A DNA stretch of 64,000 bases from a virus, in IMG/VR virus record IMGVR_UViG_3300028392_001993, positions 114,198 through 178,197 of that record; one strand, written 5' to 3'. Both the position numbers and the translations under genes were made by a program. Position 1 is the stretch's first letter. Every line of letters starts with the position of its first letter. The notes beneath the pieces are model-generated. The model was not told the DNA's origin, did no database searches, and saw nothing but the letters and a program-made list of their open reading frames with translations. Positions 1 through 64,000 of this stretch are shown piece by piece.

Positions 1-3000
1 TAGTCCGTGGTTCCCACGGTTAAAATAGTATATGTTGTCCCAATGTTAAACCCTCCAGCAGTAGTTTTGCCAGGAATAGATGTGAATGTAACAATATTAA
101 AGTTATTGTCAATGGTGTAATCAACATTGACTGTTTGTACTTGTCCATTCAAAGTTACCTTGAGTTGGTACTCGTTGTTGATTTGAATAGTACTGTTTAT
201 AGCATAAGAAGTTGTTGTGCCATCAGCAAAAACTTTGATAAACTGACTTTGCCAATCAACATACCCGTAGGCGTGTATACTGTTTAGGCCTGGAGCACCA
301 ATATACATCCAACGTTCATCTAAACTCATTGCTACTGAATAACCAAACTCGCCTGCGCCAGTTAGTAGTGTTCCATAGCCTGCGGGTTGAGTGAGCAACT
401 GCCATTGACCATAAGGAATGACCCCAGGTGCTCCCAGTTGTGGATCACGATAAATCACACAGGCATAACCGTTGTTGGCTTGACTACCGGACCCTAAACT
501 GGCACTTGCACCTGCTACTGCCCAATTTTGATTGCCAAAGTCCACAGCATTACCATATCCGCGTACACCTGTTACATCTAATGTAAGGATAGCATCACCT
601 TGACCCACTGGGCTTACTGGAGTGTATTGATCGCCATAGCTCTTGACATACACATATATTGCACCTTTTGTGGTGCCGGTATTAAATCCATAATTTGGAC
701 TGCCTACCAAGGCGGCCAGTTTATTTCTAGCCTGAGCAACACTTTGGCCGTATTGTTCGTTGGCGTCTAATAGTACAGGATTTAATGCAATGATGCTTGA
801 GAATACATTGTTCTTTTGTAGTACTTCCCATAGCCCTGCACCATTGTCGTCAACCCAAACTTTGGCACCTGGCAAAATATTCAATGCGTACGGCAACGTG
901 TCAACATCGCTGGCCTGACTTATTCTTGTGGTTTGTAAAGTAAATCCAATTCCCGATCCATTGGCCACAGAACGGTTGCTAGTAAATGTAAATGCAATAT
1001 TCACTGTGTCAAGATTTGGCACGCCAAGTACTGTGTATACTCCATTGATTTCAGTATCAAAGAATTTGATGATTAGTTTATCGCCAACACTTAATTTGTG
1101 TTGGTCGTTAAAGATCACACGACTTGTGCCATTTAAGTTATCACAGACGTGCTGGATTTGCCCTGGCACTGCCTGGGCACGATAGATGCCCCAGTCATAA
1201 TTGTTAATCTTGGCAACCCAAATGCTAGTACCTACTTCAATTTTGTCTATATTGGCAGCAAGACTGCTTGGATTTGCAATGTCAAACACTGTGATATCAG
1301 TGTCGTCAAGACTCACATACCCGGCAGTCGGCAATCCAATATCAGTTGGCAGTTCAGTTGTGGTAGGAAGAATGTCAGTACTGGTAAGTTTATAACTTGA
1401 GCGCCACACATCAGTTAGATATATTTGTTGATCTGCTTGACTTGGTTCTTGTGGTACTGTAACTTGTACCAGACTAGGATTAGAACTTAATAGTGCTCTA
1501 TCCAAACGCAACTCAAGGAAACTACGATTAGCATTAGCACCATACACCGCACGTTGCACTGCCCAGTTTTCGTAGATGGTGTAGTCGGCGGCTTCTTTGC
1601 CTAGATTGGCTGCTTTGAAAAGATCAGCGGCTAAGATGGTGCCTTTGGTTCCCAAAAACTGACGATACACGTTTACTTGACTCACATCGTCAAGGTTCAA
1701 TGCGGCTAGATATTGTCGTGGTTTAAATCCTATCAGACCATATGCCAATAAATCATTGTCAGTCTCAATGTTTGCGGCGTTGATGTTGTAACTATTGGCC
1801 AATTGATCGGCCTTGTTGGCCAAGTTAGGTAACAGTCCGAGTTGAATTTGATTGTAGTTGCTTTGTGCCCAGACATTGAAGTCAAACTTTGTGCTAGGCT
1901 GAACAATGGTCAATGCCGACCAATACACATTTTTGTACTTGACAATTTGTCCTTTGGTGTATCGTTTTAGTCCAGTCCACTCTTGGACGTTGTCTTGATT
2001 TAAAATAAATCCTGGAGTATCTACCGATCCATTCCAGTCATTGGTAGTAACTGCCACAAGGTTTAATCTATTTTGTCTTGCCCCAGTTATAGGATCGTAA
2101 ATTAAGTCTCCAAACACACTCTTGTTACTTAATACAATCATATGTTCAAAATTAGTAAATCTTAAGTTGATGTAACTGATACTTTGTGTGCTCAATGGTT
2201 GTATAGTAAAGGTATTGCCTAATCGAACAACGTTCAGAGTCCGGGTGGGGATTTCATTTGAATTTTGGTCTAGCAATAAGTTTTCGCTGGTCTCAGTTAC
2301 AATGCTATCTACTACAGCACCTGGGCGAGTAACAGTCAGCCCCATAGCCAGTGGATTTAAATTAATAATAGCATTAGAACCCCAACCTTGTTGACTCCAA
2401 TACAGGAACTCATTGACCATTCTTGACCAATCAAGAATATAACCATTAACTATATTAGTAAATGTTAAGCCTTGTTTTTCTAATAGTTTTCCGTAACTGA
2501 GCAAGAAATCACTCACCGCAGTTTCGTTTGCAAACACAAATCCATAAGGAACTTGTGTTACGTTATTTGAATAAAAAGTTGGTACTCGTACAGTAATACC
2601 ACCGGCACTGTATTCTTGTAATTTTCCTACTGCTTGACTTTGTAGTATTTCAAAATAGGCCTGTGATGAACCGTATCCAAATACGGCATAGCCGCCGCCG
2701 CCATCTACCTTTTGTACTGCTACACTACTGTACCTAATTTGATCAAATGGTTGGTTTTTGTACAACAAGATGTTGTAACTTTCGTCTGGGATTGTTAGTG
2801 TTGTATTGGTACTGTTAGGACTAGATTTTTCAGTCAACAATTTAATATATTGTTTGTCTGAATAACTGGCCATTCTGTAACACAATCTAACATCCAGCGC
2901 CTTGAGGTCAGCCGTTAACAAATCAGTTGAGTCTATGCCAGTTTGTCTATTGTAATCCACAATCCAGTTGATGTAACTGGCCTTGCTAGTGCCATTGCCA

Positions 3001-6000
3001 TACACTTCAATACCGTTGGCATCTAGTCTATAACGTTGATTGTAAAGGAACTGATTATAGTCAGTATCAAATTTATATAAATCTCGATCAGCAAACAGCG
3101 CAAAGAACTTGGCAGGACGAGTCACTGCCAATACATGCATTACCGAGAATGGATATCCACTAGAGTTCCACCAAGATGCTTCAACTGGGCCACCGTCGCC
3201 AATTGCCCAACTCTTTTGGTATCTAGAACTGATGTTTTGATTTAATGGTACGCCTCCCACAACACTATCTCGTGGGCTCAATAGTTCACCTTCACCTCCT
3301 GTGGGAATAACCGAAGTTAAGCCAGGTCTTGAGTATTTGGGTTTGTAGTAAGGTGCAACCGGATCAGCCACAAGACCAGCTTCTAGGTCATCCCACAACA
3401 CCAAGTTGTCAGCGGTATATGGAGCTGGACCATAACGGCCGACCCACCATGAGGGTTCAACTTCTAATCCCAACATTTCCCAAGGTGAGTAACTGGGTTG
3501 TTGCGTGTCGTAAAAGTAGCGATAGATACCGCGCCAGGCGCCTAGTAAATTTTGCTTATTGAGTTTGTTGGTATCACTGGTATAGTTCCATGTAAATTCA
3601 TTGGTGGCACTAAACACTTGTTCGTTATAGTTTAACTTGTTCCATCCGCAATAACTCAATAGATCTGTGCCAAAAATAGTATTGATTTCTTCAAAGGTAT
3701 ATCCAGTGTCACGGAACTGTCCAGGTAACACATCTTCCACAGTGAGTGGTACAGGATTGCCATCTTGTTTGATGTTGCTGTAAATTCTAGTTTCAAATTC
3801 TAACAACACCTGATCACGAATGTCACCAAACACCGGAGTTTCACTACCGTCGTGGCCGATGATAAATTCACCTGTACCGTTTGAGGTTACCAAGGTTGTG
3901 ATTTCTGGTTGCCATTTTGGATATAACCCCATTTTACTAGGCGTATTAGGTACAAAACTTCCGTAGGTGGCGTTGTATTCGTTGATAATAACAGTATCGC
4001 CAATAGCAAGTGTAGCCGATATTGTCAAACGTGGACCGTCTACCGCCACAACATAATCTTTGTCTCTTGTTAAAATATCATTGTTTAGATATACACAAAG
4101 ACCAAGATAGTTAGATGATGTGTAGTTGTACACCTGTACAGTATCAAATGTGGCCCGAGTTGTTAGGCCCACAGTATAGGTATTACTATAAGTTGTAACA
4201 CCTTGGGGAATCATATCGCCCCAATAGAATGGTTGGGTATCTAATTTTCCTAAAGTGATATCTTGTATGGCCTGATCAAGAATACTAGAGGTAGTTTTAA
4301 GCGCAATGTTATTTTGAATCAACACAGCATCCAGCATCTGTGCTTTGAACTTGATATATTCGCGACTGTTGTATTGTAATGATTCAAATATGTTGTAACT
4401 AGGACTACGCATAAAGTAGCCGGCCAAAGTTAACGGGCTACTTTGTTGTAGAATTTCTAATCCGTAAGGAATGATGTTGCCAAGGTCTCTGCTGTTGTTT
4501 GATCCGTTGATTGGTCCAGTTAAGGTCAATAGATTTTCACAGATACTTTCATAGTGTGTGCGTATGGTGCCCAATGTAAATGCAGGACTGTTTGAATTGA
4601 AAGGATTGCTTTGTAAGTTGTTGGGTACTTGATAAAATCCCACATTGCTGGTTTGGTCGCTTAATGCCAATACTTCAATAACATCTGTGGGTAGATATAT
4701 ATCAGTTAATGTAATAACTGTGTTATCTGTTCCCACAGTATAAGTGTACATACTTGGTTCAATAAACACACTACCAACATAAACTTTTATTACAGGAAAT
4801 GCAATCGATGATTGTGCTAATACTGGAACATCAAGTTTAAGAGTTTGCCCTGTATAGGTAAACTTAAATTGTTGATAAATTTGCTGTGTTACAGCCGCAG
4901 TTTGCCAACCAATCAGTTTATGATATGTTACTCGATCTTCGTACTCTCTAGCGGCACCAGAACTGATAGGATAGGTAGTACTTACATTGTCAATAGTATA
5001 AGTGAACGTGTCAACATACAAGTTATTGTCAAACAAAATATCACCAACGTTGTTGATGTTTAGATATTGTAAGGGGAATTGCAATACAGGATCAAGAATG
5101 GTTGTGTCGCCCACAGCATAACTGAATAATTTTGATCCTGTAAAGTCACTTGATTGGTATTTGACTTTGTTGCCAAAGCTCACACCTTCCGTGTCATACA
5201 CATTGTACAAAGGTGCCTGTTGAACTGCAGTCTTTTGTTGTGCCTGGATCCAAGCAGTTCCATCGTACCAAAATGTTTTTCCAGCAATGGTTTCACCGTT
5301 CAAACAAACAGTAGATTCATCTAGCTGTACTGCACCGTCTGCGGCTTCGGTCAACACGATAATTGGCTGTGATATAAGTGGCGGTATAGTATCTGGGGTT
5401 GCAAAACTTACCACATAAATTTTATCACGCACACTGAGATCAGTGTCCGCGGCAAATATAACTCGCGACCCTTCAACCAATGTGTAACCATTGGTGGTGT
5501 AACTGGTGGTGCCTTCTACGTTTGAAAACGCATCAGTTTCTGCAAAGTCAATGATATCCACTGGTGCTTTGCCTTTGGTACCCATATTCCATAAACGAAT
5601 ACCTGGACGGAACTGTATGATTGGCCGCTTGGCTCTAAAATTATTGTCTAGGTCGGCGACTGTGTTGTTGTATTTGGCTGTGGCATTGATTACATCAATG
5701 TGGAACCAGCGGTTACTTCTTGTCCAGGCATTTAAGTCTCGGCTGGCACGACTAATGGTCAAGTAATCTATATCCCCTGGTTCTACTGCAATTGTGCTGT
5801 CATTGTAATCTGAAGCATAACTTTCGTAGACTGCAAAGTCTTCAACTGGCAATAGATCAATTGCTGAGCCAACACCACTCACATAGTATTCGTGATCGCT
5901 AATGGCAATTGAATTCATTGTGCCTGTGCCGTTTAACAACGTTACCGCTGGGCCATTAGGCACTGCACTTACTGTAAACTTGATTCCACTGGCCGCAATT

Positions 6001-7556
6001 GATCTCACATAGTATGTTGTACCAGCGGTCAAGCCGCCCAGTGTTGGTGTTAAGAATACAACTGCTTGTCCTACATACAAATGAGTAGCATTGTAGTAGG
6101 TGATATAGTTTGTGCCAGCTTCAGTAGCAGTACATTGAAAACTACTAGTTCCCGAAGCATAGCTGGCAGGAACAACATCGCCAGTAAATTTTACTTTGAG
6201 ACCATTGGTAAATGTTACCCCGTTAGGACTTGTATATGTTTTTTTACCAATAATATTATCAATGTCAAGAGTGCTACTATTGCCCGGTTCAACTAGTACA
6301 ATTCGCCCAAAGATTTCTGAGTTAGTTCCAGACTGATAGTACAATGTGTCTTGTACCGCAGTCAGTAAAGGAATCTGTTGAAATGCTCCTACTGCATCTT
6401 TGTACCACTGAGTATTGCTGTATACGGCACCATAGCTGATGTTAAATTTATTAAGATTTGCAATATCTGACGTTTTGCTTAGGTTGATGTAGGTAACACC
6501 GCCATTATCTACATAGGTAATGGTCCAGACTTGATATCTGTCTTCTGGTGGTATGTCTGTTGTTTGACTAAATGTTGTGGTGTCATAACTACCAACCAAT
6601 CCATTGTTGGCTGCACCGGCTGCCAACGGATCAAAAAAAGTAGTGCGTTGCCAGCCGCCTGCTTCGGCATCAGTAATAGGGTTGGTGAATATCAATGTGC
6701 GGTTGTTTAGATTGGTAATGCCATCTATGCCGCCATATTCTAAAATAAAGTCTGTTAGTGATCGATTATTGATTTGATCAAACTGTAAGTTAGTTACCAA
6801 GTCAATGGTGCCAATGCTGTTTAGGTTATAATAAAAACTTTGTGCGTCTTTGAGTGGTGCATTGAATACCACAGTACCAGAACTAGTACCGTTGTCAGCT
6901 ACCCCATAAACATCTCTTGAGCTGATGTTAGGAGTGGCAGGCATGGTACCTGCGATTCCCGGTGCTGCCTGAATCCAAAATTGGTCAGTGACCTGGAAAG
7001 TGTAACTGCCGCCACGCACCAATTCGATTACAGGGTTGTTGCCAATTACACCTGAGAAGTTGTAGGCATTGCCATTGGTTGTGACCACGTAGTTAGCAGT
7101 GGTAGGTATTCCAGTAGAACTAACACTTACTGCCGCAGGGCCGCCTGGAATCCAATAGTATTGACTAAAGTTTATAAATGCATCAAAGTCAACAAACGGA
7201 TCCCAGGTATAATATTCGCTTGAATACAGTCTATCTGGGCGACCACTGTTGCCACCTTGGAACCCCACAGCATCGTTGATGCCAGGATATGTAATGGCAT
7301 TTTTAATAGTGCTAGAATCAGGCACAAGACTGACCACGCCCGGTTCAAGCTGATAGTCAGCTCGTGTCTTGGTGGGTTCAATTACATATTTGTCGTTGGG
7401 GTTTATGCCCGGACCAACAGTACGACCAATAAAGCCTTGTGTTTTTCTAAAGTTAGGCTCTTGAATCAGTTGGTCAAGTGTGGCAGCCAAGAATTGCTTG
7501 TTGGCATCGGTCTGAAAAATTTCAGGAAGAAAATCTACGCTACGTGTGTTGGCCAT
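1..7556 (-). CDS. Giant baseplate/tail structural protein in the gp7 position (C-terminus cut by window edge)
   Basis: An open frame runs without a stop from the ATG at 7556 to the left edge, giving at least 2518 codons. The start is set by a TAATG overlap with the stop of the gp6 gene, so the two are translationally coupled. The N-terminus (MANTRSVDFLPEIFQTDANK) has the style of giant structural proteins of aquatic T4-like phages, recognised from memory. In T4 the gene after 6 is 7 (a 1032-aa wedge protein), so this is a positional counterpart, at least 2.4 times longer. Most of the protein is beta-rich, Ser/Thr/Asn-rich repeat sequence without catalytic motifs. The part near the left edge (about 262-760) holds three FG-GAP-like repeats, e.g. 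FGYSVAMSLDERWMYIGAPG. Role inferred: peripheral baseplate or host-surface contact. The virion role is likely; equivalence to gp7 is unproven. Confidence 0.75.
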   Translation of the reverse strand, partial: MANTRSVDFLPEIFQTDANKQFLAATLDQLIQEPNFRKTQGFIGRTVGPGINPNDKYVIEPTKTRADYQLEPGVVSLVPDSSTIKNAITYPGINDAVGFQGGNSGRPDRLYSSEYYTWDPFVDFDAFINFSQYYWIPGGPAAVSVSSTGIPTTANYVVTTNGNAYNFSGVIGNNPVIELVRGGSYTFQVTDQFWIQAAPGIAGTMPATPNISSRDVYGVADNGTSSGTVVFNAPLKDAQSFYYNLNSIGTIDLVTNLQFDQINNRSLTDFILEYGGIDGITNLNNRTLIFTNPITDAEAGGWQRTTFFDPLAAGAANNGLVGSYDTTTFSQTTDIPPEDRYQVWTITYVDNGGVTYINLSKTSDIANLNKFNISYGAVYSNTQWYKDAVGAFQQIPLLTAVQDTLYYQSGTNSEIFGRIVLVEPGNSSTLDIDNIIGKKTYTSPNGVTFTNGLKVKFTGDVVPASYASGTSSFQCTATEAGTNYITYYNATHLYVGQAVVFLTPTLGGLTAGTTYYVRSIAASGIKFTVSAVPNGPAVTLLNGTGTMNSIAISDHEYYVSGVGSAIDLLPVEDFAVYESYASDYNDSTIAVEPGDIDYLTISRASRDLNAWTRSNRWFHIDVINATAKYNNTVADLDNNFRAKRPIIQFRPGIRLWNMGTKGKAPVDIIDFAETDAFSNVEGTTSYTTNGYTLVEGSRVIFAADTDLSVRDKIYVVSFATPDTIPPLISQPIIVLTEAADGAVQLDESTVCLNGETIAGKTFWYDGTAWIQAQQKTAVQQAPLYNVYDTEGVSFGNKVKYQSSDFTGSKLFSYAVGDTTILDPVLQFPLQYLNINNVGDILFDNNLYVDTFTYTIDNVSTTYPISSGAAREYEDRVTYHKLIGWQTAAVTQQIYQQFKFTYTGQTLKLDVPVLAQSSIAFPVIKVYVGSVFIEPSMYTYTVGTDNTVITLTDIYLPTDVIEVLALSDQTSNVGFYQVPNNLQSNPFNSNSPAFTLGTIRTHYESICENLLTLTGPINGSNNSRDLGNIIPYGLEILQQSSPLTLAGYFMRSPSYNIFESLQYNSREYIKFKAQMLDAVLIQNNIALKTTSSILDQAIQDITLGKLDTQPFYWGDMIPQGVTTYSNTYTVGLTTRATFDTVQVYNYTSSNYLGLCVYLNNDILTRDKDYVVAVDGPRLTISATLAIGDTVIINEYNATYGSFVPNTPSKMGLYPKWQPEITTLVTSNGTGEFIIGHDGSETPVFGDIRDQVLLEFETRIYSNIKQDGNPVPLTVEDVLPGQFRDTGYTFEEINTIFGTDLLSYCGWNKLNYNEQVFSATNEFTWNYTSDTNKLNKQNLLGAWRGIYRYFYDTQQPSYSPWEMLGLEVEPSWWVGRYGPAPYTADNLVLWDDLEAGLVADPVAPYYKPKYSRPGLTSVIPTGGEGELLSPRDSVVGGVPLNQNISSRYQKSWAIGDGGPVEASWWNSSGYPFSVMHVLAVTRPAKFFALFADRDLYKFDTDYNQFLYNQRYRLDANGIEVYGNGTSKASYINWIVDYNRQTGIDSTDLLTADLKALDVRLCYRMASYSDKQYIKLLTEKSSPNSTNTTLTIPDESYNILLYKNQPFDQIRYSSVAVQKVDGGGGYAVFGYGSSQAYFEILQSQAVGKLQEYSAGGITVRVPTFYSNNVTQVPYGFVFANETAVSDFLLSYGKLLEKQGLTFTNIVNGYILDWSRMVNEFLYWSQQGWGSNAIINLNPLAMGLTVTRPGAVVDSIVTETSENLLLDQNSNEIPTRTLNVVRLGNTFTIQPLSTQSISYINLRFTNFEHMIVLSNKSVFGDLIYDPITGARQNRLNLVAVTTNDWNGSVDTPGFILNQDNVQEWTGLKRYTKGQIVKYKNVYWSALTIVQPSTKFDFNVWAQSNYNQIQLGLLPNLANKADQLANSYNINAANIETDNDLLAYGLIGFKPRQYLAALNLDDVSQVNVYRQFLGTKGTILAADLFKAANLGKEAADYTIYENWAVQRAVYGANANRSFLELRLDRALLSSNPSLVQVTVPQEPSQADQQIYLTDVWRSSYKLTSTDILPTTTELPTDIGLPTAGYVSLDDTDITVFDIANPSSLAANIDKIEVGTSIWVAKINNYDWGIYRAQAVPGQIQHVCDNLNGTSRVIFNDQHKLSVGDKLIIKFFDTEINGVYTVLGVPNLDTVNIAFTFTSNRSVANGSGIGFTLQTTRISQASDVDTLPYALNILPGAKVWVDDNGAGLWEVLQKNNVFSSIIALNPVLLDANEQYGQSVAQARNKLAALVGSPNYGFNTGTTKGAIYVYVKSYGDQYTPVSPVGQGDAILTLDVTGVRGYGNAVDFGNQNWAVAGASASLGSGSQANNGYACVIYRDPQLGAPGVIPYGQWQLLTQPAGYGTLLTGAGEFGYSVAMSLDERWMYIGAPGLNSIHAYGYVDWQSQFIKVFADGTTTSYAINSTIQINNEYQLKVTLNGQVQTVNVDYTIDNNFNIVTFTSIPGKTTAGGFNIGTTYTILTVGTTD
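262..760 (-). repeat. Three FG-GAP-like (integrin beta-propeller type) repeats inside the giant protein
   Basis: Reading the minus strand, three consecutive units follow the pattern FG-x-S-V/A ... W/A-x-x-G-A/S-P ... G-x-x-Y-V-Y. They are GQSVAQARNKLAALVGSPN (about 760-640), GYGNAVDFGNQNWAVAGAS (about 570-440) and FGYSVAMSLDERWMYIGAPG (about 352-262). This is the layout of FG-GAP blades, which build beta-propellers in integrins and microbial adhesins. Further blades may lie beyond the window edge. Confidence 0.55.
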
Positions 7557-10500
7557 TAAACTACTCCGCTACCAGGTGCGGTACGCAAGTTGGTACTGGT
7601 CAATGCTTCAATAACTTCAATGTTGTTGATTGTTGCACCATTTACAAATATTTCGTTTGGTGCTGAACGTATTTCATATAGATCACCAAAACTCTTTTGA
7701 CTGTTGAGTGGTACCAAGACCACTGAACTGATAATTGTTCCAAGCTCTCTATGCAAGTAGGCTGCCAGTTCAGAGAAATAAAATGTGTCACCAAAGTTCC
7801 ACTTGTCTATGCTAAAGTATGTGTTCATTGAGGCTACCACACTACTCTTGATCTCACTGGTACTGGCAGTGCTTCCTTGAGCACGAATCACTTTGATTGT
7901 GGCACGTAATTCTTGTGAGGCTTTCTGGCCAAACAAAGGCTTGAATACTACCGAGTTCAAAATAATATTGTCGCTCAACATTTTGTAATTTTGCAAGCCT
8001 TGGTACTCGGTTGATAGTTCATCAATAGTGGGCACATCAGGTTCCATCACAGTACCTGTTGTGTCACGGATCCAGTTTTGATAGGCAGTATAATAGCTCA
8101 ATGTCACAACATACAGGTCAATGATATTGGTAGTGCCTGGATCAATTCTGGCTGTCAGTGGAGCATTATGTCTATATTGGAAATATAAACTTTGACGCCC
8201 AGTTCTGGCAATCCATTCATTAGTGACATTGATCAAAGTTCTGGCACCAGTATAACTTACTGATAATTGGTAAAAGGCACTTTGCTCATAGGCATAAAAT
8301 ACTTGCCCTGGTGTCCAGGCGCTTTTTTGCAATTCAATTTCGTCGTATGTACCGTAGTCGCTGGTAACCAAGCCCGGCTCTACCAATAGGTAGCGTTGTA
8401 GGTTGTCGAAGTCCACCGTCTTTTGTAAGTACACGTACTTCTGTGTTGGGTTAGTAGTAGGCGCAACAATTTCACTAAAGAAATCTGGATTATCCGGCAC
8501 ACCATCGTTGTCGTTATCACGGTAGCCTACTAACACCTGGAAGTCGTCAACATAGCCATCACTTTCCACCGGTTGTCCAGTAATAGTCATATAGATATCG
8601 CCTGGTAAATGGTCAGTGGAGTCAGGCCGGGTGTTCACTGCCAATACATTAATAAAGTCCTTGATCACCGTGCCTGTACGGCTGTCGTAAATTTGTCCAT
8701 TGCTATAGTAGAAGAAACGTGTTTGGATAACTGATCCAAACGAGTATGCCAGGCCGCGGAAGGTAGTTGTGTAATTTTGATTTTGCACAACAAATTGTAT
8801 TAACCAACTTGCATCTAAGTTAGCGCCCGATGTGTTGCCGGCATACTGTTGACTCCAGGTACTATCTTGTGCCAAGTTAGTGCTAGAAATCAAATACCAC
8901 GAATATGGAGTACCAGTAATATCGCCGTTGTTGTCATAGCCCAAACCAAAGTTGCGATTTAACAAAATTTGTTCGGCAATACTTTGCTCTACCGATACCG
9001 GTAGATCTGTAACAAACAATGGAATAATTGTGTTAACTAATGCACCGGTAGGCACAAAATTATTAAGTGCAACAGGACCGGCGCCTGAAGTAAGATTGCC
9101 AAGACCATTATTATATCCATTACCAACAATGCTGATTGGACTAGCCCAAATTTCTAACTTTTGATCTGCGGCAGTTGGAACACCTTGTTGTAGTTTATTG
9201 TTCTTGTCAAAGTAATAACCAGCAGGAGGAACAAACTTGATCAGGCTACCTACGGCCACATATTTGAATGCTGTGGTTGTGGTTGTACCCACTGGAATAG
9301 GCGAACCGGTAGGCCATTGAACAGAGTAAACATCATTTTTAAAGTATCCTGTGGTTTCGTTGGCCAGTGTGGTACTTTGTGTCCAGCTTGCACCAGGTAC
9401 CCAGACGGTACCACCATATGTGGGCAAGGTAGTGGCTGTGACCCTGGGAAAGTTTTCATAGTAAAACTGCCGCATTGTAGTTGTTGCAATTGATGGCTGT
9501 ACTTGATTAGTAACAAAGTCGGCTATCTCATTGCGGTTGGTCCACGAAAACAACACAGTAGGAAGGATATTCTGTTCCCATAATCCGCCGTCACTACCGA
9601 AAGTATTAGTTGAACTGTATTTGCCAGTATTATCAACCAAATCAAGATAACGACTTGTGCCAATACTAGCACGGTTGAGAGCTTTTGACTTAACAATAGA
9701 ATTGTATTGTGTATATGGAAAAAGGTTGTAATCCTCGCCATTGACCATACGGTCTTGGGTGTAATATCTTGCAGGAGCACGTTGCTTAATAGCTTCAATT
9801 GGCTCACGTGCTTGGCTGTTACTTACTGGTTGAGTAATGCCACAAGTAAACGTTAGTGTTTCTAAGTTGCCAGAACGACTGATGTAACTGATTGGAATAG
9901 TCACTGACTGCATTTCTTCAGGATTAATAATATATTGCAATCCGTTACTTGCGCGAACATACGCACGGAAAGTTCCTACTGGGATTTCTGAGAATACACC
10001 ATCGCCGAACACCATGGTAATCTGATCGTTAGTGCGGCTTGTTACTGAATAGATAGGGCGCAGATCTGTGGCTGTTTGTTCTGCACCAGCTGAGTAAATG
10101 TTTTGAGTATACGCCCACTCTCGACTGACTGTGCCCACATTATCTAATTGAAACAACCAACGGTCTTCGTTGTTGACGCCTTCGATGTTGATGTTCACTG
10201 TGCGGTTGCTGACTTTTTCACTCAAATTAAAGTCTTGATTCTGTAGCACACCTTGCTTGAACATAAAGAAGTAACCGGTGTTGGCTGATTGAAAACCCAG
10301 GCTATCGTTACGGAACAAGATATTGAATGGCACATTTGCTTGTGGTGGCGGCTCATACAAATATGTTTCGCCTGCTGACGTAGATGTCATTGCTTCAAAG
10401 GGCATGTTCACGCCGTCAACAGTAGCAGTATAAGGCACCACTGGCAAGTATCCAGGCACTAGATTAATGCCGTATTCACTGGTAACTACACCTAATAAAG

Positions 10501-11032
10501 TTTGTTTGTTACCTGGTCGACCAACTTTTTGTGTATCAACTAAACTGGCGTTGATGACTGCTGTAAATTGTTCTTGCCAATCTGGATTGGTCTGATCTGC
10601 CCAGTTGATTGTGTAATTTGCTAAATTTACACCTTGATAGTCTACTACATTTTCTGTGGTTTGAACTGAAAATACTTTGAGCAATCCCTGTGCGGCAATA
10701 TTGCGCTTGGCAGTGTAACTAACCAAGTTTGCTAAACGAACTACTGAGTCACGGCGCTCGGCTGTGTCCATGTAGTTTTCACGAGTGTTTAGATCTGTGC
10801 GGAAGGCCAGTGCCTGTCCCATGAACGCAATAACATCCAAGAGAGCAATGTATTCAGATGATTCAATATAGTCATTGAATGTTTCTGGATAATACAAGCG
10901 CAGGTAATCAACAAAACTTTTGCGCAGAGTTTCAAAATCATAACTTTGAAAGTCTGCTTCGCGATAGGTTTGATAGATTTGTTTCCAATCTTGTACACCA
11001 AATATCGCTGTTTGTCTAGTTGTTTTTGCCAT
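7556..11032 (-). CDS. 6: Baseplate wedge protein gp6-like (baseplate J family)
   Basis: 1158 aa, against 660 aa for T4 gp6. The first 110 residues carry the conserved gp6/baseplate-J opening, including ETLRKSFVDYLRLYYPETFN, then YIALLDVIAFMGQALAFRTD and an arginine-rich RENYMDTAERRDSV stretch. gp6 forms the ring of wedge dimers that holds the T4 baseplate together and changes shape at contraction. The extra length sits in the middle as beta-rich, Asn/Thr/Tyr-rich insertions, probably surface-exposed. The C-terminal part (KPLFGQKASQELRATIKVIRA and following) again looks like gp6. The start has a GAGG-type ribosome site and a CATAAATA late promoter 20 nt upstream. The stop overlaps the next start as TAATG. 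Identity is firm; the role of the insertions is unknown. Confidence 0.9.
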   Translation of the reverse strand: MAKTTRQTAIFGVQDWKQIYQTYREADFQSYDFETLRKSFVDYLRLYYPETFNDYIESSEYIALLDVIAFMGQALAFRTDLNTRENYMDTAERRDSVVRLANLVSYTAKRNIAAQGLLKVFSVQTTENVVDYQGVNLANYTINWADQTNPDWQEQFTAVINASLVDTQKVGRPGNKQTLLGVVTSEYGINLVPGYLPVVPYTATVDGVNMPFEAMTSTSAGETYLYEPPPQANVPFNILFRNDSLGFQSANTGYFFMFKQGVLQNQDFNLSEKVSNRTVNINIEGVNNEDRWLFQLDNVGTVSREWAYTQNIYSAGAEQTATDLRPIYSVTSRTNDQITMVFGDGVFSEIPVGTFRAYVRASNGLQYIINPEEMQSVTIPISYISRSGNLETLTFTCGITQPVSNSQAREPIEAIKQRAPARYYTQDRMVNGEDYNLFPYTQYNSIVKSKALNRASIGTSRYLDLVDNTGKYSSTNTFGSDGGLWEQNILPTVLFSWTNRNEIADFVTNQVQPSIATTTMRQFYYENFPRVTATTLPTYGGTVWVPGASWTQSTTLANETTGYFKNDVYSVQWPTGSPIPVGTTTTTAFKYVAVGSLIKFVPPAGYYFDKNNKLQQGVPTAADQKLEIWASPISIVGNGYNNGLGNLTSGAGPVALNNFVPTGALVNTIIPLFVTDLPVSVEQSIAEQILLNRNFGLGYDNNGDITGTPYSWYLISSTNLAQDSTWSQQYAGNTSGANLDASWLIQFVVQNQNYTTTFRGLAYSFGSVIQTRFFYYSNGQIYDSRTGTVIKDFINVLAVNTRPDSTDHLPGDIYMTITGQPVESDGYVDDFQVLVGYRDNDNDGVPDNPDFFSEIVAPTTNPTQKYVYLQKTVDFDNLQRYLLVEPGLVTSDYGTYDEIELQKSAWTPGQVFYAYEQSAFYQLSVSYTGARTLINVTNEWIARTGRQSLYFQYRHNAPLTARIDPGTTNIIDLYVVTLSYYTAYQNWIRDTTGTVMEPDVPTIDELSTEYQGLQNYKMLSDNIILNSVVFKPLFGQKASQELRATIKVIRAQGSTASTSEIKSSVVASMNTYFSIDKWNFGDTFYFSELAAYLHRELGTIISSVVLVPLNSQKSFGDLYEIRSAPNEIFVNGATINNIEVIEALTSTNLRTAPGSGVV

Positions 11033-11051
11033 TATACTGAGCCTCTTCTTT

Positions 11052-11059
11052 TATTTATG
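11052..11059 (-). promoter_or_regulatory. Late promoter CATAAATA before gp6
   Basis: CATAAATA on the minus strand, one base off the T4 late consensus TATAAATA. It lies in the 47-nt gap between the gp25 stop and the gp6 start. gp55-type sigma factors recognise this -10 element without a -35 box. Confidence 0.6.
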
Positions 11060-11079
11060 GGATTCAAAAACCGCTCAGT

Positions 11080-11457
11080 TTATACGTATGATGCCGAACG
11101 TTGCTGTAAGTCAAAGAAAATACTTAAACGTTGAGCATTGTCACTGGGTATTACTTGTAATTCAAGTTCAATTAGTATGCCATTCTCTTGTGGGAACACC
11201 TGGGTATCACTGATATAGATGCGTGGATCGCCGCCGGCTACCCGTTGTACTTCAGTTATGATAGAATTTTGTAGTTCTTCCAATTGGTTCTCAAACAAGA
11301 AGTCCCATAGCACAGTACCGTATGCAGGACGTCCTGGCAATTGGCCTTGACGTATGTTAAAGGCATTTAGCAGGTCGCGTTTGATCAAGGCAAAGTCCGT
11401 GAGTGTGAACTTTTTGTATTGATTTTGTGTGTTAAATCCAATGAATGTTTGTGCCAT
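11080..11457 (-). CDS. 25: Baseplate wedge protein gp25-like
   Basis: 125 aa, close to T4 gp25 (132 aa). gp25 is a small lysozyme-like-fold wedge protein, found also in type VI secretion systems, that seats gp6 and starts sheath assembly; it has no enzyme activity. The family core is visible: RDLLNAFNIRQGQLPGRPAY, then GTVLWDFLFE, then GGDPRIYISD and a C-terminal beta strand pair (GILIELELQVIPSDNAQ). It lies directly upstream of gp6, matching the functional pairing in T4. The start codon sits 5 nt after a CATAAATA late promoter, leaving no room for a ribosome-binding site on the transcript. Confidence 0.9.
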   Translation of the reverse strand: MAQTFIGFNTQNQYKKFTLTDFALIKRDLLNAFNIRQGQLPGRPAYGTVLWDFLFENQLEELQNSIITEVQRVAGGDPRIYISDTQVFPQENGILIELELQVIPSDNAQRLSIFFDLQQRSASYV

Positions 11458-11462
11458 AATGA

Positions 11463-11470
11463 TATTTATG
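11463..11470 (-). promoter_or_regulatory. Late promoter CATAAATA, 5 nt from the gp25 start (leaderless)
   Basis: CATAAATA, then TCATT, then ATG on the minus strand. T4 late transcription starts about 6 nt after the TATAAATA box, which here places the first RNA base at or next to the A of the start codon. Confidence 0.6.
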
Positions 11471-11475
11471 GGTGC

Positions 11476-12492
11476 TTAACCAGCGGTATATTTGGGAATA
11501 GGTATTTTTGGATCGCCAACAATTCTGGTAACAGCCGCATCTAGTGTGGCACGATTCACTGTGTCAATCTTGGGAATAGGAACGTCTTGTTCTTTGAATA
11601 TTGTAGGGATTTTGTCAGCAACCAAGTTTACTGCGTATGCACCATCACGAACAGCACTAGAGAATGCTGATTGTATTGCACCTGTTGCATCACCTGGTAT
11701 GGGTAATCCTTTAGCAAATGCTTCTGCACTGGGCAAACTTTTGGCCGCATTCAATGCCATGCCTGCAATGCCTTGGCTTGATAAACCGGCTACAGGAATA
11801 CCCACGGCTGCTAGTCCTGCTACACCTTTGGTCATAAGATCTTGTTGTATCAAACTTTGTTTGGTATCACTGCCCAACAAATCACCCACACCTTTGATGC
11901 CATCTTTGCCGGTCCAGGCTGCTGGGCTTTTAACCACATCTGACAGCACACTTCCGGCGGCTGCCATTAACGCATTTGTGCCAGGTTTAACATAGCCTGC
12001 TGTTTCTAATTGTTTTACATCAAAACCAAATGAACCAACGCCTTTGCTGTTGCTGATCACTGACGAGGCCTGGCCCACTAGATTTTTGGCCTGGGCTAAT
12101 ACGCCATTTACTTCGGGTATGCTCATGGCCGCGATGCCACTTACAGCGCCTGACCCAGTGATACTGCTGGCAACCTTTGTAAAGTCTGCGGTGTTGATAG
12201 GATTAGTAACTGGATAATCAGCAATGGTTTTTGTAATAGTTTCAATTGATTTTGTTGAAGTTGACCCTGGGAAGTAAAATCCACCTTTTGGCAAAATTGC
12301 GTTTTGAAGTCTAGATAGACCGCTCAAGTCGGACGTGGGCGCAGACAAAATAGTACCAGATGCAAGACCTACCAATGCACCAGTAGATTGTTGTTTATCA
12401 AAGATTGCTTGAGCTTGATCTCTTGTGAGACTTTCGGGTCCTTTAATAGTAAATGTTTTTCCGTCAGGAGCAGTAAATGTAAATTCAGCCAT
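11476..12492 (-). CDS. Baseplate-associated protein of unknown function, Ala/Gly-rich
   Basis: 338 aa. The first 35 residues form a small module (FTAPDGKTFTIKGPESLTRD, then QAQAIFDKQQ), a type seen at the ends of various phage tail proteins. The rest is low-complexity Ala/Gly/Ser/Val sequence with predicted helices (VSSITGSGAVSGIAAMSIPE, GVAGLAAVGIPVAGLSSQGI), rather like a hub or tape-measure-type filler protein. The start ATG lies one base after the TAG stop of the gp5 gene. Position between gp5 and gp25 argues for a structural or hub-assembly role. No enzyme motif, signal peptide or clear transmembrane segment was seen. Confidence 0.6.
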   Translation of the reverse strand: MAEFTFTAPDGKTFTIKGPESLTRDQAQAIFDKQQSTGALVGLASGTILSAPTSDLSGLSRLQNAILPKGGFYFPGSTSTKSIETITKTIADYPVTNPINTADFTKVASSITGSGAVSGIAAMSIPEVNGVLAQAKNLVGQASSVISNSKGVGSFGFDVKQLETAGYVKPGTNALMAAAGSVLSDVVKSPAAWTGKDGIKGVGDLLGSDTKQSLIQQDLMTKGVAGLAAVGIPVAGLSSQGIAGMALNAAKSLPSAEAFAKGLPIPGDATGAIQSAFSSAVRDGAYAVNLVADKIPTIFKEQDVPIPKIDTVNRATLDAAVTRIVGDPKIPIPKYTAG

Positions 12493-12493
12493 G

Positions 12494-14050
12494 CTATACT
12501 CCTTCCTCTGGTGGTGGATTTTCTGCAGGGGCGTCCGCTTGTACTTCTACCCCGTCCGGTAACGCTTCTGATCCTGGGGGTGGGCTAGGTATGCCTTCTT
12601 CAAACTTGACCGAGACATCCACACCTTTGTTGTGGTAAGGATAAGGTTCGTGTGTGGGTGCTCGAGTCACAATACTTTCAAGTCCTTCAGGCACAACCTT
12701 CCAACCTATACTAGTGTCCCATTCGGTATCATCTAACAAGGTTGTTGTTAACGGTTGTGGGTTTTCAACTTCGTCTGCGGCCGGGCCGTTTAGGTCAATT
12801 CCGTCAGCTTCTAATACTAGTGCAGAGCCAGCGCCCCAAGAACCTGATGCGCTGTTTAGTGTAAGTGTGCCATCTGCCTTGACTCCAATGGTGTCTTTGC
12901 TGTATAAAGTAATATCTTCCTGAGCCTGTATACTCATAAATGTATCAGTTTCTATCTGCATATCTTCCATACTTTTCATTTTTAAATAACGTCCAGCAAA
13001 CATATTGATGTCACGATCAGCATGCAAGTTGATATCGCCCTTGGTACGAACGTTCACACTGTTTGTAGCGTATACATCTACTGTGCCTTCTACTCCAAAC
13101 TCTAACCAGGTTTGTCCGTTAGCGTGAATGATATAGAAAAAGTTTCCGGTGTCGCTCATGGTAATTTGATGACCTTTACTGGTACGCAATCGTATCAGCG
13201 CATCGCCGCCTTCAAGATCGCCGTCGTCCATTACTAGGCTATGGCCGCCCACACGACCAATAACTTGTGCATCGCCTGGCTTGAGTGTTCCTGCGTTTAG
13301 TTTAGTTTTGATGTCATTGGGTTTCATGCCGCCAGAATAAATTGGTGTTCCGGGTGTGCTTACACCAAATACTGCGCTGGGAGTTTCTCGTTGACTACTG
13401 GAATTTATAGTGCCACGTTCGTTGTCTGTTATAAGTCCTTGTTGTAGTAAGGCCTGTGCTACTACACTTTGAACAGGTTTTATACCATCAAAAAATCTTG
13501 GATTGTTAAAAAGTTTTGTGCTGTTGGTATTAATTTCGGCTACAGGCAAGCGCGAGGCACCTGCAAAATATATTGCTTGATTTTGATTTTGTATTTTTGC
13601 TTGTGCCTTGGGAACCGAGCCAAGAGCCGGCACCATTCTACCTAGGCCTTGATCTGGAATTGTACCGATATAGTATCCTTGGCTACGGTCGCCATTGACA
13701 AACACACACATGACTGTGATCCCCACGTCAGGTGGAGTAAACCACATACCGTAACTGTTTTGATTGCCTGGGTACTTGCCATATTCACCTGCATTGGCTG
13801 TGCCTTGCAGTGGTGTTGATCCATAGAACGACGGCAAATAACTTACCGTGGTCCAGGTTGCTTCATCTTCCATATTTTGATCAGTACCGGCTGCAAATGC
13901 ATCAATGTATACCCGCAGGCGGCCGGCACGTACAGGATCCACTGTGCTCATAACTATTCCAGCAAATGGGCCAAACTCTGCGGGTACCCCCCCGCGATCC
14001 ATTTTGTAATTACTGGGACGCCCTTTACTGCGTTGTACACTTTCTGCCAT
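12494..14050 (-). CDS. 5: Central spike/hub protein gp5-like (VgrG-type OB fold plus beta-helix), no lysozyme domain recognised
   Basis: 518 aa. The N-terminal third has the OB-fold region of gp5/VgrG proteins: FGPFAGIVMSTVDPVRAGRL, then ATWTTVSYLPSFYGSTP and WFTPPDVGITVMCVFVNGD with GYYIGTI. The middle (GDAQVIGRVGGHSLVMDDGD, then LIRLRTSKGHQITMSDTGN) and the following short-repeat stretch (GDINLHADRDINMFAGRYLK, MQIETDTFMSIQAQEDITLY) match the needle-like triple beta-helix that pierces the outer membrane. T4 gp5 (575 aa) has a T4-lysozyme domain between these parts; I cannot find one here. The C-terminal tail is Pro/Glu-rich. It neighbours a large hub-like protein, as expected for a gp27/gp5 pair. 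Confidence 0.85.
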   Translation of the reverse strand: MAESVQRSKGRPSNYKMDRGGVPAEFGPFAGIVMSTVDPVRAGRLRVYIDAFAAGTDQNMEDEATWTTVSYLPSFYGSTPLQGTANAGEYGKYPGNQNSYGMWFTPPDVGITVMCVFVNGDRSQGYYIGTIPDQGLGRMVPALGSVPKAQAKIQNQNQAIYFAGASRLPVAEINTNSTKLFNNPRFFDGIKPVQSVVAQALLQQGLITDNERGTINSSSQRETPSAVFGVSTPGTPIYSGGMKPNDIKTKLNAGTLKPGDAQVIGRVGGHSLVMDDGDLEGGDALIRLRTSKGHQITMSDTGNFFYIIHANGQTWLEFGVEGTVDVYATNSVNVRTKGDINLHADRDINMFAGRYLKMKSMEDMQIETDTFMSIQAQEDITLYSKDTIGVKADGTLTLNSASGSWGAGSALVLEADGIDLNGPAADEVENPQPLTTTLLDDTEWDTSIGWKVVPEGLESIVTRAPTHEPYPYHNKGVDVSVKFEEGIPSPPPGSEALPDGVEVQADAPAENPPPEEGV

Positions 14051-14053
14051 TTA

Positions 14054-17000
14054 TTAACCTCCGTCTGTAGCAATTTCTTGATTGCTTGGATTTGTTGGAC
14101 TGTCAGGATAGTCCCCGCCAGCTGGAATACCGTCTTCCAGTTGCGCCATTTGGGTATCTGTCAATGTGTCTTCTCCAGGCGCCACACCCGGCAACTTGGG
14201 TGGACCTGTACCAACTGATTGAGATAGATCCAATGGATTGCCGTAATCATCTGTCACCGGCTGTGGTGGTCCAGCACGACCAACAGGTACTATTTGTCCA
14301 TTCTCGTCTATTGTTGTTTGCCCTGTTGTAGACGAAGGAATCAAAGGTGACGCTTGTTTTCCAGCGGACTGTTGTGCGCCCATCATGGCCGCTGTTCCAC
14401 CGTCAGCACTCAACAACGAGCGTGGATCGGTTGTGCCTGTACCTTGTATTCTATTTTGCAAAGCCTGGGCAGTTCGAAGATTACTGGCAGGATTAGCGTT
14501 TGTTCTTGCACCGGCAGCACTTAAATTTCCAGCCTGAGTAAGTGCCCGTGCATTATCTAATTCAGTGCTGTTAGTACCGCCATTGGATGCTTGAACTGTA
14601 TTTTTCTTGCTAGGCAATGGGAATTGATATAGAGTACCTTCAACAGTTTGATAGAATGCACCTTGTCTGAATTCACTAATAACTTTAACCACTTGATATA
14701 CTCGGCTCTGGATAGGCTCTCGTGACTTGTTGGCACGGCCACTGTACCCGCCACCGTAAGGATCTGCTACACCTGTATTGAGATCATAATCTTCTGGGCG
14801 CTGCCATACTATTTCAAACAGTACATCTCCGGTTTCAAAACTGATACTACCGTCTTCTCCAAATCCAGTAGCATCGGCCACTTGACTTTCACCTGCTTTG
14901 ATTTCTTTAAACAAACTGCCTTGTTGTATCCAATCAGGATCGCCAAGGATTTTTACTTTTGCATTGGCTAGATCACCAGGGCTGAACAAATAATCAGCCG
15001 CATTGGCTGAAACTTCATTGAGCCTAGTATCACTAGAACCTTGAGTGCTTTGTCCACTGGTCACAGCGTAATTGTATTTGGCAATATCACGCAGGCTCGA
15101 AGTGGCGGCTTCGCGTATTTTTGCTGCCGCACTATTTTTAGGATCACTACCGCTCACAGTGATACTATACAAAGCATTCATAGTTTCTTGATATTCGACC
15201 ACCGCGGTATTTTGTCCCGTGAACCAATATGGATAACTCTTGTGTACTCCAGCAAATCTGCTAGGTGGAAAATATTTGCTGTTGAAATTTTGCAATCGGT
15301 AAGGCTTAATAATATAGGTAATGTCAAACGCATGATCGTTGCGCTTGGGATCGATACCACCCGGGCGTGGTGCGGCACTCATGATAATGTTAAACCATGT
15401 CATAGGCGAATTTCTTTTGTCAGGATTTGGCACTTGATATCCGTCACTGTTTTCCATTACTAGTGCTTGGTTTTTAATATAACTGCTGTTACGAATAGCA
15501 AGTTCAATAGCCTGTGTGATCATTTGTCCGGCAGTGATACTAAAAGTGTGAGATGCATTGTCTATTGCTTGTTGGTTGCCATTGAGATTTTTAGCATCGC
15601 CGTTTTTACCAGCGGCTGGTTGTCCAGACGCGGTAGTTGTATTGTCTCTTTTGGGGCTTTGTGGTAAAATTTCAGCATTTTCAATTGCTGATGCAGGAAT
15701 TACCTTGCCATCATAACCGATACCATCAACAAATTTAATGAAGTATCTGTCGGCTATGTTGAATATAGCTTCGCTTTGTCCTTTTTGTGGCAGAGTTAAT
15801 TCTTCTTGAAACTTGGTGAGTGCGCCCATCAGTCCTTGTGTAATAGTTTTTTTAGAAGTAGGTGCGGCCTGGGCAGTTGGCGGTGCTAGATTAGCGGCTG
15901 CAATTTGTTCAGCATCACTTATATAACCTACAGAACTGTTTGTAGTTGATTGTCCTGGATTGGCTGCCGCAGACGCAGTACCAGCATAGGCCACTGTGCC
16001 TCCCAACAACTTGCCCACGGTGGTGCTGGCAATTTGCATATCGTGCGGAATAGATCCACGAGCAGTATACCCTGCAATCAGTTGTCCTTGCGGCACACAG
16101 TCCCACTCATAGGTAACCATCTTGCTACCAATACTCCAGTTGATTGCGGCCAACTTGAATGGTATAAATTTTTCAATTGCAGGGCCACCGCTGGCGTGTA
16201 CCTGTACAGGATTGCCGTCAGCACCTTGTCCATAGAATCGTATCACAGCCAGGTAGTCAGCCGCAGTATAATTGACTTTGCCGCTGCCATCTTTTTGTTG
16301 TAGATTGGCCACAGCTGAATACAAGTTGTCAATTAGTGTAATACCGTTGGGTTCGTTTACAACTAGTTTCATTGTGGCAGTCATGTGACTGGCACCAGTG
16401 GCTTTGCCTAGTGGGCTAGTATCTAGTGTGAGTGAATCAATATAGTAGTCGTATGGAAAGAATGGATTACGTCCACTATCACCAGCAGAGATGTCTGCAG
16501 TCCCCATGCCTTGTTTTTCACCACCGCGGTTGACAGGTGCTCCGCCATCTTGGAATAGCAAAAAGTATCCGTCAATCTTTTTTGTTTTGCTACGCAATAG
16601 TCTTTCGTACTGTGTGGCACTCAGTAGGTACACTGATATAGAATAAGTGTAACTGGCAAATTGATCTAGTGGGTTAGGACGCGGTTGTATTTTTAATGCA
16701 TTGCCGGCTGCATTTGTGTCAGCCTGAGTATTTGCTTTACTGGGCATCACCCCATCTTCTGGGGGGGCCGCGGCACCTGGCTGAGTTTTTAGGTCGACTC
16801 CACCAGGCAAGCCGCCTGGATCATACAATTCGCCTGTTTCAGGATTTATTCTAGAGTTAGACAGTGTGCCATCTTCGGCTCTGACATTGATACCTTGTGC
16901 ATATGGATCTGTGGCTTGCGTTTGTTCAGTAGTGCGCACTGGTCCATCAGTACCTGTGGTACCACCTGTATCAGACGTTGTGACAGTATCTGCGTTGGTA

Positions 17001-17116
17001 GGTGCAGTATTGTCTGATATTGGTACTATGCGGCCAAACTCATCAACTTGGGTCTGCTCGGGTGCATTAGGCCCTTGCGGTGCATCATCTTGTGCGGCTT
17101 GACTAGCTGTGGCCAT
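14054..17116 (-). CDS. Large baseplate hub-like structural protein (gp27-position candidate)
   Basis: 1020 aa. The ends are disordered and Thr/Gly/Pro/Gln-rich (residues 1-150 and the last 200). The folded core begins near DQFASYTYSISVYLLSATQY and continues through YDYYIDSLTLDTSP, MTATMKLVVNEPNGITLIDN, FIPFKLAAINWSIGSKMVTY and DVLFEIVWQRPEDYDLNTG. A closing segment reads YQVVKVISEFRQGAFYQTVE. The mix of beta-sandwich segments and its place directly upstream of gp5 suggest the hub ring that gp5 plugs into (gp27 in T4, 391 aa), but I cannot show homology by eye. The start lies 3 nt past the gp53 stop. Virion role likely; exact part uncertain. Confidence 0.55.
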   Translation of the reverse strand: MATASQAAQDDAPQGPNAPEQTQVDEFGRIVPISDNTAPTNADTVTTSDTGGTTGTDGPVRTTEQTQATDPYAQGINVRAEDGTLSNSRINPETGELYDPGGLPGGVDLKTQPGAAAPPEDGVMPSKANTQADTNAAGNALKIQPRPNPLDQFASYTYSISVYLLSATQYERLLRSKTKKIDGYFLLFQDGGAPVNRGGEKQGMGTADISAGDSGRNPFFPYDYYIDSLTLDTSPLGKATGASHMTATMKLVVNEPNGITLIDNLYSAVANLQQKDGSGKVNYTAADYLAVIRFYGQGADGNPVQVHASGGPAIEKFIPFKLAAINWSIGSKMVTYEWDCVPQGQLIAGYTARGSIPHDMQIASTTVGKLLGGTVAYAGTASAAANPGQSTTNSSVGYISDAEQIAAANLAPPTAQAAPTSKKTITQGLMGALTKFQEELTLPQKGQSEAIFNIADRYFIKFVDGIGYDGKVIPASAIENAEILPQSPKRDNTTTASGQPAAGKNGDAKNLNGNQQAIDNASHTFSITAGQMITQAIELAIRNSSYIKNQALVMENSDGYQVPNPDKRNSPMTWFNIIMSAAPRPGGIDPKRNDHAFDITYIIKPYRLQNFNSKYFPPSRFAGVHKSYPYWFTGQNTAVVEYQETMNALYSITVSGSDPKNSAAAKIREAATSSLRDIAKYNYAVTSGQSTQGSSDTRLNEVSANAADYLFSPGDLANAKVKILGDPDWIQQGSLFKEIKAGESQVADATGFGEDGSISFETGDVLFEIVWQRPEDYDLNTGVADPYGGGYSGRANKSREPIQSRVYQVVKVISEFRQGAFYQTVEGTLYQFPLPSKKNTVQASNGGTNSTELDNARALTQAGNLSAAGARTNANPASNLRTAQALQNRIQGTGTTDPRSLLSADGGTAAMMGAQQSAGKQASPLIPSSTTGQTTIDENGQIVPVGRAGPPQPVTDDYGNPLDLSQSVGTGPPKLPGVAPGEDTLTDTQMAQLEDGIPAGGDYPDSPTNPSNQEIATDGG

Positions 17117-17119
17117 AAA

Positions 17120-17419
17120 TTAGAATCCCAGAGCTGACTTCAGCGTGGTAATTTTTGGCAAGTAGATCATGGTGCCTGATTTGAAATCCATGGGAGGTGC
17201 TTGTAGTGTGTTAGGGTTGCGTTGATAAAACACCCACCACAGGCCAGCAATGCCATACAGGTCAAATGCCAACAGGTCTGGTCTATACTGGTAGGTAGTA
17301 TTAATAACAAAGGTCAAATCGTCACTTTGTTTGGGTATGGGCCTATTGACCATACTGTCAAGAAAAAATTGACTGTAAGGAGTTTCAAAATATGGACTGG
17401 TTGCGTCGTATTGTGCCAT
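17120..17419 (-). CDS. 53: Baseplate wedge protein gp53-like (LysM-like)
   Basis: 99 aa. The family signature is clear: YQYRPDLLAFDLYGIAGLWW, then VFYQRNP, a Pro and Asp-Phe pair (APPMDFKSG) and a closing IYLPK. This LysM-like core is shared by T4 gp53, which links neighbouring wedges around the hub, and by tail proteins of many phages. T4 gp53 is 196 aa; this is a minimal version. The start overlaps the upstream stop as TAATG, showing translational coupling. Confidence 0.8.
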   Translation of the reverse strand: MAQYDATSPYFETPYSQFFLDSMVNRPIPKQSDDLTFVINTTYQYRPDLLAFDLYGIAGLWWVFYQRNPNTLQAPPMDFKSGTMIYLPKITTLKSALGF

Positions 17420-20400
17420 TACCAGAATCCTCCTTTGAGTAGGTCACCGTTGGCAAAGCCTTTGAGGCTGAACTGCTGGCTAACTTGACTGCGTGATTGT
17501 ACAGGTATCAATGTAACGTCTATTTCCATCTTGGTTGGTACGTAGCTGGCTGGCACATTGTTTGTGACACTGCCTGCCACTGTGTTAGGTGCCGGAGTTC
17601 TTGGCAATGCGCCTTTTGATAATCCCCCGGGTATGGCATTTAGCAATCTATACACACCAGCCAGTGCACCGCCTGCTGGCAAACTGGCACCTGATGGGTT
17701 GTAGCGATTGGCCAAATTCAAACCAAAGTTGTTGGGATTGGTTGTTCTTATGTAGTCCACATCATTGGGCAAGGTGTAATTAAACGAGCTTACCACAACT
17801 GGGTGATCCGAAAACTGGTATCCACCAAAGCCGTTCAACAAACAGATTGGGGGAGGTGTGCCGCGTTCGGCATCTTGACCATAGAACATTTTGGTCACAC
17901 TTCTAAAGAAATGTATCACTGCCAACAGGTAGTTGGCTTCGGTAGTGTCTTGTGCTGTGAATGTTCCACGCAATTGAATATCGCCCACACGAGAGTTTTT
18001 GTAGAACAATCCACGATAGTTTGAGTGTATCAAATCATACTGTTCGTAGTTGGCTGAATAAGTTGTGGTAATACTTGGTGTGTAAGGAAATATCACACCG
18101 TCAGTACCACCATTGGCCTTGAGTGGTGCCAGTGGCCCAGCTGGGGTAGCATTATACAAATATTGGGCGCCTGGACCAAGGCTCAATCTCACACGCCAGT
18201 CGGTGTTGCCTGGTTGCTTGTAACGTGCTTGAACTGTGGCTTGTTTTTGTGCCGATGTTCGCATTGCGGCAGTCTGGGCACCTTCTTCAGCCACAGCATT
18301 GTTAGCGCCTTGGCCAAGATCTACAGTAGCACCATTTTCTTGGACACCAACTCCGTCGATTGCAACATCTGCTGGTGGGTAGGTTGTGGGTTGTACAGCC
18401 TCTATAGGCATGCCAAATTGATCAACTGGGTTTCCGGCTGCATCTGTGTATCCACCATTGCCATCTGGGGTAACTGAAAAACCTTCGCCGCCAGTACCAG
18501 GGTCAACCAGTGCGGCTGATTGGGTTACATTATCACCGGTAGGTATTAACGATCCATTGGCGTCAACTGGCTGACCATCGCCATTGACAAATCCACCAAA
18601 GCCATCTGGAAATACATTGCCAAATCCTTCGCCACTGTTGTTTGTATCAACTGGTGGGGGATATTCAACAAAATTTTCTGATGCCAGTTGATCTCTTTGA
18701 TCTTGTTGGTATGCTTCTTGTACTGCAAGTTCATTGTCAGTCTGTGGATCAACATCTAAATTAGTATCAGCAGGTTGGTCGTTGGCCAACTGTGCTTCAA
18801 ATCTTGCTTGTTCAAATGGATCAGTGTTGGGATCAACTCCTGCAGGATCAAATACACTTTCTTCTCCAGCATTAATTGTTTGTCCTGGGTCAAATACACT
18901 TTCAGCGGCTGCCGCCGAAGGGTCTGTTAGGGCACTAACTTGTGCAGGTGCCCGACCGTCGCCTTCGTTGCCGCCGCCAGCCGCATACACATTGGCATTT
19001 TGTTCAATAACGTTTTGTTGGATTGCTGAATTTTCTGTAGCCACCTGGATGTATTGTTGTTGTGCATCATTGTTGGCCAATAACTCTGCTCGACGTGCAT
19101 CCGAAGTGGCAGGGTCAGCTAGTTCAGCATTGTTTGCAGCCACAATCTTTTCAGCATTGGCGATACCTGCTGTGTTTTCTTCAATGGCCGCATAACTTTT
19201 ATCAATGTTCAATAATGCTTTGTTTTGTGTGCCGGGATACAACTTGGCAGCATCTGTAGCCAGTTCCTTGTCTTGTGCCTGTACTTGTGCGGCAGTAGGT
19301 GTTCCTGTGCCATTGTAGAATGCATCTGCTTGATCAGCATTGAGAGTGGTACTACTGTTACTAATACCTCTTGTCTGTAGTGTAGCCTGAACTCCGTATC
19401 CCTCTGTAGTGGTTGGATCAACAGGTGCTTGTACTCCAAAGCCTTCCAAGGTTGTTGGATCAACAGGTGCTTGTACTCCAAAGCCTTCTGTTGTGGTTGC
19501 GTCAACTGGTGTAAGAGATGTAGAAGGAGTCGTAGGTGCTACCAAGGCCGCTGTGCCTGATCCTGTGGTTGCGGCAGTTGTTGTAGCAGTAGGTGTGCCA
19601 CCAAATAGGCCGCCTACGGTGGCAGAAAAATTAGTAAACAACGAACTTAGCCCTGACCCGCCGCCGGTGCCACCACCTAGTACACCACTGAACAAACTCT
19701 TGATGGTACCTAATGCATTGTCTATGCTGGGCAAGTTTGTGGTAAGGTTACCAAAGCCAAAACCCGAGGTAGCATTCAGTGTAGAACCCGGCAGTTGTGG
19801 TATGCCTAGTCTAGCACGAATGTAAGGATCTGTAGGATCAGCACCGCCAAGGTCTTGCAATTGTTTTGGTGTTAGTCCAGCAAGAGGATCGTTAACTGGA
19901 CTGGAGTATTTTGTAGGTGGTACTCCTGCAATGGGTGTTCCGTTTGAATCAACCGGGTCGCCTTGTGCATTAACAAAGCCGCCATTGCCATCAGGTGTAC
20001 CTAGGTTAAACCCTTCACCGCCGGTGCCTGGATCAACTGCGGCCTTTGACGTTGCGGGCCCAACGCCAGCATAGTATGTCTGACCTGTTTCATTGTTGAT
20101 TTTAAAACCAGGTTGTAAATTGCCGTTGTCATCATATGCTGGAAATTGGCTGGGATCACTTGCTGGTTTTACTGCGGTATCTTTTGTACCTGAGCCTACC
20201 CCGGCATAATATGTTTGACCAGTCTCTTCGTTGATTTTAAAACCAGGTTGTAAATTTCCAGTATCGTCGTATGCAGGAAACTGACTGGGGTCACTTGCTG
20301 GTTTTACTGCTGAGTCTTTTGCGGCAGTTTGATACACAACTTTTTTAGTATTAGTAGTGGTATTAGGTACTGTGTTGGTCGTAGGAGGGTTAGGTGGATT

Positions 20401-20490
20401 TGATACCACTGTCGTTGTGCCACCGTTGCTACCAGAACCGGTGTTGTCTTCGCCTGCATAGTTGCCGTTAGCGTCGTAAATTGCTGCCAT
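17419..20490 (-). CDS. Baseplate/tail-tube-junction-like protein with long repetitive N-terminus
   Basis: 1023 aa, first gene of the minus-strand baseplate operon. Roughly 780 residues are low-complexity, with three visible repeat types: a 44-aa tandem repeat (ASDPSQFPAYDD core), PDGNGGFVNAQGDPVDSNG units recurring three times, and GFGVQAPVDPTT units. The C-terminal 240 residues are folded: WRVRLSLGPGAQYLYNATPA, YEQYDLIHSNYRGLFYKNSR, AVIHFFRSVTKMFYGQDAER and a final VQSRSQVSQQFSLKGFANGD. That ending is typical of short tail-tube-initiator or baseplate-junction proteins, so a gp48/gp54-type role is possible but unproven. It has an AGGA ribosome site and a GGTAAATA late promoter upstream. Confidence 0.55.
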   Translation of the reverse strand: MAAIYDANGNYAGEDNTGSGSNGGTTTVVSNPPNPPTTNTVPNTTTNTKKVVYQTAAKDSAVKPASDPSQFPAYDDTGNLQPGFKINEETGQTYYAGVGSGTKDTAVKPASDPSQFPAYDDNGNLQPGFKINNETGQTYYAGVGPATSKAAVDPGTGGEGFNLGTPDGNGGFVNAQGDPVDSNGTPIAGVPPTKYSSPVNDPLAGLTPKQLQDLGGADPTDPYIRARLGIPQLPGSTLNATSGFGFGNLTTNLPSIDNALGTIKSLFSGVLGGGTGGGSGLSSLFTNFSATVGGLFGGTPTATTTAATTGSGTAALVAPTTPSTSLTPVDATTTEGFGVQAPVDPTTLEGFGVQAPVDPTTTEGYGVQATLQTRGISNSSTTLNADQADAFYNGTGTPTAAQVQAQDKELATDAAKLYPGTQNKALLNIDKSYAAIEENTAGIANAEKIVAANNAELADPATSDARRAELLANNDAQQQYIQVATENSAIQQNVIEQNANVYAAGGGNEGDGRAPAQVSALTDPSAAAAESVFDPGQTINAGEESVFDPAGVDPNTDPFEQARFEAQLANDQPADTNLDVDPQTDNELAVQEAYQQDQRDQLASENFVEYPPPVDTNNSGEGFGNVFPDGFGGFVNGDGQPVDANGSLIPTGDNVTQSAALVDPGTGGEGFSVTPDGNGGYTDAAGNPVDQFGMPIEAVQPTTYPPADVAIDGVGVQENGATVDLGQGANNAVAEEGAQTAAMRTSAQKQATVQARYKQPGNTDWRVRLSLGPGAQYLYNATPAGPLAPLKANGGTDGVIFPYTPSITTTYSANYEQYDLIHSNYRGLFYKNSRVGDIQLRGTFTAQDTTEANYLLAVIHFFRSVTKMFYGQDAERGTPPPICLLNGFGGYQFSDHPVVVSSFNYTLPNDVDYIRTTNPNNFGLNLANRYNPSGASLPAGGALAGVYRLLNAIPGGLSKGALPRTPAPNTVAGSVTNNVPASYVPTKMEIDVTLIPVQSRSQVSQQFSLKGFANGDLLKGGFW
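20080..20330 (-). repeat. Tandem 132-bp (44-aa) repeat in the N-terminus of the 1023-aa protein
   Basis: Two adjacent copies with period 132 nt encode KPASDPSQFPAYDD followed by GNLQPGFKIN and ETGQTYYAGVG. The copies differ mainly at third positions, so the repeat is old and kept at protein level. Confidence 0.8.
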
Positions 20491-20508
20491 TTGTGTATTC
20501 CTATCACT

Positions 20509-20516
20509 TATTTACC
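20509..20516 (-). promoter_or_regulatory. Late promoter GGTAAATA for the baseplate operon
   Basis: GGTAAATA on the minus strand, 18 nt before the start at 20490, with an AGGA ribosome site in between. It sits back to back with the sigma70-like promoter of the gp55 operon. Confidence 0.5.
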
Positions 20517-20547
20517 CATTTCTAAAACGGCGTATTTTACAAAGAGG

Positions 20548-20575
20548 TTGACAAATGTTGTAAAAGTGCTACAAT
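20548..20575 (+). promoter_or_regulatory. Sigma70-like promoter (TTGACA - 16 nt - TACAAT) for the gp55/gp47/gp46 operon
   Basis: TTGACA at 20548-20553, a 16-nt spacer, then TACAAT at 20570-20575. It is a near-consensus host-type promoter placed 28 nt before the gp55 start, with AGGAG at 20586-20590. The -10 box overlaps AATAAATA (20573-20580), so a late start from the same place is also possible. Confidence 0.7.
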
Positions 20576-20602
20576 AAATACATATAGGAGATCCAGTCAC
20601 TC

Positions 20603-21499
20603 ATGACTTTACTACCCAAAACGGCACCACGTGTCAACTATCTCAACAACAGAGATATCTTAAAAGAAATTCACCTTAGCAAAAACAACTACTGCTGGTT
20701 CCAAGACAGAGCAACGGATCACCAGTTTGATATTATTTTGCCGTCAATAGACAAGATCAATCAGCGCACTGTTGCAGAAGCCCGACGCAACCGAGCAGAT
20801 CGGCTCAAGCGAGAAGGTACCATTGTAGACCCTAAAAAAATACCCAATACAGACATTGTGTTCCGTATCACGTGTTGGGATCACATACCCATGGCGCCCA
20901 AAAAAATAACCAAGGCCGAAGCCAAACGTCGTAAACTGGAAGACATTTTGGACCTGGACGATGCCACAGAAGAGGATCCCTTGGCAGATATTGTGGATGC
21001 ACCCGTACTGGACTTGAACCATGTGCGTGTGAACTTTCCTCCGTTTGAACACTATCGCATAGACGAAGAAAAGAAGCCGTTTATTGTGGGGCGATCGCAC
21101 TGGAAAGGTGACCTGGCCACTGGAGAGTTTTCCAAAGATCACGGTAACATGACCAAAAAACTGGCCATGATGTTTATGAAATTATGCGAAAGATATGCTA
21201 CAAGGAGTAACTGGCGTGGATACACCTACAACGAAGAAATGCGGGGACAAGCCCTGTTACAACTCAGTCAAATCGGACTCCAGTTCGATGAATCAAAATC
21301 GCAGAACCCTTTTGCGTATTATACTGCCGCTATCACTAATAGTTTCACTCGTATCCTAAACATTGAGAAAAAGAATCAAAACATCCGTGATGACATTTTG
21401 GAAATGAACGGACTCAATCCGTCATGGACTCGCCAGAACTCAGGCAAACACAGCATGGCTGCCATGTCCGGACCGGTTGTGTCTAGCCTTGATGAGTAG
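20603..21499 (+). CDS. 55: Late-transcription sigma factor gp55-like
   Basis: 298 aa (T4 gp55 is 185 aa). The C-terminal 120 residues carry the gp55/sigma region 2 signature: MTKKLAMMFMKLCERYATRS, NWRGYTYNEEMRGQALLQL, FDESKSQNPFAYYTAAITNS and FTRILNIEKKNQNIRDDIL. gp55 replaces the host sigma factor on RNA polymerase and recognises the TATAAATA late box. The N-terminal 150 residues are extra and basic/acidic (KKITKAEAKRRKLEDILDLD) and have no T4 equivalent. The matching late boxes found elsewhere in this window support the assignment. It is first in the operon, behind a host-type promoter, as expected for a gene made before late transcription. Confidence 0.88.
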   Translation: MTLLPKTAPRVNYLNNRDILKEIHLSKNNYCWFQDRATDHQFDIILPSIDKINQRTVAEARRNRADRLKREGTIVDPKKIPNTDIVFRITCWDHIPMAPKKITKAEAKRRKLEDILDLDDATEEDPLADIVDAPVLDLNHVRVNFPPFEHYRIDEEKKPFIVGRSHWKGDLATGEFSKDHGNMTKKLAMMFMKLCERYATRSNWRGYTYNEEMRGQALLQLSQIGLQFDESKSQNPFAYYTAAITNSFTRILNIEKKNQNIRDDILEMNGLNPSWTRQNSGKHSMAAMSGPVVSSLDE

Positions 21500-21505
21500 T
21501 ATAAT
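21477..21505 (+). promoter_or_regulatory. Possible internal sigma70-like promoter before gp47 (TTGTGT - 17 nt - TATAAT)
   Basis: A perfect TATAAT at 21500-21505 with TTGTGT 17 nt upstream, overlapping the end of gp55 and 6 nt before the gp47 start. The spacing is right, but a chance match inside coding sequence cannot be excluded. Confidence 0.35.
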
Positions 21506-21511
21506 AGCGGG

Positions 21512-22528
21512 ATGACTAACCTATTTCGTAAAGCCGCGGTGTTCACAGACATCCACTTTGGCCTGAAAAGCAACAGCACTCAACACAATGAGGACTGCCT
21601 AAATTTTGTAAAGTGGGCAACCGCTAAAGCAAAGGCCGAAGGCTGTGAGACCTGTTTGTTCCTGGGCGATTGGCACAACAACCGTGCCAGCCTTAACATT
21701 GTTACCTTAAACTACAGCCTACGTGCATTGGAGCACATGAATGACAACTTTGACAGCGTGTACTTTATTCCTGGTAATCATGATCTTTACTATCGAGATA
21801 AGAGAGATATTCAAAGCGTTGAATGGGCAAAACATTTACCTAACGTCCATATTTGCAACGATTGGTTTAGCAGTGGCGACGTGGTTATCGCTCCTTGGTT
21901 GTGTGGTGATGACCACAAGCGTATTCCCAAACTAAAAGGCCGGTACATGTTTGGACACTTTGAACTGCCCGGATACCTGATGAATGCCATGGTAGAGATG
22001 CCAGACCACGGCGAAGTACGCAGAGAAGATTTCACGAACTTTGAACACGTTTTCACCGGACACTTTCACAAACGTCAGACCAAGAAAAATATCACCTACA
22101 TTGGCAATTGCTTTCCACACAACTATGCTGATGCTGGCGACGACGATCGCGGCTTGACCATCATTGAGTGGGGGCAGGATCCTGTGTATCATGCTTGGCC
22201 CGATCAACCACGTTATCGTGTGTTGGGTCTGGCCAACATCATTGACAACGCACCTAGTTTGCTTGCTACAGGTATGCATGTGCGGGTACAGTTAGACATC
22301 GAAATTAGTTACGAAGAGGCCAATTATATTAAAGAAACTTATATCAAAGAATACAGCCTTAGAGAAATGGCCTTGATACCCAACAAAAATAGTTCAGTAG
22401 ATACCGACATGGCCCCCGGTGAAGTCAAGTTTGAGTCAGTTGACCAAATTGTCACAGACCAAATTACTAATATTGAAAGTGAATTCTACGACAACAAATT
22501 GCTGTTGAAGATTTATCAAACTTTATGA
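21512..22528 (+). CDS. 47: Recombination nuclease subunit gp47-like (Mre11/SbcD family)
   Basis: 338 aa, same size as T4 gp47 (339 aa). The five metallophosphatase motifs are in order: FTDIHFG (D13, H15), LGDWHNN, IPGNHDLYY, MFGHFELPG and FTGHFHKRQ. Together they bind two metal ions. With gp46 it forms the Mre11-Rad50-type complex that resects double-strand ends for recombination-dependent replication and degrades host DNA. The gene overlaps the next by ATGA. In T4 genes 47 and 46 are near neighbours; here two radical SAM genes separate them. Confidence 0.93.
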   Translation: MTNLFRKAAVFTDIHFGLKSNSTQHNEDCLNFVKWATAKAKAEGCETCLFLGDWHNNRASLNIVTLNYSLRALEHMNDNFDSVYFIPGNHDLYYRDKRDIQSVEWAKHLPNVHICNDWFSSGDVVIAPWLCGDDHKRIPKLKGRYMFGHFELPGYLMNAMVEMPDHGEVRREDFTNFEHVFTGHFHKRQTKKNITYIGNCFPHNYADAGDDDRGLTIIEWGQDPVYHAWPDQPRYRVLGLANIIDNAPSLLATGMHVRVQLDIEISYEEANYIKETYIKEYSLREMALIPNKNSSVDTDMAPGEVKFESVDQIVTDQITNIESEFYDNKLLLKIYQTL

Positions 22529-23658
22529 CGTCGGAAACATTTTGTGTTAATCCTTGGCTTACTTTACACACAAAATTTACACATGGCTACAGTCCATGCT
22601 GTAGATTTCGAGGTGTAGTGGCCAGCCATGACATACAACAATATGTTCACAGCGATCAACTGATCAAGATCAAACAAGACTTACTTGCAGGTCATGCTGT
22701 GCCAGAATGTTCAGATTGTTGGAATCATGAAGCCCGGGGCTATGTTAGCAAACGTCAGCGAGACAATCAGACCTACAAACAAATTTTTCAAGCCTTGTAC
22801 AAAGATCCGCATACACCCGTGGATCGATTTGTTGAATACTATGTGCGACTGGGCAATCATTGTAATCTGCGATGTACCAGTTGTGATGACACCCTAAGCT
22901 CGGGCTGGATCAGCGAAAACAAAAAATTCAATATATCAACCAAATCAGTTGAAATACTAGATGACGATCACGAAGTGTGGAATCATATGAGATCACATGC
23001 TGCCACCATTGGTACAATTGAGTTTGTCGGCGGCGAACCATTTATGATGTGTCAAGATGCACAACGAGACCTATTTAATTTTTTGGTTGACACTGGACAT
23101 GCATCGCACATCCGAATCAAATATAATACCAATGGCACACGACTGCCTACCGAGCAGTTGGAATACTGGAGCAGATTCAAAGCAGTAGAAATCAATGTGA
23201 GTGCAGACGGTGTAGGCAAACGATTTGAATATTTGCGGTATCCTGCTGAGTGGTCTGCTGTTGAGCAAAATATTGAATTTTATAAAAATCTTCAAAAGAC
23301 TTCGATTCCACAATTGGAGCTTACCATAATGCATACTATCAGTATCCTAAATATTGGATATGTGCAAGAAATGTTGGATTACTGCAATCAACACAATCTC
23401 AAAATTTTCATAAACATGCTGGAGTATCCTGAAGTTTTAAATATGTTTGCTGTGACCGATGATATCAAGCAGTGGATCCTGAGTAGAATCAAATCTGTTG
23501 ATCACCCAGTGATTGCAAGCATGAGCAAAAACTTGCAGTTGGGGTCTGTGACAGGATCCGACATCATGAATTTCTTGTTGCCGTTGGATCAGCGTAGAAA
23601 TCTAAGTGCAGAAAAAACTTTTCCTGAATTGATTGAATGCTTAAAGTCAGTGACATAA
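22525..23658 (+). CDS. Radical SAM protein 1 with N-terminal SPASM/twitch-like Cys region
   Basis: 377 aa. The radical SAM cluster motif CNLRCTSC gives C113, C117 and C120 (CX3CX2C), followed by IEFVGGEPFMM (GGEP at 169-172) and KYNTNGT. The first 75 residues hold five further cysteines (C7, C25, C26, C62, C65), with SPCCRF and CSDCW spacing like the twitch/SPASM half-domains that bind a second iron-sulfur cluster. This layout, auxiliary cluster before the core, occurs in the twitch-type radical SAM proteins of aquatic T4-like phages. Such enzymes cleave S-adenosylmethionine to a 5'-deoxyadenosyl radical; most SPASM relatives modify peptides or proteins. The substrate is unknown. It starts within the gp47 stop (ATGA), so co-translation is expected. 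Confidence 0.8.
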   Translation: MTSETFCVNPWLTLHTKFTHGYSPCCRFRGVVASHDIQQYVHSDQLIKIKQDLLAGHAVPECSDCWNHEARGYVSKRQRDNQTYKQIFQALYKDPHTPVDRFVEYYVRLGNHCNLRCTSCDDTLSSGWISENKKFNISTKSVEILDDDHEVWNHMRSHAATIGTIEFVGGEPFMMCQDAQRDLFNFLVDTGHASHIRIKYNTNGTRLPTEQLEYWSRFKAVEINVSADGVGKRFEYLRYPAEWSAVEQNIEFYKNLQKTSIPQLELTIMHTISILNIGYVQEMLDYCNQHNLKIFINMLEYPEVLNMFAVTDDIKQWILSRIKSVDHPVIASMSKNLQLGSVTGSDIMNFLLPLDQRRNLSAEKTFPELIECLKSVT

Positions 23659-24614
23659 CAACCATTGATATTGAAACTATTAACAATTGCAATGCTCGGT
23701 GTCCATTGTGCTTGCGTGGTTCTGGCATGCGTACCAATGACTCTTTGAACTGGGATCAAGTGGTGGCAAACACGTCATTGAATTTTTGGCACAACCTCAA
23801 AGTCATAAACTTCAACGGTACCACTGGCGACAATATCATGCATGCCAACATTGAGCGCATTGTGCAATGGTGTGCCGAAAACACCACGGCCGACATAAAC
23901 ATTCACACCAATGGATCTTTACGCAGTACGGATTGGTGGCAACAGTTTGGTTCCATGCTAGAGTCTTGCCCACACAAAGTCGTATTTGGCATTGATGGAC
24001 TAGAAGACACCCATTCCATCTATCGCATGGGCACTGACTACGCCAAAGTTATAGCAAATGCACAGGCGTTTATGGCAGGCGGTGGCAGAGCCGAGTGGCA
24101 ATTTATTGTGTTTGAGCACAATGCACATCAGATCGACGCGGCCAGACAACTGGCTGATCAACTAGGATTTGCTAGATTCTTTGTGTTGTATCAAGATCGT
24201 TTTGATGAATCGGCAGACATTCCTGTCAAACGGTACAACAAAGGTCTAGAAAAAATCAACGCCGAAATTGTTTCTAATCCTTCGTCCAACAGTATCACTC
24301 GACGCATTGCCGATTCCGATCGCAAGATCACTTGTAGAAGTCAACAGATTGGCTGGTTGTCAATCTATGCAGACGGTACTGTGTGGCCCTGTTGTTGGCT
24401 CATGGGCTGGCACCGTGCTCAGCATCAGGCACAGGCCGCCTTGGTAAATTATCACTTTAAGAAGATATTGAATATAGACTTTGATCAAATTTCCCTGTAC
24501 AATTGCACACTAGAGAGTATTGTAAACAGCGATCTTTGGCAAAAAAGATATCCAAATAGTTTTGAACACAACCCAAATGCTATTTGTTTACAGCAATGCT
24601 CAGGTAAAAAATGA
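23637..24614 (+). CDS. Radical SAM protein 2 with C-terminal SPASM-like Cys region
   Basis: 325 aa. CNARCPLC gives C18, C22 and C25 (CX3CX2C). The usual GGE motif is replaced by NFNGTTGDN (residues 58-66). INIHTNGS and VVFGIDGLED follow the TIM-barrel strand order. The C-terminal region has C233, C252-C253 (GTVWPCCW), C290, C317 and C321, consistent with one auxiliary iron-sulfur cluster. The start at 23637 overlaps the end of the previous gene by 22 nt and the stop overlaps the gp46 start as ATGA. It is clearly paralogous to radical SAM protein 3 (ANAQAF and a shared H-N-x-H stretch). Substrate unknown. Confidence 0.8.
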   Translation: MLKVSDITTIDIETINNCNARCPLCLRGSGMRTNDSLNWDQVVANTSLNFWHNLKVINFNGTTGDNIMHANIERIVQWCAENTTADINIHTNGSLRSTDWWQQFGSMLESCPHKVVFGIDGLEDTHSIYRMGTDYAKVIANAQAFMAGGGRAEWQFIVFEHNAHQIDAARQLADQLGFARFFVLYQDRFDESADIPVKRYNKGLEKINAEIVSNPSSNSITRRIADSDRKITCRSQQIGWLSIYADGTVWPCCWLMGWHRAQHQAQAALVNYHFKKILNIDFDQISLYNCTLESIVNSDLWQKRYPNSFEHNPNAICLQQCSGKK

Positions 24615-26374
24615 TACACATTAAAAACTTAACTGTTAAAAACTTTATGAGTGTAGGCGCGGCTACCCAAGGCATTGACTTTGACCGCAACGACCTTACA
24701 CTGGTGTTAGGTGAAAACTTAGACTTAGGTGGAGACGGATCACGTAACGGTACAGGCAAGACCACAATCATCAATGCACTGAGTTATGCATTGTATGGAC
24801 AAGCACTTTCAAACATACGCAAAGATAACCTAGTAAACAAAACCAACGGAAAGAATATGCTGGTTAGTTTAGACTTTACAGTCAACGGACAAGAATACAG
24901 AATCGAACGTGGTCGCAAGCCTAATGTGCTCAAGTTCTATGTTAACAACGAGCACAAGGCCGCCGAAGATGAAGCACAAGGCGATTCAAGAGAAACACAG
25001 GATGCTATCGAGCATGTGATGAATATGAGCCACGACATGTTCAAACATGTGTTGGCATTAAACACTTACACCGAGCCGTTCCTGAGCTTGAAGGCCAACG
25101 ATCAACGCACTATCATTGAACAATTGTTGGGCATTACATTATTGAGTGAACGTGCTGACGCGATCAAAGAACTCAATCGTCTGACCAAAGATGCTATTCA
25201 AGCGGAAGAATTTCGTATACGTGCTGTACAAGAAGCCAACAAACGTATTGAAGAACAGATTGAAAGTCTGCGTAAACGTCAACGTCTTTGGATTGCCAAA
25301 CGTGACGAAGATGTGGGCAAACTAGAACAAGCCATTGGTGACTTGGAGCACATTGACATTGATGCTGAAGTACAAGCACACAGGAACCTAGAAGAATTCC
25401 ATGTCAAGAAAAAAGCCTTAGACGAAGCCAATCGGTATATTCGTCAAATTGACACAGATGATACCAAACTAACAAAACTGTTGAGCAAACTCAAGACAGA
25501 AATTGAAGCACTGGATGCTCACAAGTGTCACAGTTGCGGGCAGGACTTGCATGATGACAAACAGGATGAGTTAAAACAGGCCAAACAGGCTCTAGTGCAA
25601 GAAACAGCACTACAACTCTTGGCCAACAATACTCAACGTACAGAACACGAAGATACCATCGCCACAATTGGCTTGTTGGGTACAGCACCCTCTGTGTTTT
25701 ATGATTCATTAGAACAAGCACTTAACCACCGTAACACAGTAGAAACCTTACGAAAAGATCTAGCCACACGATCTGCGGATGCGGATCCTTACGGAGAGCA
25801 AATAATAGACATGCAAGGACAGGCGTTACAGGTTGTAACATATGATGCTCTAAACGAACTCACCAGAGTACAGGATCATCAAGACTTCTTGCTCAAACTA
25901 CTCACAAGCAAAGATAGTTTTGTACGTAAAAAGATTATTGATCAAAACTTGAGTTATTTGAATGCAAGACTCACACACTACTTGGATCGTATTGGATTGC
26001 CACATACTGTGAAGTTCCAAAACGACTTAACAGTTAGCATTGAAGAATTGGGTCGTGAACTAGACTTTGATAACTTATCGCGTGGTGAACGCAACCGATT
26101 GATTCTATCAATGAGCTGGGCATTCCGTGATGTGTGGGAAAGTTTATACTCACCTATCAACTTGTTGTTTATTGACGAGTTGATTGACAACGGTCTAGAC
26201 ACGCAAGGCGTAGAGAATGCATTAGCATTGCTCAAGAAGATGAGTAGAGAACGCCACAAGAGTATTTGGCTAGTAAGTCATAGAGACGAACTAGCAGGAC
26301 GAGTAGAAAATATTCTCAAGGTAATCAAAGAGAACGGGTTTACAAGTTACAACACGGATGTTGATCTTGCGTGA
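24611..26374 (+). CDS. 46: Recombination nuclease ATPase subunit gp46-like (Rad50/SbcC family)
   Basis: 587 aa (T4 gp46 is 560 aa). An SMC-type split ATPase: Walker A GSRNGTGKT at residues 43-51, a long coiled coil with a zinc hook CHSCGQ near residues 303-308, the signature LSRGERNRLILSMSW, and Walker B NLLFIDELID, then a D-loop/H-loop region ending SIWLVSHRDE. It partners gp47 in DNA end resection and recombination-dependent replication. The start overlaps the radical SAM 2 stop (ATGA) and the next gene begins 17 nt inside its end, locking the enzymes into one translated block. Confidence 0.93.
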   Translation: MIHIKNLTVKNFMSVGAATQGIDFDRNDLTLVLGENLDLGGDGSRNGTGKTTIINALSYALYGQALSNIRKDNLVNKTNGKNMLVSLDFTVNGQEYRIERGRKPNVLKFYVNNEHKAAEDEAQGDSRETQDAIEHVMNMSHDMFKHVLALNTYTEPFLSLKANDQRTIIEQLLGITLLSERADAIKELNRLTKDAIQAEEFRIRAVQEANKRIEEQIESLRKRQRLWIAKRDEDVGKLEQAIGDLEHIDIDAEVQAHRNLEEFHVKKKALDEANRYIRQIDTDDTKLTKLLSKLKTEIEALDAHKCHSCGQDLHDDKQDELKQAKQALVQETALQLLANNTQRTEHEDTIATIGLLGTAPSVFYDSLEQALNHRNTVETLRKDLATRSADADPYGEQIIDMQGQALQVVTYDALNELTRVQDHQDFLLKLLTSKDSFVRKKIIDQNLSYLNARLTHYLDRIGLPHTVKFQNDLTVSIEELGRELDFDNLSRGERNRLILSMSWAFRDVWESLYSPINLLFIDELIDNGLDTQGVENALALLKKMSRERHKSIWLVSHRDELAGRVENILKVIKENGFTSYNTDVDLA

Positions 26375-27212
26375 TATAAAAGTAATACACTTAGAACCCA
26401 CAGACGTGTGTCAGGCTGCCTGTGCGTTGTGTGCGAGAGAAGTTGATCCGAGCTTTAGAAAAGATCGTCAGCATCATCTATCATTAGGACAAATACTAAA
26501 AGTGTTTGATGAAGAAAAAATCAAACAACTGGATAAAATGTTCATGTGCGGCAACTATGGAGATCCAGCTGCCGGTAAAAACACACTAGATATTTTTCAA
26601 GAATTTAGACGTATTAATCCCAATATTGTATTAGGCATGAATACCAACGGTGCTATACAAACTACATTCTGGTGGTACGAATTAGCAAAAATACTAAATC
26701 AACCACAAGACTATGTGGTGTTCTCGATTGATGGACTGGAGTACACCAACGCCACTTATCGTCGAAATGTAAACTGGGCCAAGCTCATGGCAAATGCTCG
26801 TGCATTTATCGATGCTGGCGGTTCAGCACACTGGGATATGCTGGTATATCGACATAATCAACACGAAGTTGATGCGTGTGAACAGCATGCTAGAGATTTG
26901 GGATTCTCTTGGTTTAGAGCCAAAGTTTCAAAACGTGGATTTACTGAATCGTTGCAATTTCCTATTGGATGGCAACCAATAGCTGTTGACTCTAGTGTTA
27001 TAAATTGTCATGCATTGAGAGAACAAAGTGTTTATATAGATGCACAAGGTCATCTTGGACCTTGTTGTTGGCTAGGAGCACGACAACAAAATTTTGTTAC
27101 AGATGCTGATGCTATACCTACTCAGGATCCAGTATGCGCTATCACTTGCGGATCGACTGCCGCAGGCACAGCGTTTGATCAGCAGTGGCAAAGAGAAGTA
27201 GCATTATGTTAG
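26358..27212 (+). CDS. Radical SAM protein 3 with C-terminal SPASM-like Cys region
   Basis: 284 aa. CQAACALC gives C18, C22 and C25, the same positions as in radical SAM protein 2. MCGNYGDP (65-70 is GNYGDP) stands where other family members have GGEP. GMNTNGAI, VVFSIDGLEY and ANARAFIDAGGSAHWDMLVY match protein 2 in order and spacing. The C-terminal cysteines C217, C236-C237 (LGPCCWLG), C260 and C264 suggest an auxiliary cluster. The ATG at 26358 lies in the end of gp46 and the stop overlaps the next start as ATGTTAG. Substrate unknown. Confidence 0.8.
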   Translation: MLILRDIKVIHLEPTDVCQAACALCAREVDPSFRKDRQHHLSLGQILKVFDEEKIKQLDKMFMCGNYGDPAAGKNTLDIFQEFRRINPNIVLGMNTNGAIQTTFWWYELAKILNQPQDYVVFSIDGLEYTNATYRRNVNWAKLMANARAFIDAGGSAHWDMLVYRHNQHEVDACEQHARDLGFSWFRAKVSKRGFTESLQFPIGWQPIAVDSSVINCHALREQSVYIDAQGHLGPCCWLGARQQNFVTDADAIPTQDPVCAITCGSTAAGTAFDQQWQREVALC

Positions 27213-28213
27213 CCAACTGGCATTTCCATATTGAAGTATCCAGTAAGTGTACCTTGCGGTGCCCTCGTTGTGCTAGACAAGAAGTTCCCAACGGCCTTGT
27301 GAATACCGAACTAGATTTAGAATTTTTTAAACGTAACTTTACTCCAGAATTTGTTTTGGCAAATGTAGAAAAAATTACGTTCTGTGGTGACGACGGTGAT
27401 CCTATTTATGCACACGACTTGATCCCAATAATTAGCTATCTTAAAAGTATAAAATCTATTGAGATTGTTATTGTCACAAACGGCAGTCACAAAAAACCCG
27501 AGTGGTGGATAGACTTAGGTTTTGTATTAGATGCTAAAGATACTGTACACTTTAGTATAGATGGGTGGGACAATGCCAGCAATAATCAGTATCGAGTGAA
27601 TAGTGACTTTGACAGCATAGTACAAGGTATATCTGCATTACGCAAAGCCAGTACTTGCCAACTAGTATGGGCCGCAATTGCATTTCAATTCAATGAAGAT
27701 CAAATTGATTACATGCGAGATTTTGCTGTGTCAATTGGCATGGATCGATTTCAACTGACTAAGAGTACAAAGTTTGGCAGTATCTATTCTAGTTATGGAG
27801 TAAACGATCCACTAGAACCCAGTGTAAAATTTGTCAGCAGTAGTCATAGATTTGAGCGAGACGTTGTTGAGCTAACCGATCGGTTGACAACTCCTGTACA
27901 CAGTAAAAATATCGAATTATACAATCAAACAAAAAGTCGTAACGGTGTTACTCCGTTATGCGAAATAGGCAACAAAGGTTTGTACATTGATGCTCGCGGC
28001 AGGTTATTTCCTTGCTGTTGGGTGGCCAATAGATACAATCACAATTCACAATGGCAACAACTGGCAGAAAACTTCGATTTACATACAAAAACTTTAACAA
28101 ACGTACTGGCAGATCCTTTTTGGAACAACGAATTTCAAGCGTTTAAATGGCAGGAATGCCAGACAAAATGCTCAAGTTCACAGGTAGACAGAAATTACGC
28201 AACTTCTTGGTGA
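27206..28213 (+). CDS. Radical SAM protein 4 with C-terminal SPASM-like Cys region
   Basis: 335 aa from the ATG at 27206. A GTG at 27185 would add seven residues, but the ATG fits the ATGTTAG overlap better. CTLRCPRC gives C15, C19 and C22. FCGDDGDP (61-66 is GDDGDP) replaces GGEP. VIVTNGSHKKPEWW and VHFSIDGWDN follow. Near the end, LYIDARGRLFPCCWVANRY and a last CQTKCSSS supply the auxiliary cysteines. It is more diverged from proteins 2 and 3 than they are from each other, but has the same architecture. It closes the tightly overlapped block; 40 nt separate it from the GIY-YIG gene. Confidence 0.8.
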   Translation: MLANWHFHIEVSSKCTLRCPRCARQEVPNGLVNTELDLEFFKRNFTPEFVLANVEKITFCGDDGDPIYAHDLIPIISYLKSIKSIEIVIVTNGSHKKPEWWIDLGFVLDAKDTVHFSIDGWDNASNNQYRVNSDFDSIVQGISALRKASTCQLVWAAIAFQFNEDQIDYMRDFAVSIGMDRFQLTKSTKFGSIYSSYGVNDPLEPSVKFVSSSHRFERDVVELTDRLTTPVHSKNIELYNQTKSRNGVTPLCEIGNKGLYIDARGRLFPCCWVANRYNHNSQWQQLAENFDLHTKTLTNVLADPFWNNEFQAFKWQECQTKCSSSQVDRNYATSW

Positions 28214-28253
28214 AAGAGATAACTATAACGCAAGGATAAATCGCATACAACAC

Positions 28254-28682
28254 ATGACATGGCTATATCAAGATACCCCAATTGAGACGTTGCCAGAAGA
28301 ATGTGTTGGATTTGTTTACTTGATCACAAACAATCTCACTGGACGCAAGTACATAGGCAAAAAATTAGCAAAATTTAGCAAAACCACATACAAGACTGTA
28401 AAACAAAAAAACGGCATTAAAAAGCGGAAGAAGATACGCTCCAAGATCGATAGTGATTGGAGAGAGTACTATGGGTCAAGCCCAGAATTAACCGCAGATG
28501 TAATCAAACTAGGCACCAAAAACTTCACCAGAGAAATACTTTACTATTGCAACTCCAAGTCAGAATGTTCATACATTGAGGCTAGAGAACAATTCAGTAG
28601 GCGAGTATTAGAGTCACGAGATTATTACAACGGCCATATTCAAGTTAGAGTACATGGCTCACACATCATAAACAAAATTTAA
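28254..28682 (+). CDS. GIY-YIG domain protein, conserved phage type
   Basis: 142 aa. The GIY-YIG core is at the N-terminus: GFVYLITNNLTGRKYIGKK (first motif read as VYL, second YIG), followed by Lys-rich sequence and a WREYYGSSPEL motif, with a C-terminal ECSYIEAREQFSRRVLES in which the Glu could be the catalytic acidic residue. It lacks the DNA-binding NUMOD repeats of typical homing enzymes and resembles a small nuclease-like protein frequent near gp46/gp55 in aquatic T4-like phages. Function unknown; a nuclease role is inferred from the fold. AAGGA precedes it by about 17 nt. Confidence 0.7.
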   Translation: MTWLYQDTPIETLPEECVGFVYLITNNLTGRKYIGKKLAKFSKTTYKTVKQKNGIKKRKKIRSKIDSDWREYYGSSPELTADVIKLGTKNFTREILYYCNSKSECSYIEAREQFSRRVLESRDYYNGHIQVRVHGSHIINKI

Positions 28683-28881
28683 CAGGCAGCGATCACGACA
28701 ACGTGCTGAGTGTATTGGCTCAGCCCCATTGAGGATATGTGAGATACCATATTTAGACTTGGGCGTCAAAGGCAATTGCTAACTTAAGGCAACAAATGGT
28801 TTGGGCTCTGTGAAACAGATACACCCCTTGCTCGTAGAACTTGGATCTAATATCGGGTTACTAGGGTTCCGTTGATATGTG

Positions 28882-28924
28882 AAGCTTGAGTAGGGGGTAC
28901 CGGTCAACCGCCTCCGTTGTGCTT
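28882..28924 (+). ncRNA. Candidate structured RNA element (nested GC-rich hairpin)
   Basis: An outer AAGC...GCTT pair encloses GGGGG (28893-28897) pairing with CCTCC (28911-28915), with a further GGT/ACC possibility inside, and T residues follow. This is the most GC-rich patch in an otherwise AT-rich spacer. It may be the 3' end of a longer RNA covering 28700-28930. No known family was recognised. Confidence 0.3.
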
Positions 28925-29020
28925 TTAAAAAAAGATAATTTCGCAAGAAGTTGTACTTTTAAAAAGTATAAATCTCATTACTATTAGATGACTGTGCTAC
29001 TCAGATGATGCTCTCTCATT

Positions 29021-29040
29021 TTCACCGTGCGTACGGTGAA
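29021..29040. repeat. Perfect inverted repeat TTCACCGT-GCGT-ACGGTGAA
   Basis: An 8-bp perfect stem with a 4-nt loop and no T-tract on either side, so it is less likely to be a terminator than a protein-binding site or RNA hairpin. Confidence 0.6.
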
Positions 29041-29120
29041 TTATGACCAATTAATCTAGATGATACTTAATTCAAGTAACTTAAAAAAACAATCAGTTGT
29101 TGAGCGATAGCGAAAACAAC

Positions 29121-29142
29121 AGACTTACGTAGTAAGTCTTTT
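29121..29142 (+). terminator. Rho-independent terminator-like hairpin
   Basis: AGACTTAC, loop GTA, GTAAGTCT, then TTT. It follows directly after a second stem (GTTGTT/AACAAC, 29096-29120). It would end transcripts from the gp55/gp46 operon before the next late promoter at 29153. Confidence 0.55.
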
Positions 29143-29152
29143 AAACATTCTA

Positions 29153-29160
29153 ACTAAATA
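29153..29160 (+). promoter_or_regulatory. Late promoter ACTAAATA before the second GIY-YIG gene
   Basis: ACTAAATA, matching the TAAATA core of the other late boxes in this window, about 60 nt before the ATG at 29221. Confidence 0.4.
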
Positions 29161-29220
29161 TAGGTGTAGTTCGCGGAATTGGCGTTCCCAACTACTCTAA
29201 CATTAAATAGGAATGTCAGC

Positions 29221-29811
29221 ATGAATATTTACAATAAAAAGAATCCTCCTGGTGGCTTTTACGTATATGCCTATCTACGAGATGATGGAACTCCCTATTA
29301 CATTGGCAAAGGTAAGGGAGTACGAGCATGGAAACAACATTCTATCAAGGGTAAAGGTGCTCATACTCCTAAAGATAATTCTCGTATTTTTGTTTGTGAA
29401 ACGAATCTCACCGAAGTTGGTGCTTTTGCTCTTGAACGTAGATATATTCGTTGGTATGGACGAAAAGATTTAGTAACAGGTATTTTGGTTAATCTGACAG
29501 ACGGAGGAGAAGGTACTAATAATACTCAAAGAAATATTACTGAAGAAACAAAACGTAAAATTGGGCAAGCCAACAAAGGGCGTATCCAGTCTGCTGAAAC
29601 AAAACTAAAACGTAGTCAATCGTTAGCAGGACGTAAACCTTCAGAGGAATCAAATGCAAAACGTCGAGCAAAAGCAATTGGTAGAGTGTTAGGCCCTCAC
29701 GATGCAGAAAGACGTGCTAAAAATAGCGAGGCAGTTCGTCAGTGGTGGGCTAACCGTAAATTAGAATTGGTCAGGCCAGTCACGCCAGAGTGCGTGTTGA
29801 ATGTTGCCTGA
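29221..29811 (+). CDS. GIY-YIG homing endonuclease with NUMOD3-type DNA-binding repeats
   Basis: 196 aa from the ATG at 29221; a TTG at 29179 in frame is less likely. The catalytic core shows GGFYVYAYLRDDGTPYYIGK (the GIY and YIG elements), ALERRYIRWYGRK and VNLTDGGEG. The second half carries short NUMOD3-like DNA-binding segments (ITEETKRKIGQANKGRIQ, ETKLKRSQSLAGRKPSEES) and a basic tail. This is the layout of free-standing phage homing endonucleases of the Seg type, which cut uninfected alleles and spread by repair. Its last 51 nt overlap the 3' end of the convergent minus-strand gene, so the C-terminus may be an accident of insertion. Confidence 0.85.
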   Translation: MNIYNKKNPPGGFYVYAYLRDDGTPYYIGKGKGVRAWKQHSIKGKGAHTPKDNSRIFVCETNLTEVGAFALERRYIRWYGRKDLVTGILVNLTDGGEGTNNTQRNITEETKRKIGQANKGRIQSAETKLKRSQSLAGRKPSEESNAKRRAKAIGRVLGPHDAERRAKNSEAVRQWWANRKLELVRPVTPECVLNVA

Positions 29812-30093
29812 AACAAATTGATTAAAACTTTTGTGTTTGACTTCAAGATCACCTTCAAGTGGTGCAACTCGCTTGAATGCTGAATCCATTTGAGCCATGT
29901 CTCGAAACTCCATAATAATGAGCCATTCAGGCATGTCGGCTATGCTACGGAATCCCATCTTGCAACGTGTGATTCTGTAGGATTCCATTTTGCCTTCTGA
30001 AATCAAGTGATCAAAGAAACTTTTCATACCGTTGACCCAGTCCAAGTCTGAGATGTCGCCTTCTTTGTCTGCCCAAATTGTATATAAATCCAT
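29761..30093 (-). CDS. Small conserved phage protein (110 aa), function unknown
   Basis: 110 aa, one compact domain: DLYTIWADKEGDISDLDWVN, MKSFFDHLISEGKMESYRIT, then IIMEFRDMAQMDSAF and a closing FNQFVSGNIQHALWRDWPD. Similar small proteins occur in aquatic T4-like phages, recognised from memory. The alternating strand/helix order would suit a ferredoxin-like (dimeric alpha-beta barrel) fold, but no active-site pattern is visible. GGAG lies just before the start. It is last in the gp26-like operon and converges on the homing endonuclease gene. Confidence 0.65.
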   Translation of the reverse strand: MDLYTIWADKEGDISDLDWVNGMKSFFDHLISEGKMESYRITRCKMGFRSIADMPEWLIIMEFRDMAQMDSAFKRVAPLEGDLEVKHKSFNQFVSGNIQHALWRDWPDQF

Positions 30094-30095
30094 AG

Positions 30096-30530
30096 TTACT
30101 CCAGTGGTCCTAGTATTTCAAATCCTTCTATTTCAGATTTGTACAGATGTGCTTGCTCAAGGTACAAGTATTTAAATCCTCGTTCCCTGTAGATAGCACA
30201 TTCTGTCTTCATTGTTTCTATTCCCAAACGTAGCCTGGGATTGTTGTAGTTCCATGCAAACTGATCACACAGCGCATTATGATTGTCGTAGCGTCGGATC
30301 AAACTGAACGCTACTAGTTTATCATGGTCATAGTAACCAATTACATCAGTCATTGGATCAGTGTAACGACTATCAAATATAGGCATCACACTGGCAAAGT
30401 GTTTGTAGATACAATAGTCTCTGTAGATTTTATTCAAAGCAGGGATATCTGGATCACGCAAGTATGCCCACTTGACTGTTGATTTGTAATTGGTTTTTTC
30501 TAAATCAATTCTAGCAAACTGATAACTCAT
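30096..30530 (-). CDS. GNAT-like acyltransferase-type protein
   Basis: 144 aa. The order VIGYYDHDKLVAFSLIRRYD, ALCDQFAWNYNNPRLRLGIE and ECAIYRERGFKYLYLEQAHL resembles the central strands and the acceptor-side helix of a GNAT N-acyltransferase fold. The classical acetyl-CoA-binding R/Q-x-x-G-x-G/A loop is not evident, so activity is uncertain. Similar genes occur beside the next one in aquatic T4-like phages. It overlaps the upstream gene by ATGA. Confidence 0.55.
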   Translation of the reverse strand: MSYQFARIDLEKTNYKSTVKWAYLRDPDIPALNKIYRDYCIYKHFASVMPIFDSRYTDPMTDVIGYYDHDKLVAFSLIRRYDNHNALCDQFAWNYNNPRLRLGIETMKTECAIYRERGFKYLYLEQAHLYKSEIEGFEILGPLE

Positions 30531-31027
30531 CTTGGATCCTGTCTGTGGCTGAACAGGCCTTGTAAATATTCTTCTGGCCAGTTGTGATAAAATCCTTTGA
30601 CAGCCATTTGTTTTGCTTTGGTATTGAGATCACCTAAAGCCTGTATCAGTGCAAGTGCATACGTGCCTTGATTCATACAAACACCGTTGACAATTTCTGG
30701 GTCAGCAGGGTGATCTTCCATGGCAATCAAGTCTCTGGGTATGAGAGTTTCCTGATTAGCAAGTTCAATGCTGTTGGCAAACAGTTCACGTGGCCATTCA
30801 GTAGGATCGTAAGCATAGATAACAACTTCATACTTCTCCATGCCATACCTAGCACGATTTTTAAGATCGTACAAGGGATCGGCACCCAGGAACACGCCAT
30901 AAGTGCGTTTGAGTCTGGCCTGTCGTGCAAACGGACAAGGGGGCCAACCTCCTAGACTAGGATGTGGAACTTCCACAAAGTTCTCAATCCATGATTCAAT
31001 ATCTTGTTTGACTTGTTCTAGTTCCAT
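30527..31027 (-). CDS. Conserved phage hypothetical protein (166 aa)
   Basis: 166 aa. The best-defined part is near the N-terminus: WIENFVEVPHPSLGGWPPCP followed by FARQARL. VVIYAYDPTEWPRELFANSI and NGVCMNQGTYALALIQALGD form the remaining core. The PHP-x-LGGWPPCP-x-A block looks like a substrate or metal site, but I do not know its function. Its ATG overlaps the stop of the -1 frame tail-assembly extension (TAATG), placing it in the same transcript. Confidence 0.6.
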   Translation of the reverse strand: MELEQVKQDIESWIENFVEVPHPSLGGWPPCPFARQARLKRTYGVFLGADPLYDLKNRARYGMEKYEVVIYAYDPTEWPRELFANSIELANQETLIPRDLIAMEDHPADPEIVNGVCMNQGTYALALIQALGDLNTKAKQMAVKGFYHNWPEEYLQGLFSHRQDPR

Positions 31028-31257
31028 TAGAAGAAAGGTAATTTTGATTTTTGTGTGGTTTCAAGGTTGCTCTTGATTAGTTCTGCAACCATACTGCGTT
31101 CACTAAAACTCATGTTAAGTACATCTTCGTATGTGCCGCCGCCACGTAGATGCCAACTCATTTTTAAGCATTGAGCCTTCAAGTCGTTAGCCTCCTTTTC
31201 CATACGATCAACAGTAGCGGAAATTTCCTCAGCTGCCTGGGTTAGGAGGCTTGATCG
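31027..31257 (-). CDS. -1 frame extension of the gp26-like tail assembly protein (frameshift product)
   Basis: A 76-codon open frame read in the -1 frame from the slippery site. It begins RSSLLTQAAEEISATVDRME, runs through QCLKMSWHLRGGGTYEDVL, and ends TTQKSKLPFF before TAA at 31029-31027. The only ATG with usable context is residue 19 (31203); no good ribosome site was seen before it. Its first codon (CGA) is exactly the next codon after a -1 slip on T_TTT_TTC. Expression as a 352-aa fusion (276 + 76) is therefore more likely than as a separate protein. Internal initiation at 31203 (58 aa) is the alternative. The conserved-looking core suggests a real protein. Confidence 0.65.
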   Translation of the reverse strand, partial: RSSLLTQAAEEISATVDRMEKEANDLKAQCLKMSWHLRGGGTYEDVLNMSFSERSMVAELIKSNLETTQKSKLPFF

Positions 31258-32084
31258 AAAAAACTTGTTTGGTCCAGTGTTACTGTTTGTTTGTATTCGT
31301 GTTTACATGCCGCACACGTGATCTGCACGGGTTTGAATTCGCTAGTGTTGCGTTTTTCAATAATCATGTCGCGAATTTTAACAAATAATTTTCTATCACT
31401 ATTGCGTAAGAATTCTTCAATGTGCTCAGGTTCTGTTACCAACACCTGTGGCGTTCTGATGCTGGCAACGTTCCATTTTAATGCACTCACTGTTAGTTCT
31501 GTAATTTTTTGCAAAGCCTGATTTAGCATTTCGAGTTTTTGTTCATCGGGTAAATCACTGCCGGGCACCGATTGCAACACACGCTGTTCTTCAAACTGTT
31601 TTAGGTTCACATCGTTTTGATCACGATAGTTCATGGGCTGAAAAGAGATCTCCAAATCACCTTCTCGGAGCGGAGTCACATAGTCTGGCATTTGCAAACC
31701 GTCTAGTACTATTCGTAAATCAATAGTATACTCGTCTTGATTTTTGCATTCTGGGCACTGGCTGTTGATCTCCATATCGTGCCCGTAGCTGGCAATTCTA
31801 ATTGCTACCAAAATAGAATTAAGATCAGTACCAGGTGCTGACCAGGCGTCCTTGATGTCAGGAATACAACTTTGAATCACGTTGACTACTGCTGATCCGT
31901 TAAACAGCGCATCAGGGGTGCGATATGTAATTTCATCAATTGCAGTCATGGGTAATACTGGCAATTCTTGATTTGGGGGCATCGTGATAGAGCCTTTGGG
32001 CCAGAAGTTACCATTAGAGGGCAAGCGCAGGTAAACTGACGGTTGTCTAAAATATTGTTTTAACGGATTCGCAATTTGGGACAT
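31242..32084 (-). CDS. 26: Baseplate hub/tail assembly protein gp26-like with zinc-binding cysteine pairs
   Basis: 280 aa (T4 gp26 is 208 aa). The N-terminus YFRQPSVYLRLPSNGNFWPK, then ELPVLPMTAIDEITYRTPDA, NVIQSCIPDIKDAW and LVAIRIASYGHDM, matches from memory the gp26-like proteins of T4-like phages. Two CX2C pairs (C110/C113 and C257/C260) could bind zinc. The gene sits next to the tape measure gene, divergently, and its 3' end carries a -1 slippery site. Together these resemble the tape-measure chaperone pair (G and GT) of many tailed phages. The exact role, hub subunit or tail chaperone, is unresolved. Confidence 0.7.
   Translation of the reverse strand: MSQIANPLKQYFRQPSVYLRLPSNGNFWPKGSITMPPNQELPVLPMTAIDEITYRTPDALFNGSAVVNVIQSCIPDIKDAWSAPGTDLNSILVAIRIASYGHDMEINSQCPECKNQDEYTIDLRIVLDGLQMPDYVTPLREGDLEISFQPMNYRDQNDVNLKQFEEQRVLQSVPGSDLPDEQKLEMLNQALQKITELTVSALKWNVASIRTPQVLVTEPEHIEEFLRNSDRKLFVKIRDMIIEKRNTSEFKPVQITCAACKHEYKQTVTLDQTSFFDQAS
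31257..31263 (-). promoter_or_regulatory. Slippery heptamer T_TTT_TTC for -1 ribosomal frameshifting
   Basis: In the gp26-like frame the codons read AGT TTT TTC GAT, so the heptamer fits X_XXY_YYZ exactly. It lies five codons before the zero-frame stop (31244-31242). A -1 slip joins the frame that stays open for 76 codons. Confidence 0.7.
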
Positions 32085-32092
32085 AAATCACC

Positions 32093-32100
32093 TATAAATA
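32093..32100 (+). promoter_or_regulatory. Late promoter TATAAATA before the tape measure gene
   Basis: A perfect T4 late consensus, 24 nt before the ATG at 32125. It lies in the short divergent gap with the gp26-like gene. On the minus strand the closest match is CATAAGTA (32114-32107), one mismatch from CATAAATA. Confidence 0.75.
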
Positions 32101-32124
32101 TAGTTCTACTTATGGGTAATAAAC

Positions 32125-34698
32125 ATGGCTGAAGCAAATATTGAATTAGAACACATGGCTCGATTGTTGGAACAAGCCAACGGCGAAGTACAACGTTACG
32201 GTAAAGTAACCAAAGAAACTCAAGAAGCCATGACTGATGCCCAAATGAAGGCCAAGTTTGGTGTTGAGAACTTTACAAAAAGTACCAACACAGCAGGACA
32301 AGCGTTGGCTGCCTTGGCAGGTGCGGGCATCGAAAGTACCAAGGCCATGTACGAAGGCAAAAAAGGTGCTGCCGCTTTTAATTCCAGTTTAGATGAAATG
32401 TCTAAAGCAGCCGCACTGGCAGGCACAGCACTCACACTGTTGATTCCTGGCGGCATTGTGATGAAGGCCGTGATCGGCGGCCTGACCATGGCAGCCACAG
32501 CGGCCATTGCTTATACCAAAGCCGCCAACGACATGGCAGACAAACTGTATCAAGGCTACAGCAAACTGCAAGAATCAGGTGCGGCAGCCAGCGATGGCAT
32601 GACTGGTGTGTTTGAAGATGCTAAGAAACTGGGCTTGAGCATGAACCAGTTGGACAGTATGGTTGGACTGGTGGCAGCCAACAGTCAAGAACTTGCCTTG
32701 ATGTCTGGATCTGTTGCACAAGGCCGCAAAGAATTTGCTAAAGTAGGCGAAGCACTAGAATCATCTAGAGAAGGCTTCTTCAAGATGGGTATTAGTCAGG
32801 AAGCGCAAAACGAAAGTATGATGCGTTATGTTAAAAACATGACTCTGTCGGGTCGTGCTCAAACCATGACAACCAAAGAGTTAGCAGATGGTGCTAGATC
32901 TTACATTATGGAACAAGATCGATTGACCAAACTTACAGGTTTAAATGCTCAGGCACAACAGCAATTATTGGATCGTGCTAAAGATAGTGAACAATTTAAT
33001 TCCAAGATCCGTGCCTTAGAAATGGAGAACACAGTTGAATCTCGAAAGGCTGCTGATGGATTGAGAGAAGGTTTAAAAATAGCTGCCATGGGCGGCGAGA
33101 AAACCGCCGCCGGCTTTATGGCCTTAGCCACTAATAATTTGAGGAGTGCAGACGCCCAGGCATTATTCACCACATCATATGGTAAAGCCATGCAAGCACC
33201 ATTGGACATAATTGCAGGCATGGATCCTGCCAAAGCACTACAACCCATGTTTGACGGTATTGCTGAGTTTGAAAGAACACAAGGTAATCAAATCAGTCAA
33301 CTGGATGCCAGTAACGGTCGTTTTCTTGCATCAAAAGAACAGGAGAGGGCATCTATAATTTCTAGTATGGGTATAGAAAAAGGCATGGCAAAAATCAAGG
33401 CCGATCAACTATTGCAACAGAAAGGTCTTGGTGACGAAGTCGCCAATGAATATGGCAGTATGATCAAAGAACAGCAAGATGCCAATAAGAAACTAGAACA
33501 ATCAGTATTTAAAGGTGTATTGGGTTCTGTTACCAGCATGAGAAAATTAACCGGCGCTACTGATACTCTGGCAGATGGATTTAGTTTGCTTACTGACGGC
33601 ATTAACAAACTGTTGAGCATAGTTGGTCTGGGCCCAGAAGAAGACAAAGTGGCTGAGAAAGACAAAGAAATCAAAGACGTCAGGAAAGAACTAGCAACGG
33701 CTTATGCCAATCAAGCAATCGCAAAAACACCTGGAGAAAAAGCCACAGCAGATCGAGAAGTTGCATACTATACTGAAAAACAAAAATTACTTGAAGCCGA
33801 GAAGAAAAATCTATTAGAAGATGAGAAGAACGCTGCCTACGAGAAAGAAGTAATAAAACGTGCTGAAGATGATGCCAAACTGAAAAAAGCAGAGCGCGAT
33901 CGTCAAATGAAGACTGCTACAGTTGCGCAAAAAATGGGTATTGGCCTAGACAAACCAATGAAAGAGGCTAAAGAGGCATACGAAGCCGCGGACATGAAGG
34001 CCGCTCAACTGGGCATAGTGGGTAGTCCGACTCGAAGTGCGGCGGTGCAAGAACTCAAAGGATCAGGATGGAAACCAACTGAAAAGAAAAGAGCAGGTGC
34101 TTCCCAAAGCGGTACGTCAAGAGAGAGTCTTGAAGAGCAAGGACTCAAACTGAAAAAAGGTGATGTGCAGGCTGAAGGTGCTGACCTTAGCCCTAACATA
34201 ATTGAACTGGCCAAAAACATACAAGAAAATATCAAAGGGTTTGGGCATTTTAGTGCATTCAATGATAATTTTCATAATGAGAAAGCATCTTCAAGCAAGC
34301 ACGTAAAAGGACTTGCTGCCGACTTCACACTAGATAAAAAGCCCAGTCCTGAACAAGGAAAAGAACTTGTTACTTGGTTAAACAAGCAAGGTGCTAGCCT
34401 TGCAATCGATGAATACAACAATGCCACTAAAGGTGCCACAGGTGGTCACATTCACGTGGAAATTCCTACCTTTGCTGAAGGTGGCGACCTGGCTGCAGGC
34501 AAACTGGGCATTGCCGGTGAAGCAGGCCCGGAATTTGTCGAAGGCCCGGCTAGCATTACTCCAATGGGTGACATAATGGGGGTGTTTAACAACATGGCCA
34601 TGATGATGGGTAAACAAGTGGGTGCAATTGATGAATTGGTCAGAATTGCCAAGAACGGCAACGACATACAAACTAAGATCCTGCGTGTGCAACAGTAA
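32125..34698 (+). CDS. Tail tape measure protein with C-terminal M15-like peptidase domain
   Basis: 857 aa. The N-terminal 120 residues are helical. A hydrophobic segment follows (AALAGTALTLLIPGGIVMKA, then VIGGLTMAATAAIAY), as in tape measures that enter the host membrane. Residues 130-620 are long helices and Lys/Glu-rich coiled coil. Near residues 700-780 is a D-Ala-D-Ala carboxypeptidase/M15-like domain: SKHVKGLAADF supplies His and Asp, and GGHIHVE the later His. The end has FAEGGDLAAGKLGIAGEAGP and EFVEGPASITPM, a motif common at tape-measure C-termini. Role: sets tail length, and probably cuts peptidoglycan stem peptides during injection. T4 gp29 (590 aa) has no such domain. Confidence 0.8.
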   Translation: MAEANIELEHMARLLEQANGEVQRYGKVTKETQEAMTDAQMKAKFGVENFTKSTNTAGQALAALAGAGIESTKAMYEGKKGAAAFNSSLDEMSKAAALAGTALTLLIPGGIVMKAVIGGLTMAATAAIAYTKAANDMADKLYQGYSKLQESGAAASDGMTGVFEDAKKLGLSMNQLDSMVGLVAANSQELALMSGSVAQGRKEFAKVGEALESSREGFFKMGISQEAQNESMMRYVKNMTLSGRAQTMTTKELADGARSYIMEQDRLTKLTGLNAQAQQQLLDRAKDSEQFNSKIRALEMENTVESRKAADGLREGLKIAAMGGEKTAAGFMALATNNLRSADAQALFTTSYGKAMQAPLDIIAGMDPAKALQPMFDGIAEFERTQGNQISQLDASNGRFLASKEQERASIISSMGIEKGMAKIKADQLLQQKGLGDEVANEYGSMIKEQQDANKKLEQSVFKGVLGSVTSMRKLTGATDTLADGFSLLTDGINKLLSIVGLGPEEDKVAEKDKEIKDVRKELATAYANQAIAKTPGEKATADREVAYYTEKQKLLEAEKKNLLEDEKNAAYEKEVIKRAEDDAKLKKAERDRQMKTATVAQKMGIGLDKPMKEAKEAYEAADMKAAQLGIVGSPTRSAAVQELKGSGWKPTEKKRAGASQSGTSRESLEEQGLKLKKGDVQAEGADLSPNIIELAKNIQENIKGFGHFSAFNDNFHNEKASSSKHVKGLAADFTLDKKPSPEQGKELVTWLNKQGASLAIDEYNNATKGATGGHIHVEIPTFAEGGDLAAGKLGIAGEAGPEFVEGPASITPMGDIMGVFNNMAMMMGKQVGAIDELVRIAKNGNDIQTKILRVQQ

Positions 34699-34702
34699 AC
34701 AC

Positions 34703-34710
34703 GGTAAATA
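34703..34710 (+). promoter_or_regulatory. Late promoter GGTAAATA, 7 nt from the portal start
   Basis: GGTAAATA followed by AACTACT and ATG. There is no ribosome-binding site in the 7-nt gap, so the transcript would have almost no leader. Confidence 0.5.
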
Positions 34711-34717
34711 AACTACT

Positions 34718-36502
34718 ATGGCAGATACAAAACAAGGCTCCTGGCGCAAGTACTTCAAGGTTGCAGACAACTCTGGAGCTCAAAGTCCTATTTCAGGATC
34801 AAATCAATTTGGTTTACCAAACTACCCCCGCAACGACGGCAGTGGTAGTGCATCACAAGCAGACTTTGTGTTTCGTAACTATGCCAGCAGACTACCGGAA
34901 GTTTACTCGGGCCACCCCAATCGTGTGGAACGCTACAACCAGTACGAGAACATGGACATGGACTCAGAAGTCAATGCATGCCTGGACATCATTGCTGAGT
35001 TTTCCACACAACTGAGTGAAACCAACGGCACACCGTTTGATGTAAAATACAACGACAAGCCCACTGATCACGAAATTGAAATTATCAAGAAGCAGATGCA
35101 ACAGTGGGTCAAGCTGAACAAGCTGGATCAACGCATCTTTAAACTGTTCCGCAACACCATCAAATACGGCGATCAAGTGTTTGTGCGTGATCCAGAAACA
35201 TTTGAAATGTACTGGGTGGACATGAGCAAGGTCATGCGTATCATTGTGAACGAAAGCGAAGGCAAGCGTCCTGAGCAGTATGTGATTCGTGACATCAACC
35301 CCAACTTCCAGAACATGACTGTGGCAGCCAAGACCACCACAGACTACATGACAAACCCTGTGACAGGTACTATCAGCGGCAGTTCAAACTACACCATGCC
35401 CAATGGCGGTGCCGGAGGCGGTGTGGGCAACAGTCGCTTTATGCAGGCCATGAACGAAGCCACAATTGATGCCAAGCACGTGGTACATTGCAGTTTGAAC
35501 GAAGGCCTGGATGTGTTCTGGCCCTTTGGACGCAGTATACTGGAACAGATTTACAAGGTTTACAAGCAGAAAGAACTGTTAGAAGACGCTATTCTTATCT
35601 ATCGTGTGAGCCGGGCACCTGAGCGCAGAGTGTTCAAAATTGACGTGGGCAACATGCCCAGTCACTTGGCCATGCAGTTTGTAGAACGTGTGAAAAACGA
35701 AATGCATCAACGCCGAATCCCTACCATGACCGGTGGCGGTCAAAACATGATGGATTCAAGTTACAATCCACTATCAATTAATGAAGATTACTTCTTTCCC
35801 CAAGGCCAAGACGGCCGTGGCTCTAGTGTAGATGTACTGCAAGGCGGTGCAAACCTAGGCGAAATTGACGATTTAAAGTACTTTAACAACAAGATGGCAC
35901 GTGGTTTACGTGTGCCTAGCAGTTACTTGCCCACTGGACCTGACGACTCAGACCGTGCTTTGAGCGACGGAAAAGTAGGCACAGCACTGATACAAGAGTA
36001 CAGATTCAACCAGTATTGTGAACGTTTACAGGCGTTAATTGCACAAAAACTGGACGACGAATTCAAGATGTTCTTGAAGTGGCGCGGCTTTAACATCGAC
36101 TCCGGCTTGTTCAGTATTGGATTTAATGCACCACAGAACTTTGCAAGTTACCGTCAAAGCGAATTGGACAACACACGTATCCAGGCATTTATGCAGTTGG
36201 AACCCTTGCCTTACATGTCGAAACGTTTCTTGCTTGAACGCTTCTTGGGTTTGACCGAAGGCGAAGTCAAAGAAAACGAAGATATGTGGCGTGAAGAACG
36301 TGAAGATCCACAACTCAAAGTTGCCGGCAGTGATTTACGTGCTGTGGGTATTAACCCAGGTGCTATGCAAACAGACATTGATACTGGTGAAGAAATTGGC
36401 CAAATGGAACCAGCAGGGGTAGGCACACCTGAAGTAGGATCAGCTCCAGCAGGTCCTGTAGTACCAGGTGGCGTGGGTGGCGCAGGTGCCCCTGCTGTAT
36501 AA
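34718..36502 (+). CDS. 20: Portal protein gp20-like
   Basis: 594 aa (T4 gp20 is 524 aa). Typical gp20 stretches: NRVERYNQYENMDMDSEVNA, CLDIIAEFSTQLSE, LFRNTIKYGDQVFVRDPETF, LIYRVSRAPERRVFKIDVGN and DDLKYFNNKMARGLRVPSSY. It forms the dodecameric channel at one capsid vertex where DNA is packaged and the tail is joined. The C-terminal 60 residues are Gly/Pro/Ala-rich and extra. The order portal, small core protein, acidic core protein, protease, scaffold, capsid follows the T4 head module. Confidence 0.93.
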   Translation: MADTKQGSWRKYFKVADNSGAQSPISGSNQFGLPNYPRNDGSGSASQADFVFRNYASRLPEVYSGHPNRVERYNQYENMDMDSEVNACLDIIAEFSTQLSETNGTPFDVKYNDKPTDHEIEIIKKQMQQWVKLNKLDQRIFKLFRNTIKYGDQVFVRDPETFEMYWVDMSKVMRIIVNESEGKRPEQYVIRDINPNFQNMTVAAKTTTDYMTNPVTGTISGSSNYTMPNGGAGGGVGNSRFMQAMNEATIDAKHVVHCSLNEGLDVFWPFGRSILEQIYKVYKQKELLEDAILIYRVSRAPERRVFKIDVGNMPSHLAMQFVERVKNEMHQRRIPTMTGGGQNMMDSSYNPLSINEDYFFPQGQDGRGSSVDVLQGGANLGEIDDLKYFNNKMARGLRVPSSYLPTGPDDSDRALSDGKVGTALIQEYRFNQYCERLQALIAQKLDDEFKMFLKWRGFNIDSGLFSIGFNAPQNFASYRQSELDNTRIQAFMQLEPLPYMSKRFLLERFLGLTEGEVKENEDMWREEREDPQLKVAGSDLRAVGINPGAMQTDIDTGEEIGQMEPAGVGTPEVGSAPAGPVVPGGVGGAGAPAV

Positions 36503-36505
36503 ATA
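36498..36505 (+). promoter_or_regulatory. Late promoter TATAAATA, 5 nt from the gp67-like start (leaderless)
   Basis: Perfect TATAAATA overlapping the portal stop codon (TAA at 36500-36502), then CTGGT and ATG at 36511. Confidence 0.7.
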
Positions 36506-36510
36506 CTGGT

Positions 36511-36732
36511 ATGATACTAAACGAATTTTGGCACAAAGACCCCGAAGCCTATCAGGATCTAGATCAAGACAACAGCCAAACACAACTGGGCGATTTGCGT
36601 AAAACGCATCTAACCTTGCGTCAGTTAAACAAACTGCGCAAGATGAACGATGTGCGTACAGTTGAATACAAAGAGAAACTCAAATTGGTGCGTCAGCAGT
36701 ATGCACCTGCTCCAGAAGCACCGGCGATGTAA
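36511..36732 (+). CDS. Small prohead core-type protein (gp67-position)
   Basis: 73 aa, charged and helical: FWHKDPEAYQDLDQDNSQTQ, GDLRKTHLTLRQLNKLRKMN, then VEYKEKLKLVRQQYAPAPEA. It occupies the place of T4 gene 67 (an 80-aa internal core protein) between the portal and the remaining core genes, and similar small proteins occur there in aquatic T4-like phages. Sequence similarity to T4 gp67 is not obvious by eye, so the name is positional. Confidence 0.6.
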   Translation: MILNEFWHKDPEAYQDLDQDNSQTQLGDLRKTHLTLRQLNKLRKMNDVRTVEYKEKLKLVRQQYAPAPEAPAM

Positions 36733-36778
36733 TTTATCGCCATTTCGACCCCATAAACCGCTAGTTTTTCTCCTAGGG

Positions 36779-36786
36779 TGTAAATA
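36779..36786 (+). promoter_or_regulatory. Late promoter TGTAAATA before the acidic core protein
   Basis: TGTAAATA 31 nt before the ATG at 36818, with a good GGAG ribosome site (36807-36810) in the leader. This is a conventional leader, unlike the neighbouring leaderless starts. Confidence 0.55.
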
Positions 36787-36817
36787 ACATTACACTTTAA
36801 CCTATAGGAGTTTCCTT

Positions 36818-37666
36818 ATGAACAGATTTGAACAATTGATCGAATACGTGATCAATGATGAAGAAGCAAAAGCTCGCGAACTTTTCCATGACATCGTTGT
36901 GGCCAAGAGTCGTGAAATTTACGAGAACTTGATGCAAGAAGAAGCCGAAGAGGACCTTGACGAGGCCGCTGAGGAAGAACTTGATGAAGATTCAGAAGAA
37001 GAAGACCTAGACGAAGGCGCCATGGGCGGCGACGCTAGTGACGACTTGATCGACAATATCGAAGCTGATGAAGAGCAAGATATGAGTATGGAAGGCGAAG
37101 AAGACGAGTTTGGCGGAGATCACGACGAGCCAGATGCTGATAACATGGGCGGCCCAAGCGATATGGATGCTGACAACGAGCCAGCTACTAAAGACGACAT
37201 TCTTAACTTGGAAGACAAATTGGACCAGTTAATGGCTGAATTTGAAGACCTAATGGGCGGTGACGACATGGGCGGTGACGGCGACGGTTTCGGACCAGAC
37301 GAAGGCGGCGACGCTATTGAAATGGACGACACAGACGAAATGGAAGGCATGATGGAAGCAATTTCATTGAAAGCCGCTCCAAAGCCAGTGACTTCTGAAG
37401 AAGGCGGCGTTAACAAGAAGTCCACAGTATCTGCTAACTCAGGTGCTAAAGGACCAATTGGTAGCACAGTCAAGCCAGTACACGCTGGTGGCGAAGGTGG
37501 CGGCAAGCATGATGCAGCCGGTGCTTACAGCAACCAAACTAAAGACTTGATCGGCGATTTCCAAAACAAAGCCGGTGGAAGTATGAAAGGCCAAAAGCCT
37601 GCTACTAAGCCACACTTGGCACAAGCAACAGGTGTTAACACAAAGAGCCCAGTAGCTCGCGGTTAA
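36818..37666 (+). CDS. Highly acidic prohead core protein (gp68-like)
   Basis: 282 aa. A basic/neutral helical start (MNRFEQLIEYVINDEEAKAR, then IVVAKSREIYENLMQEE) leads into about 130 residues dominated by Glu, Asp and Gly, then a Lys/Gly/Ser-rich tail. Acidic core proteins fill the prohead around the scaffold and are degraded by the gp21 protease; some fragments remain as internal peptides. Position and composition support a gp67/gp68-type role. Clean GGAG ribosome site. Confidence 0.65.
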   Translation: MNRFEQLIEYVINDEEAKARELFHDIVVAKSREIYENLMQEEAEEDLDEAAEEELDEDSEEEDLDEGAMGGDASDDLIDNIEADEEQDMSMEGEEDEFGGDHDEPDADNMGGPSDMDADNEPATKDDILNLEDKLDQLMAEFEDLMGGDDMGGDGDGFGPDEGGDAIEMDDTDEMEGMMEAISLKAAPKPVTSEEGGVNKKSTVSANSGAKGPIGSTVKPVHAGGEGGGKHDAAGAYSNQTKDLIGDFQNKAGGSMKGQKPATKPHLAQATGVNTKSPVARG

Positions 37667-37669
37667 TAC

Positions 37670-38305
37670 ATGAAAACACTAAGAGAACAACTTACCTTTA
37701 ATCAGGCCAACATCCAGGTTCTAGAAGAATCTGGACCCGATGGCCATGGTAAGCACCTCTATTTGAAAGGCATTTGTATTGAAGGCAACAAGCGCAATGC
37801 AAATGACCGCGTCTACCCATTACATGAAATCAGCAAGGCAGTTAACACAATTAATGAGCAAATCAAAAGCGGTAACTCAGTGTTAGGTGAAGTGGATCAT
37901 CCGGATGATTTGAAAATTAATCTAGATCGTGTGTGTCACTCAGTTGAAGGTATGTGGATGGATGGCGATACTGGATGTGGAAAGTTAAAGATTCTACCAA
38001 CCCCAATGGGTGAGTTAATCAAGACACTGTTAACATCAGGTATAAAACTCGGAGTTTCGAGTCGTGGCAGCGGCAACGTTGACGACAGAACTGGACATGT
38101 AAGTGACTTCGAAATAGTCACTATAGATGTGGTTGCTCAACCCAGCGCACCCAATGCATACCCTAAAGCAATATATGAAAGTCTCATGAATATGAAGTAC
38201 GGTCATAGACTGTTAGAGGTAGCCAAGGAAGCGGGCGAAGACAACAAAGTGCAGAAGTATCTCAAGAATGAAGTTGTAAAACTCATCAGAGAACTCAAGA
38301 TCTAA
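37670..38305 (+). CDS. 21: Prohead core protease gp21-like
   Basis: 211 aa, same size as T4 gp21 (212 aa). A serine protease of the prohead-protease (U9/herpes-assemblin-like) fold. The catalytic His is in GEVDHPDD (H77) and the Ser in LGVSSRGSG (S130 or S131); DFEIVTIDVVAQPSAPNAYP closes the core. It cleaves scaffold, core and capsid precursors after maturation starts, usually after the Glu of L/I-x-E. It starts 3 nt after the acidic core gene and is followed by gp22 and gp23. Confidence 0.93.
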   Translation: MKTLREQLTFNQANIQVLEESGPDGHGKHLYLKGICIEGNKRNANDRVYPLHEISKAVNTINEQIKSGNSVLGEVDHPDDLKINLDRVCHSVEGMWMDGDTGCGKLKILPTPMGELIKTLLTSGIKLGVSSRGSGNVDDRTGHVSDFEIVTIDVVAQPSAPNAYPKAIYESLMNMKYGHRLLEVAKEAGEDNKVQKYLKNEVVKLIRELKI

Positions 38306-38318
38306 GGAGAATCTACTA

Positions 38319-39407
38319 ATGTTAGATGCAATCAAACCATTGTTAGATAGTGACCTGATCACCGAGGAAACTCGTACAGAGATCACAGAAGCTTGGGCAG
38401 CCAAGTTAAGTGAAGCTCGTGAACAGGCTCGTGCAGAACTACGTGAAGAGTTCGCACAACGCTATGAGCATGATAAGTCAGTGATGGTAGAAGCTTTGGA
38501 TAAAATGGTAACAGAAGGTTTAGCCGCAGAAATTGCACAAGTAGCCGCTGAGAAGCGCAACTTGAGTGAAGATCGCGTCAAGTTCCAACACAAGATCAAA
38601 GAGTCAGCACAGAAGTTTAACGGCTTCTTGGTGACAAAACTTGCAGAAGAAATTGGCGAATTGCGCAAAGACCGTAAGATGCACACAGAAGGACTAGCCA
38701 AACTAGAAAACTTCATGGTGCATGCATTGGCTCGTGAAATTCAAGAATTTGCCGCAGACAAGCGTGATGTAGTGGAAACAAAAGTCCGCTTGGTCCGTGA
38801 AGCTCGTGGTAAACTTGAAAGTCTCAAAGCACGTTTCGTAAAAGAATCTGCTGAGAAAATGAGTCAAGCTGTTAGCCGTCATCTAAAGACAGAACTTTCA
38901 CAATTGCAAGAAGACATCAAAATTGCTCGCGAGAACAATTTCGGTCGTCGTATCTTTGAAGCATACGCAAGTGAATTTGGTGCTACTCACCTAAATGAGA
39001 AAGCAGAAGTTCGCAAGTTGTATAGTGCATTGTCACACCGTGACAAGCAATTGGCGGAAGCCATTAAACTCGCACAACGAGCCAAAGTCGTTGTAGAGTC
39101 AAAAGAACGTGAAATACGTATAATCAAAGAATCCAATGAGCGCGAAAGCACCATGGAGATGTTGCTTGCCCCTCTCAACCGAGAGAAGCAAGATGTTATG
39201 CGTAATTTGCTTGAAAGCGTACAAACAACCCGTTTGAAAAACGCATTCGAAAAGTATCTGCCAGCCGTATTGGAAGACCGCTCTGTAAAAGCCTCAAAAG
39301 TGATTACAGAAAACGTTTCAGTAGCAACTGGGGATAAATCTGTTCCAAGTGGTCAGCAGGAAGATCGTAGTAATGTGATCGACCTCAAGCGCCTGGCAGG
39401 GTTATAA
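38319..39407 (+). CDS. 22: Prohead scaffold protein gp22-like
   Basis: 362 aa (T4 gp22 is 269 aa). Almost entirely alpha-helical and charged, rich in Glu, Lys, Arg and Ala: LITEETRTEITEAWAAKLSE, ARAELREEFAQRYEHDKSVM, KRNLSEDRVKFQHKIKESAQ and ILKE-free coiled-coil stretches throughout. It is the major scaffold around which gp23 assembles and is destroyed by gp21. AAGGAG ribosome site 8 nt before the start. Confidence 0.85.
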   Translation: MLDAIKPLLDSDLITEETRTEITEAWAAKLSEAREQARAELREEFAQRYEHDKSVMVEALDKMVTEGLAAEIAQVAAEKRNLSEDRVKFQHKIKESAQKFNGFLVTKLAEEIGELRKDRKMHTEGLAKLENFMVHALAREIQEFAADKRDVVETKVRLVREARGKLESLKARFVKESAEKMSQAVSRHLKTELSQLQEDIKIARENNFGRRIFEAYASEFGATHLNEKAEVRKLYSALSHRDKQLAEAIKLAQRAKVVVESKEREIRIIKESNERESTMEMLLAPLNREKQDVMRNLLESVQTTRLKNAFEKYLPAVLEDRSVKASKVITENVSVATGDKSVPSGQQEDRSNVIDLKRLAGL

Positions 39408-39414
39408 TTAAATA
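39407..39414 (+). promoter_or_regulatory. Late promoter ATTAAATA (overlapping TATAAT) before the major capsid gene
   Basis: ATTAAATA follows directly on TATAAT (39403-39408), with AGGAG at 39415-39419 right behind. The box-to-start distance of 11 nt again leaves a very short leader, but one that could hold the ribosome site if initiation shifts upstream. Confidence 0.4.
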
Positions 39415-39425
39415 AGGAGACTTAA

Positions 39426-40622
39426 ATGTCACAAGAACTATTAGAAAGCCGCTGGGGCGAGACCAAAGAAGCATTGCTCGAAGGTCTTAACGGCTCAAAG
39501 CGCAACAGCATGGGCGTTATCCTTGAGAATACACGTAAGTATTTGAAAGAGAACGCATCAGCTGGTTCCACAGCATCTGGCAACATCGCCACACTTAACC
39601 GTGTGATTCTGCCAGTTATCCGTCGTGTTATGCCAACCGTTATTGCTAACGAATTGGTAGGCGTTCAGCCAATGACAGGCCCAGTTGGTCAAATTCACAC
39701 TCTGCGTGTTCGTTACGCACAGTCATTGACTGACACATCAGCAGCCGCTACAAGCGTGTCAGCTGGTCAAGAAGCATTGTCACCATTCACGATTGCTCAG
39801 GCATATTCAACTGTACCACAGGCAACTACTACTGCTACCAACTATACTGGTAACAATACAGCGACCATGGAAGGTACAGGCGGTAAGCAAATTTCTGTGC
39901 AAATCTTGAAACAAGCCGTTGAAGCTCGTACACGTAAGTTACAAGCTCGTTGGACTTTTGAATCTGCACAAGATGCACAAGCCATGCACGGTATTGACGT
40001 TGAAGCAGAAATTATGGCTGCTTTGGCTCAAGAAATTACAGCTGAAATCGACCAAGAGATTCTCTTGTCACTACGTTCATTGGCTGCAACTGAGTTCACA
40101 TACAACCAAGCAACCGTTTCAGGTACTGCTACATTCGTTGGTGACGAACACGCCGCATTGGCTGTTTTGATCAATCGTACAGCAAACTTGATCGCCCAAC
40201 GTACACGTCGCGGCGCAGGTAACTGGGCTGTTGTTAGTTCAGCTGCCTTGACAGTGTTGCAATCTGCAACTACTTCAGCTTTTGCACGTACTACAGAAGG
40301 TACTTTCGAAGCACCTACAAACACCAAGTTTGTTGGTACATTGAACGGCGCTATGCGTGTGTTCGTTGACTCTTATGCAAGTGACACAACACCAGTGTTG
40401 GTCGGTTACAAAGGTTCTTCAGAAGCAGACGCTCCAGCATTCTATTGCCCATACATTCCTTTGATGTCTTCAGGCGTTGTGTTGGATCCAACAACATTCG
40501 AACCAGTCGTGTCATTCATGACACGTTATGGCTACATCGAATTGACAAACACTGCATCGTCTTTCGGCAATGCTGGTGACTATGTTGGTGAGATTGCTGT
40601 ATCTAACTTGTCATTCTCCTAA
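39426..40622 (+). CDS. 23: Major capsid protein gp23-like (HK97 fold)
   Basis: 398 aa (T4 gp23 is 521 aa, shortened in many aquatic relatives). Typical sequence: NIATLNRVILPVIRRVMPTV, IANELVGVQPMTGPVGQIHT, ARTRKLQARWTFESAQDAQ and YCPYIPLMSSGVVLDPTTFE, then VSFMTRYGYIELTN. A likely gp21 cleavage site is LKE at residues 40-42 (before NASAGS), which would remove a 42-residue N-terminal propeptide. It is followed by a strong terminator, fitting a very highly expressed gene. Confidence 0.95.
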   Translation: MSQELLESRWGETKEALLEGLNGSKRNSMGVILENTRKYLKENASAGSTASGNIATLNRVILPVIRRVMPTVIANELVGVQPMTGPVGQIHTLRVRYAQSLTDTSAAATSVSAGQEALSPFTIAQAYSTVPQATTTATNYTGNNTATMEGTGGKQISVQILKQAVEARTRKLQARWTFESAQDAQAMHGIDVEAEIMAALAQEITAEIDQEILLSLRSLAATEFTYNQATVSGTATFVGDEHAALAVLINRTANLIAQRTRRGAGNWAVVSSAALTVLQSATTSAFARTTEGTFEAPTNTKFVGTLNGAMRVFVDSYASDTTPVLVGYKGSSEADAPAFYCPYIPLMSSGVVLDPTTFEPVVSFMTRYGYIELTNTASSFGNAGDYVGEIAVSNLSFS

Positions 40623-40663
40623 TCAGAGAACGCAAACTTTCTCAGGGATGGGAAGGAAAAACA

Positions 40664-40687
40664 AAAAGGGCCGAAAGGCCCTTTTTT
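40664..40687. terminator. Strong bidirectional rho-independent terminator after gp23
   Basis: AAAAGGGCC, loop GAAA, GGCCCTTTT and further T. A 9-bp stem with an A-tract before and a T-tract after, between the convergent gp23 and glycosyltransferase genes, so it can stop both. Confidence 0.92.
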
Positions 40688-40706
40688 GTTGACGGTACAA
40701 ATGTCT

Positions 40707-41861
40707 TTAAACTTTATACCACGAGAGAAATTGAGCAATCTTCTTGGTGACACTAGTCCAATCACCTCGTGTGGGCTGTCTGAACAGTGTGGCGGTTGAA
40801 TACCAAGGACTGTTGTTGCGATCCAACAACCAACGCCAGTCTTGACCATACTGGTTTAACATAATCCAAGTGGGCCTTCCTAATGCGCCACTCAGGTGAC
40901 TGATAGCAGTATCAACTGATACCACAACATCCATGTGCATGATCAGTGCGGCAGTGTCAGCAAAACTGGTGATTGATCCAGGATATCTGGTGACACCTAC
41001 TGCACTTAGTTGATCTTCCTCTTCAGGACTAGCATCAATCTGTAAATTGATCCATTCGTACTGAGGATTTGTTTTGATCATATCAAGTATCACTGGAAAT
41101 GGCACACTCTTGTGTTGATGGATCCAAGAATCTTTGCGACCACTCCAACTAACTCCCACACGCATACGCTTCTTGGGCCCTAGTCTATCCTGCCAACCTT
41201 TCATCAAATCTGGTCTAGCAGTAAGATAATTTTGTAGTTTTGGAAGATTGTCTATGGTAATACCTAGTATGCCAGGGATACTCATGATAGGAACCCAGTA
41301 ATCAAATTCTCCCATGTCTTCATTGTATCTGCCTGTGTGTTCGATAATATTACTTTGATTCAGCAAAGGGATCAGCCCATCTGTGACTTGTAGTTTAACT
41401 CGAGCACCTGCGGCATGCAGATTAAAAATAAATCTTGAGAACTGAATACAGTCCCCGTGTCCTTGTTCTCCTACGACCAAGATAGTTTTGTCTCGGATAT
41501 CTTCCCCGCGCCATCGTGGTTGATCAAACTTGGGCTCAGCACCATTCAAGTGTTCAAACTGCCAGCGAGCTTCGTACTGTGCCCAACCACGCTGATAGTC
41601 GCCCATCAACAAGTATGCCACGGCTAGATTAAATTGTGCAGTGGTGTTTGAAGGATCCAACAAAATAGAATGTTGCAAGAAAGGTATAGCACGTTGGGGA
41701 TGACCCAGTTCACGCATGACATTGCCGTAGTTGCAAAATGCCGCGGCATTGTCGGGATCGTCGACTAGTACCTGTGCATAGCATTTTAGTGATTTTTCAG
41801 GTTCGTGGTCAGCACGATATTGATTGCCTTGTTCTATCAGATCGATTTGTTGTTGATTCAT
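40707..41861 (-). CDS. TPR-containing glycosyltransferase (GT9/OGT-like)
   Basis: 384 aa. Residues 4-110 form three TPR repeats (AAAFCNYGNVMRELGHPQRA, TAQFNLAVAYLLMGDYQRGW). The rest resembles the C-terminal half of heptosyltransferase/O-GlcNAc-transferase-like enzymes: TILVVGEQGHGDCIQFSRFI, MRVGVSWSGRKDSWIHQHKS and VVVSVDTAISHLSGALGRP, then WRWLLDRNNSPWYSTATLFR. The VDTAxxHLxGALG motif is the donor-site region. Role inferred: transfer of a sugar onto a virion or host protein, or onto surface glycan. It is the only minus-strand gene in the 32-64 kb half, inserted between capsid and tail genes, and has its own late promoter and terminator. Confidence 0.82.
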   Translation of the reverse strand: MNQQQIDLIEQGNQYRADHEPEKSLKCYAQVLVDDPDNAAAFCNYGNVMRELGHPQRAIPFLQHSILLDPSNTTAQFNLAVAYLLMGDYQRGWAQYEARWQFEHLNGAEPKFDQPRWRGEDIRDKTILVVGEQGHGDCIQFSRFIFNLHAAGARVKLQVTDGLIPLLNQSNIIEHTGRYNEDMGEFDYWVPIMSIPGILGITIDNLPKLQNYLTARPDLMKGWQDRLGPKKRMRVGVSWSGRKDSWIHQHKSVPFPVILDMIKTNPQYEWINLQIDASPEEEDQLSAVGVTRYPGSITSFADTAALIMHMDVVVSVDTAISHLSGALGRPTWIMLNQYGQDWRWLLDRNNSPWYSTATLFRQPTRGDWTSVTKKIAQFLSWYKV

Positions 41862-41866
41862 AGGGA

Positions 41867-41874
41867 TATTTACG
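41867..41874 (-). promoter_or_regulatory. Late promoter CGTAAATA, 5 nt from the glycosyltransferase start (leaderless)
   Basis: CGTAAATA, then TCCCT, then ATG on the minus strand. Same 5-nt spacing as at gp25 and the gp67-like gene. Confidence 0.6.
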
Positions 41875-41902
41875 CTGTGGTAGTAGTGTATTTTACATTT
41901 TC

Positions 41903-41910
41903 GCTAAATA
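41903..41910 (+). promoter_or_regulatory. Late promoter GCTAAATA with an 80-nt structured leader
   Basis: GCTAAATA 85 nt before the ATG at 41996. The leader contains a 7-bp hairpin ATGCAGG/CCTGCGT (41935-41953) and a GTGC/GCAC hairpin (41955-41969), then AAGGAG at 41983-41988. The longest leader seen among the late genes here. Confidence 0.55.
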
Positions 41911-41995
41911 CTTGTCAACACAATACGGTGTTTTATGCAGGTTTCCCCTGCGTAGTGCCTAGAACGCACATCGGGCTTCTATAAGGAGAAATCAA

Positions 41996-42835
41996 ATGGG
42001 AAGAGCTCTTAAAATTCAAAAAACAAACATTGGCGCCGGCACCAGTGTATCTGGATCTAATCCAGTAGTTACCTCATACAATCAAAACGTCTTGACAGAC
42101 GCTGGTTACCCAAACTTTGGATCATTAACTGATCCAGTTTATAACTCGCCAGTTCAAACATTGGATAGCACACAGTATCTAGGCGTAGTTGGTGGCTCAC
42201 CTACTACCAGTACCGCAAGTGCAACCAATCCAGAAATTGCCGCATTGGTTAACATCTTGCTGGCAGATGGCACAAACACCTATTCAGTAGCCAGCAGTTA
42301 CACCGGTCGTATTATCCGCCAAAAAGGTTCACACAAGTTCCTGGTTGCCTACACAGGCGCAACTACAGCACTCAGTGTAGGTCTCATTGTCGGACAAGCA
42401 TATCAAATTGTGTCATTGGGAAACAGTGATTGGTCCACAGTATTAAGCGGCACAGCCGCAGTGGGCAGAGTATTCACTGCATTGTCGGTAGGTGCTGGTA
42501 CTGGTACAGTATATCCAGTGGGACAATGTGTGTTGTCAAACACAGCCACTCCTTCGGCAGGCAACATGAGTATCTCTTATTCAGTAGGCGACTCAAGTGC
42601 TGTGTACGCCAGTTATATTACCAACAAGTGGGTACGTGACTGGAACGGCATGACTTATGGCAACTACAGTAACAGTAACCTTGGTACAAACACTCAATCT
42701 GCTGAAAACTTCTACCCTGTGAACTTCTTTACAGACGAAGGAACGGTCACATGGTCTGGTGCTGAAGTTATCAACAGTTCACAATCACAAAACGGTTCAT
42801 TGCAATTGGCACAAGTGGACAGCGTTACAAGTTAA
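41996..42835 (+). CDS. Virion structural protein of unknown role (279 aa)
   Basis: 279 aa, Ser/Thr/Gly-rich and beta-type. Begins MGRALKIQKTNIGAGTSVSG. Residues about 125-180 form a module common as an insert in phage structural proteins (VGQAYQIVSLGNSDWSTVLS followed by GTAAVGRVFTALSVGAGTG). The end has KWVRDWNGMTYGNYSNSN. A long structured leader, strong ribosome site and own terminator suggest high late expression, as for a head-decoration, neck or tail protein. No T4 counterpart could be named. Confidence 0.6.
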   Translation: MGRALKIQKTNIGAGTSVSGSNPVVTSYNQNVLTDAGYPNFGSLTDPVYNSPVQTLDSTQYLGVVGGSPTTSTASATNPEIAALVNILLADGTNTYSVASSYTGRIIRQKGSHKFLVAYTGATTALSVGLIVGQAYQIVSLGNSDWSTVLSGTAAVGRVFTALSVGAGTGTVYPVGQCVLSNTATPSAGNMSISYSVGDSSAVYASYITNKWVRDWNGMTYGNYSNSNLGTNTQSAENFYPVNFFTDEGTVTWSGAEVINSSQSQNGSLQLAQVDSVTS

Positions 42836-42850
42836 TTTGTAACCCCTAAC

Positions 42851-42883
42851 AATCCTCTCAGCTACATACTGGGAGGATTTTTT
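42851..42883 (+). terminator. Rho-independent terminator overlapping the next gene's ribosome site
   Basis: AATCCTCTCAG, loop CTACATA, CTGGGAGGATT (11-bp stem with one G-T pair), then TTTT. The 3' arm contains GGGAGG, the Shine-Dalgarno sequence for the ATG at 42884, so folding would both end transcription and hide that site. Confidence 0.8.
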
Positions 42884-43468
42884 ATGGCCGCGGCATTTGT
42901 ATTGGGTAACGGTGTAAGCCGACAAGCAATAGATTTAACTGTGTTAAAAACATTAGGGACCACCTATGGATGCAATGCTATCTATCGTGAGTTTGAACCT
43001 GATGTGTTGATCAGCACTGATGTACCCATAAGCGAACGCATACAACACGATAGGTATAGTCAAACACATACACATTATACTAGAAAACCTTTTCCAGACT
43101 CTGGTGCAAGGCGTATAGCACAAAAGTATTTTGGATTTAGTTCAGGCCCCGTGGCGGTTGGCCAGGCCGCACTAGATGGTGCTGTTGCTATCTATCTTAT
43201 AGGATTTGATATGGGTCCAACTCGCAATGGTAGATTCAACAACATCTATGCTGACACTGAGTTTTACAAAAAAAGTTCTGCTAATCCTACTTTTTCAGGC
43301 AATTGGGTTAATCAAATAAAAACTATCGCTCGAGATTTTCCCAAAACTAGTTTTTTTAGAATAGTCGGGGATACCACAGCAGAAATACGCGACCTGTTGG
43401 CAATACCTAATCTAACACACCTTCAAATGGCGGATTTTCAAACTCGCCTGGCCCATAAAGAAATTTAG
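42884..43468 (+). CDS. DUF115/MptE-like protein, possible glycan-related enzyme
   Basis: 194 aa. The N-terminus FVLGNGVSRQAIDLTVLKTL followed by YGCNAIYREFEPDVLISTD has the Rossmann-like start of the DUF115 family (domain of the flagellin-modifying Maf and of archaeal MptE). VAVGQAALDGAVAIYLIGFD matches a second conserved element. Similar genes occur in aquatic T4-like phages. In bacteria relatives add nonulosonic-acid sugars to flagellins, so a sugar-transfer role is a reasonable guess. Its ribosome site lies inside the preceding terminator hairpin. Confidence 0.55.
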   Translation: MAAAFVLGNGVSRQAIDLTVLKTLGTTYGCNAIYREFEPDVLISTDVPISERIQHDRYSQTHTHYTRKPFPDSGARRIAQKYFGFSSGPVAVGQAALDGAVAIYLIGFDMGPTRNGRFNNIYADTEFYKKSSANPTFSGNWVNQIKTIARDFPKTSFFRIVGDTTAEIRDLLAIPNLTHLQMADFQTRLAHKEI

Positions 43469-43493
43469 TCAAAAACCCCAACTTCTATCTTTA

Positions 43494-43501
43494 GCTAAAT
43501 A
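43494..43501 (+). promoter_or_regulatory. Late promoter GCTAAATA for the fibre gene cluster
   Basis: GCTAAATA 23 nt before the ATG at 43525, with AGAGGA at 43507-43512 as ribosome site. The same box as at 41903. Confidence 0.6.
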
Positions 43502-43524
43502 TCACAAGAGGATACGGTTTACCT

Positions 43525-46500
43525 ATGACGCAACAGATAATAGATGTGGGGGCAGCGGCCAACGACGGCACAGGTGAGCCCTTACGCAACGCCTTTACCG
43601 GAGTAAATGATAATTTTACGCAGATTTGGACTGCTGGACCAGTTGGTAGCCAGGTACAGATCACTGGTAACATAGTCACAACCACAGTTACTAATCTGGG
43701 TCTTACCCTGGCAGGCAACGGCATTGGCAATATCACAGCCAACAGCAGTATTGTACCTGGCACAGCTGGTGTGTACGATATTGGTGCACCGGACAATAAG
43801 TTTCAGTACATTTACGGTGACTACCTAGTTGGTAATGGTGCATTAATCACCGGGATCGTTGCTAACACCAGTTACAATAATTCAAACGTAGCGGCGTTCC
43901 TTCCTACATATACAGGCAATCTGGTCAGTTTAACTGGTCCAGTTAGAACCACAGCCAATGTCATAGCCGGCAATATTATAACCAGCGGATTCCTGGGAGT
44001 TTCAGGTGCTATCTCCGGTGGCAACATCACTGGTACTAATTTAATCAGTTCGGGCTATGTCTCTGCTGTAGGTAACATAACCACCACTGCTAATATATCT
44101 GGAAATTACCTACTTGGTAATGGCGCATTCATAACAGGCATCACAGCAACAAATATTGCAGCCGGCGCATTAACTGGAACAACACTCAGTTCAAACGTAT
44201 TATATTCAAGTCTACAAGTTGTTGGCAATTTGGTTTATGTCAATGTTGATGGCAATATAACCACAACAGGTAGATTTATAGGTTCAGGTGCTGGCTTGAC
44301 AAATATTCCAGCGGCAAACATTGTTGGTACAATAGCCAATGCCTCATATGCCACTACTGCAGGCATAGCATACTCAGTATCGGCCGCAAATGTTTCTGGC
44401 ACAGTGGCCAACGCCACATATGCTACCACAGCTGGTAGCGCCACCACAGCAACAATTGCTAACACAGCAAATGCTGTAGCAGGTGCAAATGTAACAGGTG
44501 TAGTGGCCAACGCAGCCTATGCTATTACTGCAGGATCGGCCACCACGGCTAACACAGCCAATACTTCAGCCACAGTCACAACTGCCGCACAACCAAACAT
44601 TACCAGTGTTGGTACGCTAACTTCAGTCTCAGTCTCTGGCAATGCCACCGCAGGAAATATATTAACCGGTGGTCAGATCAGCGCAATTGGAAATGTTTCT
44701 GGCAACTACTTTATCGGTAATGGTGCATTACTAACTGGTATTGCATCTAATGCAAGTGCTAATGCTGGTGCATTAGTAGGATCAACTCTTAGTAGCAATG
44801 TTGTATTCTCAAGTTTAACAACAGTTGGTAACCTGGTATCTGTCAATGTTGATGGCAATGTAATCACTGGTGGCAGATTCATTGGATCAGGCGCTGGTCT
44901 AACCAACATACCTGGTGCCAATGTTTCTGGCAATGTGGCCAATGCCAATGTTGCGGCTACAGTTACTACTGCGGCACAACCAAATATAACTTCAGTTGGT
45001 ACGCTAACTTCTTTAACTTCAACCGGTAACGTAACAGCAAATTACTTTATTGGTAACGGATCTTTATTAACAGGTATAGCCGCATCAAATGTCAATGCTG
45101 GTGCGTTGGTAGGATCAACACTGAGTGCAAATGTATTGTACTCGAGTCTGCAAACTGTTGGTAATTTGGTATCTGTTAATGTTACTGGTAACATCACTAC
45201 AACAGGTAGATTTATTGGATCTGGTGCTGGACTAACAAATATACCAGCAGGTAATATTTCTGGCACAGTGGCCAATGCCGCTTATGCTACCACAGCCGGA
45301 CTAGCAACCACAGCAACAACTGCTAACACAGCAACCACAGTTACCTCTAATGCACAGCCAAACATTACTAGTGTTGGTACACTGACATCAGTCAGTGTTA
45401 CAGGCAACGCCGGTGTTGGACGTTTGAACATCGGACAAGCCAACCTGTATATTACCAATACAAACCCGCCTGTACTGGCAGTTCAAGCAGACACCACTCA
45501 GTTTAGTGCTAATATTGATGTTGCTACAAATATCAGAACATATTCAGTTACTGCCAATGCTACAATTAGTGCCATTGGTAATATAACAGGTGGAAACTTA
45601 GTTACTGCTGGTAACGCAACTGCGTCTTACTTTATTGGTAATGGCCGACAACTAACTGGCATTGTGGCTACCAGTGTTGGTAACCTAGATAGTTTAGTTG
45701 TAATCGGCAATACCACAACAGGCAACTTGCTCACTGGCGGGTTGATCAGTGCAGTAGGCAACATCAAAACAGTTGCTAACGTTTCGGGCAATTACTTTAT
45801 TGGTAACGGTGCATTACTAACTGGTATCACAGTATCAGCAGGCACTAGCATTGTTAACGGTAACAGTAATGTTGTGGTTGGTGCCAATGGCAACGTCACA
45901 GTTGGAGTAACCGGAACAAGCAATGTTTCTGTGTTTACTCCTGCAGGAGTCGAAGTCAAAGGCCTGGTATCGGCCACTGGTAATATTGCCGGTAACTATC
46001 TATTAGGCAATGGTGCTCTCATAACTGGATTACCTGCAGGATATAGCAATGCAGATGTAGCCAACTACTTGCCAACCTATACAGGTAACTTGGTTAGTCT
46101 AACTGGCCCAGTAACAACCACATCAAACATCACCGGTGGCAATTTGCTCACTGGTGCACAAGTTATTGCCAATGGTGAAATACAGACAGGAACAGGATTC
46201 AGCACAGGCGGATATTTAAGTGTTAACGGTAGTACTGATTTACACAATACTAATGTAACTGGATATCTTTCAGCAACTGGTAACTTAACAGGTAATTATA
46301 TCCTGGGTAACGGTGCGTTACTAACTGGCGTTATCACAAGTGTAGCCAACATCAACAATGGCACATCAAACGTAACTGTTGTAAGTTCGGGCGGTAATAT
46401 CACAGTTGGAGTTGGCGGCACGGGCAATGTAGCGGTGTTTGCATCAACTGGTGAATACATCACAGGTTTATTAAGTGCAAGTGGCAACGTAACTGGCAAC

Positions 46501-49500
46501 TACTTTATTGGTAACGGTAGTCAGTTAACAGGTGTTGCAGCCTCTAGCGTAAACGCTGCCGCATTAGTTGGTAATACCTTAAGTTCAAATGTTTTATACT
46601 CAAGTTTAACCACAGTTGGCACCTTGGCCAACTTATCTGTAACAGGTAACGTTACAGGTGGTAACGTACTAACAGGCGGTGTGATCAGTTCGTCAGGAAC
46701 TGTAACTGGTGGCAATGTTTTAACTGCTGGCCTAGTATCAGCCGCTGGCAACGTAACTGGCGGCAACATCAATACTGCTGGCCTAGTATCAACCAAAGAC
46801 TTTGGCATAACTGGCAATATCATTGGTAACTTGATACCCAGTGCCAACGTCACTTACAACATTGGTAATCCCACACACGCTTTCAAAGATTTATATCTAA
46901 GTGGAAACAGTATCTACCTAGGACCACAGGTAATCAGTTCTAACGCCACTGGCATCACAGTAGGAGGAGGTGACCTAGCAGGTAGTAATGTTGTTGCATC
47001 TAATGCTATCACAGCCGGAACTACAATCTCAGCAGTTGGTAATGTAACTGGTGGCAATGTTTTAACTGCTGGCCTAATTAGTGCTACAAGTACAATTACA
47101 TCGGCAGCAAATATTACAGGTGCTAATTTAGTCACTACTGGGTTGGCCACAGTATCAGGGAACATTACAGGTGGTAATGTATTAACAGCAGGTCAAGTAA
47201 GTGCTACCGCTAACATCACTGGTGGTAATGTATCAACTGCTGGATTAATCACAGCCACTGGTAACATTACTGGTAGCAATGTAAGTATCACTGGCGGCAC
47301 ACTGGCATTTGCCAATGCTAATATTGTACAAACTAATCCATTAGATTTAGCAATCACTGGCGCCTACCAAATCTCAGTAAAACCAGCAGGCGGATCTTAT
47401 CAGTGGACTTTTGGCAACGACGGTGCATTAACTGGATCAACTGGAGTAGGCGTTACTGGATATCTATCAGCAGGTGGTAACGTAACTGGTGGAAACTTAT
47501 TAACATCAGGATTGGTTAGTGCCACCGGCAATATCATTGGCGGTAATGTTAATACCAGTGCAATTCGACCAGTCAGTGGCGGCCTAATAATCAGTACCGC
47601 ATCTGGAAATTTAACACTACAACCTTCGGGTAACATTGTGTTGGCCAACACTATTATCAATAGTGTAGCATATCCACAACAAGACACAGACGCCGCAAGC
47701 AAGATATACGTTGATAATATGATATCAACTGGTTTAGCATACCACACTCCAGTTGCGGCAGCCACTACCACAACCCTGGCCACTACCACAGGTGGTACAA
47801 TCACCTATACCCAACCCAATGGTGTATCAAATGGTGTGGGTGCATTGCTAACAACTACCGGCTCGTTCAACTTGATTGACACTGCCAATGTGCAGACTGT
47901 TGGCACACGTATCCTGGTCAAGAACGAAGGTAATGCGGTATACAATGGTGTGTATACCTGGGCCAATGCCACAAATATTATCCGTTCAACTGACACAGAC
48001 ACATACGGACCAGACAGCACAACTGACTTGAGTTTAAATGATTACTTCTTTGTGCAAGGAGGTAACGTCAACAAAGGCGGCGCCTATGTGGTCAGTGCAC
48101 CTGCAGGTACAATTACCTTTGGCACAAGTAACATCACGTTCAGCCAGTTCAGTTCAAGTCAAACTTACACAGCCAACACTGATGCTGGCATAAGTCTAAC
48201 GGGCACTCAGATCAATGCCAAGGTAGATCAAAATACCACAGCATTTGACGGCGGCGGCAATATCATTGTCAAAGCCAATGCCAATCTCACAACACCAAAT
48301 ATTGGTGCGGCAACTGGTACAAGTCTAAGTGTTACCAGTAACGTAACCGGCGGCAATATTAACACTGGTGGCGCAGTCTCAGCCACTGCCAACATTACAG
48401 GTGGTAACGTATTAACTGGTGGTGTGGTATCAGCCACTGCCAACATAACCGGTGGCAACTTAACAACCGCTGGACAAATATCAGCAACCGGCAATATAAC
48501 TGGCAACTACTTTATTGGTAATGGCTCGGCCCTTACTGGAGTAATTGCATCTGGAGGCTCAGGCAACACAATCACATTAGGTACACCCACAGATGGTAAC
48601 CTTACTGGCAATGATGTTGCGTATCAAGGATGGACCACAGCAACTTATGTCACAGACGGCTTGGATGATTTGAACCAAGTGGCCTTGAACATCGCTGGCA
48701 ATACATTTGTGGGCAACACCTATATCACTGCTAACGTAAGTTCAGGACCCAGTCCATTAAGTGTAGCACTAACCGGACGTTACATCGGTAATCCCAACGC
48801 TTATTTGTGGCAATTTGGTGATGGCACAGCCAACGTCACAACTGCCAATGCCACACATACATTCAGCAACACATTGGGTGGAACATTTACTGTGACCTAT
48901 ACTGCGTACAACACCAATGGCACTCACGCAGGCAATGCGGCTAACGGAGCCAAAGGATCAACCAGTACAGCATCTACCACAATAACATTGTACACACCTA
49001 CTCCAATACCATCTTTTACTGCCAACAGAACAAGTTTGGACACCCCAGGCGGCGTGTTGATAACTAATACCAGTCAGTATGCAGAGACTTACTCAATCAA
49101 CTGGGGCGACGGCACTATTGTGATTCCGGCCAACAACTGGACCACAGCAAGCCATACCTTCACCAACGCCACAGCCAACACTGATGTGTTGTACGGAGTC
49201 AACTTAACTGGCAACAGCGCCAACGCAGGTGCAAGTCCAGTTAGTGTGACATCATCCAACACCAATGTTAAAGTTTATTCGTCACAGTCCGGCAATGTGT
49301 TTGTCACTGCTAACGTTGCCAACGTGATCAACGGTGTGGGCACAATAAGTTTCCGCAACGATTCAAACGGCACACCTGGTAATACCGCAAGTTTTGGCGC
49401 ACAACAATTGTACAGTTTTAACTATGGCGACGGTAACATCAGCAATGTCAATATTCAGGCAGGTCTTGCTGGCAACCCAAGTGCGGCCAACGTCACACAC

Positions 49501-51615
49501 TTGTTTGCATTGAGTGCAGCCAATCAGTCGGGCAACAAATACGAACAATACACAGCAAACTTGTCCTTGTATACCGGTTACAGTACTAGCCCATTCAAGA
49601 GTGGCAACATCACAATCACCATTGAACCACAGACTCGTGCCAACTACGTTGGAACCACTGCTAACGTCACCACCAATGCCACTGCCAACACAGGCAACGC
49701 CAGAGTGGGCTATCTCTACACTGACTACAATGGTGCCAACCGATCGACATTCACATTCCAGAACACCAGTGAGAACAGCAACATTGCCAACTGGACCTGG
49801 GGCGATGCTACATTCAGCAATGGCGTGAGCAACGTGGGCAACGTGTTACATACCTATAACAGTACTGGAGCCTTTACTGTGTCACTCCAGGCCAATGGCA
49901 CACCAAATGGTATAACTAGTACCGCACAAAGCAATACCTTTAGCACTACAGGTTACATTTTCATTGCCGCCAACCCAACTGCACCTACTGCACTGAGTGG
50001 CTTTGCCAATTTGACCATTGCCAATGCCAGTCAAGGCACAAGTCCATTGCTGGCTGCTGGCGCCACAGACGCATCAGGTGGCAACATTCCAGCCAATGGC
50101 ACCAGTGTCACACGTTTTGCAACAACAGCAACTATCACAACCAGTGCCAACGTTCAACTGGCAAACACAGCCGTAACAGGCACGTTGTATGCTTATGTGA
50201 ACAATGCCAACGCAGGTAGTGTGACATTTAGTAATGTGAGCAACACTGTTGGAACATCGGGTGCCTTGGTGGTGTCAGCAGATCAAGACTTGCACGTGGC
50301 CAATGCCGCGGTACCTAGTTACTTCTACAAAGTGTTCAGTGCCAATGTAAGTTGTGCTTTGAGCAGTTTGAGCACAGGTTACAACAATTACAAAATGGTA
50401 CACTCAGTATCGGGCAACACCAACTATGTGGGCTTTGTCAAAGACAATTTGAACACAGCACCCGGTCTAGTTACCAGCAACGTGGCCATGGTGGAGGCCA
50501 CAGCAGGAACCTACAGATACATTTCAGGCATTCCTTACTACAACACAGGATCACCCACAATTACAATTGCCAACCTGCAGGTGGCAAACTTGGCCGGACA
50601 AACATTTACCAGTACCAATCCGTTCATACTTGATAGCGGAACAGTATACGAAGGCTCAGGCGCAGTAGTGGCAGCAAGCCAAACTAAATCTTTGGCAGGG
50701 ATTGACAATGCCGGCAACAGTATGTTGACCGGCAGCAACGTCAAGGCCAATATTGGTGTTAGTGCAAACTATACTTTTGGTAATCTAACTGCCAACCTTG
50801 GCGGTAGCAACAACAGCGTGAGTACATTGCAAGCCAACATACTCAATGTGATTGGAACCAGTGCCACAATTCAATTACCAACCAAGATACAGATGTATGC
50901 TGGTGCAAACTCTGGAGTGAATGAGCAGTCAATTACTTGCACACCCACTGCCAACACACAAGCAGCCATACGTATTGTGATGAGCACAGCAGGCAACACT
51001 CCTGCGTTCTCCAATTCTACCAACTTCTACACTGCCAATGCTTGGTCAGGAGCACAGACAATTGCTGGTACACCAGAGTCAGTGGTGCGATATGGCGTAC
51101 TCACACAGTATGCAGTTGACTTGAGCACAGGCTACTTGCCAGCAGGACCAAACTTGTCAGTCACTGGCAGCAGAACAAGCACACAGTATTTTACTTTTGC
51201 ATTTGCAAGACCAAGCCTGGCCAACTTTGATGTTAGATTAACAACCACCACAGGTGTTGCAGGAGTTTGGGTAGCGGCACCGGGCACAACCATAGACAAG
51301 AGTGGATTTTCATCACCCACTCCTGGATTCCCTGGACCCACTAGTAGTATCAACGGATGGCTGGAAGCATTTACACAGTATGCTGGATCAGGAGTTCCTG
51401 GTGCGGCTAGTGGCACGGGCGGCAACGGCTCAAACGGGTGTGCTTTAACTGGTGCCGATGTAATACCGTTAAATACAGCAATTGCCAATGTAGGATACAC
51501 AATGACTCTGGGATCTCAAAACGCTGCCAACAGTACTGGCAACAACATTTTAATTAGAATTGCACTGGCAACGGGTCAATCTATCACAGCCTTGTCAATA
51601 GGAGTAGCCGCTTAA
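43525..51615 (+). CDS. Giant tail fibre/adhesin with T-G-N repeats and PKD domains
   Basis: 2696 aa. The N-terminus (QIIDVGAAANDGTGEPLRNA, then FTGVNDNFTQIW) is a phage baseplate/virion-attachment motif. Residues 100-1350 consist of about 17-residue repeats of the type GNVTGGNVLTAGLISATG, interrupted by FIGNGALLTGI and TTAAQPNITSVGTL units. A 219-codon module (47671-48327) follows, shared with the 2144-aa fibre. Nucleotides 48720-49900 encode about four PKD-like domains (WQFGDGTANV, SINWGDGTIV, FNYGDGNISN, WTWGDATFSN). The C-terminal third is a beta-rich Ser/Asn/Thr domain ending near ALSIGVAA. Role inferred: a long fibre for host recognition, PKD domains probably contacting polysaccharide. 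It overlaps the next start by one base (TAATG). Confidence 0.82.
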   Translation: MTQQIIDVGAAANDGTGEPLRNAFTGVNDNFTQIWTAGPVGSQVQITGNIVTTTVTNLGLTLAGNGIGNITANSSIVPGTAGVYDIGAPDNKFQYIYGDYLVGNGALITGIVANTSYNNSNVAAFLPTYTGNLVSLTGPVRTTANVIAGNIITSGFLGVSGAISGGNITGTNLISSGYVSAVGNITTTANISGNYLLGNGAFITGITATNIAAGALTGTTLSSNVLYSSLQVVGNLVYVNVDGNITTTGRFIGSGAGLTNIPAANIVGTIANASYATTAGIAYSVSAANVSGTVANATYATTAGSATTATIANTANAVAGANVTGVVANAAYAITAGSATTANTANTSATVTTAAQPNITSVGTLTSVSVSGNATAGNILTGGQISAIGNVSGNYFIGNGALLTGIASNASANAGALVGSTLSSNVVFSSLTTVGNLVSVNVDGNVITGGRFIGSGAGLTNIPGANVSGNVANANVAATVTTAAQPNITSVGTLTSLTSTGNVTANYFIGNGSLLTGIAASNVNAGALVGSTLSANVLYSSLQTVGNLVSVNVTGNITTTGRFIGSGAGLTNIPAGNISGTVANAAYATTAGLATTATTANTATTVTSNAQPNITSVGTLTSVSVTGNAGVGRLNIGQANLYITNTNPPVLAVQADTTQFSANIDVATNIRTYSVTANATISAIGNITGGNLVTAGNATASYFIGNGRQLTGIVATSVGNLDSLVVIGNTTTGNLLTGGLISAVGNIKTVANVSGNYFIGNGALLTGITVSAGTSIVNGNSNVVVGANGNVTVGVTGTSNVSVFTPAGVEVKGLVSATGNIAGNYLLGNGALITGLPAGYSNADVANYLPTYTGNLVSLTGPVTTTSNITGGNLLTGAQVIANGEIQTGTGFSTGGYLSVNGSTDLHNTNVTGYLSATGNLTGNYILGNGALLTGVITSVANINNGTSNVTVVSSGGNITVGVGGTGNVAVFASTGEYITGLLSASGNVTGNYFIGNGSQLTGVAASSVNAAALVGNTLSSNVLYSSLTTVGTLANLSVTGNVTGGNVLTGGVISSSGTVTGGNVLTAGLVSAAGNVTGGNINTAGLVSTKDFGITGNIIGNLIPSANVTYNIGNPTHAFKDLYLSGNSIYLGPQVISSNATGITVGGGDLAGSNVVASNAITAGTTISAVGNVTGGNVLTAGLISATSTITSAANITGANLVTTGLATVSGNITGGNVLTAGQVSATANITGGNVSTAGLITATGNITGSNVSITGGTLAFANANIVQTNPLDLAITGAYQISVKPAGGSYQWTFGNDGALTGSTGVGVTGYLSAGGNVTGGNLLTSGLVSATGNIIGGNVNTSAIRPVSGGLIISTASGNLTLQPSGNIVLANTIINSVAYPQQDTDAASKIYVDNMISTGLAYHTPVAAATTTTLATTTGGTITYTQPNGVSNGVGALLTTTGSFNLIDTANVQTVGTRILVKNEGNAVYNGVYTWANATNIIRSTDTDTYGPDSTTDLSLNDYFFVQGGNVNKGGAYVVSAPAGTITFGTSNITFSQFSSSQTYTANTDAGISLTGTQINAKVDQNTTAFDGGGNIIVKANANLTTPNIGAATGTSLSVTSNVTGGNINTGGAVSATANITGGNVLTGGVVSATANITGGNLTTAGQISATGNITGNYFIGNGSALTGVIASGGSGNTITLGTPTDGNLTGNDVAYQGWTTATYVTDGLDDLNQVALNIAGNTFVGNTYITANVSSGPSPLSVALTGRYIGNPNAYLWQFGDGTANVTTANATHTFSNTLGGTFTVTYTAYNTNGTHAGNAANGAKGSTSTASTTITLYTPTPIPSFTANRTSLDTPGGVLITNTSQYAETYSINWGDGTIVIPANNWTTASHTFTNATANTDVLYGVNLTGNSANAGASPVSVTSSNTNVKVYSSQSGNVFVTANVANVINGVGTISFRNDSNGTPGNTASFGAQQLYSFNYGDGNISNVNIQAGLAGNPSAANVTHLFALSAANQSGNKYEQYTANLSLYTGYSTSPFKSGNITITIEPQTRANYVGTTANVTTNATANTGNARVGYLYTDYNGANRSTFTFQNTSENSNIANWTWGDATFSNGVSNVGNVLHTYNSTGAFTVSLQANGTPNGITSTAQSNTFSTTGYIFIAANPTAPTALSGFANLTIANASQGTSPLLAAGATDASGGNIPANGTSVTRFATTATITTSANVQLANTAVTGTLYAYVNNANAGSVTFSNVSNTVGTSGALVVSADQDLHVANAAVPSYFYKVFSANVSCALSSLSTGYNNYKMVHSVSGNTNYVGFVKDNLNTAPGLVTSNVAMVEATAGTYRYISGIPYYNTGSPTITIANLQVANLAGQTFTSTNPFILDSGTVYEGSGAVVAASQTKSLAGIDNAGNSMLTGSNVKANIGVSANYTFGNLTANLGGSNNSVSTLQANILNVIGTSATIQLPTKIQMYAGANSGVNEQSITCTPTANTQAAIRIVMSTAGNTPAFSNSTNFYTANAWSGAQTIAGTPESVVRYGVLTQYAVDLSTGYLPAGPNLSVTGSRTSTQYFTFAFARPSLANFDVRLTTTTGVAGVWVAAPGTTIDKSGFSSPTPGFPGPTSSINGWLEAFTQYAGSGVPGAASGTGGNGSNGCALTGADVIPLNTAIANVGYTMTLGSQNAANSTGNNILIRIALATGQSITALSIGVAA
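47671..48327 (+). repeat. 219-codon module, copy 1 (shared between two fibre genes)
   Basis: Aligns without gaps to 56758-57414 (offset 9087). Long identical protein runs include TTTLATTTGGTITYTQPNG and NAVYNGVYTWANATNIIRS, with many silent DNA differences. The LVKNE-x-NAVYNGVY core is a widespread phage-fibre motif. Confidence 0.85.
48720..49900 (+). repeat. Array of about four PKD-like domains
   Basis: Each unit has a W/N-x-(F/W)-GDG or GDA centre followed about 20 residues later by a H-T-F/H-L-F/H-T-Y element. These are the hallmarks of PKD beta-sandwiches, common in surface and polysaccharide-binding proteins. Confidence 0.7.
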
Positions 51616-53459
51616 TGGCCGCCTCGTTTAACGAATCACAAAAGATTGACTACCTTTGGAAAAAGGTCGGCTACGGGGTAACCAAAACTGCCGAGCCTGC
51701 TTCCAAAGAAGCCTTCAACGAAAGCATACCCAGTCCACTGCTGTATCGTGGCGACCTTATTTGGACACAGAGTGGAGACATACCTGCCACACCTCCGGCT
51801 AATACCACGTCACTGGTGCAAGTGTACAAAGATGGTGGCGGCGCTGGATACAGTCCTACAATACAATGTACTGAAGACCTAACAGCACCTGACAATCAAA
51901 CCTGGAAAACAAACCTAATCAACTGGATTCCCACACAGTTTGGTGACAACTACCTGGTGCAAGTGTACGCTGGCGCCGCAAACATAAGCAATCCTCAAAC
52001 AGCAGGTACTAAACTGTTTGGCGCAGGTTCTGGCAGTGATGACACTTGGTTCTTTGATTATCAATCTGGCGTTCTAAACTTCAATGGCGCAACTATACCA
52101 ACTGCTATTGGTACCGGAACAGCCAACACAATTTATGTTGTGGGCTACAGATATGTTGGCGAGTTTGGGGTAGACACAACATTTATCAGCAACGGCACAA
52201 GTAATGTGAACATTGCCACTGCCAATGGCAACATCACCATGGGTGTGAATGGCACCAGCAATGTTGCTGTAATTTCTAACACAGGTGCATACGTTTCGGG
52301 TGTGGTTAGCGCCTCGGGCAACATAACTGGCAACTACTTCATTGGTAATGGTAGTCAGTTAACTGGTGTTGCCGCAGCCAGTGTAAATGCCAATGCATTG
52401 ATTGGTAACACACTAAGTTCGAACGTACTATATTCAAGCCTGACTCAAGTTGGTACACTGAGTAATGTATCCGTCTCTGGCAATGTAGTTGGCGGTAATG
52501 TTTTAACAGGTGGTGTAGTATCAGCCACTGGTAACGTAACCAGCGGCGGCGTTGTTACTACCGGACCCAGTGGCAACATCAGTGGTGCCAATGTAGTTTC
52601 GGCCACCACGTTTACTGCCACTGCCAACATCACTGGCGGTAACATACTAACAATTGGTAAGGTTAGTGCAACAGGTAATGTATATGGCAATGCAATATTG
52701 TCAGACAACTATTTTTATGCCAATGGTCAACCAATTCCTACAGGTATTGTTTATACTGCCGCATCGTCTCCGCCTGCTGGCCCAGATGTTGGAGATCAAT
52801 GGTATGATATTATCAATGATGTGTTGTATGAATTCCTTAATGACGGCACAAGCACATACTGGGTAGATTCAAACTCTCCAGCATTTGCCGGCGGTGTTGT
52901 GGCCAATGTGGCAATTTCTGGAGTGCTACTACCAGTTGCAAACGTCACATATGATATTGGTAGCAGTACTGTATATTTCCGCAACACCTACACACAGAAC
53001 CTCTACACCAACAATAGATTGCCTGCATACAATATGCCCCTGGGTGCTGTGGTACAAACAATAATGAGTTCAACACTGGGTGGTAGCGTAACAAACAGCA
53101 CCAGTTATGCTGACATCAGTTATGCAAATGTAACAATCACACCATCTAGTGCAACAAGTAAAATATTAATTTTGGCCACAGGAACCAGTGAATTTAGTGC
53201 TGTGTCAGGTTTTGGCGTTACTTCCTATACTCAATTGGTTAGAGGTGCTAGTACTAGTTTGCAAGTTCAAAGCACCGGAACATCAGGGACAGGTGGCACA
53301 GATGCAGGCGCAACAGGTGCTATTTCTTACAGTTATATTGATAGTCCGGCAACCACAGGTGCTGTGACTTATAAATTACAGCAAAAAGTGTCTACTGCCA
53401 GTAGCACACTGACCAGTACAAATATTTGGCTGATAGCAATGGAGATAACCGGATCATGA
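51615..53459 (+). CDS. Tail fibre protein with baseplate-attachment N-terminus (614 aa)
   Basis: 614 aa. The N-terminal 190 residues are non-repetitive (FNESQKIDYLWKKVGYGVTK, LLYRGDLIWTQSGDIPATPP, WFFDYQSGVLNFNGATIP), the type of conserved head that anchors fibres to the baseplate. Then come T-G-N repeats and a DQWYDIINDVLYEFLNDG module that reappears in the 2144-aa fibre. A C-terminal jelly-roll-like tip of about 145 residues begins MPLGAVVQTIMSSTLGG and ends NIWLIAMEITGS. That tip type is common in receptor-binding domains. Its stop overlaps the next start by ATGA. Confidence 0.78.
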   Translation: MAASFNESQKIDYLWKKVGYGVTKTAEPASKEAFNESIPSPLLYRGDLIWTQSGDIPATPPANTTSLVQVYKDGGGAGYSPTIQCTEDLTAPDNQTWKTNLINWIPTQFGDNYLVQVYAGAANISNPQTAGTKLFGAGSGSDDTWFFDYQSGVLNFNGATIPTAIGTGTANTIYVVGYRYVGEFGVDTTFISNGTSNVNIATANGNITMGVNGTSNVAVISNTGAYVSGVVSASGNITGNYFIGNGSQLTGVAAASVNANALIGNTLSSNVLYSSLTQVGTLSNVSVSGNVVGGNVLTGGVVSATGNVTSGGVVTTGPSGNISGANVVSATTFTATANITGGNILTIGKVSATGNVYGNAILSDNYFYANGQPIPTGIVYTAASSPPAGPDVGDQWYDIINDVLYEFLNDGTSTYWVDSNSPAFAGGVVANVAISGVLLPVANVTYDIGSSTVYFRNTYTQNLYTNNRLPAYNMPLGAVVQTIMSSTLGGSVTNSTSYADISYANVTITPSSATSKILILATGTSEFSAVSGFGVTSYTQLVRGASTSLQVQSTGTSGTGGTDAGATGAISYSYIDSPATTGAVTYKLQQKVSTASSTLTSTNIWLIAMEITGS

Positions 53460-54130
53460 TAACATTATTTCATGCTATTCAAAGTCTAGTGCCCGGAGCA
53501 GAAGTCAGTGTGGGCATATTTGACCAATCAATAGAATGGCACAAGCCTGACACTGCCCCAGTGTCTTTGGAACAAATATTGCAAGAACAACAGCGTTTGC
53601 AACAGGCCTATGACTGGAATGAATACCAAAGAAATCGTGCTAGAGAATATCCTAGCATCCAAGAGCAATTAGATGCCTTGTATCACGCTGGTGTGTTTCC
53701 ACCGGCTATGGCTGCTAGAATACGGGCAGTAAAAGCAAAATACCCACGCTATTCTCTAGAACAAACACAAACACAAACAGTAGAGCAGTCAGCGCCCAAA
53801 ATGTCAGTTGATGAGTGGCTGGCAGAAGAAACAACAAAAATGACTGCCGAAGAATGGCTAGCAAAACAAAACTCGGCGACTCATATGACTCGAGAAGAGT
53901 GGCTGGCATCACAGGCCACTGTAAAAATAGAACACAACACCGGGCCCGCAAATACTGTCACTGTTACTCGAACTATGACTACAGAAGAGTGGTTGCGAGA
54001 GCAAACTGCCCAAGAAAATAATCAAATGATGACCCGCGAACAGTGGCTAGAACAACAAAAAACACAGGCCCAGCCGCGACAAATGACCCGTGAAGAATGG
54101 CTTGCACAGCAAGCAAACGTAGGAAATTAG
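53456..54130 (+). CDS. Fibre-associated protein with six EEWLA-type repeats
   Basis: 224 aa from the ATG at 53456, which overlaps the fibre stop (ATGA); a TTG at 53426 is in frame but less likely. Residues 60-110 contain NRAREYPSIQEQLDALYHAG and MAARIRAVKAKYPRYS, a motif found beside or at the end of phage fibre genes and probably linked to fibre assembly. From residue about 120 the protein is built of repeats with a 10-residue core: MSVDEWLAEE, MTAEEWLAKQ, MTREEWLASQ, MTTEEWLREQ, MTREQWLEQQ, MTREEWLAQQ. Function of the repeats is unknown; they would form amphipathic helices. Confidence 0.7.
   Translation: MITLFHAIQSLVPGAEVSVGIFDQSIEWHKPDTAPVSLEQILQEQQRLQQAYDWNEYQRNRAREYPSIQEQLDALYHAGVFPPAMAARIRAVKAKYPRYSLEQTQTQTVEQSAPKMSVDEWLAEETTKMTAEEWLAKQNSATHMTREEWLASQATVKIEHNTGPANTVTVTRTMTTEEWLREQTAQENNQMMTREQWLEQQKTQAQPRQMTREEWLAQQANVGN
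53800..54115 (+). repeat. Six-fold MT-x-EEWLA-x-Q protein repeat
   Basis: Six copies of a 10-residue core with spacers of 4 to 24 residues. Met, Glu/Asp, Trp and Leu are fixed in all six. Confidence 0.85.
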
Positions 54131-54198
54131 TATAAAAATGCTAGAAATAGAAAAGTTTAGTCTGGCATAAGTAGTGTATAAGACCAACAGGAGAAATT

Positions 54199-57100
54199 AT
54201 GGCCTTCCCAGTATCACCCACAAATGGACAAACCACAGTAGTTAATCAGATAACCTACCAGTATTCTAGTGCAACCAATTCATGGACTAGACTTGTAAGT
54301 ACTGCCAACGTTATCACAGCCAACACAATTGCTGTAAACGGTGCGCTCACAGTTGGTACCACAATTAGTGCTACTGGTAACGTAAGCACAGCAGGATTTT
54401 TCATTGGTAACGGTTCACAACTGACTGGCTTAGCAGCCGGAACAGCCAACTCAGCATTGGCATTGGTCAATGGAACCACAAACCTTACCACAGCAAGCGG
54501 TGGTAATGCTAACTTAACCATTGGTGGAACTTCAAACGTTGTTGTTTGGGCCACAACAGGTGAATACATTACAGGTGTACTAAGTGCAAGTGGACAAGTA
54601 ACTGGCTCGCAGTTCAATGGTTCTGGTGCTGGATTGACGTCAATTCCTGGTGCTAACGTTACTGGTACTGTGCCAAGTGCAACTTCAGCAACCACAGCAG
54701 GTACGGTGACAACTGCCGCACAACCAAATATTACATCAGTTGGTACATTAACAAGCGTATCTGTAACTAACAACGTTACCGGTGGCAACTTGCTCACAGG
54801 TGGTCTTGTTTCAGCAACTGGTAACGTAACTGGCGGTAATGTATTAACAGGCGGAGTAGTCTCTGCAACTGGTAACGTGAGTGGTAATTATATTCTTGGT
54901 AATGGCGCATTGCTAACAGGCGTTATTACAAGTGTGGCCAACATCAACAGTGGAAATTCAAACGTAACAGTAGTAAGTGCTGGCGGCAACATTGCCGTGG
55001 GCGTGGGCGGTGTCGCTAACGTGGCTGTGTTTGCCACAACAGGCGAATATGTAACTGGCGTTGTGAGTGCAAGTGGTAATGTAACTGGTGGTAATTTGTT
55101 AACTGCTGGTTTAATATCTGCAACTGGCAACATTTATGGCGGTAACGTACTCAATTCGGGTATAAGTTCAGTTACTGGCAACATTACAGGTGGTAACTTA
55201 CTCACTGCTGGACAAGTATCAGCAACTGGTAACGTGACTGGTAATTACTTGCTTGGTAATATTACTTCTGCAACTGGCGCTATGGCCAAGATTGCAAATG
55301 GTACAAGTAGTGTAAACGTTGCGGCTTCTGGCGGCAACGTTGTAGTGGCAGTTAGTGTTGACCCAGTGGTTACCTTCACAGCCACCAGCCTTTTGGCAAA
55401 CAGTGTATCCAACTACGGTATTGTTGCAAGTGGTAACATCAGCGGCAATAATATATCTGCAACCAATGCGTTGTCAGCAGGCACCACAGTCAGTGCAGTT
55501 GGTAACGTCATTGGCGGCAACGTCACTACAGCAGGTCAAGTAAGTGCTACTGCCAATATCACAGGTGGTAACGTATTAACTGCTGGCATAGTCAGTTCAA
55601 CTGGTAATGCCATACATGGCAATATCTTAACAGGTGGTATCGTAAGTGCCACAGCCAACATCACTGGTGGTAACGTATTAACTGCTGGATTAATCTCGGC
55701 TACATCAACAATTACAAGTGCAGCCAACGTAATTGGTGGCAACTTAACCACAGCAGGTCAAGTATCTGCAACAGCCAACGTAACTGGTGGTAACGTATTA
55801 ACAGGTGGCCTAGTAAGTGCCACTGCCAACATCACTGGTGGCAATATTTTAACTGCTGGCATTGTAAGTGCTACAGGCAATGCTGTATTTGGTAACATCA
55901 GTACCAGTGGTTCAGGCGGCAACATTTCTGGTGCCAACGTAATTTCTGGAACCACACTCAGTGCAACTGCCAACATCACCGGTGGTAATATACAAACTGC
56001 TGGACAAGTATCAGCAACTGGCAACATCACAGCAGCCACAGGTTCGTTCTTTATTGGTAATGGTTCAGCACTGACAGGTGTTACTGCCACAAGTGCTGGC
56101 TTCCCAATCACATCTGGTAACTCAAACATTGCGGCCACTATCAATGCCAACATTGCAGTCACAGTAGGTGGAACTGCTAACGTGGCAGTGTTTGCCACCA
56201 CAGGTGAATATATTACTGGTGTACTAAGTGCTACAGGTAACATCACTGGCGGCAACGTATTAACCGCAGGACTGGTAAGTTCAACTGGTAACATCACTGG
56301 CGGTAACATATTAACTGCTGGCTTGATTTCGGCTACATCAACAATCACAAGTGCGGCCAACGTCACAGGCGGCAACTTGTTGACAGCAGGTTTGATAAGT
56401 GCTACTGCTACTATAACTGGTGGCAACTTGGCCACAGGCGGTACATCAAGTGCCGCAGGCAACGTAACCGGTGGTAATGTACTCACAGCAGGATTAATAT
56501 CTGCCACAGGTAACGTAACTGGTGGCAACTTGGCCACAGGCGGTACATCAAGTGCCGCAGGCAACGTAACCGGTGGTAATGTACTCACAGCAGGATTAAT
56601 ATCCGCAACTGGCAACTTAAATGCCGGTAACGTAAACACCAACCAACTGCGTAATGTGTCGGGTAACCTGACCATTGGTGTCACTGCTGGTAACTTGATT
56701 TTAGGCCCAAGCGGCAACGTGGTGATGAGTGCCAACACATACATCAATAACGTGTTGGATCCAGTACAAAACCAAGACGTGGCAACCAAGGCTTATGTTG
56801 ATAACTTTGCCACAACTGGTATTGCCTATCACCAACCAGTGGCCGCGGCAACTACTACTACCCTGGCTACTACCACAGGTGGTACAATCACCTACACACA
56901 ACCCAATGGTGTTTCAAACGGCGTTGGTGCGCTGTTGACCACAACTGGTACATTCAACTTGGTTGATACTGCTAACATTCAAACACTTGGCACACGTGTC
57001 TTGGTCAAGAACGAAGCCAATGCAGTATACAACGGCGTGTACACCTGGGCTAATGCCACAAACATCATACGTTCAACTGACACAGACACATACGGACCAG

Positions 57101-60100
57101 ACAGTACAACTGATTTGAGTATCAATGACTATTTCTATACCACAGGCGGTAACGTCAACGCTGGCACGGCATTTATTGTCAGTGCGCCTGCAGGTACTAT
57201 TACCTTTGGTACTTCAAATATCACGTTCAGTACATTTAGTACCAGCCAAGTTTACTCGGCCAATACTGCGGCTGGTATCAGTTTAAATGGCACAGTAATC
57301 AACGCCAAGACAGACGGCATCACAACGGCATTTGACGGCGGCGGCAACATTATTGTCAAGGCAAGTGCAAACTTAACAACACCAAACATTGGTGCGGCAA
57401 CTGGCTCAAGTTTAAACACTAGTGGTAACTTAACCGGTGGCAACTTGCTCACAGGCGGATTGATAAGTGCAACAAGCACTATCACTAGTGCAGCCAATGT
57501 CATTGGTGGAAACATTACTACTGCTGGTCAAGTGTCAGCAACTGCCAACGTAACAGGCGGCAACTTGTTAACAGGTGGATTGATCAGTTCGGCTGGTACA
57601 ATAACTGGTACAAGTCACCTAGGTTCAGTTGTTTCAGTCACAGCAAACGTAACTGGTGGCAACTTGTTAACAGGTGGTTTGGTTAGTTCAACAGGCAACA
57701 TCACAGGTGGCAATGTATTAACAGGTGGCTTGATTAGTGCCACTGCCAACATCACCGGTGGTAATATACAAACTGCTGGACAAGTATCAGCAACTGGCAA
57801 CATCACAGTAGCCGCAGGTTCGTTCTTTATTGGTAATGGTTCAGCACTGACAGGTGTTACTGCCACAAGTGCTGGCTTCCCAATCACATCTGGTAACTCA
57901 AACATTGCGGCCACTATCAACTCTAACATTACAGTCACAGTAACATCGGCAAACGTGGCGGTGTTTGCTAATACAGGTGCATATGTAACTGGTGTTGTGT
58001 CAGCAACTGCCAACATCACAGGTGGTAACGTATTAACTGCAGGTTTGATGAGTGCCGTTGGCAACATTGACGCTGGAAATTTACGCACAGTTGGCGATGT
58101 TTTTGCTAATGTCAACGTTGGAGCGGCTGGCAATGTTTCAGCCACAGGTAATGTGATGGGCGGCAATCTTAAAAGTTCTAATGCTATCACTGCTGTAACT
58201 ACCATTAGTGCCGGCGGCAACGTAATAGGCGGTAACATCACTACTGCTGGTCAAGTGTCAGCAACGGCCAACGTAACCGGTGGAAACTTGTTAACAGCAG
58301 GCTTAATATCTGCTACTAGTACAATCACAAGTGCAGCCAACGTTGTTGGTGGCAACATCACTACTGCTGGTCAAGTGTCAGCAACAGCCAACGTAACAGG
58401 CGGTAACTTATTAACAGCCGGCTTGATTAGTGCTACATCAACGATCACAAGTGCAGCCAACGTTGTTGGTGGCAACGTCACTACAGCAGGTCAAGTAAGT
58501 GCTACTGCCAATATCACAGGTGGTAACGTATTAACAGGTGGTTTGATTAGTGCCACTGCCAACATCACAGGTGGTAACTTACTCACTGCTGGACAAGTAT
58601 CAGCAACTGGTAACTTGTATGGTGGCAACATACTCAATTCGGGTATAAGTTCGGTTACTGGCAATATCACAGGTGGTAATGTATTAACTGCTGGCTTGGT
58701 ATCAGCAACTGGTAACGTGACTGGTAACTACATTTTGGGTAATGGCGCTTTGCTAACAGGCGTTATTACAAGTGTAGCCAATATCAACAACGGAACATCA
58801 AACGTTACTGTTGTGAGTTCAGGTGGTAACATCACTGTTGGTGTTGGCGGAACTGGCAACGTGGCAGTGTTTGCTACCACAGGCGAATATGTAACTGGTT
58901 TAATCAGCGCAAGTGGCAACATCACAGGTGGTAACGTACTCACTGCTGGTTTGATATCAGCTACTTCGACTATCACAAGTGCTGCCAATATTACAGGTGG
59001 TAACGTACTCACTGCTGGTTTGATATCAGCTACTTCGACTATCACAAGTGCTGCCAATATTACAGGTGGTAACTTGTTAACCGCTGGATTAGTAAGTGCT
59101 ACGGCCAACGTAACTGGTGGTAACTTGCTCACAGCAGGTATCATAAGTGCAACAGGCAACATCCGCGGTGGCAACGTTGCAGGCGCAGGTTTCTACTATG
59201 CCAACGGTGTGGCAATTATCAACTACACAGCGGCCACAACACCTCCTGCAAGTCCAAGCACAGGATGGCAGTGGTACAACACCACAACAGACGTGTTGTA
59301 TGAATACATCACAGATGGCACAACACCATACTGGGTTGACGTATCAAGTCCTGCATTCAGCAATGGACCAGCAGGTAACTTGGCCATAGGCGGCAGTTTG
59401 TTACCAAGTGCTAACATCACATACGATCTAGGCTCTGCTACACAAATGTGGCGTTCACTGTATGTGAGTGGCAACACAATTTATTTGGGCGGCGCAACAC
59501 TCAGTGCTTCGGGCACTAGTGTTAGCATGGGCACTGGTAACGTAACAGGTGGTAACGTTACAACGGCTGGCCTGGTATCTGCTACAGGTAATATTACTGG
59601 TAACTACATCCTTGGTAATGGTAGCCAACTGTCTGGCATTATCACAAGTGTTGGCAACATCAACAACGGAACATCAAACGTTACTGTTGTAAGTTCGGGT
59701 GGTAACATCACAGCATCAGTTGGTGGTACAGCCAACGTGGGTGTGTTCTACAACGGTGGATTGAGCATTACAGGTGACTTGACTGTGACTGGTAACGCTA
59801 CATTAACTGGTAACATTGTAGCCGATCGTATTCAGAACGGCACTACATTGATTGATATTCAGTCAGCCAGTGGTAATGCCAACATCACAATTGGTGGAAC
59901 TTCAAACGTTGCGGTATTTGCCACAACTGGTGAGTATGTAACTGGTTTGTTAAGCGTAAGCGGTAACGTAACTGGTGGCAACATCTTGACAGGTGGATTG
60001 ATTTCTGCTACTGGTACAGTTACCGGCTCAAGTTTCTTGGGTGCAGTAGTATCAGTCACAGCCAACGTAACCGGTGGTAACGTATTAACAGGTGGATTGA

Positions 60101-60633
60101 TTTCTGCAACTGGTAACATTACTGGTGGTAACTTGACAGTATCAACTGGTACAGTTACTTTAGGTAGCATTGTCAACGCCAATGGTAACGCTGTGGGCAA
60201 CATTGGTAGTTCAAGCAACTACTTCAACACCATATTTGGCAAAGCAACCACAGCACAATACGCTGACTTGGCTGAAAATTACCTGGCTGATGCGGCTTAT
60301 GCACCTGGAACTGTGTTGGATTTTGATGGTGCTCAAGAAGTCACACTAAGTACACGTGATTCCAGCAAGCGGGTCGCAGGTGTAGTATCTACTAATCCTG
60401 CTCACTTGATGAACTCCACATTGGATGGGGCTCACGTAACGGCAGTGGCATTGGCCGGACGTGTGCCCACTCAAGTAACTGGTAAAATTGCCAAAGGCGA
60501 TTTAATGGTATCTGCTGGAAATGGACGTGCGCGAGCCGAAGCCAATCCTGCAACAGGTACTGTAATTGGTAAAGCATTGGAGAACTTTGACGGCGGCGAA
60601 GGCACTATCGAAATCGTGATAAGTATGCAATAA
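54199..60633 (+). CDS. Giant tail fibre with T-G-N repeats and fibre-tip domain (2144 aa)
   Basis: 2144 aa. Starts MAFPVSPTNGQTTVVNQITY, then YQYSSATNSWTR, an N-terminus shared with the next gene. Almost the whole protein is GNVTGGNLLTAGLISATG-type repeats of about 17 residues, many near-identical. It contains the 219-codon module (56758-57414) and a WQWYNTTTDVLYEYITDG module (near 59260) like the one in the 614-aa fibre. The last 130 residues are a non-repetitive domain (TAQYADLAENYLADAAYAPG, RVAGVVSTNPAHLMN, LAGRVPTQVTGKIAKGDLMV), a C-terminal domain frequent on fibres of aquatic T4-like phages. GGAG ribosome site. Role: host-range fibre, prone to recombination. Confidence 0.82.
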   Translation: MAFPVSPTNGQTTVVNQITYQYSSATNSWTRLVSTANVITANTIAVNGALTVGTTISATGNVSTAGFFIGNGSQLTGLAAGTANSALALVNGTTNLTTASGGNANLTIGGTSNVVVWATTGEYITGVLSASGQVTGSQFNGSGAGLTSIPGANVTGTVPSATSATTAGTVTTAAQPNITSVGTLTSVSVTNNVTGGNLLTGGLVSATGNVTGGNVLTGGVVSATGNVSGNYILGNGALLTGVITSVANINSGNSNVTVVSAGGNIAVGVGGVANVAVFATTGEYVTGVVSASGNVTGGNLLTAGLISATGNIYGGNVLNSGISSVTGNITGGNLLTAGQVSATGNVTGNYLLGNITSATGAMAKIANGTSSVNVAASGGNVVVAVSVDPVVTFTATSLLANSVSNYGIVASGNISGNNISATNALSAGTTVSAVGNVIGGNVTTAGQVSATANITGGNVLTAGIVSSTGNAIHGNILTGGIVSATANITGGNVLTAGLISATSTITSAANVIGGNLTTAGQVSATANVTGGNVLTGGLVSATANITGGNILTAGIVSATGNAVFGNISTSGSGGNISGANVISGTTLSATANITGGNIQTAGQVSATGNITAATGSFFIGNGSALTGVTATSAGFPITSGNSNIAATINANIAVTVGGTANVAVFATTGEYITGVLSATGNITGGNVLTAGLVSSTGNITGGNILTAGLISATSTITSAANVTGGNLLTAGLISATATITGGNLATGGTSSAAGNVTGGNVLTAGLISATGNVTGGNLATGGTSSAAGNVTGGNVLTAGLISATGNLNAGNVNTNQLRNVSGNLTIGVTAGNLILGPSGNVVMSANTYINNVLDPVQNQDVATKAYVDNFATTGIAYHQPVAAATTTTLATTTGGTITYTQPNGVSNGVGALLTTTGTFNLVDTANIQTLGTRVLVKNEANAVYNGVYTWANATNIIRSTDTDTYGPDSTTDLSINDYFYTTGGNVNAGTAFIVSAPAGTITFGTSNITFSTFSTSQVYSANTAAGISLNGTVINAKTDGITTAFDGGGNIIVKASANLTTPNIGAATGSSLNTSGNLTGGNLLTGGLISATSTITSAANVIGGNITTAGQVSATANVTGGNLLTGGLISSAGTITGTSHLGSVVSVTANVTGGNLLTGGLVSSTGNITGGNVLTGGLISATANITGGNIQTAGQVSATGNITVAAGSFFIGNGSALTGVTATSAGFPITSGNSNIAATINSNITVTVTSANVAVFANTGAYVTGVVSATANITGGNVLTAGLMSAVGNIDAGNLRTVGDVFANVNVGAAGNVSATGNVMGGNLKSSNAITAVTTISAGGNVIGGNITTAGQVSATANVTGGNLLTAGLISATSTITSAANVVGGNITTAGQVSATANVTGGNLLTAGLISATSTITSAANVVGGNVTTAGQVSATANITGGNVLTGGLISATANITGGNLLTAGQVSATGNLYGGNILNSGISSVTGNITGGNVLTAGLVSATGNVTGNYILGNGALLTGVITSVANINNGTSNVTVVSSGGNITVGVGGTGNVAVFATTGEYVTGLISASGNITGGNVLTAGLISATSTITSAANITGGNVLTAGLISATSTITSAANITGGNLLTAGLVSATANVTGGNLLTAGIISATGNIRGGNVAGAGFYYANGVAIINYTAATTPPASPSTGWQWYNTTTDVLYEYITDGTTPYWVDVSSPAFSNGPAGNLAIGGSLLPSANITYDLGSATQMWRSLYVSGNTIYLGGATLSASGTSVSMGTGNVTGGNVTTAGLVSATGNITGNYILGNGSQLSGIITSVGNINNGTSNVTVVSSGGNITASVGGTANVGVFYNGGLSITGDLTVTGNATLTGNIVADRIQNGTTLIDIQSASGNANITIGGTSNVAVFATTGEYVTGLLSVSGNVTGGNILTGGLISATGTVTGSSFLGAVVSVTANVTGGNVLTGGLISATGNITGGNLTVSTGTVTLGSIVNANGNAVGNIGSSSNYFNTIFGKATTAQYADLAENYLADAAYAPGTVLDFDGAQEVTLSTRDSSKRVAGVVSTNPAHLMNSTLDGAHVTAVALAGRVPTQVTGKIAKGDLMVSAGNGRARAEANPATGTVIGKALENFDGGEGTIEIVISMQ
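56041..56144 (+). repeat. 104-bp exact repeat, copy 1 (copy 2 at 57817-57920)
   Basis: Identical over 104 nt at an offset of 1776 nt; both encode FFIGNGSALTGVTATSAGFP. Identity including third positions points to recent duplication or gene conversion. Confidence 0.9.
56415..56603 (+). repeat. Tandem duplication, period 102 bp (34 aa)
   Basis: 56415-56501 and 56517-56603 are identical over 87 nt. Encodes GGNLATGGTSSAAGNVTGGN and following twice. In-frame unit, so length can change without breaking the gene. Confidence 0.9.
56758..57414 (+). repeat. 219-codon module, copy 2
   Basis: Ungapped counterpart of 47671-48327. Protein similarity is much higher than DNA similarity. Confidence 0.85.
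57817..57920 (+). repeat. 104-bp exact repeat, copy 2
   Basis: Exact copy of 56041-56144 inside the same fibre gene; flanks diverge at once on the 3' side. Confidence 0.9.
58924..59061 (+). repeat. Tandem duplication, period 69 bp (23 aa)
   Basis: 58924-58992 is repeated exactly as 58993-59061. Encodes TGGNVLTAGLISATSTITSA twice; a third partial unit follows. Confidence 0.9.
60241..60633 (+). other. C-terminal fibre-tip domain
   Basis: Non-repetitive 130-residue ending with ADLAENYLADAAYAPGTVLD, RVAGVVSTNPAHLMNS and GTVIGKALENFDGGEGTIE. A conserved ending on fibres of aquatic T4-like phages, recognised from memory; probably a receptor-binding or trimerisation cap. Confidence 0.6.
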
Positions 60634-60643
60634 AGGATAGAAA

Positions 60644-63600
60644 ATGGCCTTCCCAGTATCGCCGACGAACGGCCAGATTACTGTCGTCAACAACATAACC
60701 TATCAGTTCTCCAACGTTGGGAATACGTGGACACGACTTGTGTCCACGGCCAATACCATAACGGCCAACATAATAACGGCCAACACTCTCAATATCAACA
60801 ATGCCTTTACTGCGCCATCATTCAGCACCACAGGCAACGTAACCGGCAACTACTTTATTGGTAATGGCGCCTTGCTTACAGGAGTGGCCACAGGTAGTAG
60901 TTCAAACATTACCAACGGCACGTCCAACATTGTTGTTGCATCTAGCGGCAACATTACCGTGGCGGTGGCTGGGACGCCAAACATAGCAGTATTTGCCACC
61001 ACAGGCGAATACATTACAGGTGTGGTCAGTGCAAGTGGCAACGTCACTGGCGGCAATATCTTAACGGCTGGATTGATATCGGCCACTGGAACACTCAGTG
61101 TAAGTGGCAACACCACAGTGGCCAATGTCAGTGCCGGGGCCATTTCAGCAGGCAGTCTGAACACCAGTGGATTGATTTCGGCAACAGCCAACGTAACTGG
61201 TGGTAATTTGCTTACTCCTGGCGTGGTAAGTGCGGCCGGTAATATTACAGGTGGCAACTTGTCAGGTACTAACATTGTTGGCACACTGACCACAGCCGCT
61301 CAAACCAATATCACAAGTGTTGGCACATTGGGCTCTTTGGCTGTTACCGCGAACATCACAGGCGGTAACTTGTTAACAGGTGGACTGATCAGTTCAACAG
61401 GAACCATCACTGGCACAAGTCTTTTGGGTGCAGTAGTATCTGTAACAGGCAACATAACCGGTGGCAATGTACTAACCGGTGGATTAAGCATTAGTGGAAA
61501 CGTTATTGGTAATATATTACCGGCCGCTAACATCACTTATGATCTAGGTTCAAATACTCAACGTTGGCGAGATTTGTGGTTGAGCAACAGCACAATCTAT
61601 TTAGGTAATGCTCAAATATCAGCTAATGCCACTGCCATTGTGATGACTAATCCAGCAGGTGGACAAACAGTATTGGCCGGGGCAAGTGGCGCAAGTTCTA
61701 TAACTGGTGCAATAGTTAGTGCAAGTGGTAACATCACTGGTGGTAATGTATTGACAGGTGGCTTGATATCTGCAACTGGTAACGTCTCTGGTAACTTCTT
61801 TATTGGTAACGGTAGCGCACTTACCGGAGTTGTTGCTACAGGTGTAGGAACGCTCACTACTCTAAGTGTAACAGGAAATACCACAACCGGTAACTTGCTC
61901 ACAGGAGGATTGGTCAGCGCCACAGGTACTGTAACTGGTTCATCGTTTAGTGGTGCTGGTACTGGATTAACTGGAACAGCGGCGTCATTGACTGTGGGCA
62001 GTGCTACCACAGCGGGTACAGCAGGCTCAGCAACCACAGCGGGTACAGTGACCACCGCCGCACAACCAAATATTACATCAGTTGGTACACTAAGTTCTTT
62101 AACTGTTAGTGGCAACACCACTAGTGGTAACTTGTTAACTGCCGGTCTAGTATCAGCAACCGGTAACCTGTATACCTCCAACGCTGTGACCTACAGTGAC
62201 ACTTCCAACATCCTGGGTTGGTGGTATAGCAACAGCGTAAGCGTTGCCACACAAGAAACCAACAGCACTGATGTGCAGTTTAATGCAACTGGTAACATCA
62301 TGTACATTGTGGGTACCAGTACTCGTACAGTTTACCAATATGGCCTGAGTACTCCATGGCAGGTGGCCACAGCCACTTATGCCAGTTTGAGTTCAAACGT
62401 TGCCGCTCAAGCAGCCAGCCCACGAAGTATAAGTTTCAACTCCAGTGGCAACACCATGTTTGTGTTGGATCAAACCACACGAGCAGTGTATCAGTATTCA
62501 ATCAGCAACACAGCCAACATTGCCACAGCCACTTATGCCAGTTTGAGTGCCAACATTTCAGCGCAAGAAACCACAACGCCTGAAGGCATGGCATTCAGCC
62601 CAGACGGCGCCAACATGTACATTGTGGGTACCACACTGGATACCATATATCAGTACTCAATCAGCAACACAGCCAACATTGCCACAGCCACCTATGCCAG
62701 CAAGTCTTTGAGTGTTACTACTCAAGAAGGTACTGCCACTGGCCTGGCATTCAATGCCACTGGTAACGTGTTGTACCTGGTAGGAACCAGCGCACGAGTA
62801 GTATATCAATACAATCTTGGCACACCCTATGATATATCAACTGGCTCGTACTCGGGCAACAACTTGTATGTAGGTTACCAAGACAGCACTCCACATGGAA
62901 TTTATGTCAATTTGGCCAACAACGCAGTATACATCAACGGCTTGACCAATGACCGAGTTTATCAATATGATACGGGTAACAGTACCATTGTCAATAGTAA
63001 CTCACTAGGGGTCACAGGATATGCCCACTTCTCAGGCAATGCACAATTTGCAAATGTGTACATGCCATACAACAGTACTTTTAGTACGGCTGGATCAGTG
63101 ACTACTGGCACCGCAACATTCAATGCTGGTATCACTGCTGGTGCCACAACTTCTACTATAAACCTTGGCACGAGTCTAACCACAGGCACATTCACAATTG
63201 GTGGTACTGCCCAAACATCAAACATCAACATTGGCAGATCTGCCAACACTTCTGCCATAGTGATTGGCAACGGTGCGACCCTGAGTGCCAACGTCAAGAC
63301 TATTGATATTGCATCAAACGGTCTTGCAAACTCTGTCAGCAATGTGACTATTTTTGGCAACGTAGCCGGTAACAGCACAATGACCATTGGCGCAAACGTC
63401 GGTAACACCACAGTGAGTTACACTGGTAATACCATTGTTGCTATTGCCAATACCAGCGGCTCGGCACTGAGTGTGGCTGGTAATGTAACTGGTGGTAATA
63501 TCTTAACAGGCGGGCTGGTTAGTGCAACTGGTAACGTAACAGGCTCGACCTTGATTGGATCAGTAGTCACAGCAAGTGGTAATATCACTGGTGGTAACCT

Positions 63601-64000
63601 ACTAACTGGTGGATTGATTAGTGCTACTTCGACTATTACTAGTTCAGCCAATATCACTGGCGGTAACTTACTCACAGTTGGATTGATATCAGCCACATCG
63701 ACAGTAACTGGATCTACACTAATCGGTTCAGTAGTTACAGCAACTGGTAATATCACCGGTAGTAATGTTCTAACAGGTGGATTGATATCAGCAACCGGTA
63801 ACATCACTGGTGGTAATATCATCGGTACCATAATAGCCACTTCGTTCTCCACTGCAGGTAACATTACAGGTGGTAACTTGTTAACTGGTGGATTGATATC
63901 GGCTACAGGTAACGTGACTGGTAACTACATTTTGGGTAATGGCGCATTGTTAACTGGTGTTATTACCAGCGTAGCAAACATCAACAACGGCACATCAAAT
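60644..64000 (+). CDS. Third large T-G-N repeat fibre with beta-propeller-like insert (C-terminus cut by window edge)
   Basis: At least 1119 codons, open to the right edge. The start follows AAGGA and lies 10 nt after the previous stop. The N-terminus MAFPVSPTNGQITVVNNITY is paralogous to the 2144-aa fibre. The first 500 residues are T-G-N repeats. Nucleotides about 62203-62980 encode five units of about 50 residues with the pattern G-M/I-x-F-x-P-D/S-G-N-x-M-Y-I-V-G-T ... V-Y-Q-Y, as in NHL/WD-type beta-propellers. Repeats resume afterwards. Inferred role: fibre with a propeller-shaped binding domain. Confidence 0.78.
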   Translation, partial: MAFPVSPTNGQITVVNNITYQFSNVGNTWTRLVSTANTITANIITANTLNINNAFTAPSFSTTGNVTGNYFIGNGALLTGVATGSSSNITNGTSNIVVASSGNITVAVAGTPNIAVFATTGEYITGVVSASGNVTGGNILTAGLISATGTLSVSGNTTVANVSAGAISAGSLNTSGLISATANVTGGNLLTPGVVSAAGNITGGNLSGTNIVGTLTTAAQTNITSVGTLGSLAVTANITGGNLLTGGLISSTGTITGTSLLGAVVSVTGNITGGNVLTGGLSISGNVIGNILPAANITYDLGSNTQRWRDLWLSNSTIYLGNAQISANATAIVMTNPAGGQTVLAGASGASSITGAIVSASGNITGGNVLTGGLISATGNVSGNFFIGNGSALTGVVATGVGTLTTLSVTGNTTTGNLLTGGLVSATGTVTGSSFSGAGTGLTGTAASLTVGSATTAGTAGSATTAGTVTTAAQPNITSVGTLSSLTVSGNTTSGNLLTAGLVSATGNLYTSNAVTYSDTSNILGWWYSNSVSVATQETNSTDVQFNATGNIMYIVGTSTRTVYQYGLSTPWQVATATYASLSSNVAAQAASPRSISFNSSGNTMFVLDQTTRAVYQYSISNTANIATATYASLSANISAQETTTPEGMAFSPDGANMYIVGTTLDTIYQYSISNTANIATATYASKSLSVTTQEGTATGLAFNATGNVLYLVGTSARVVYQYNLGTPYDISTGSYSGNNLYVGYQDSTPHGIYVNLANNAVYINGLTNDRVYQYDTGNSTIVNSNSLGVTGYAHFSGNAQFANVYMPYNSTFSTAGSVTTGTATFNAGITAGATTSTINLGTSLTTGTFTIGGTAQTSNINIGRSANTSAIVIGNGATLSANVKTIDIASNGLANSVSNVTIFGNVAGNSTMTIGANVGNTTVSYTGNTIVAIANTSGSALSVAGNVTGGNILTGGLVSATGNVTGSTLIGSVVTASGNITGGNLLTGGLISATSTITSSANITGGNLLTVGLISATSTVTGSTLIGSVVTATGNITGSNVLTGGLISATGNITGGNIIGTIIATSFSTAGNITGGNLLTGGLISATGNVTGNYILGNGALLTGVITSVANINNGTSN
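62203..62980 (+). repeat. Five-unit beta-propeller-like repeat inside the third fibre
   Basis: Units include NATGNIMYIVGTSTRTVYQY, FNSSGNTMFVLDQTTRAVYQ, FSPDGANMYIVGTTLDTIYQ, FNATGNVLYLVGTSARVVYQ and a diverged fifth (NLANNAVYINGLTNDRVYQY). Blades two to four are linked by the phrase ISNTANIATATYAS, which is also strongly conserved in DNA. Confidence 0.7.

Follow-up and report, generated by a model that had tools for sequence, protein, structure and literature searches.

Radical SAM genes around gp47 and gp46 of a T4-like phage occupy exchangeable cargo slots and may serve sugar or glycan tailoring

Introduction

Why should a phage place four genes for radical SAM (rSAM) enzymes in and directly behind the gap between its recombination genes gp47 and gp46? 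The window analysed here, the final 64 kb of a 178,197-bp virus record, contains such an arrangement. A first-pass annotation read the genes as a possible pathway for protein or peptide modification, or for a modification tied to DNA ends or replication. A radical SAM gene lying between gp47 and gp46 is striking; such a gene order can, however, arise as a cargo effect. Here we ask which families the enzymes belong to, how firmly they are attached to gp47 and gp46, and what their partners elsewhere suggest about their role.

Results

The gene run from gp55 to segE

Profile searches and alignments gave the following features.

20548..20575, + strand: sigma-70-type promoter-like site, TTGACA-16-TACAAT with TG ahead of the second hexamer, directly 5' of gp55
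20603..21499, + strand: gp55, late sigma factor, which opens the run (phrog_12791, 1.1e-75)
21512..22528, + strand: gp47, SbcD-like recombination nuclease subunit (phrog_100, 1.3e-61)
22525..23658, + strand: rSAM-A, N_Twi_rSAM family, 377 aa (NF033640, 290 bits, cut-off 170)
23637..24614, + strand: rSAM-B, GxxGD family (PF04055, 5.4e-6; alignment of orthologues; cysteine pattern)
24611..26374, + strand: gp46, SbcC-like recombination subunit (phrog_77, 3e-99)
26358..27212, + strand: rSAM-C, GxxGD family (PF04055, 1.1e-9; orthologue alignment; model)
27185 (GTG) or 27206 (ATG)..28213, + strand: rSAM-D, GxxGD family (PF04055, 1.1e-7)
28254..28682, + strand: SegE-like GIY-YIG gene (PF19835, 6.1e-33), the 3' border of slot 3 (see below) in relatives

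By these matches the identities of gp55, gp47, gp46 and segE are firm, and the position of the SegE-like gene is conserved among relatives. All coordinates of the six-gene run described earlier held, with gp47 and gp46 confirmed by PHROGs. Adjacent genes overlap throughout: by ATGA at gp47/A, by 22 nt at A/B, by ATGA at B/gp46, by 17 nt at gp46/C and by ATGTTAG at C/D. The ATG start of rSAM-D at 27206 lies in this last motif, and translation could also begin at the in-frame GTG at 27185. The overlaps support the earlier view that the genes are read together as a set. The four rSAM genes had also been called consecutive; all four are present, but gp46 separates B from C.

The region has 26 matches to the promoter consensus, a total close to chance; the promoter-like site before gp55, which agrees at 11 of 12 positions, is the best of them and is suggestive only. 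The whole run, cargo included, may be driven by this one sigma-70-like promoter, and the cargo would then be expressed together with the recombination genes. The T4 late promoter TATAAATA had two matches in the window, both distant from the run and at chance level. As had been stated before, the neighbourhood of the four rSAM genes showed no small gene resembling a precursor; the region 28200-29200 held only short, unremarkable ORFs.

Two enzyme families, each with one auxiliary cluster

All four proteins matched Pfam Radical_SAM (PF04055) with E values of 1e-9 to 5e-6; A, C and D scored above the cut-off of 29.5 bits, and B just below it at 27.1 bits. The CX3CX2C motif by which the proteins had originally been recognised was invariant in every orthologue examined in the alignments, and all four appear catalytically intact from their sequences. 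They fall into two families. rSAM-A has an N-terminal twitch, in which C7, C26, C62 and C65 precede the core cysteines C113/C117/C120, and then keeps GGE. In B, C and D the core lies close to the N-terminus, GGE is replaced by an invariant GxxGD, and a C-terminal twitch has the pattern C...CC...CX3C; in rSAM-B the cysteines are C18/C22/C25 in the core and C233, C252/253, C317 and C321 in the twitch. The architecture earlier attributed to three of the four proteins, with GxxGD for GGE, is thus borne out.

A twitch domain is defined by one auxiliary cluster, while SPASM has two (PMC9012708). The conserved cysteines of each protein fit one auxiliary cluster, of the twitch type, and none of the four has the about seven cysteines and two clusters of SPASM proteins. 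Of the extra cysteine clusters proposed for each protein, then, the auxiliary cysteines are real, but they amount to a single cluster per protein.

Against NF033640 (N_Twi_rSAM), rSAM-A scored 290.3 bits (cut-off 170) and is a member, while B, C and D reached about 30-33 bits or were unlisted. The first-pass annotation had asked whether profile searches would place the proteins with QueE or the reductase activases, and they did not. The best QueE score was 21.5 bits against a cut-off of 260, all QueE models lying far above the scores of the four proteins, and for every curated activase model the score was far below cut-off. Nor did A-D reach the equivalog cut-off of any RiPP or peptide-maturase model, all scores being far under.

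The AlphaFold models of A (pLDDT 93, pTM 0.90) and C (pLDDT 81, pTM 0.83), the two proteins modelled, both have the radical SAM fold and match solved radical SAM enzymes in the partial TIM barrel. The nearest solved fold to rSAM-C was BlsE (2.4e-10), with SkfB second, and the top matches of rSAM-A were the peptide maturases CteB and SkfB. Judged from these predicted structures, the likeness is at superfamily level and does not name a substrate. A profile search paired residues 6-70, at the N-terminus of the N_Twi profile, with the BtrN auxiliary domain (E 0.0077); this match, weak on its own, suggests that the N_Twi N-terminal domain is a relocated twitch.

Phylogeny of the four genes

In phylogenetic trees rSAM-A was placed among N_Twi proteins of its own genome, of relatives and of bacteria. 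B, C and D formed three separate, well supported orthogroups, that of rSAM-C joining bacterial sequences and sequences from archaeal MAGs. Forcing the phage B, C and D groups into one clade lowered lnL by 30 and was rejected with a p-AU of 0.0037, a value to be read knowing that a quick tree had already been inspected and that some branches are long. Tandem duplication of B, C and D within this phage lineage was therefore rejected, and with it the duplication and specialisation first proposed. The likeness of the three proteins is old and did not arise by duplication in this phage.

Radical SAM genes as cargo around gp47 and gp46

The loci of 80 relatives were fetched by gp46 alone, since fetching by rSAM-C would favour C. 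Within this group of T4-like phages the order was gp55-[slot 1]-gp47-[slot 2]-gp46-[slot 3]-segE, and loci fetched by B or C showed the same gp55-gp47-gp46-segE frame with varying genes in between. Some contigs in the gp46-fetched sample are near-copies of each other, so that the slot counts are rough rates. A radical SAM gene was found in slot 1 in 6/52 loci. Slot 2 held radical SAM genes in 12/69, other cargo in 31/69 and was empty in 26/69. For slot 3 the corresponding counts were 45/77, 10/77 and 22/77, making radical SAM genes by far its commonest cargo. rSAM-C adjoined gp46 in 19/80 loci. In searches of IMG/VR with two short genes, C was the more widely kept (314 loci, against 14 for rSAM-B).

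The remaining cargo, which was identified by inspecting the sequences and not from profiles, included SGNH-like hydrolases, P-loop proteins, 2OG-oxygenase-like and amidinotransferase-like proteins, B12-binding radical SAM proteins and short-chain dehydrogenases (SDRs), along with a solute symporter in L036 and, in L101, a Rieske dioxygenase set accompanied by a ligase. The slots of this window contained no sugar genes.

Two relatives with a 93% identical gp46 (L141, L142) lacked radical SAM genes both between gp47 and gp46 and behind gp46. The tie of the rSAM genes to gp46/gp47 is positional. A functional tie is disfavoured, because near relatives lack rSAM genes there and the gaps hold unrelated cargo. 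This tells against the suggested connection with DNA ends or replication, and co-occurrence with gp46/gp47, whose absence from close relatives had been named in advance as a refuting result, breaks down in these near relatives. A functional unit, with the Fe-S enzymes either working on DNA ends or serving to protect or regulate the nuclease, would fit the tight start/stop overlaps and the similarly short overlap with which C follows gp46 in many relatives, but with slot 2 so often empty or otherwise filled, C beside gp46 in so few loci and the same enzyme families found far from gp46 in this genome, we consider it very improbable.

Radical SAM load of the genome and the fibre-side module

The set is not confined to the coordinates first given for the cluster, although the four genes are indeed there: the complete record had 19 Radical_SAM matches at E <0.001, 12 of them above the curated cut-off, and both the N_Twi and the GxxGD families also occur far from gp46. 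Radical SAM proteins were present in 27/28 related records, and those >120 kb held 8 to 21 matches.

Large clusters from ten relatives, picked for several radical SAM genes and not for their partners, contained 5 to 8 rSAM genes each. A DGD protein, NodU and P88242 were present in 10/10. The order of this module, the largest rSAM group, is fibre-like genes, DXD-type proteins, 5 to 8 rSAM genes (mostly N_Twi) and NodU; it includes glycosyltransferase-like genes along with the NodU carbamoyltransferase. Fibre-like genes lay at one end in 6/10, some stretches ending before that side, and one such gene matched a virion structural family (1.7e-10). The earlier speculation that fibres could be a substrate thereby gains indirect support: it is another rSAM cluster of the same phage that adjoins fibre-like genes, in a place kept in relatives.

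Gene partners and sugar context

In the phage's own genome, the rSAM cluster at 80-99 kb contains NodU and a relative of the arginine:glycine and inosamine-phosphate amidinotransferases, with 4,6-dehydratase-like and PseC/DegT-like genes just upstream. GalE scored above cut-off elsewhere. The genome also has FolE, QueD-like and QueE-like genes, and two TctC-type genes. The TGT-like reading of a gene at genome position 17210-18775 was unconfirmed by Pfam, PHROGs and NCBIfam.

Two gene fusions were found. Six loci have, in slot 3, a gene that joins a GxxGD rSAM to an SDR. Five others carry a 74%-identical counterpart of this SDR as a neighbouring gene of its own, and two further loci contain a related pair. 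In a member of the Bdellovibrionota (L117) the fusion partner of a GxxGD rSAM is a domain whose DGD motif is invariant; phages and bacteria have this domain as an independent gene next to rSAM clusters, and the DGD-motif protein of this phage is encoded at genome position 100735-101661. On their motifs alone, the DGD and LDAD proteins are candidate glycosyltransferases; neither gave a firm Pfam or PDB match, glycogenin appearing only at E 0.5.

In phages as in bacteria, N_Twi and GxxGD genes are repeatedly found side by side. The Halobacteriovoraceae locus L114 begins with a GxxGD rSAM, followed by an N_Twi rSAM, a third rSAM and then a GT2 glycosyltransferase. The bacterial relative nearest the SDR-linked genes of slot 3 (L115) has an SDR directly before its GxxGD rSAM and, as further neighbours, a UDP-sugar dehydrogenase, a GFO_IDH_MocA oxidoreductase, a hexapeptide transferase, a DegT aminotransferase and a methyltransferase, which from the nature of these families we take to be a surface-sugar cluster. 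Cyanobacterial relatives were solitary, with no sugar genes nearby.

Discussion

Role of the radical SAM set

Sugar or glycan tailoring is in our view the most likely role of the rSAM set, with about an even chance of being correct. We prefer it because the fusions, the bacterial sugar contexts and the sugar genes of the phage's own genome favour small molecules over peptides; from these observed partners, and from the slots and gene families, we infer substrate, chemistry and the place of the glycan. The four genes are exchangeable cargo, read together with gp46/gp47 but acting outside recombination. In each enzyme the core cluster would cleave SAM, and the resulting 5'-deoxyadenosyl radical would abstract hydrogen from a C-H bond, steps that follow the established radical SAM mechanism. 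The single auxiliary 4Fe-4S cluster would accept an electron or hold the substrate, as has been proposed for BtrN and MoaA, twitch enzymes that act on small molecules (PMC9012708). The likeliest substrates would be nucleotide sugars or the sugar residues of a glycan, undergoing oxidation, epimerisation or deoxygenation, with SDRs and glycosyltransferases working in the same pathway, and the glycan might be situated on virion fibres or on the surface of the infected cell. Several points weigh against this reading. The fold searches on predicted structures leave the substrate unfixed and place A closest to peptide maturases, the cyanobacterial relatives are solitary, and the phage's own slots lack a sugar gene. 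Pathways unrelated to sugars also employ SDRs and carbamoyltransferases.

The main rival is protein modification, with rSAM enzymes altering side chains of fibre proteins or linking their residues to one another, and glycosyltransferases and NodU adding groups. In its favour, ten relatives conserve an array in which 5-8 rSAM genes stand with NodU and glycosyltransferase-like genes; fibre-like genes, one with a structural-family match, are seen beside it in 6/10, and the predicted fold of rSAM-A is nearest to peptide maturases. However, the peptide-maturase models all scored below cut-off, the proteins have one auxiliary cluster where SPASM maturases have two, and bacterial GxxGD members, which occur without any phage fibre, sit in sugar gene clusters. 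We judge it unlikely; the specific peptide or protein role suggested at the outset is not supported, the gene partners being mostly sugar-type enzymes.

DNA base hypermodification, with the enzymes acting on modified nucleobases or nucleotides, could account for the FolE, QueD-like and QueE-like genes, and many Campylobacter phages, a group that includes CP220, have restriction-resistant DNA (PMC2853527). It is improbable, given that the four proteins score far under all QueE models, that the number and identity of rSAM genes differ between close relatives while replication genes stay, and that the bacterial homologues accompany sugar genes. The open-licence literature yielded no link of radical SAM to either O-antigen genes or phage DNA hypermodification. 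We give an equally low probability to an assortment of host-metabolism genes that share no pathway and aid infection by single steps. The symporter and the Rieske dioxygenase set with ligase (identified by eye) and the TctC-type genes would suit such an assortment, but rSAM genes dominate slot 3 (45/77), and N_Twi and GxxGD genes are recurrent neighbours in bacteria and phages.

A broader, tentative proposal is that in this widespread T4-like group a pathway of up to about 20 rSAM enzymes makes unusual, fast-swapped fibre sugars or side-chain modifications, the gp46/gp47 slots and the fibre-side array being its two stores. We see this as possible, though doubtful. If it were true, radical chemistry on the fibres would tune virion adsorption or protection, and a product located on the fibre would give virion modification a new layer. 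With the module order and the SDR fusion, an odd gene count becomes a pathway whose place is named and whose partners can be tested. In any case, these phages hold a large unread store of radical enzymes.

Relation to known enzymes and phages

BtrN (2-deoxy-scyllo-inosamine dehydrogenase) and MoaA have one auxiliary cluster, as do A-D, but the twitch of rSAM-A is N-terminal and sequence identity is low. BlsE (cytosylglucuronate decarboxylase), a nucleoside-sugar enzyme, is 16% identical to rSAM-C with a TM of about 0.55, a likeness at superfamily level only.

Phages rich in radical SAM genes are already known from reports of 2010 and 2017. The Campylobacter phages CP220 and CPt10 (Firehammervirus) have 11 and 12 radical SAM genes and, like this phage, are T4-related; they have a swapped block of five rSAM genes with an amidinotransferase, which in CP220 includes two proteins of nucleotide-diphospho-sugar transferase fold (PMC2853527). 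Their best rSAM match to B is only about 24% identical, and no homology of the CP220 transferase-fold proteins to proteins of this phage was detected. Neither the gp46/gp47 slots nor a fibre-side module with NodU and N_Twi is reported in the text consulted (PMC2853527). TARA_ERS488813_N000010, a 183-kb T4-like environmental (marine) genome, likewise has 12 radical SAM genes; its report interprets these as part of Fe-S metabolism, and gene order, families and partners are not described in the text consulted (PMC5332604). The open-licence literature searched contained no demonstrated role of rSAM enzymes in rSAM-rich phages, and by the same search the gp55/47/46/segE slot system, the two fusions and the fibre-side module appear to be new. 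In pelagimyophages, radical SAM cassettes have been noted within host-recognition clusters (PMC7029224).

Radical SAM modules and fusions beyond the window

Outside the window (in L013/L014), the phage record carries a further set of genes around radical SAM enzymes of the N-terminal twitch family NF033640 (N_Twi).

G000:C1:82969-107275, N_Twi radical SAM module
L047:3493-5235, GxxGD radical SAM-short-chain dehydrogenase fusion
L101:1933-6207, slot 2 (gp47-gp46 gap) cargo of a 337-kb phage contig

This module, which is probably more important than the window's four radical SAM genes, combines N_Twi genes with NodU, an amidinotransferase relative and DXD-type proteins. It adjoins fibre-like genes, and the module is kept across ten relatives.

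The GxxGD family was found joined to a short-chain dehydrogenase in one protein at L047, L017, L030, L036, L038 and L073. A 527-aa GxxGD enzyme in L123, L128 and other Microcoleus-group loci had no sugar genes seen near it there; its chromosomal place is constant among several filamentous cyanobacteria. Judged by eye, the L101 cargo would encode the alpha and beta subunits of a Rieske dioxygenase, along with a TctC-type receptor and an AMP-forming ligase.

Accessory genes

G000:C1:22703-23404, 25627-26133, 30633-31484, FolE, QueD-like and QueE-like genes (as listed)
G000:C1:63702-64139, rubrerythrin (1.8e-26)
G000:C1:6456-6899, Dps/ferritin-like protein (1.3e-23)
G000:C1:43898-44836, TctC-type solute receptor (match just below cut-off)
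G000:C1:53004-53960, second TctC-type solute receptor
window:28254-28682, SegE-like GIY-YIG protein (top match phrog_447)

Because FolE, QueD-like and QueE-like genes occur in the record, the phage may encode a 7-deazaguanine-type pathway. A TGT-like reading of the gene at G000:C1 17210 was not confirmed. Rubrerythrin and the Dps/ferritin-like protein could supply or shield iron for the Fe-S-rich gene set. The label of phrog_447, 'NAD synthetase', is probably mistaken. Each TctC-type gene has a PP-loop-like protein nearby.
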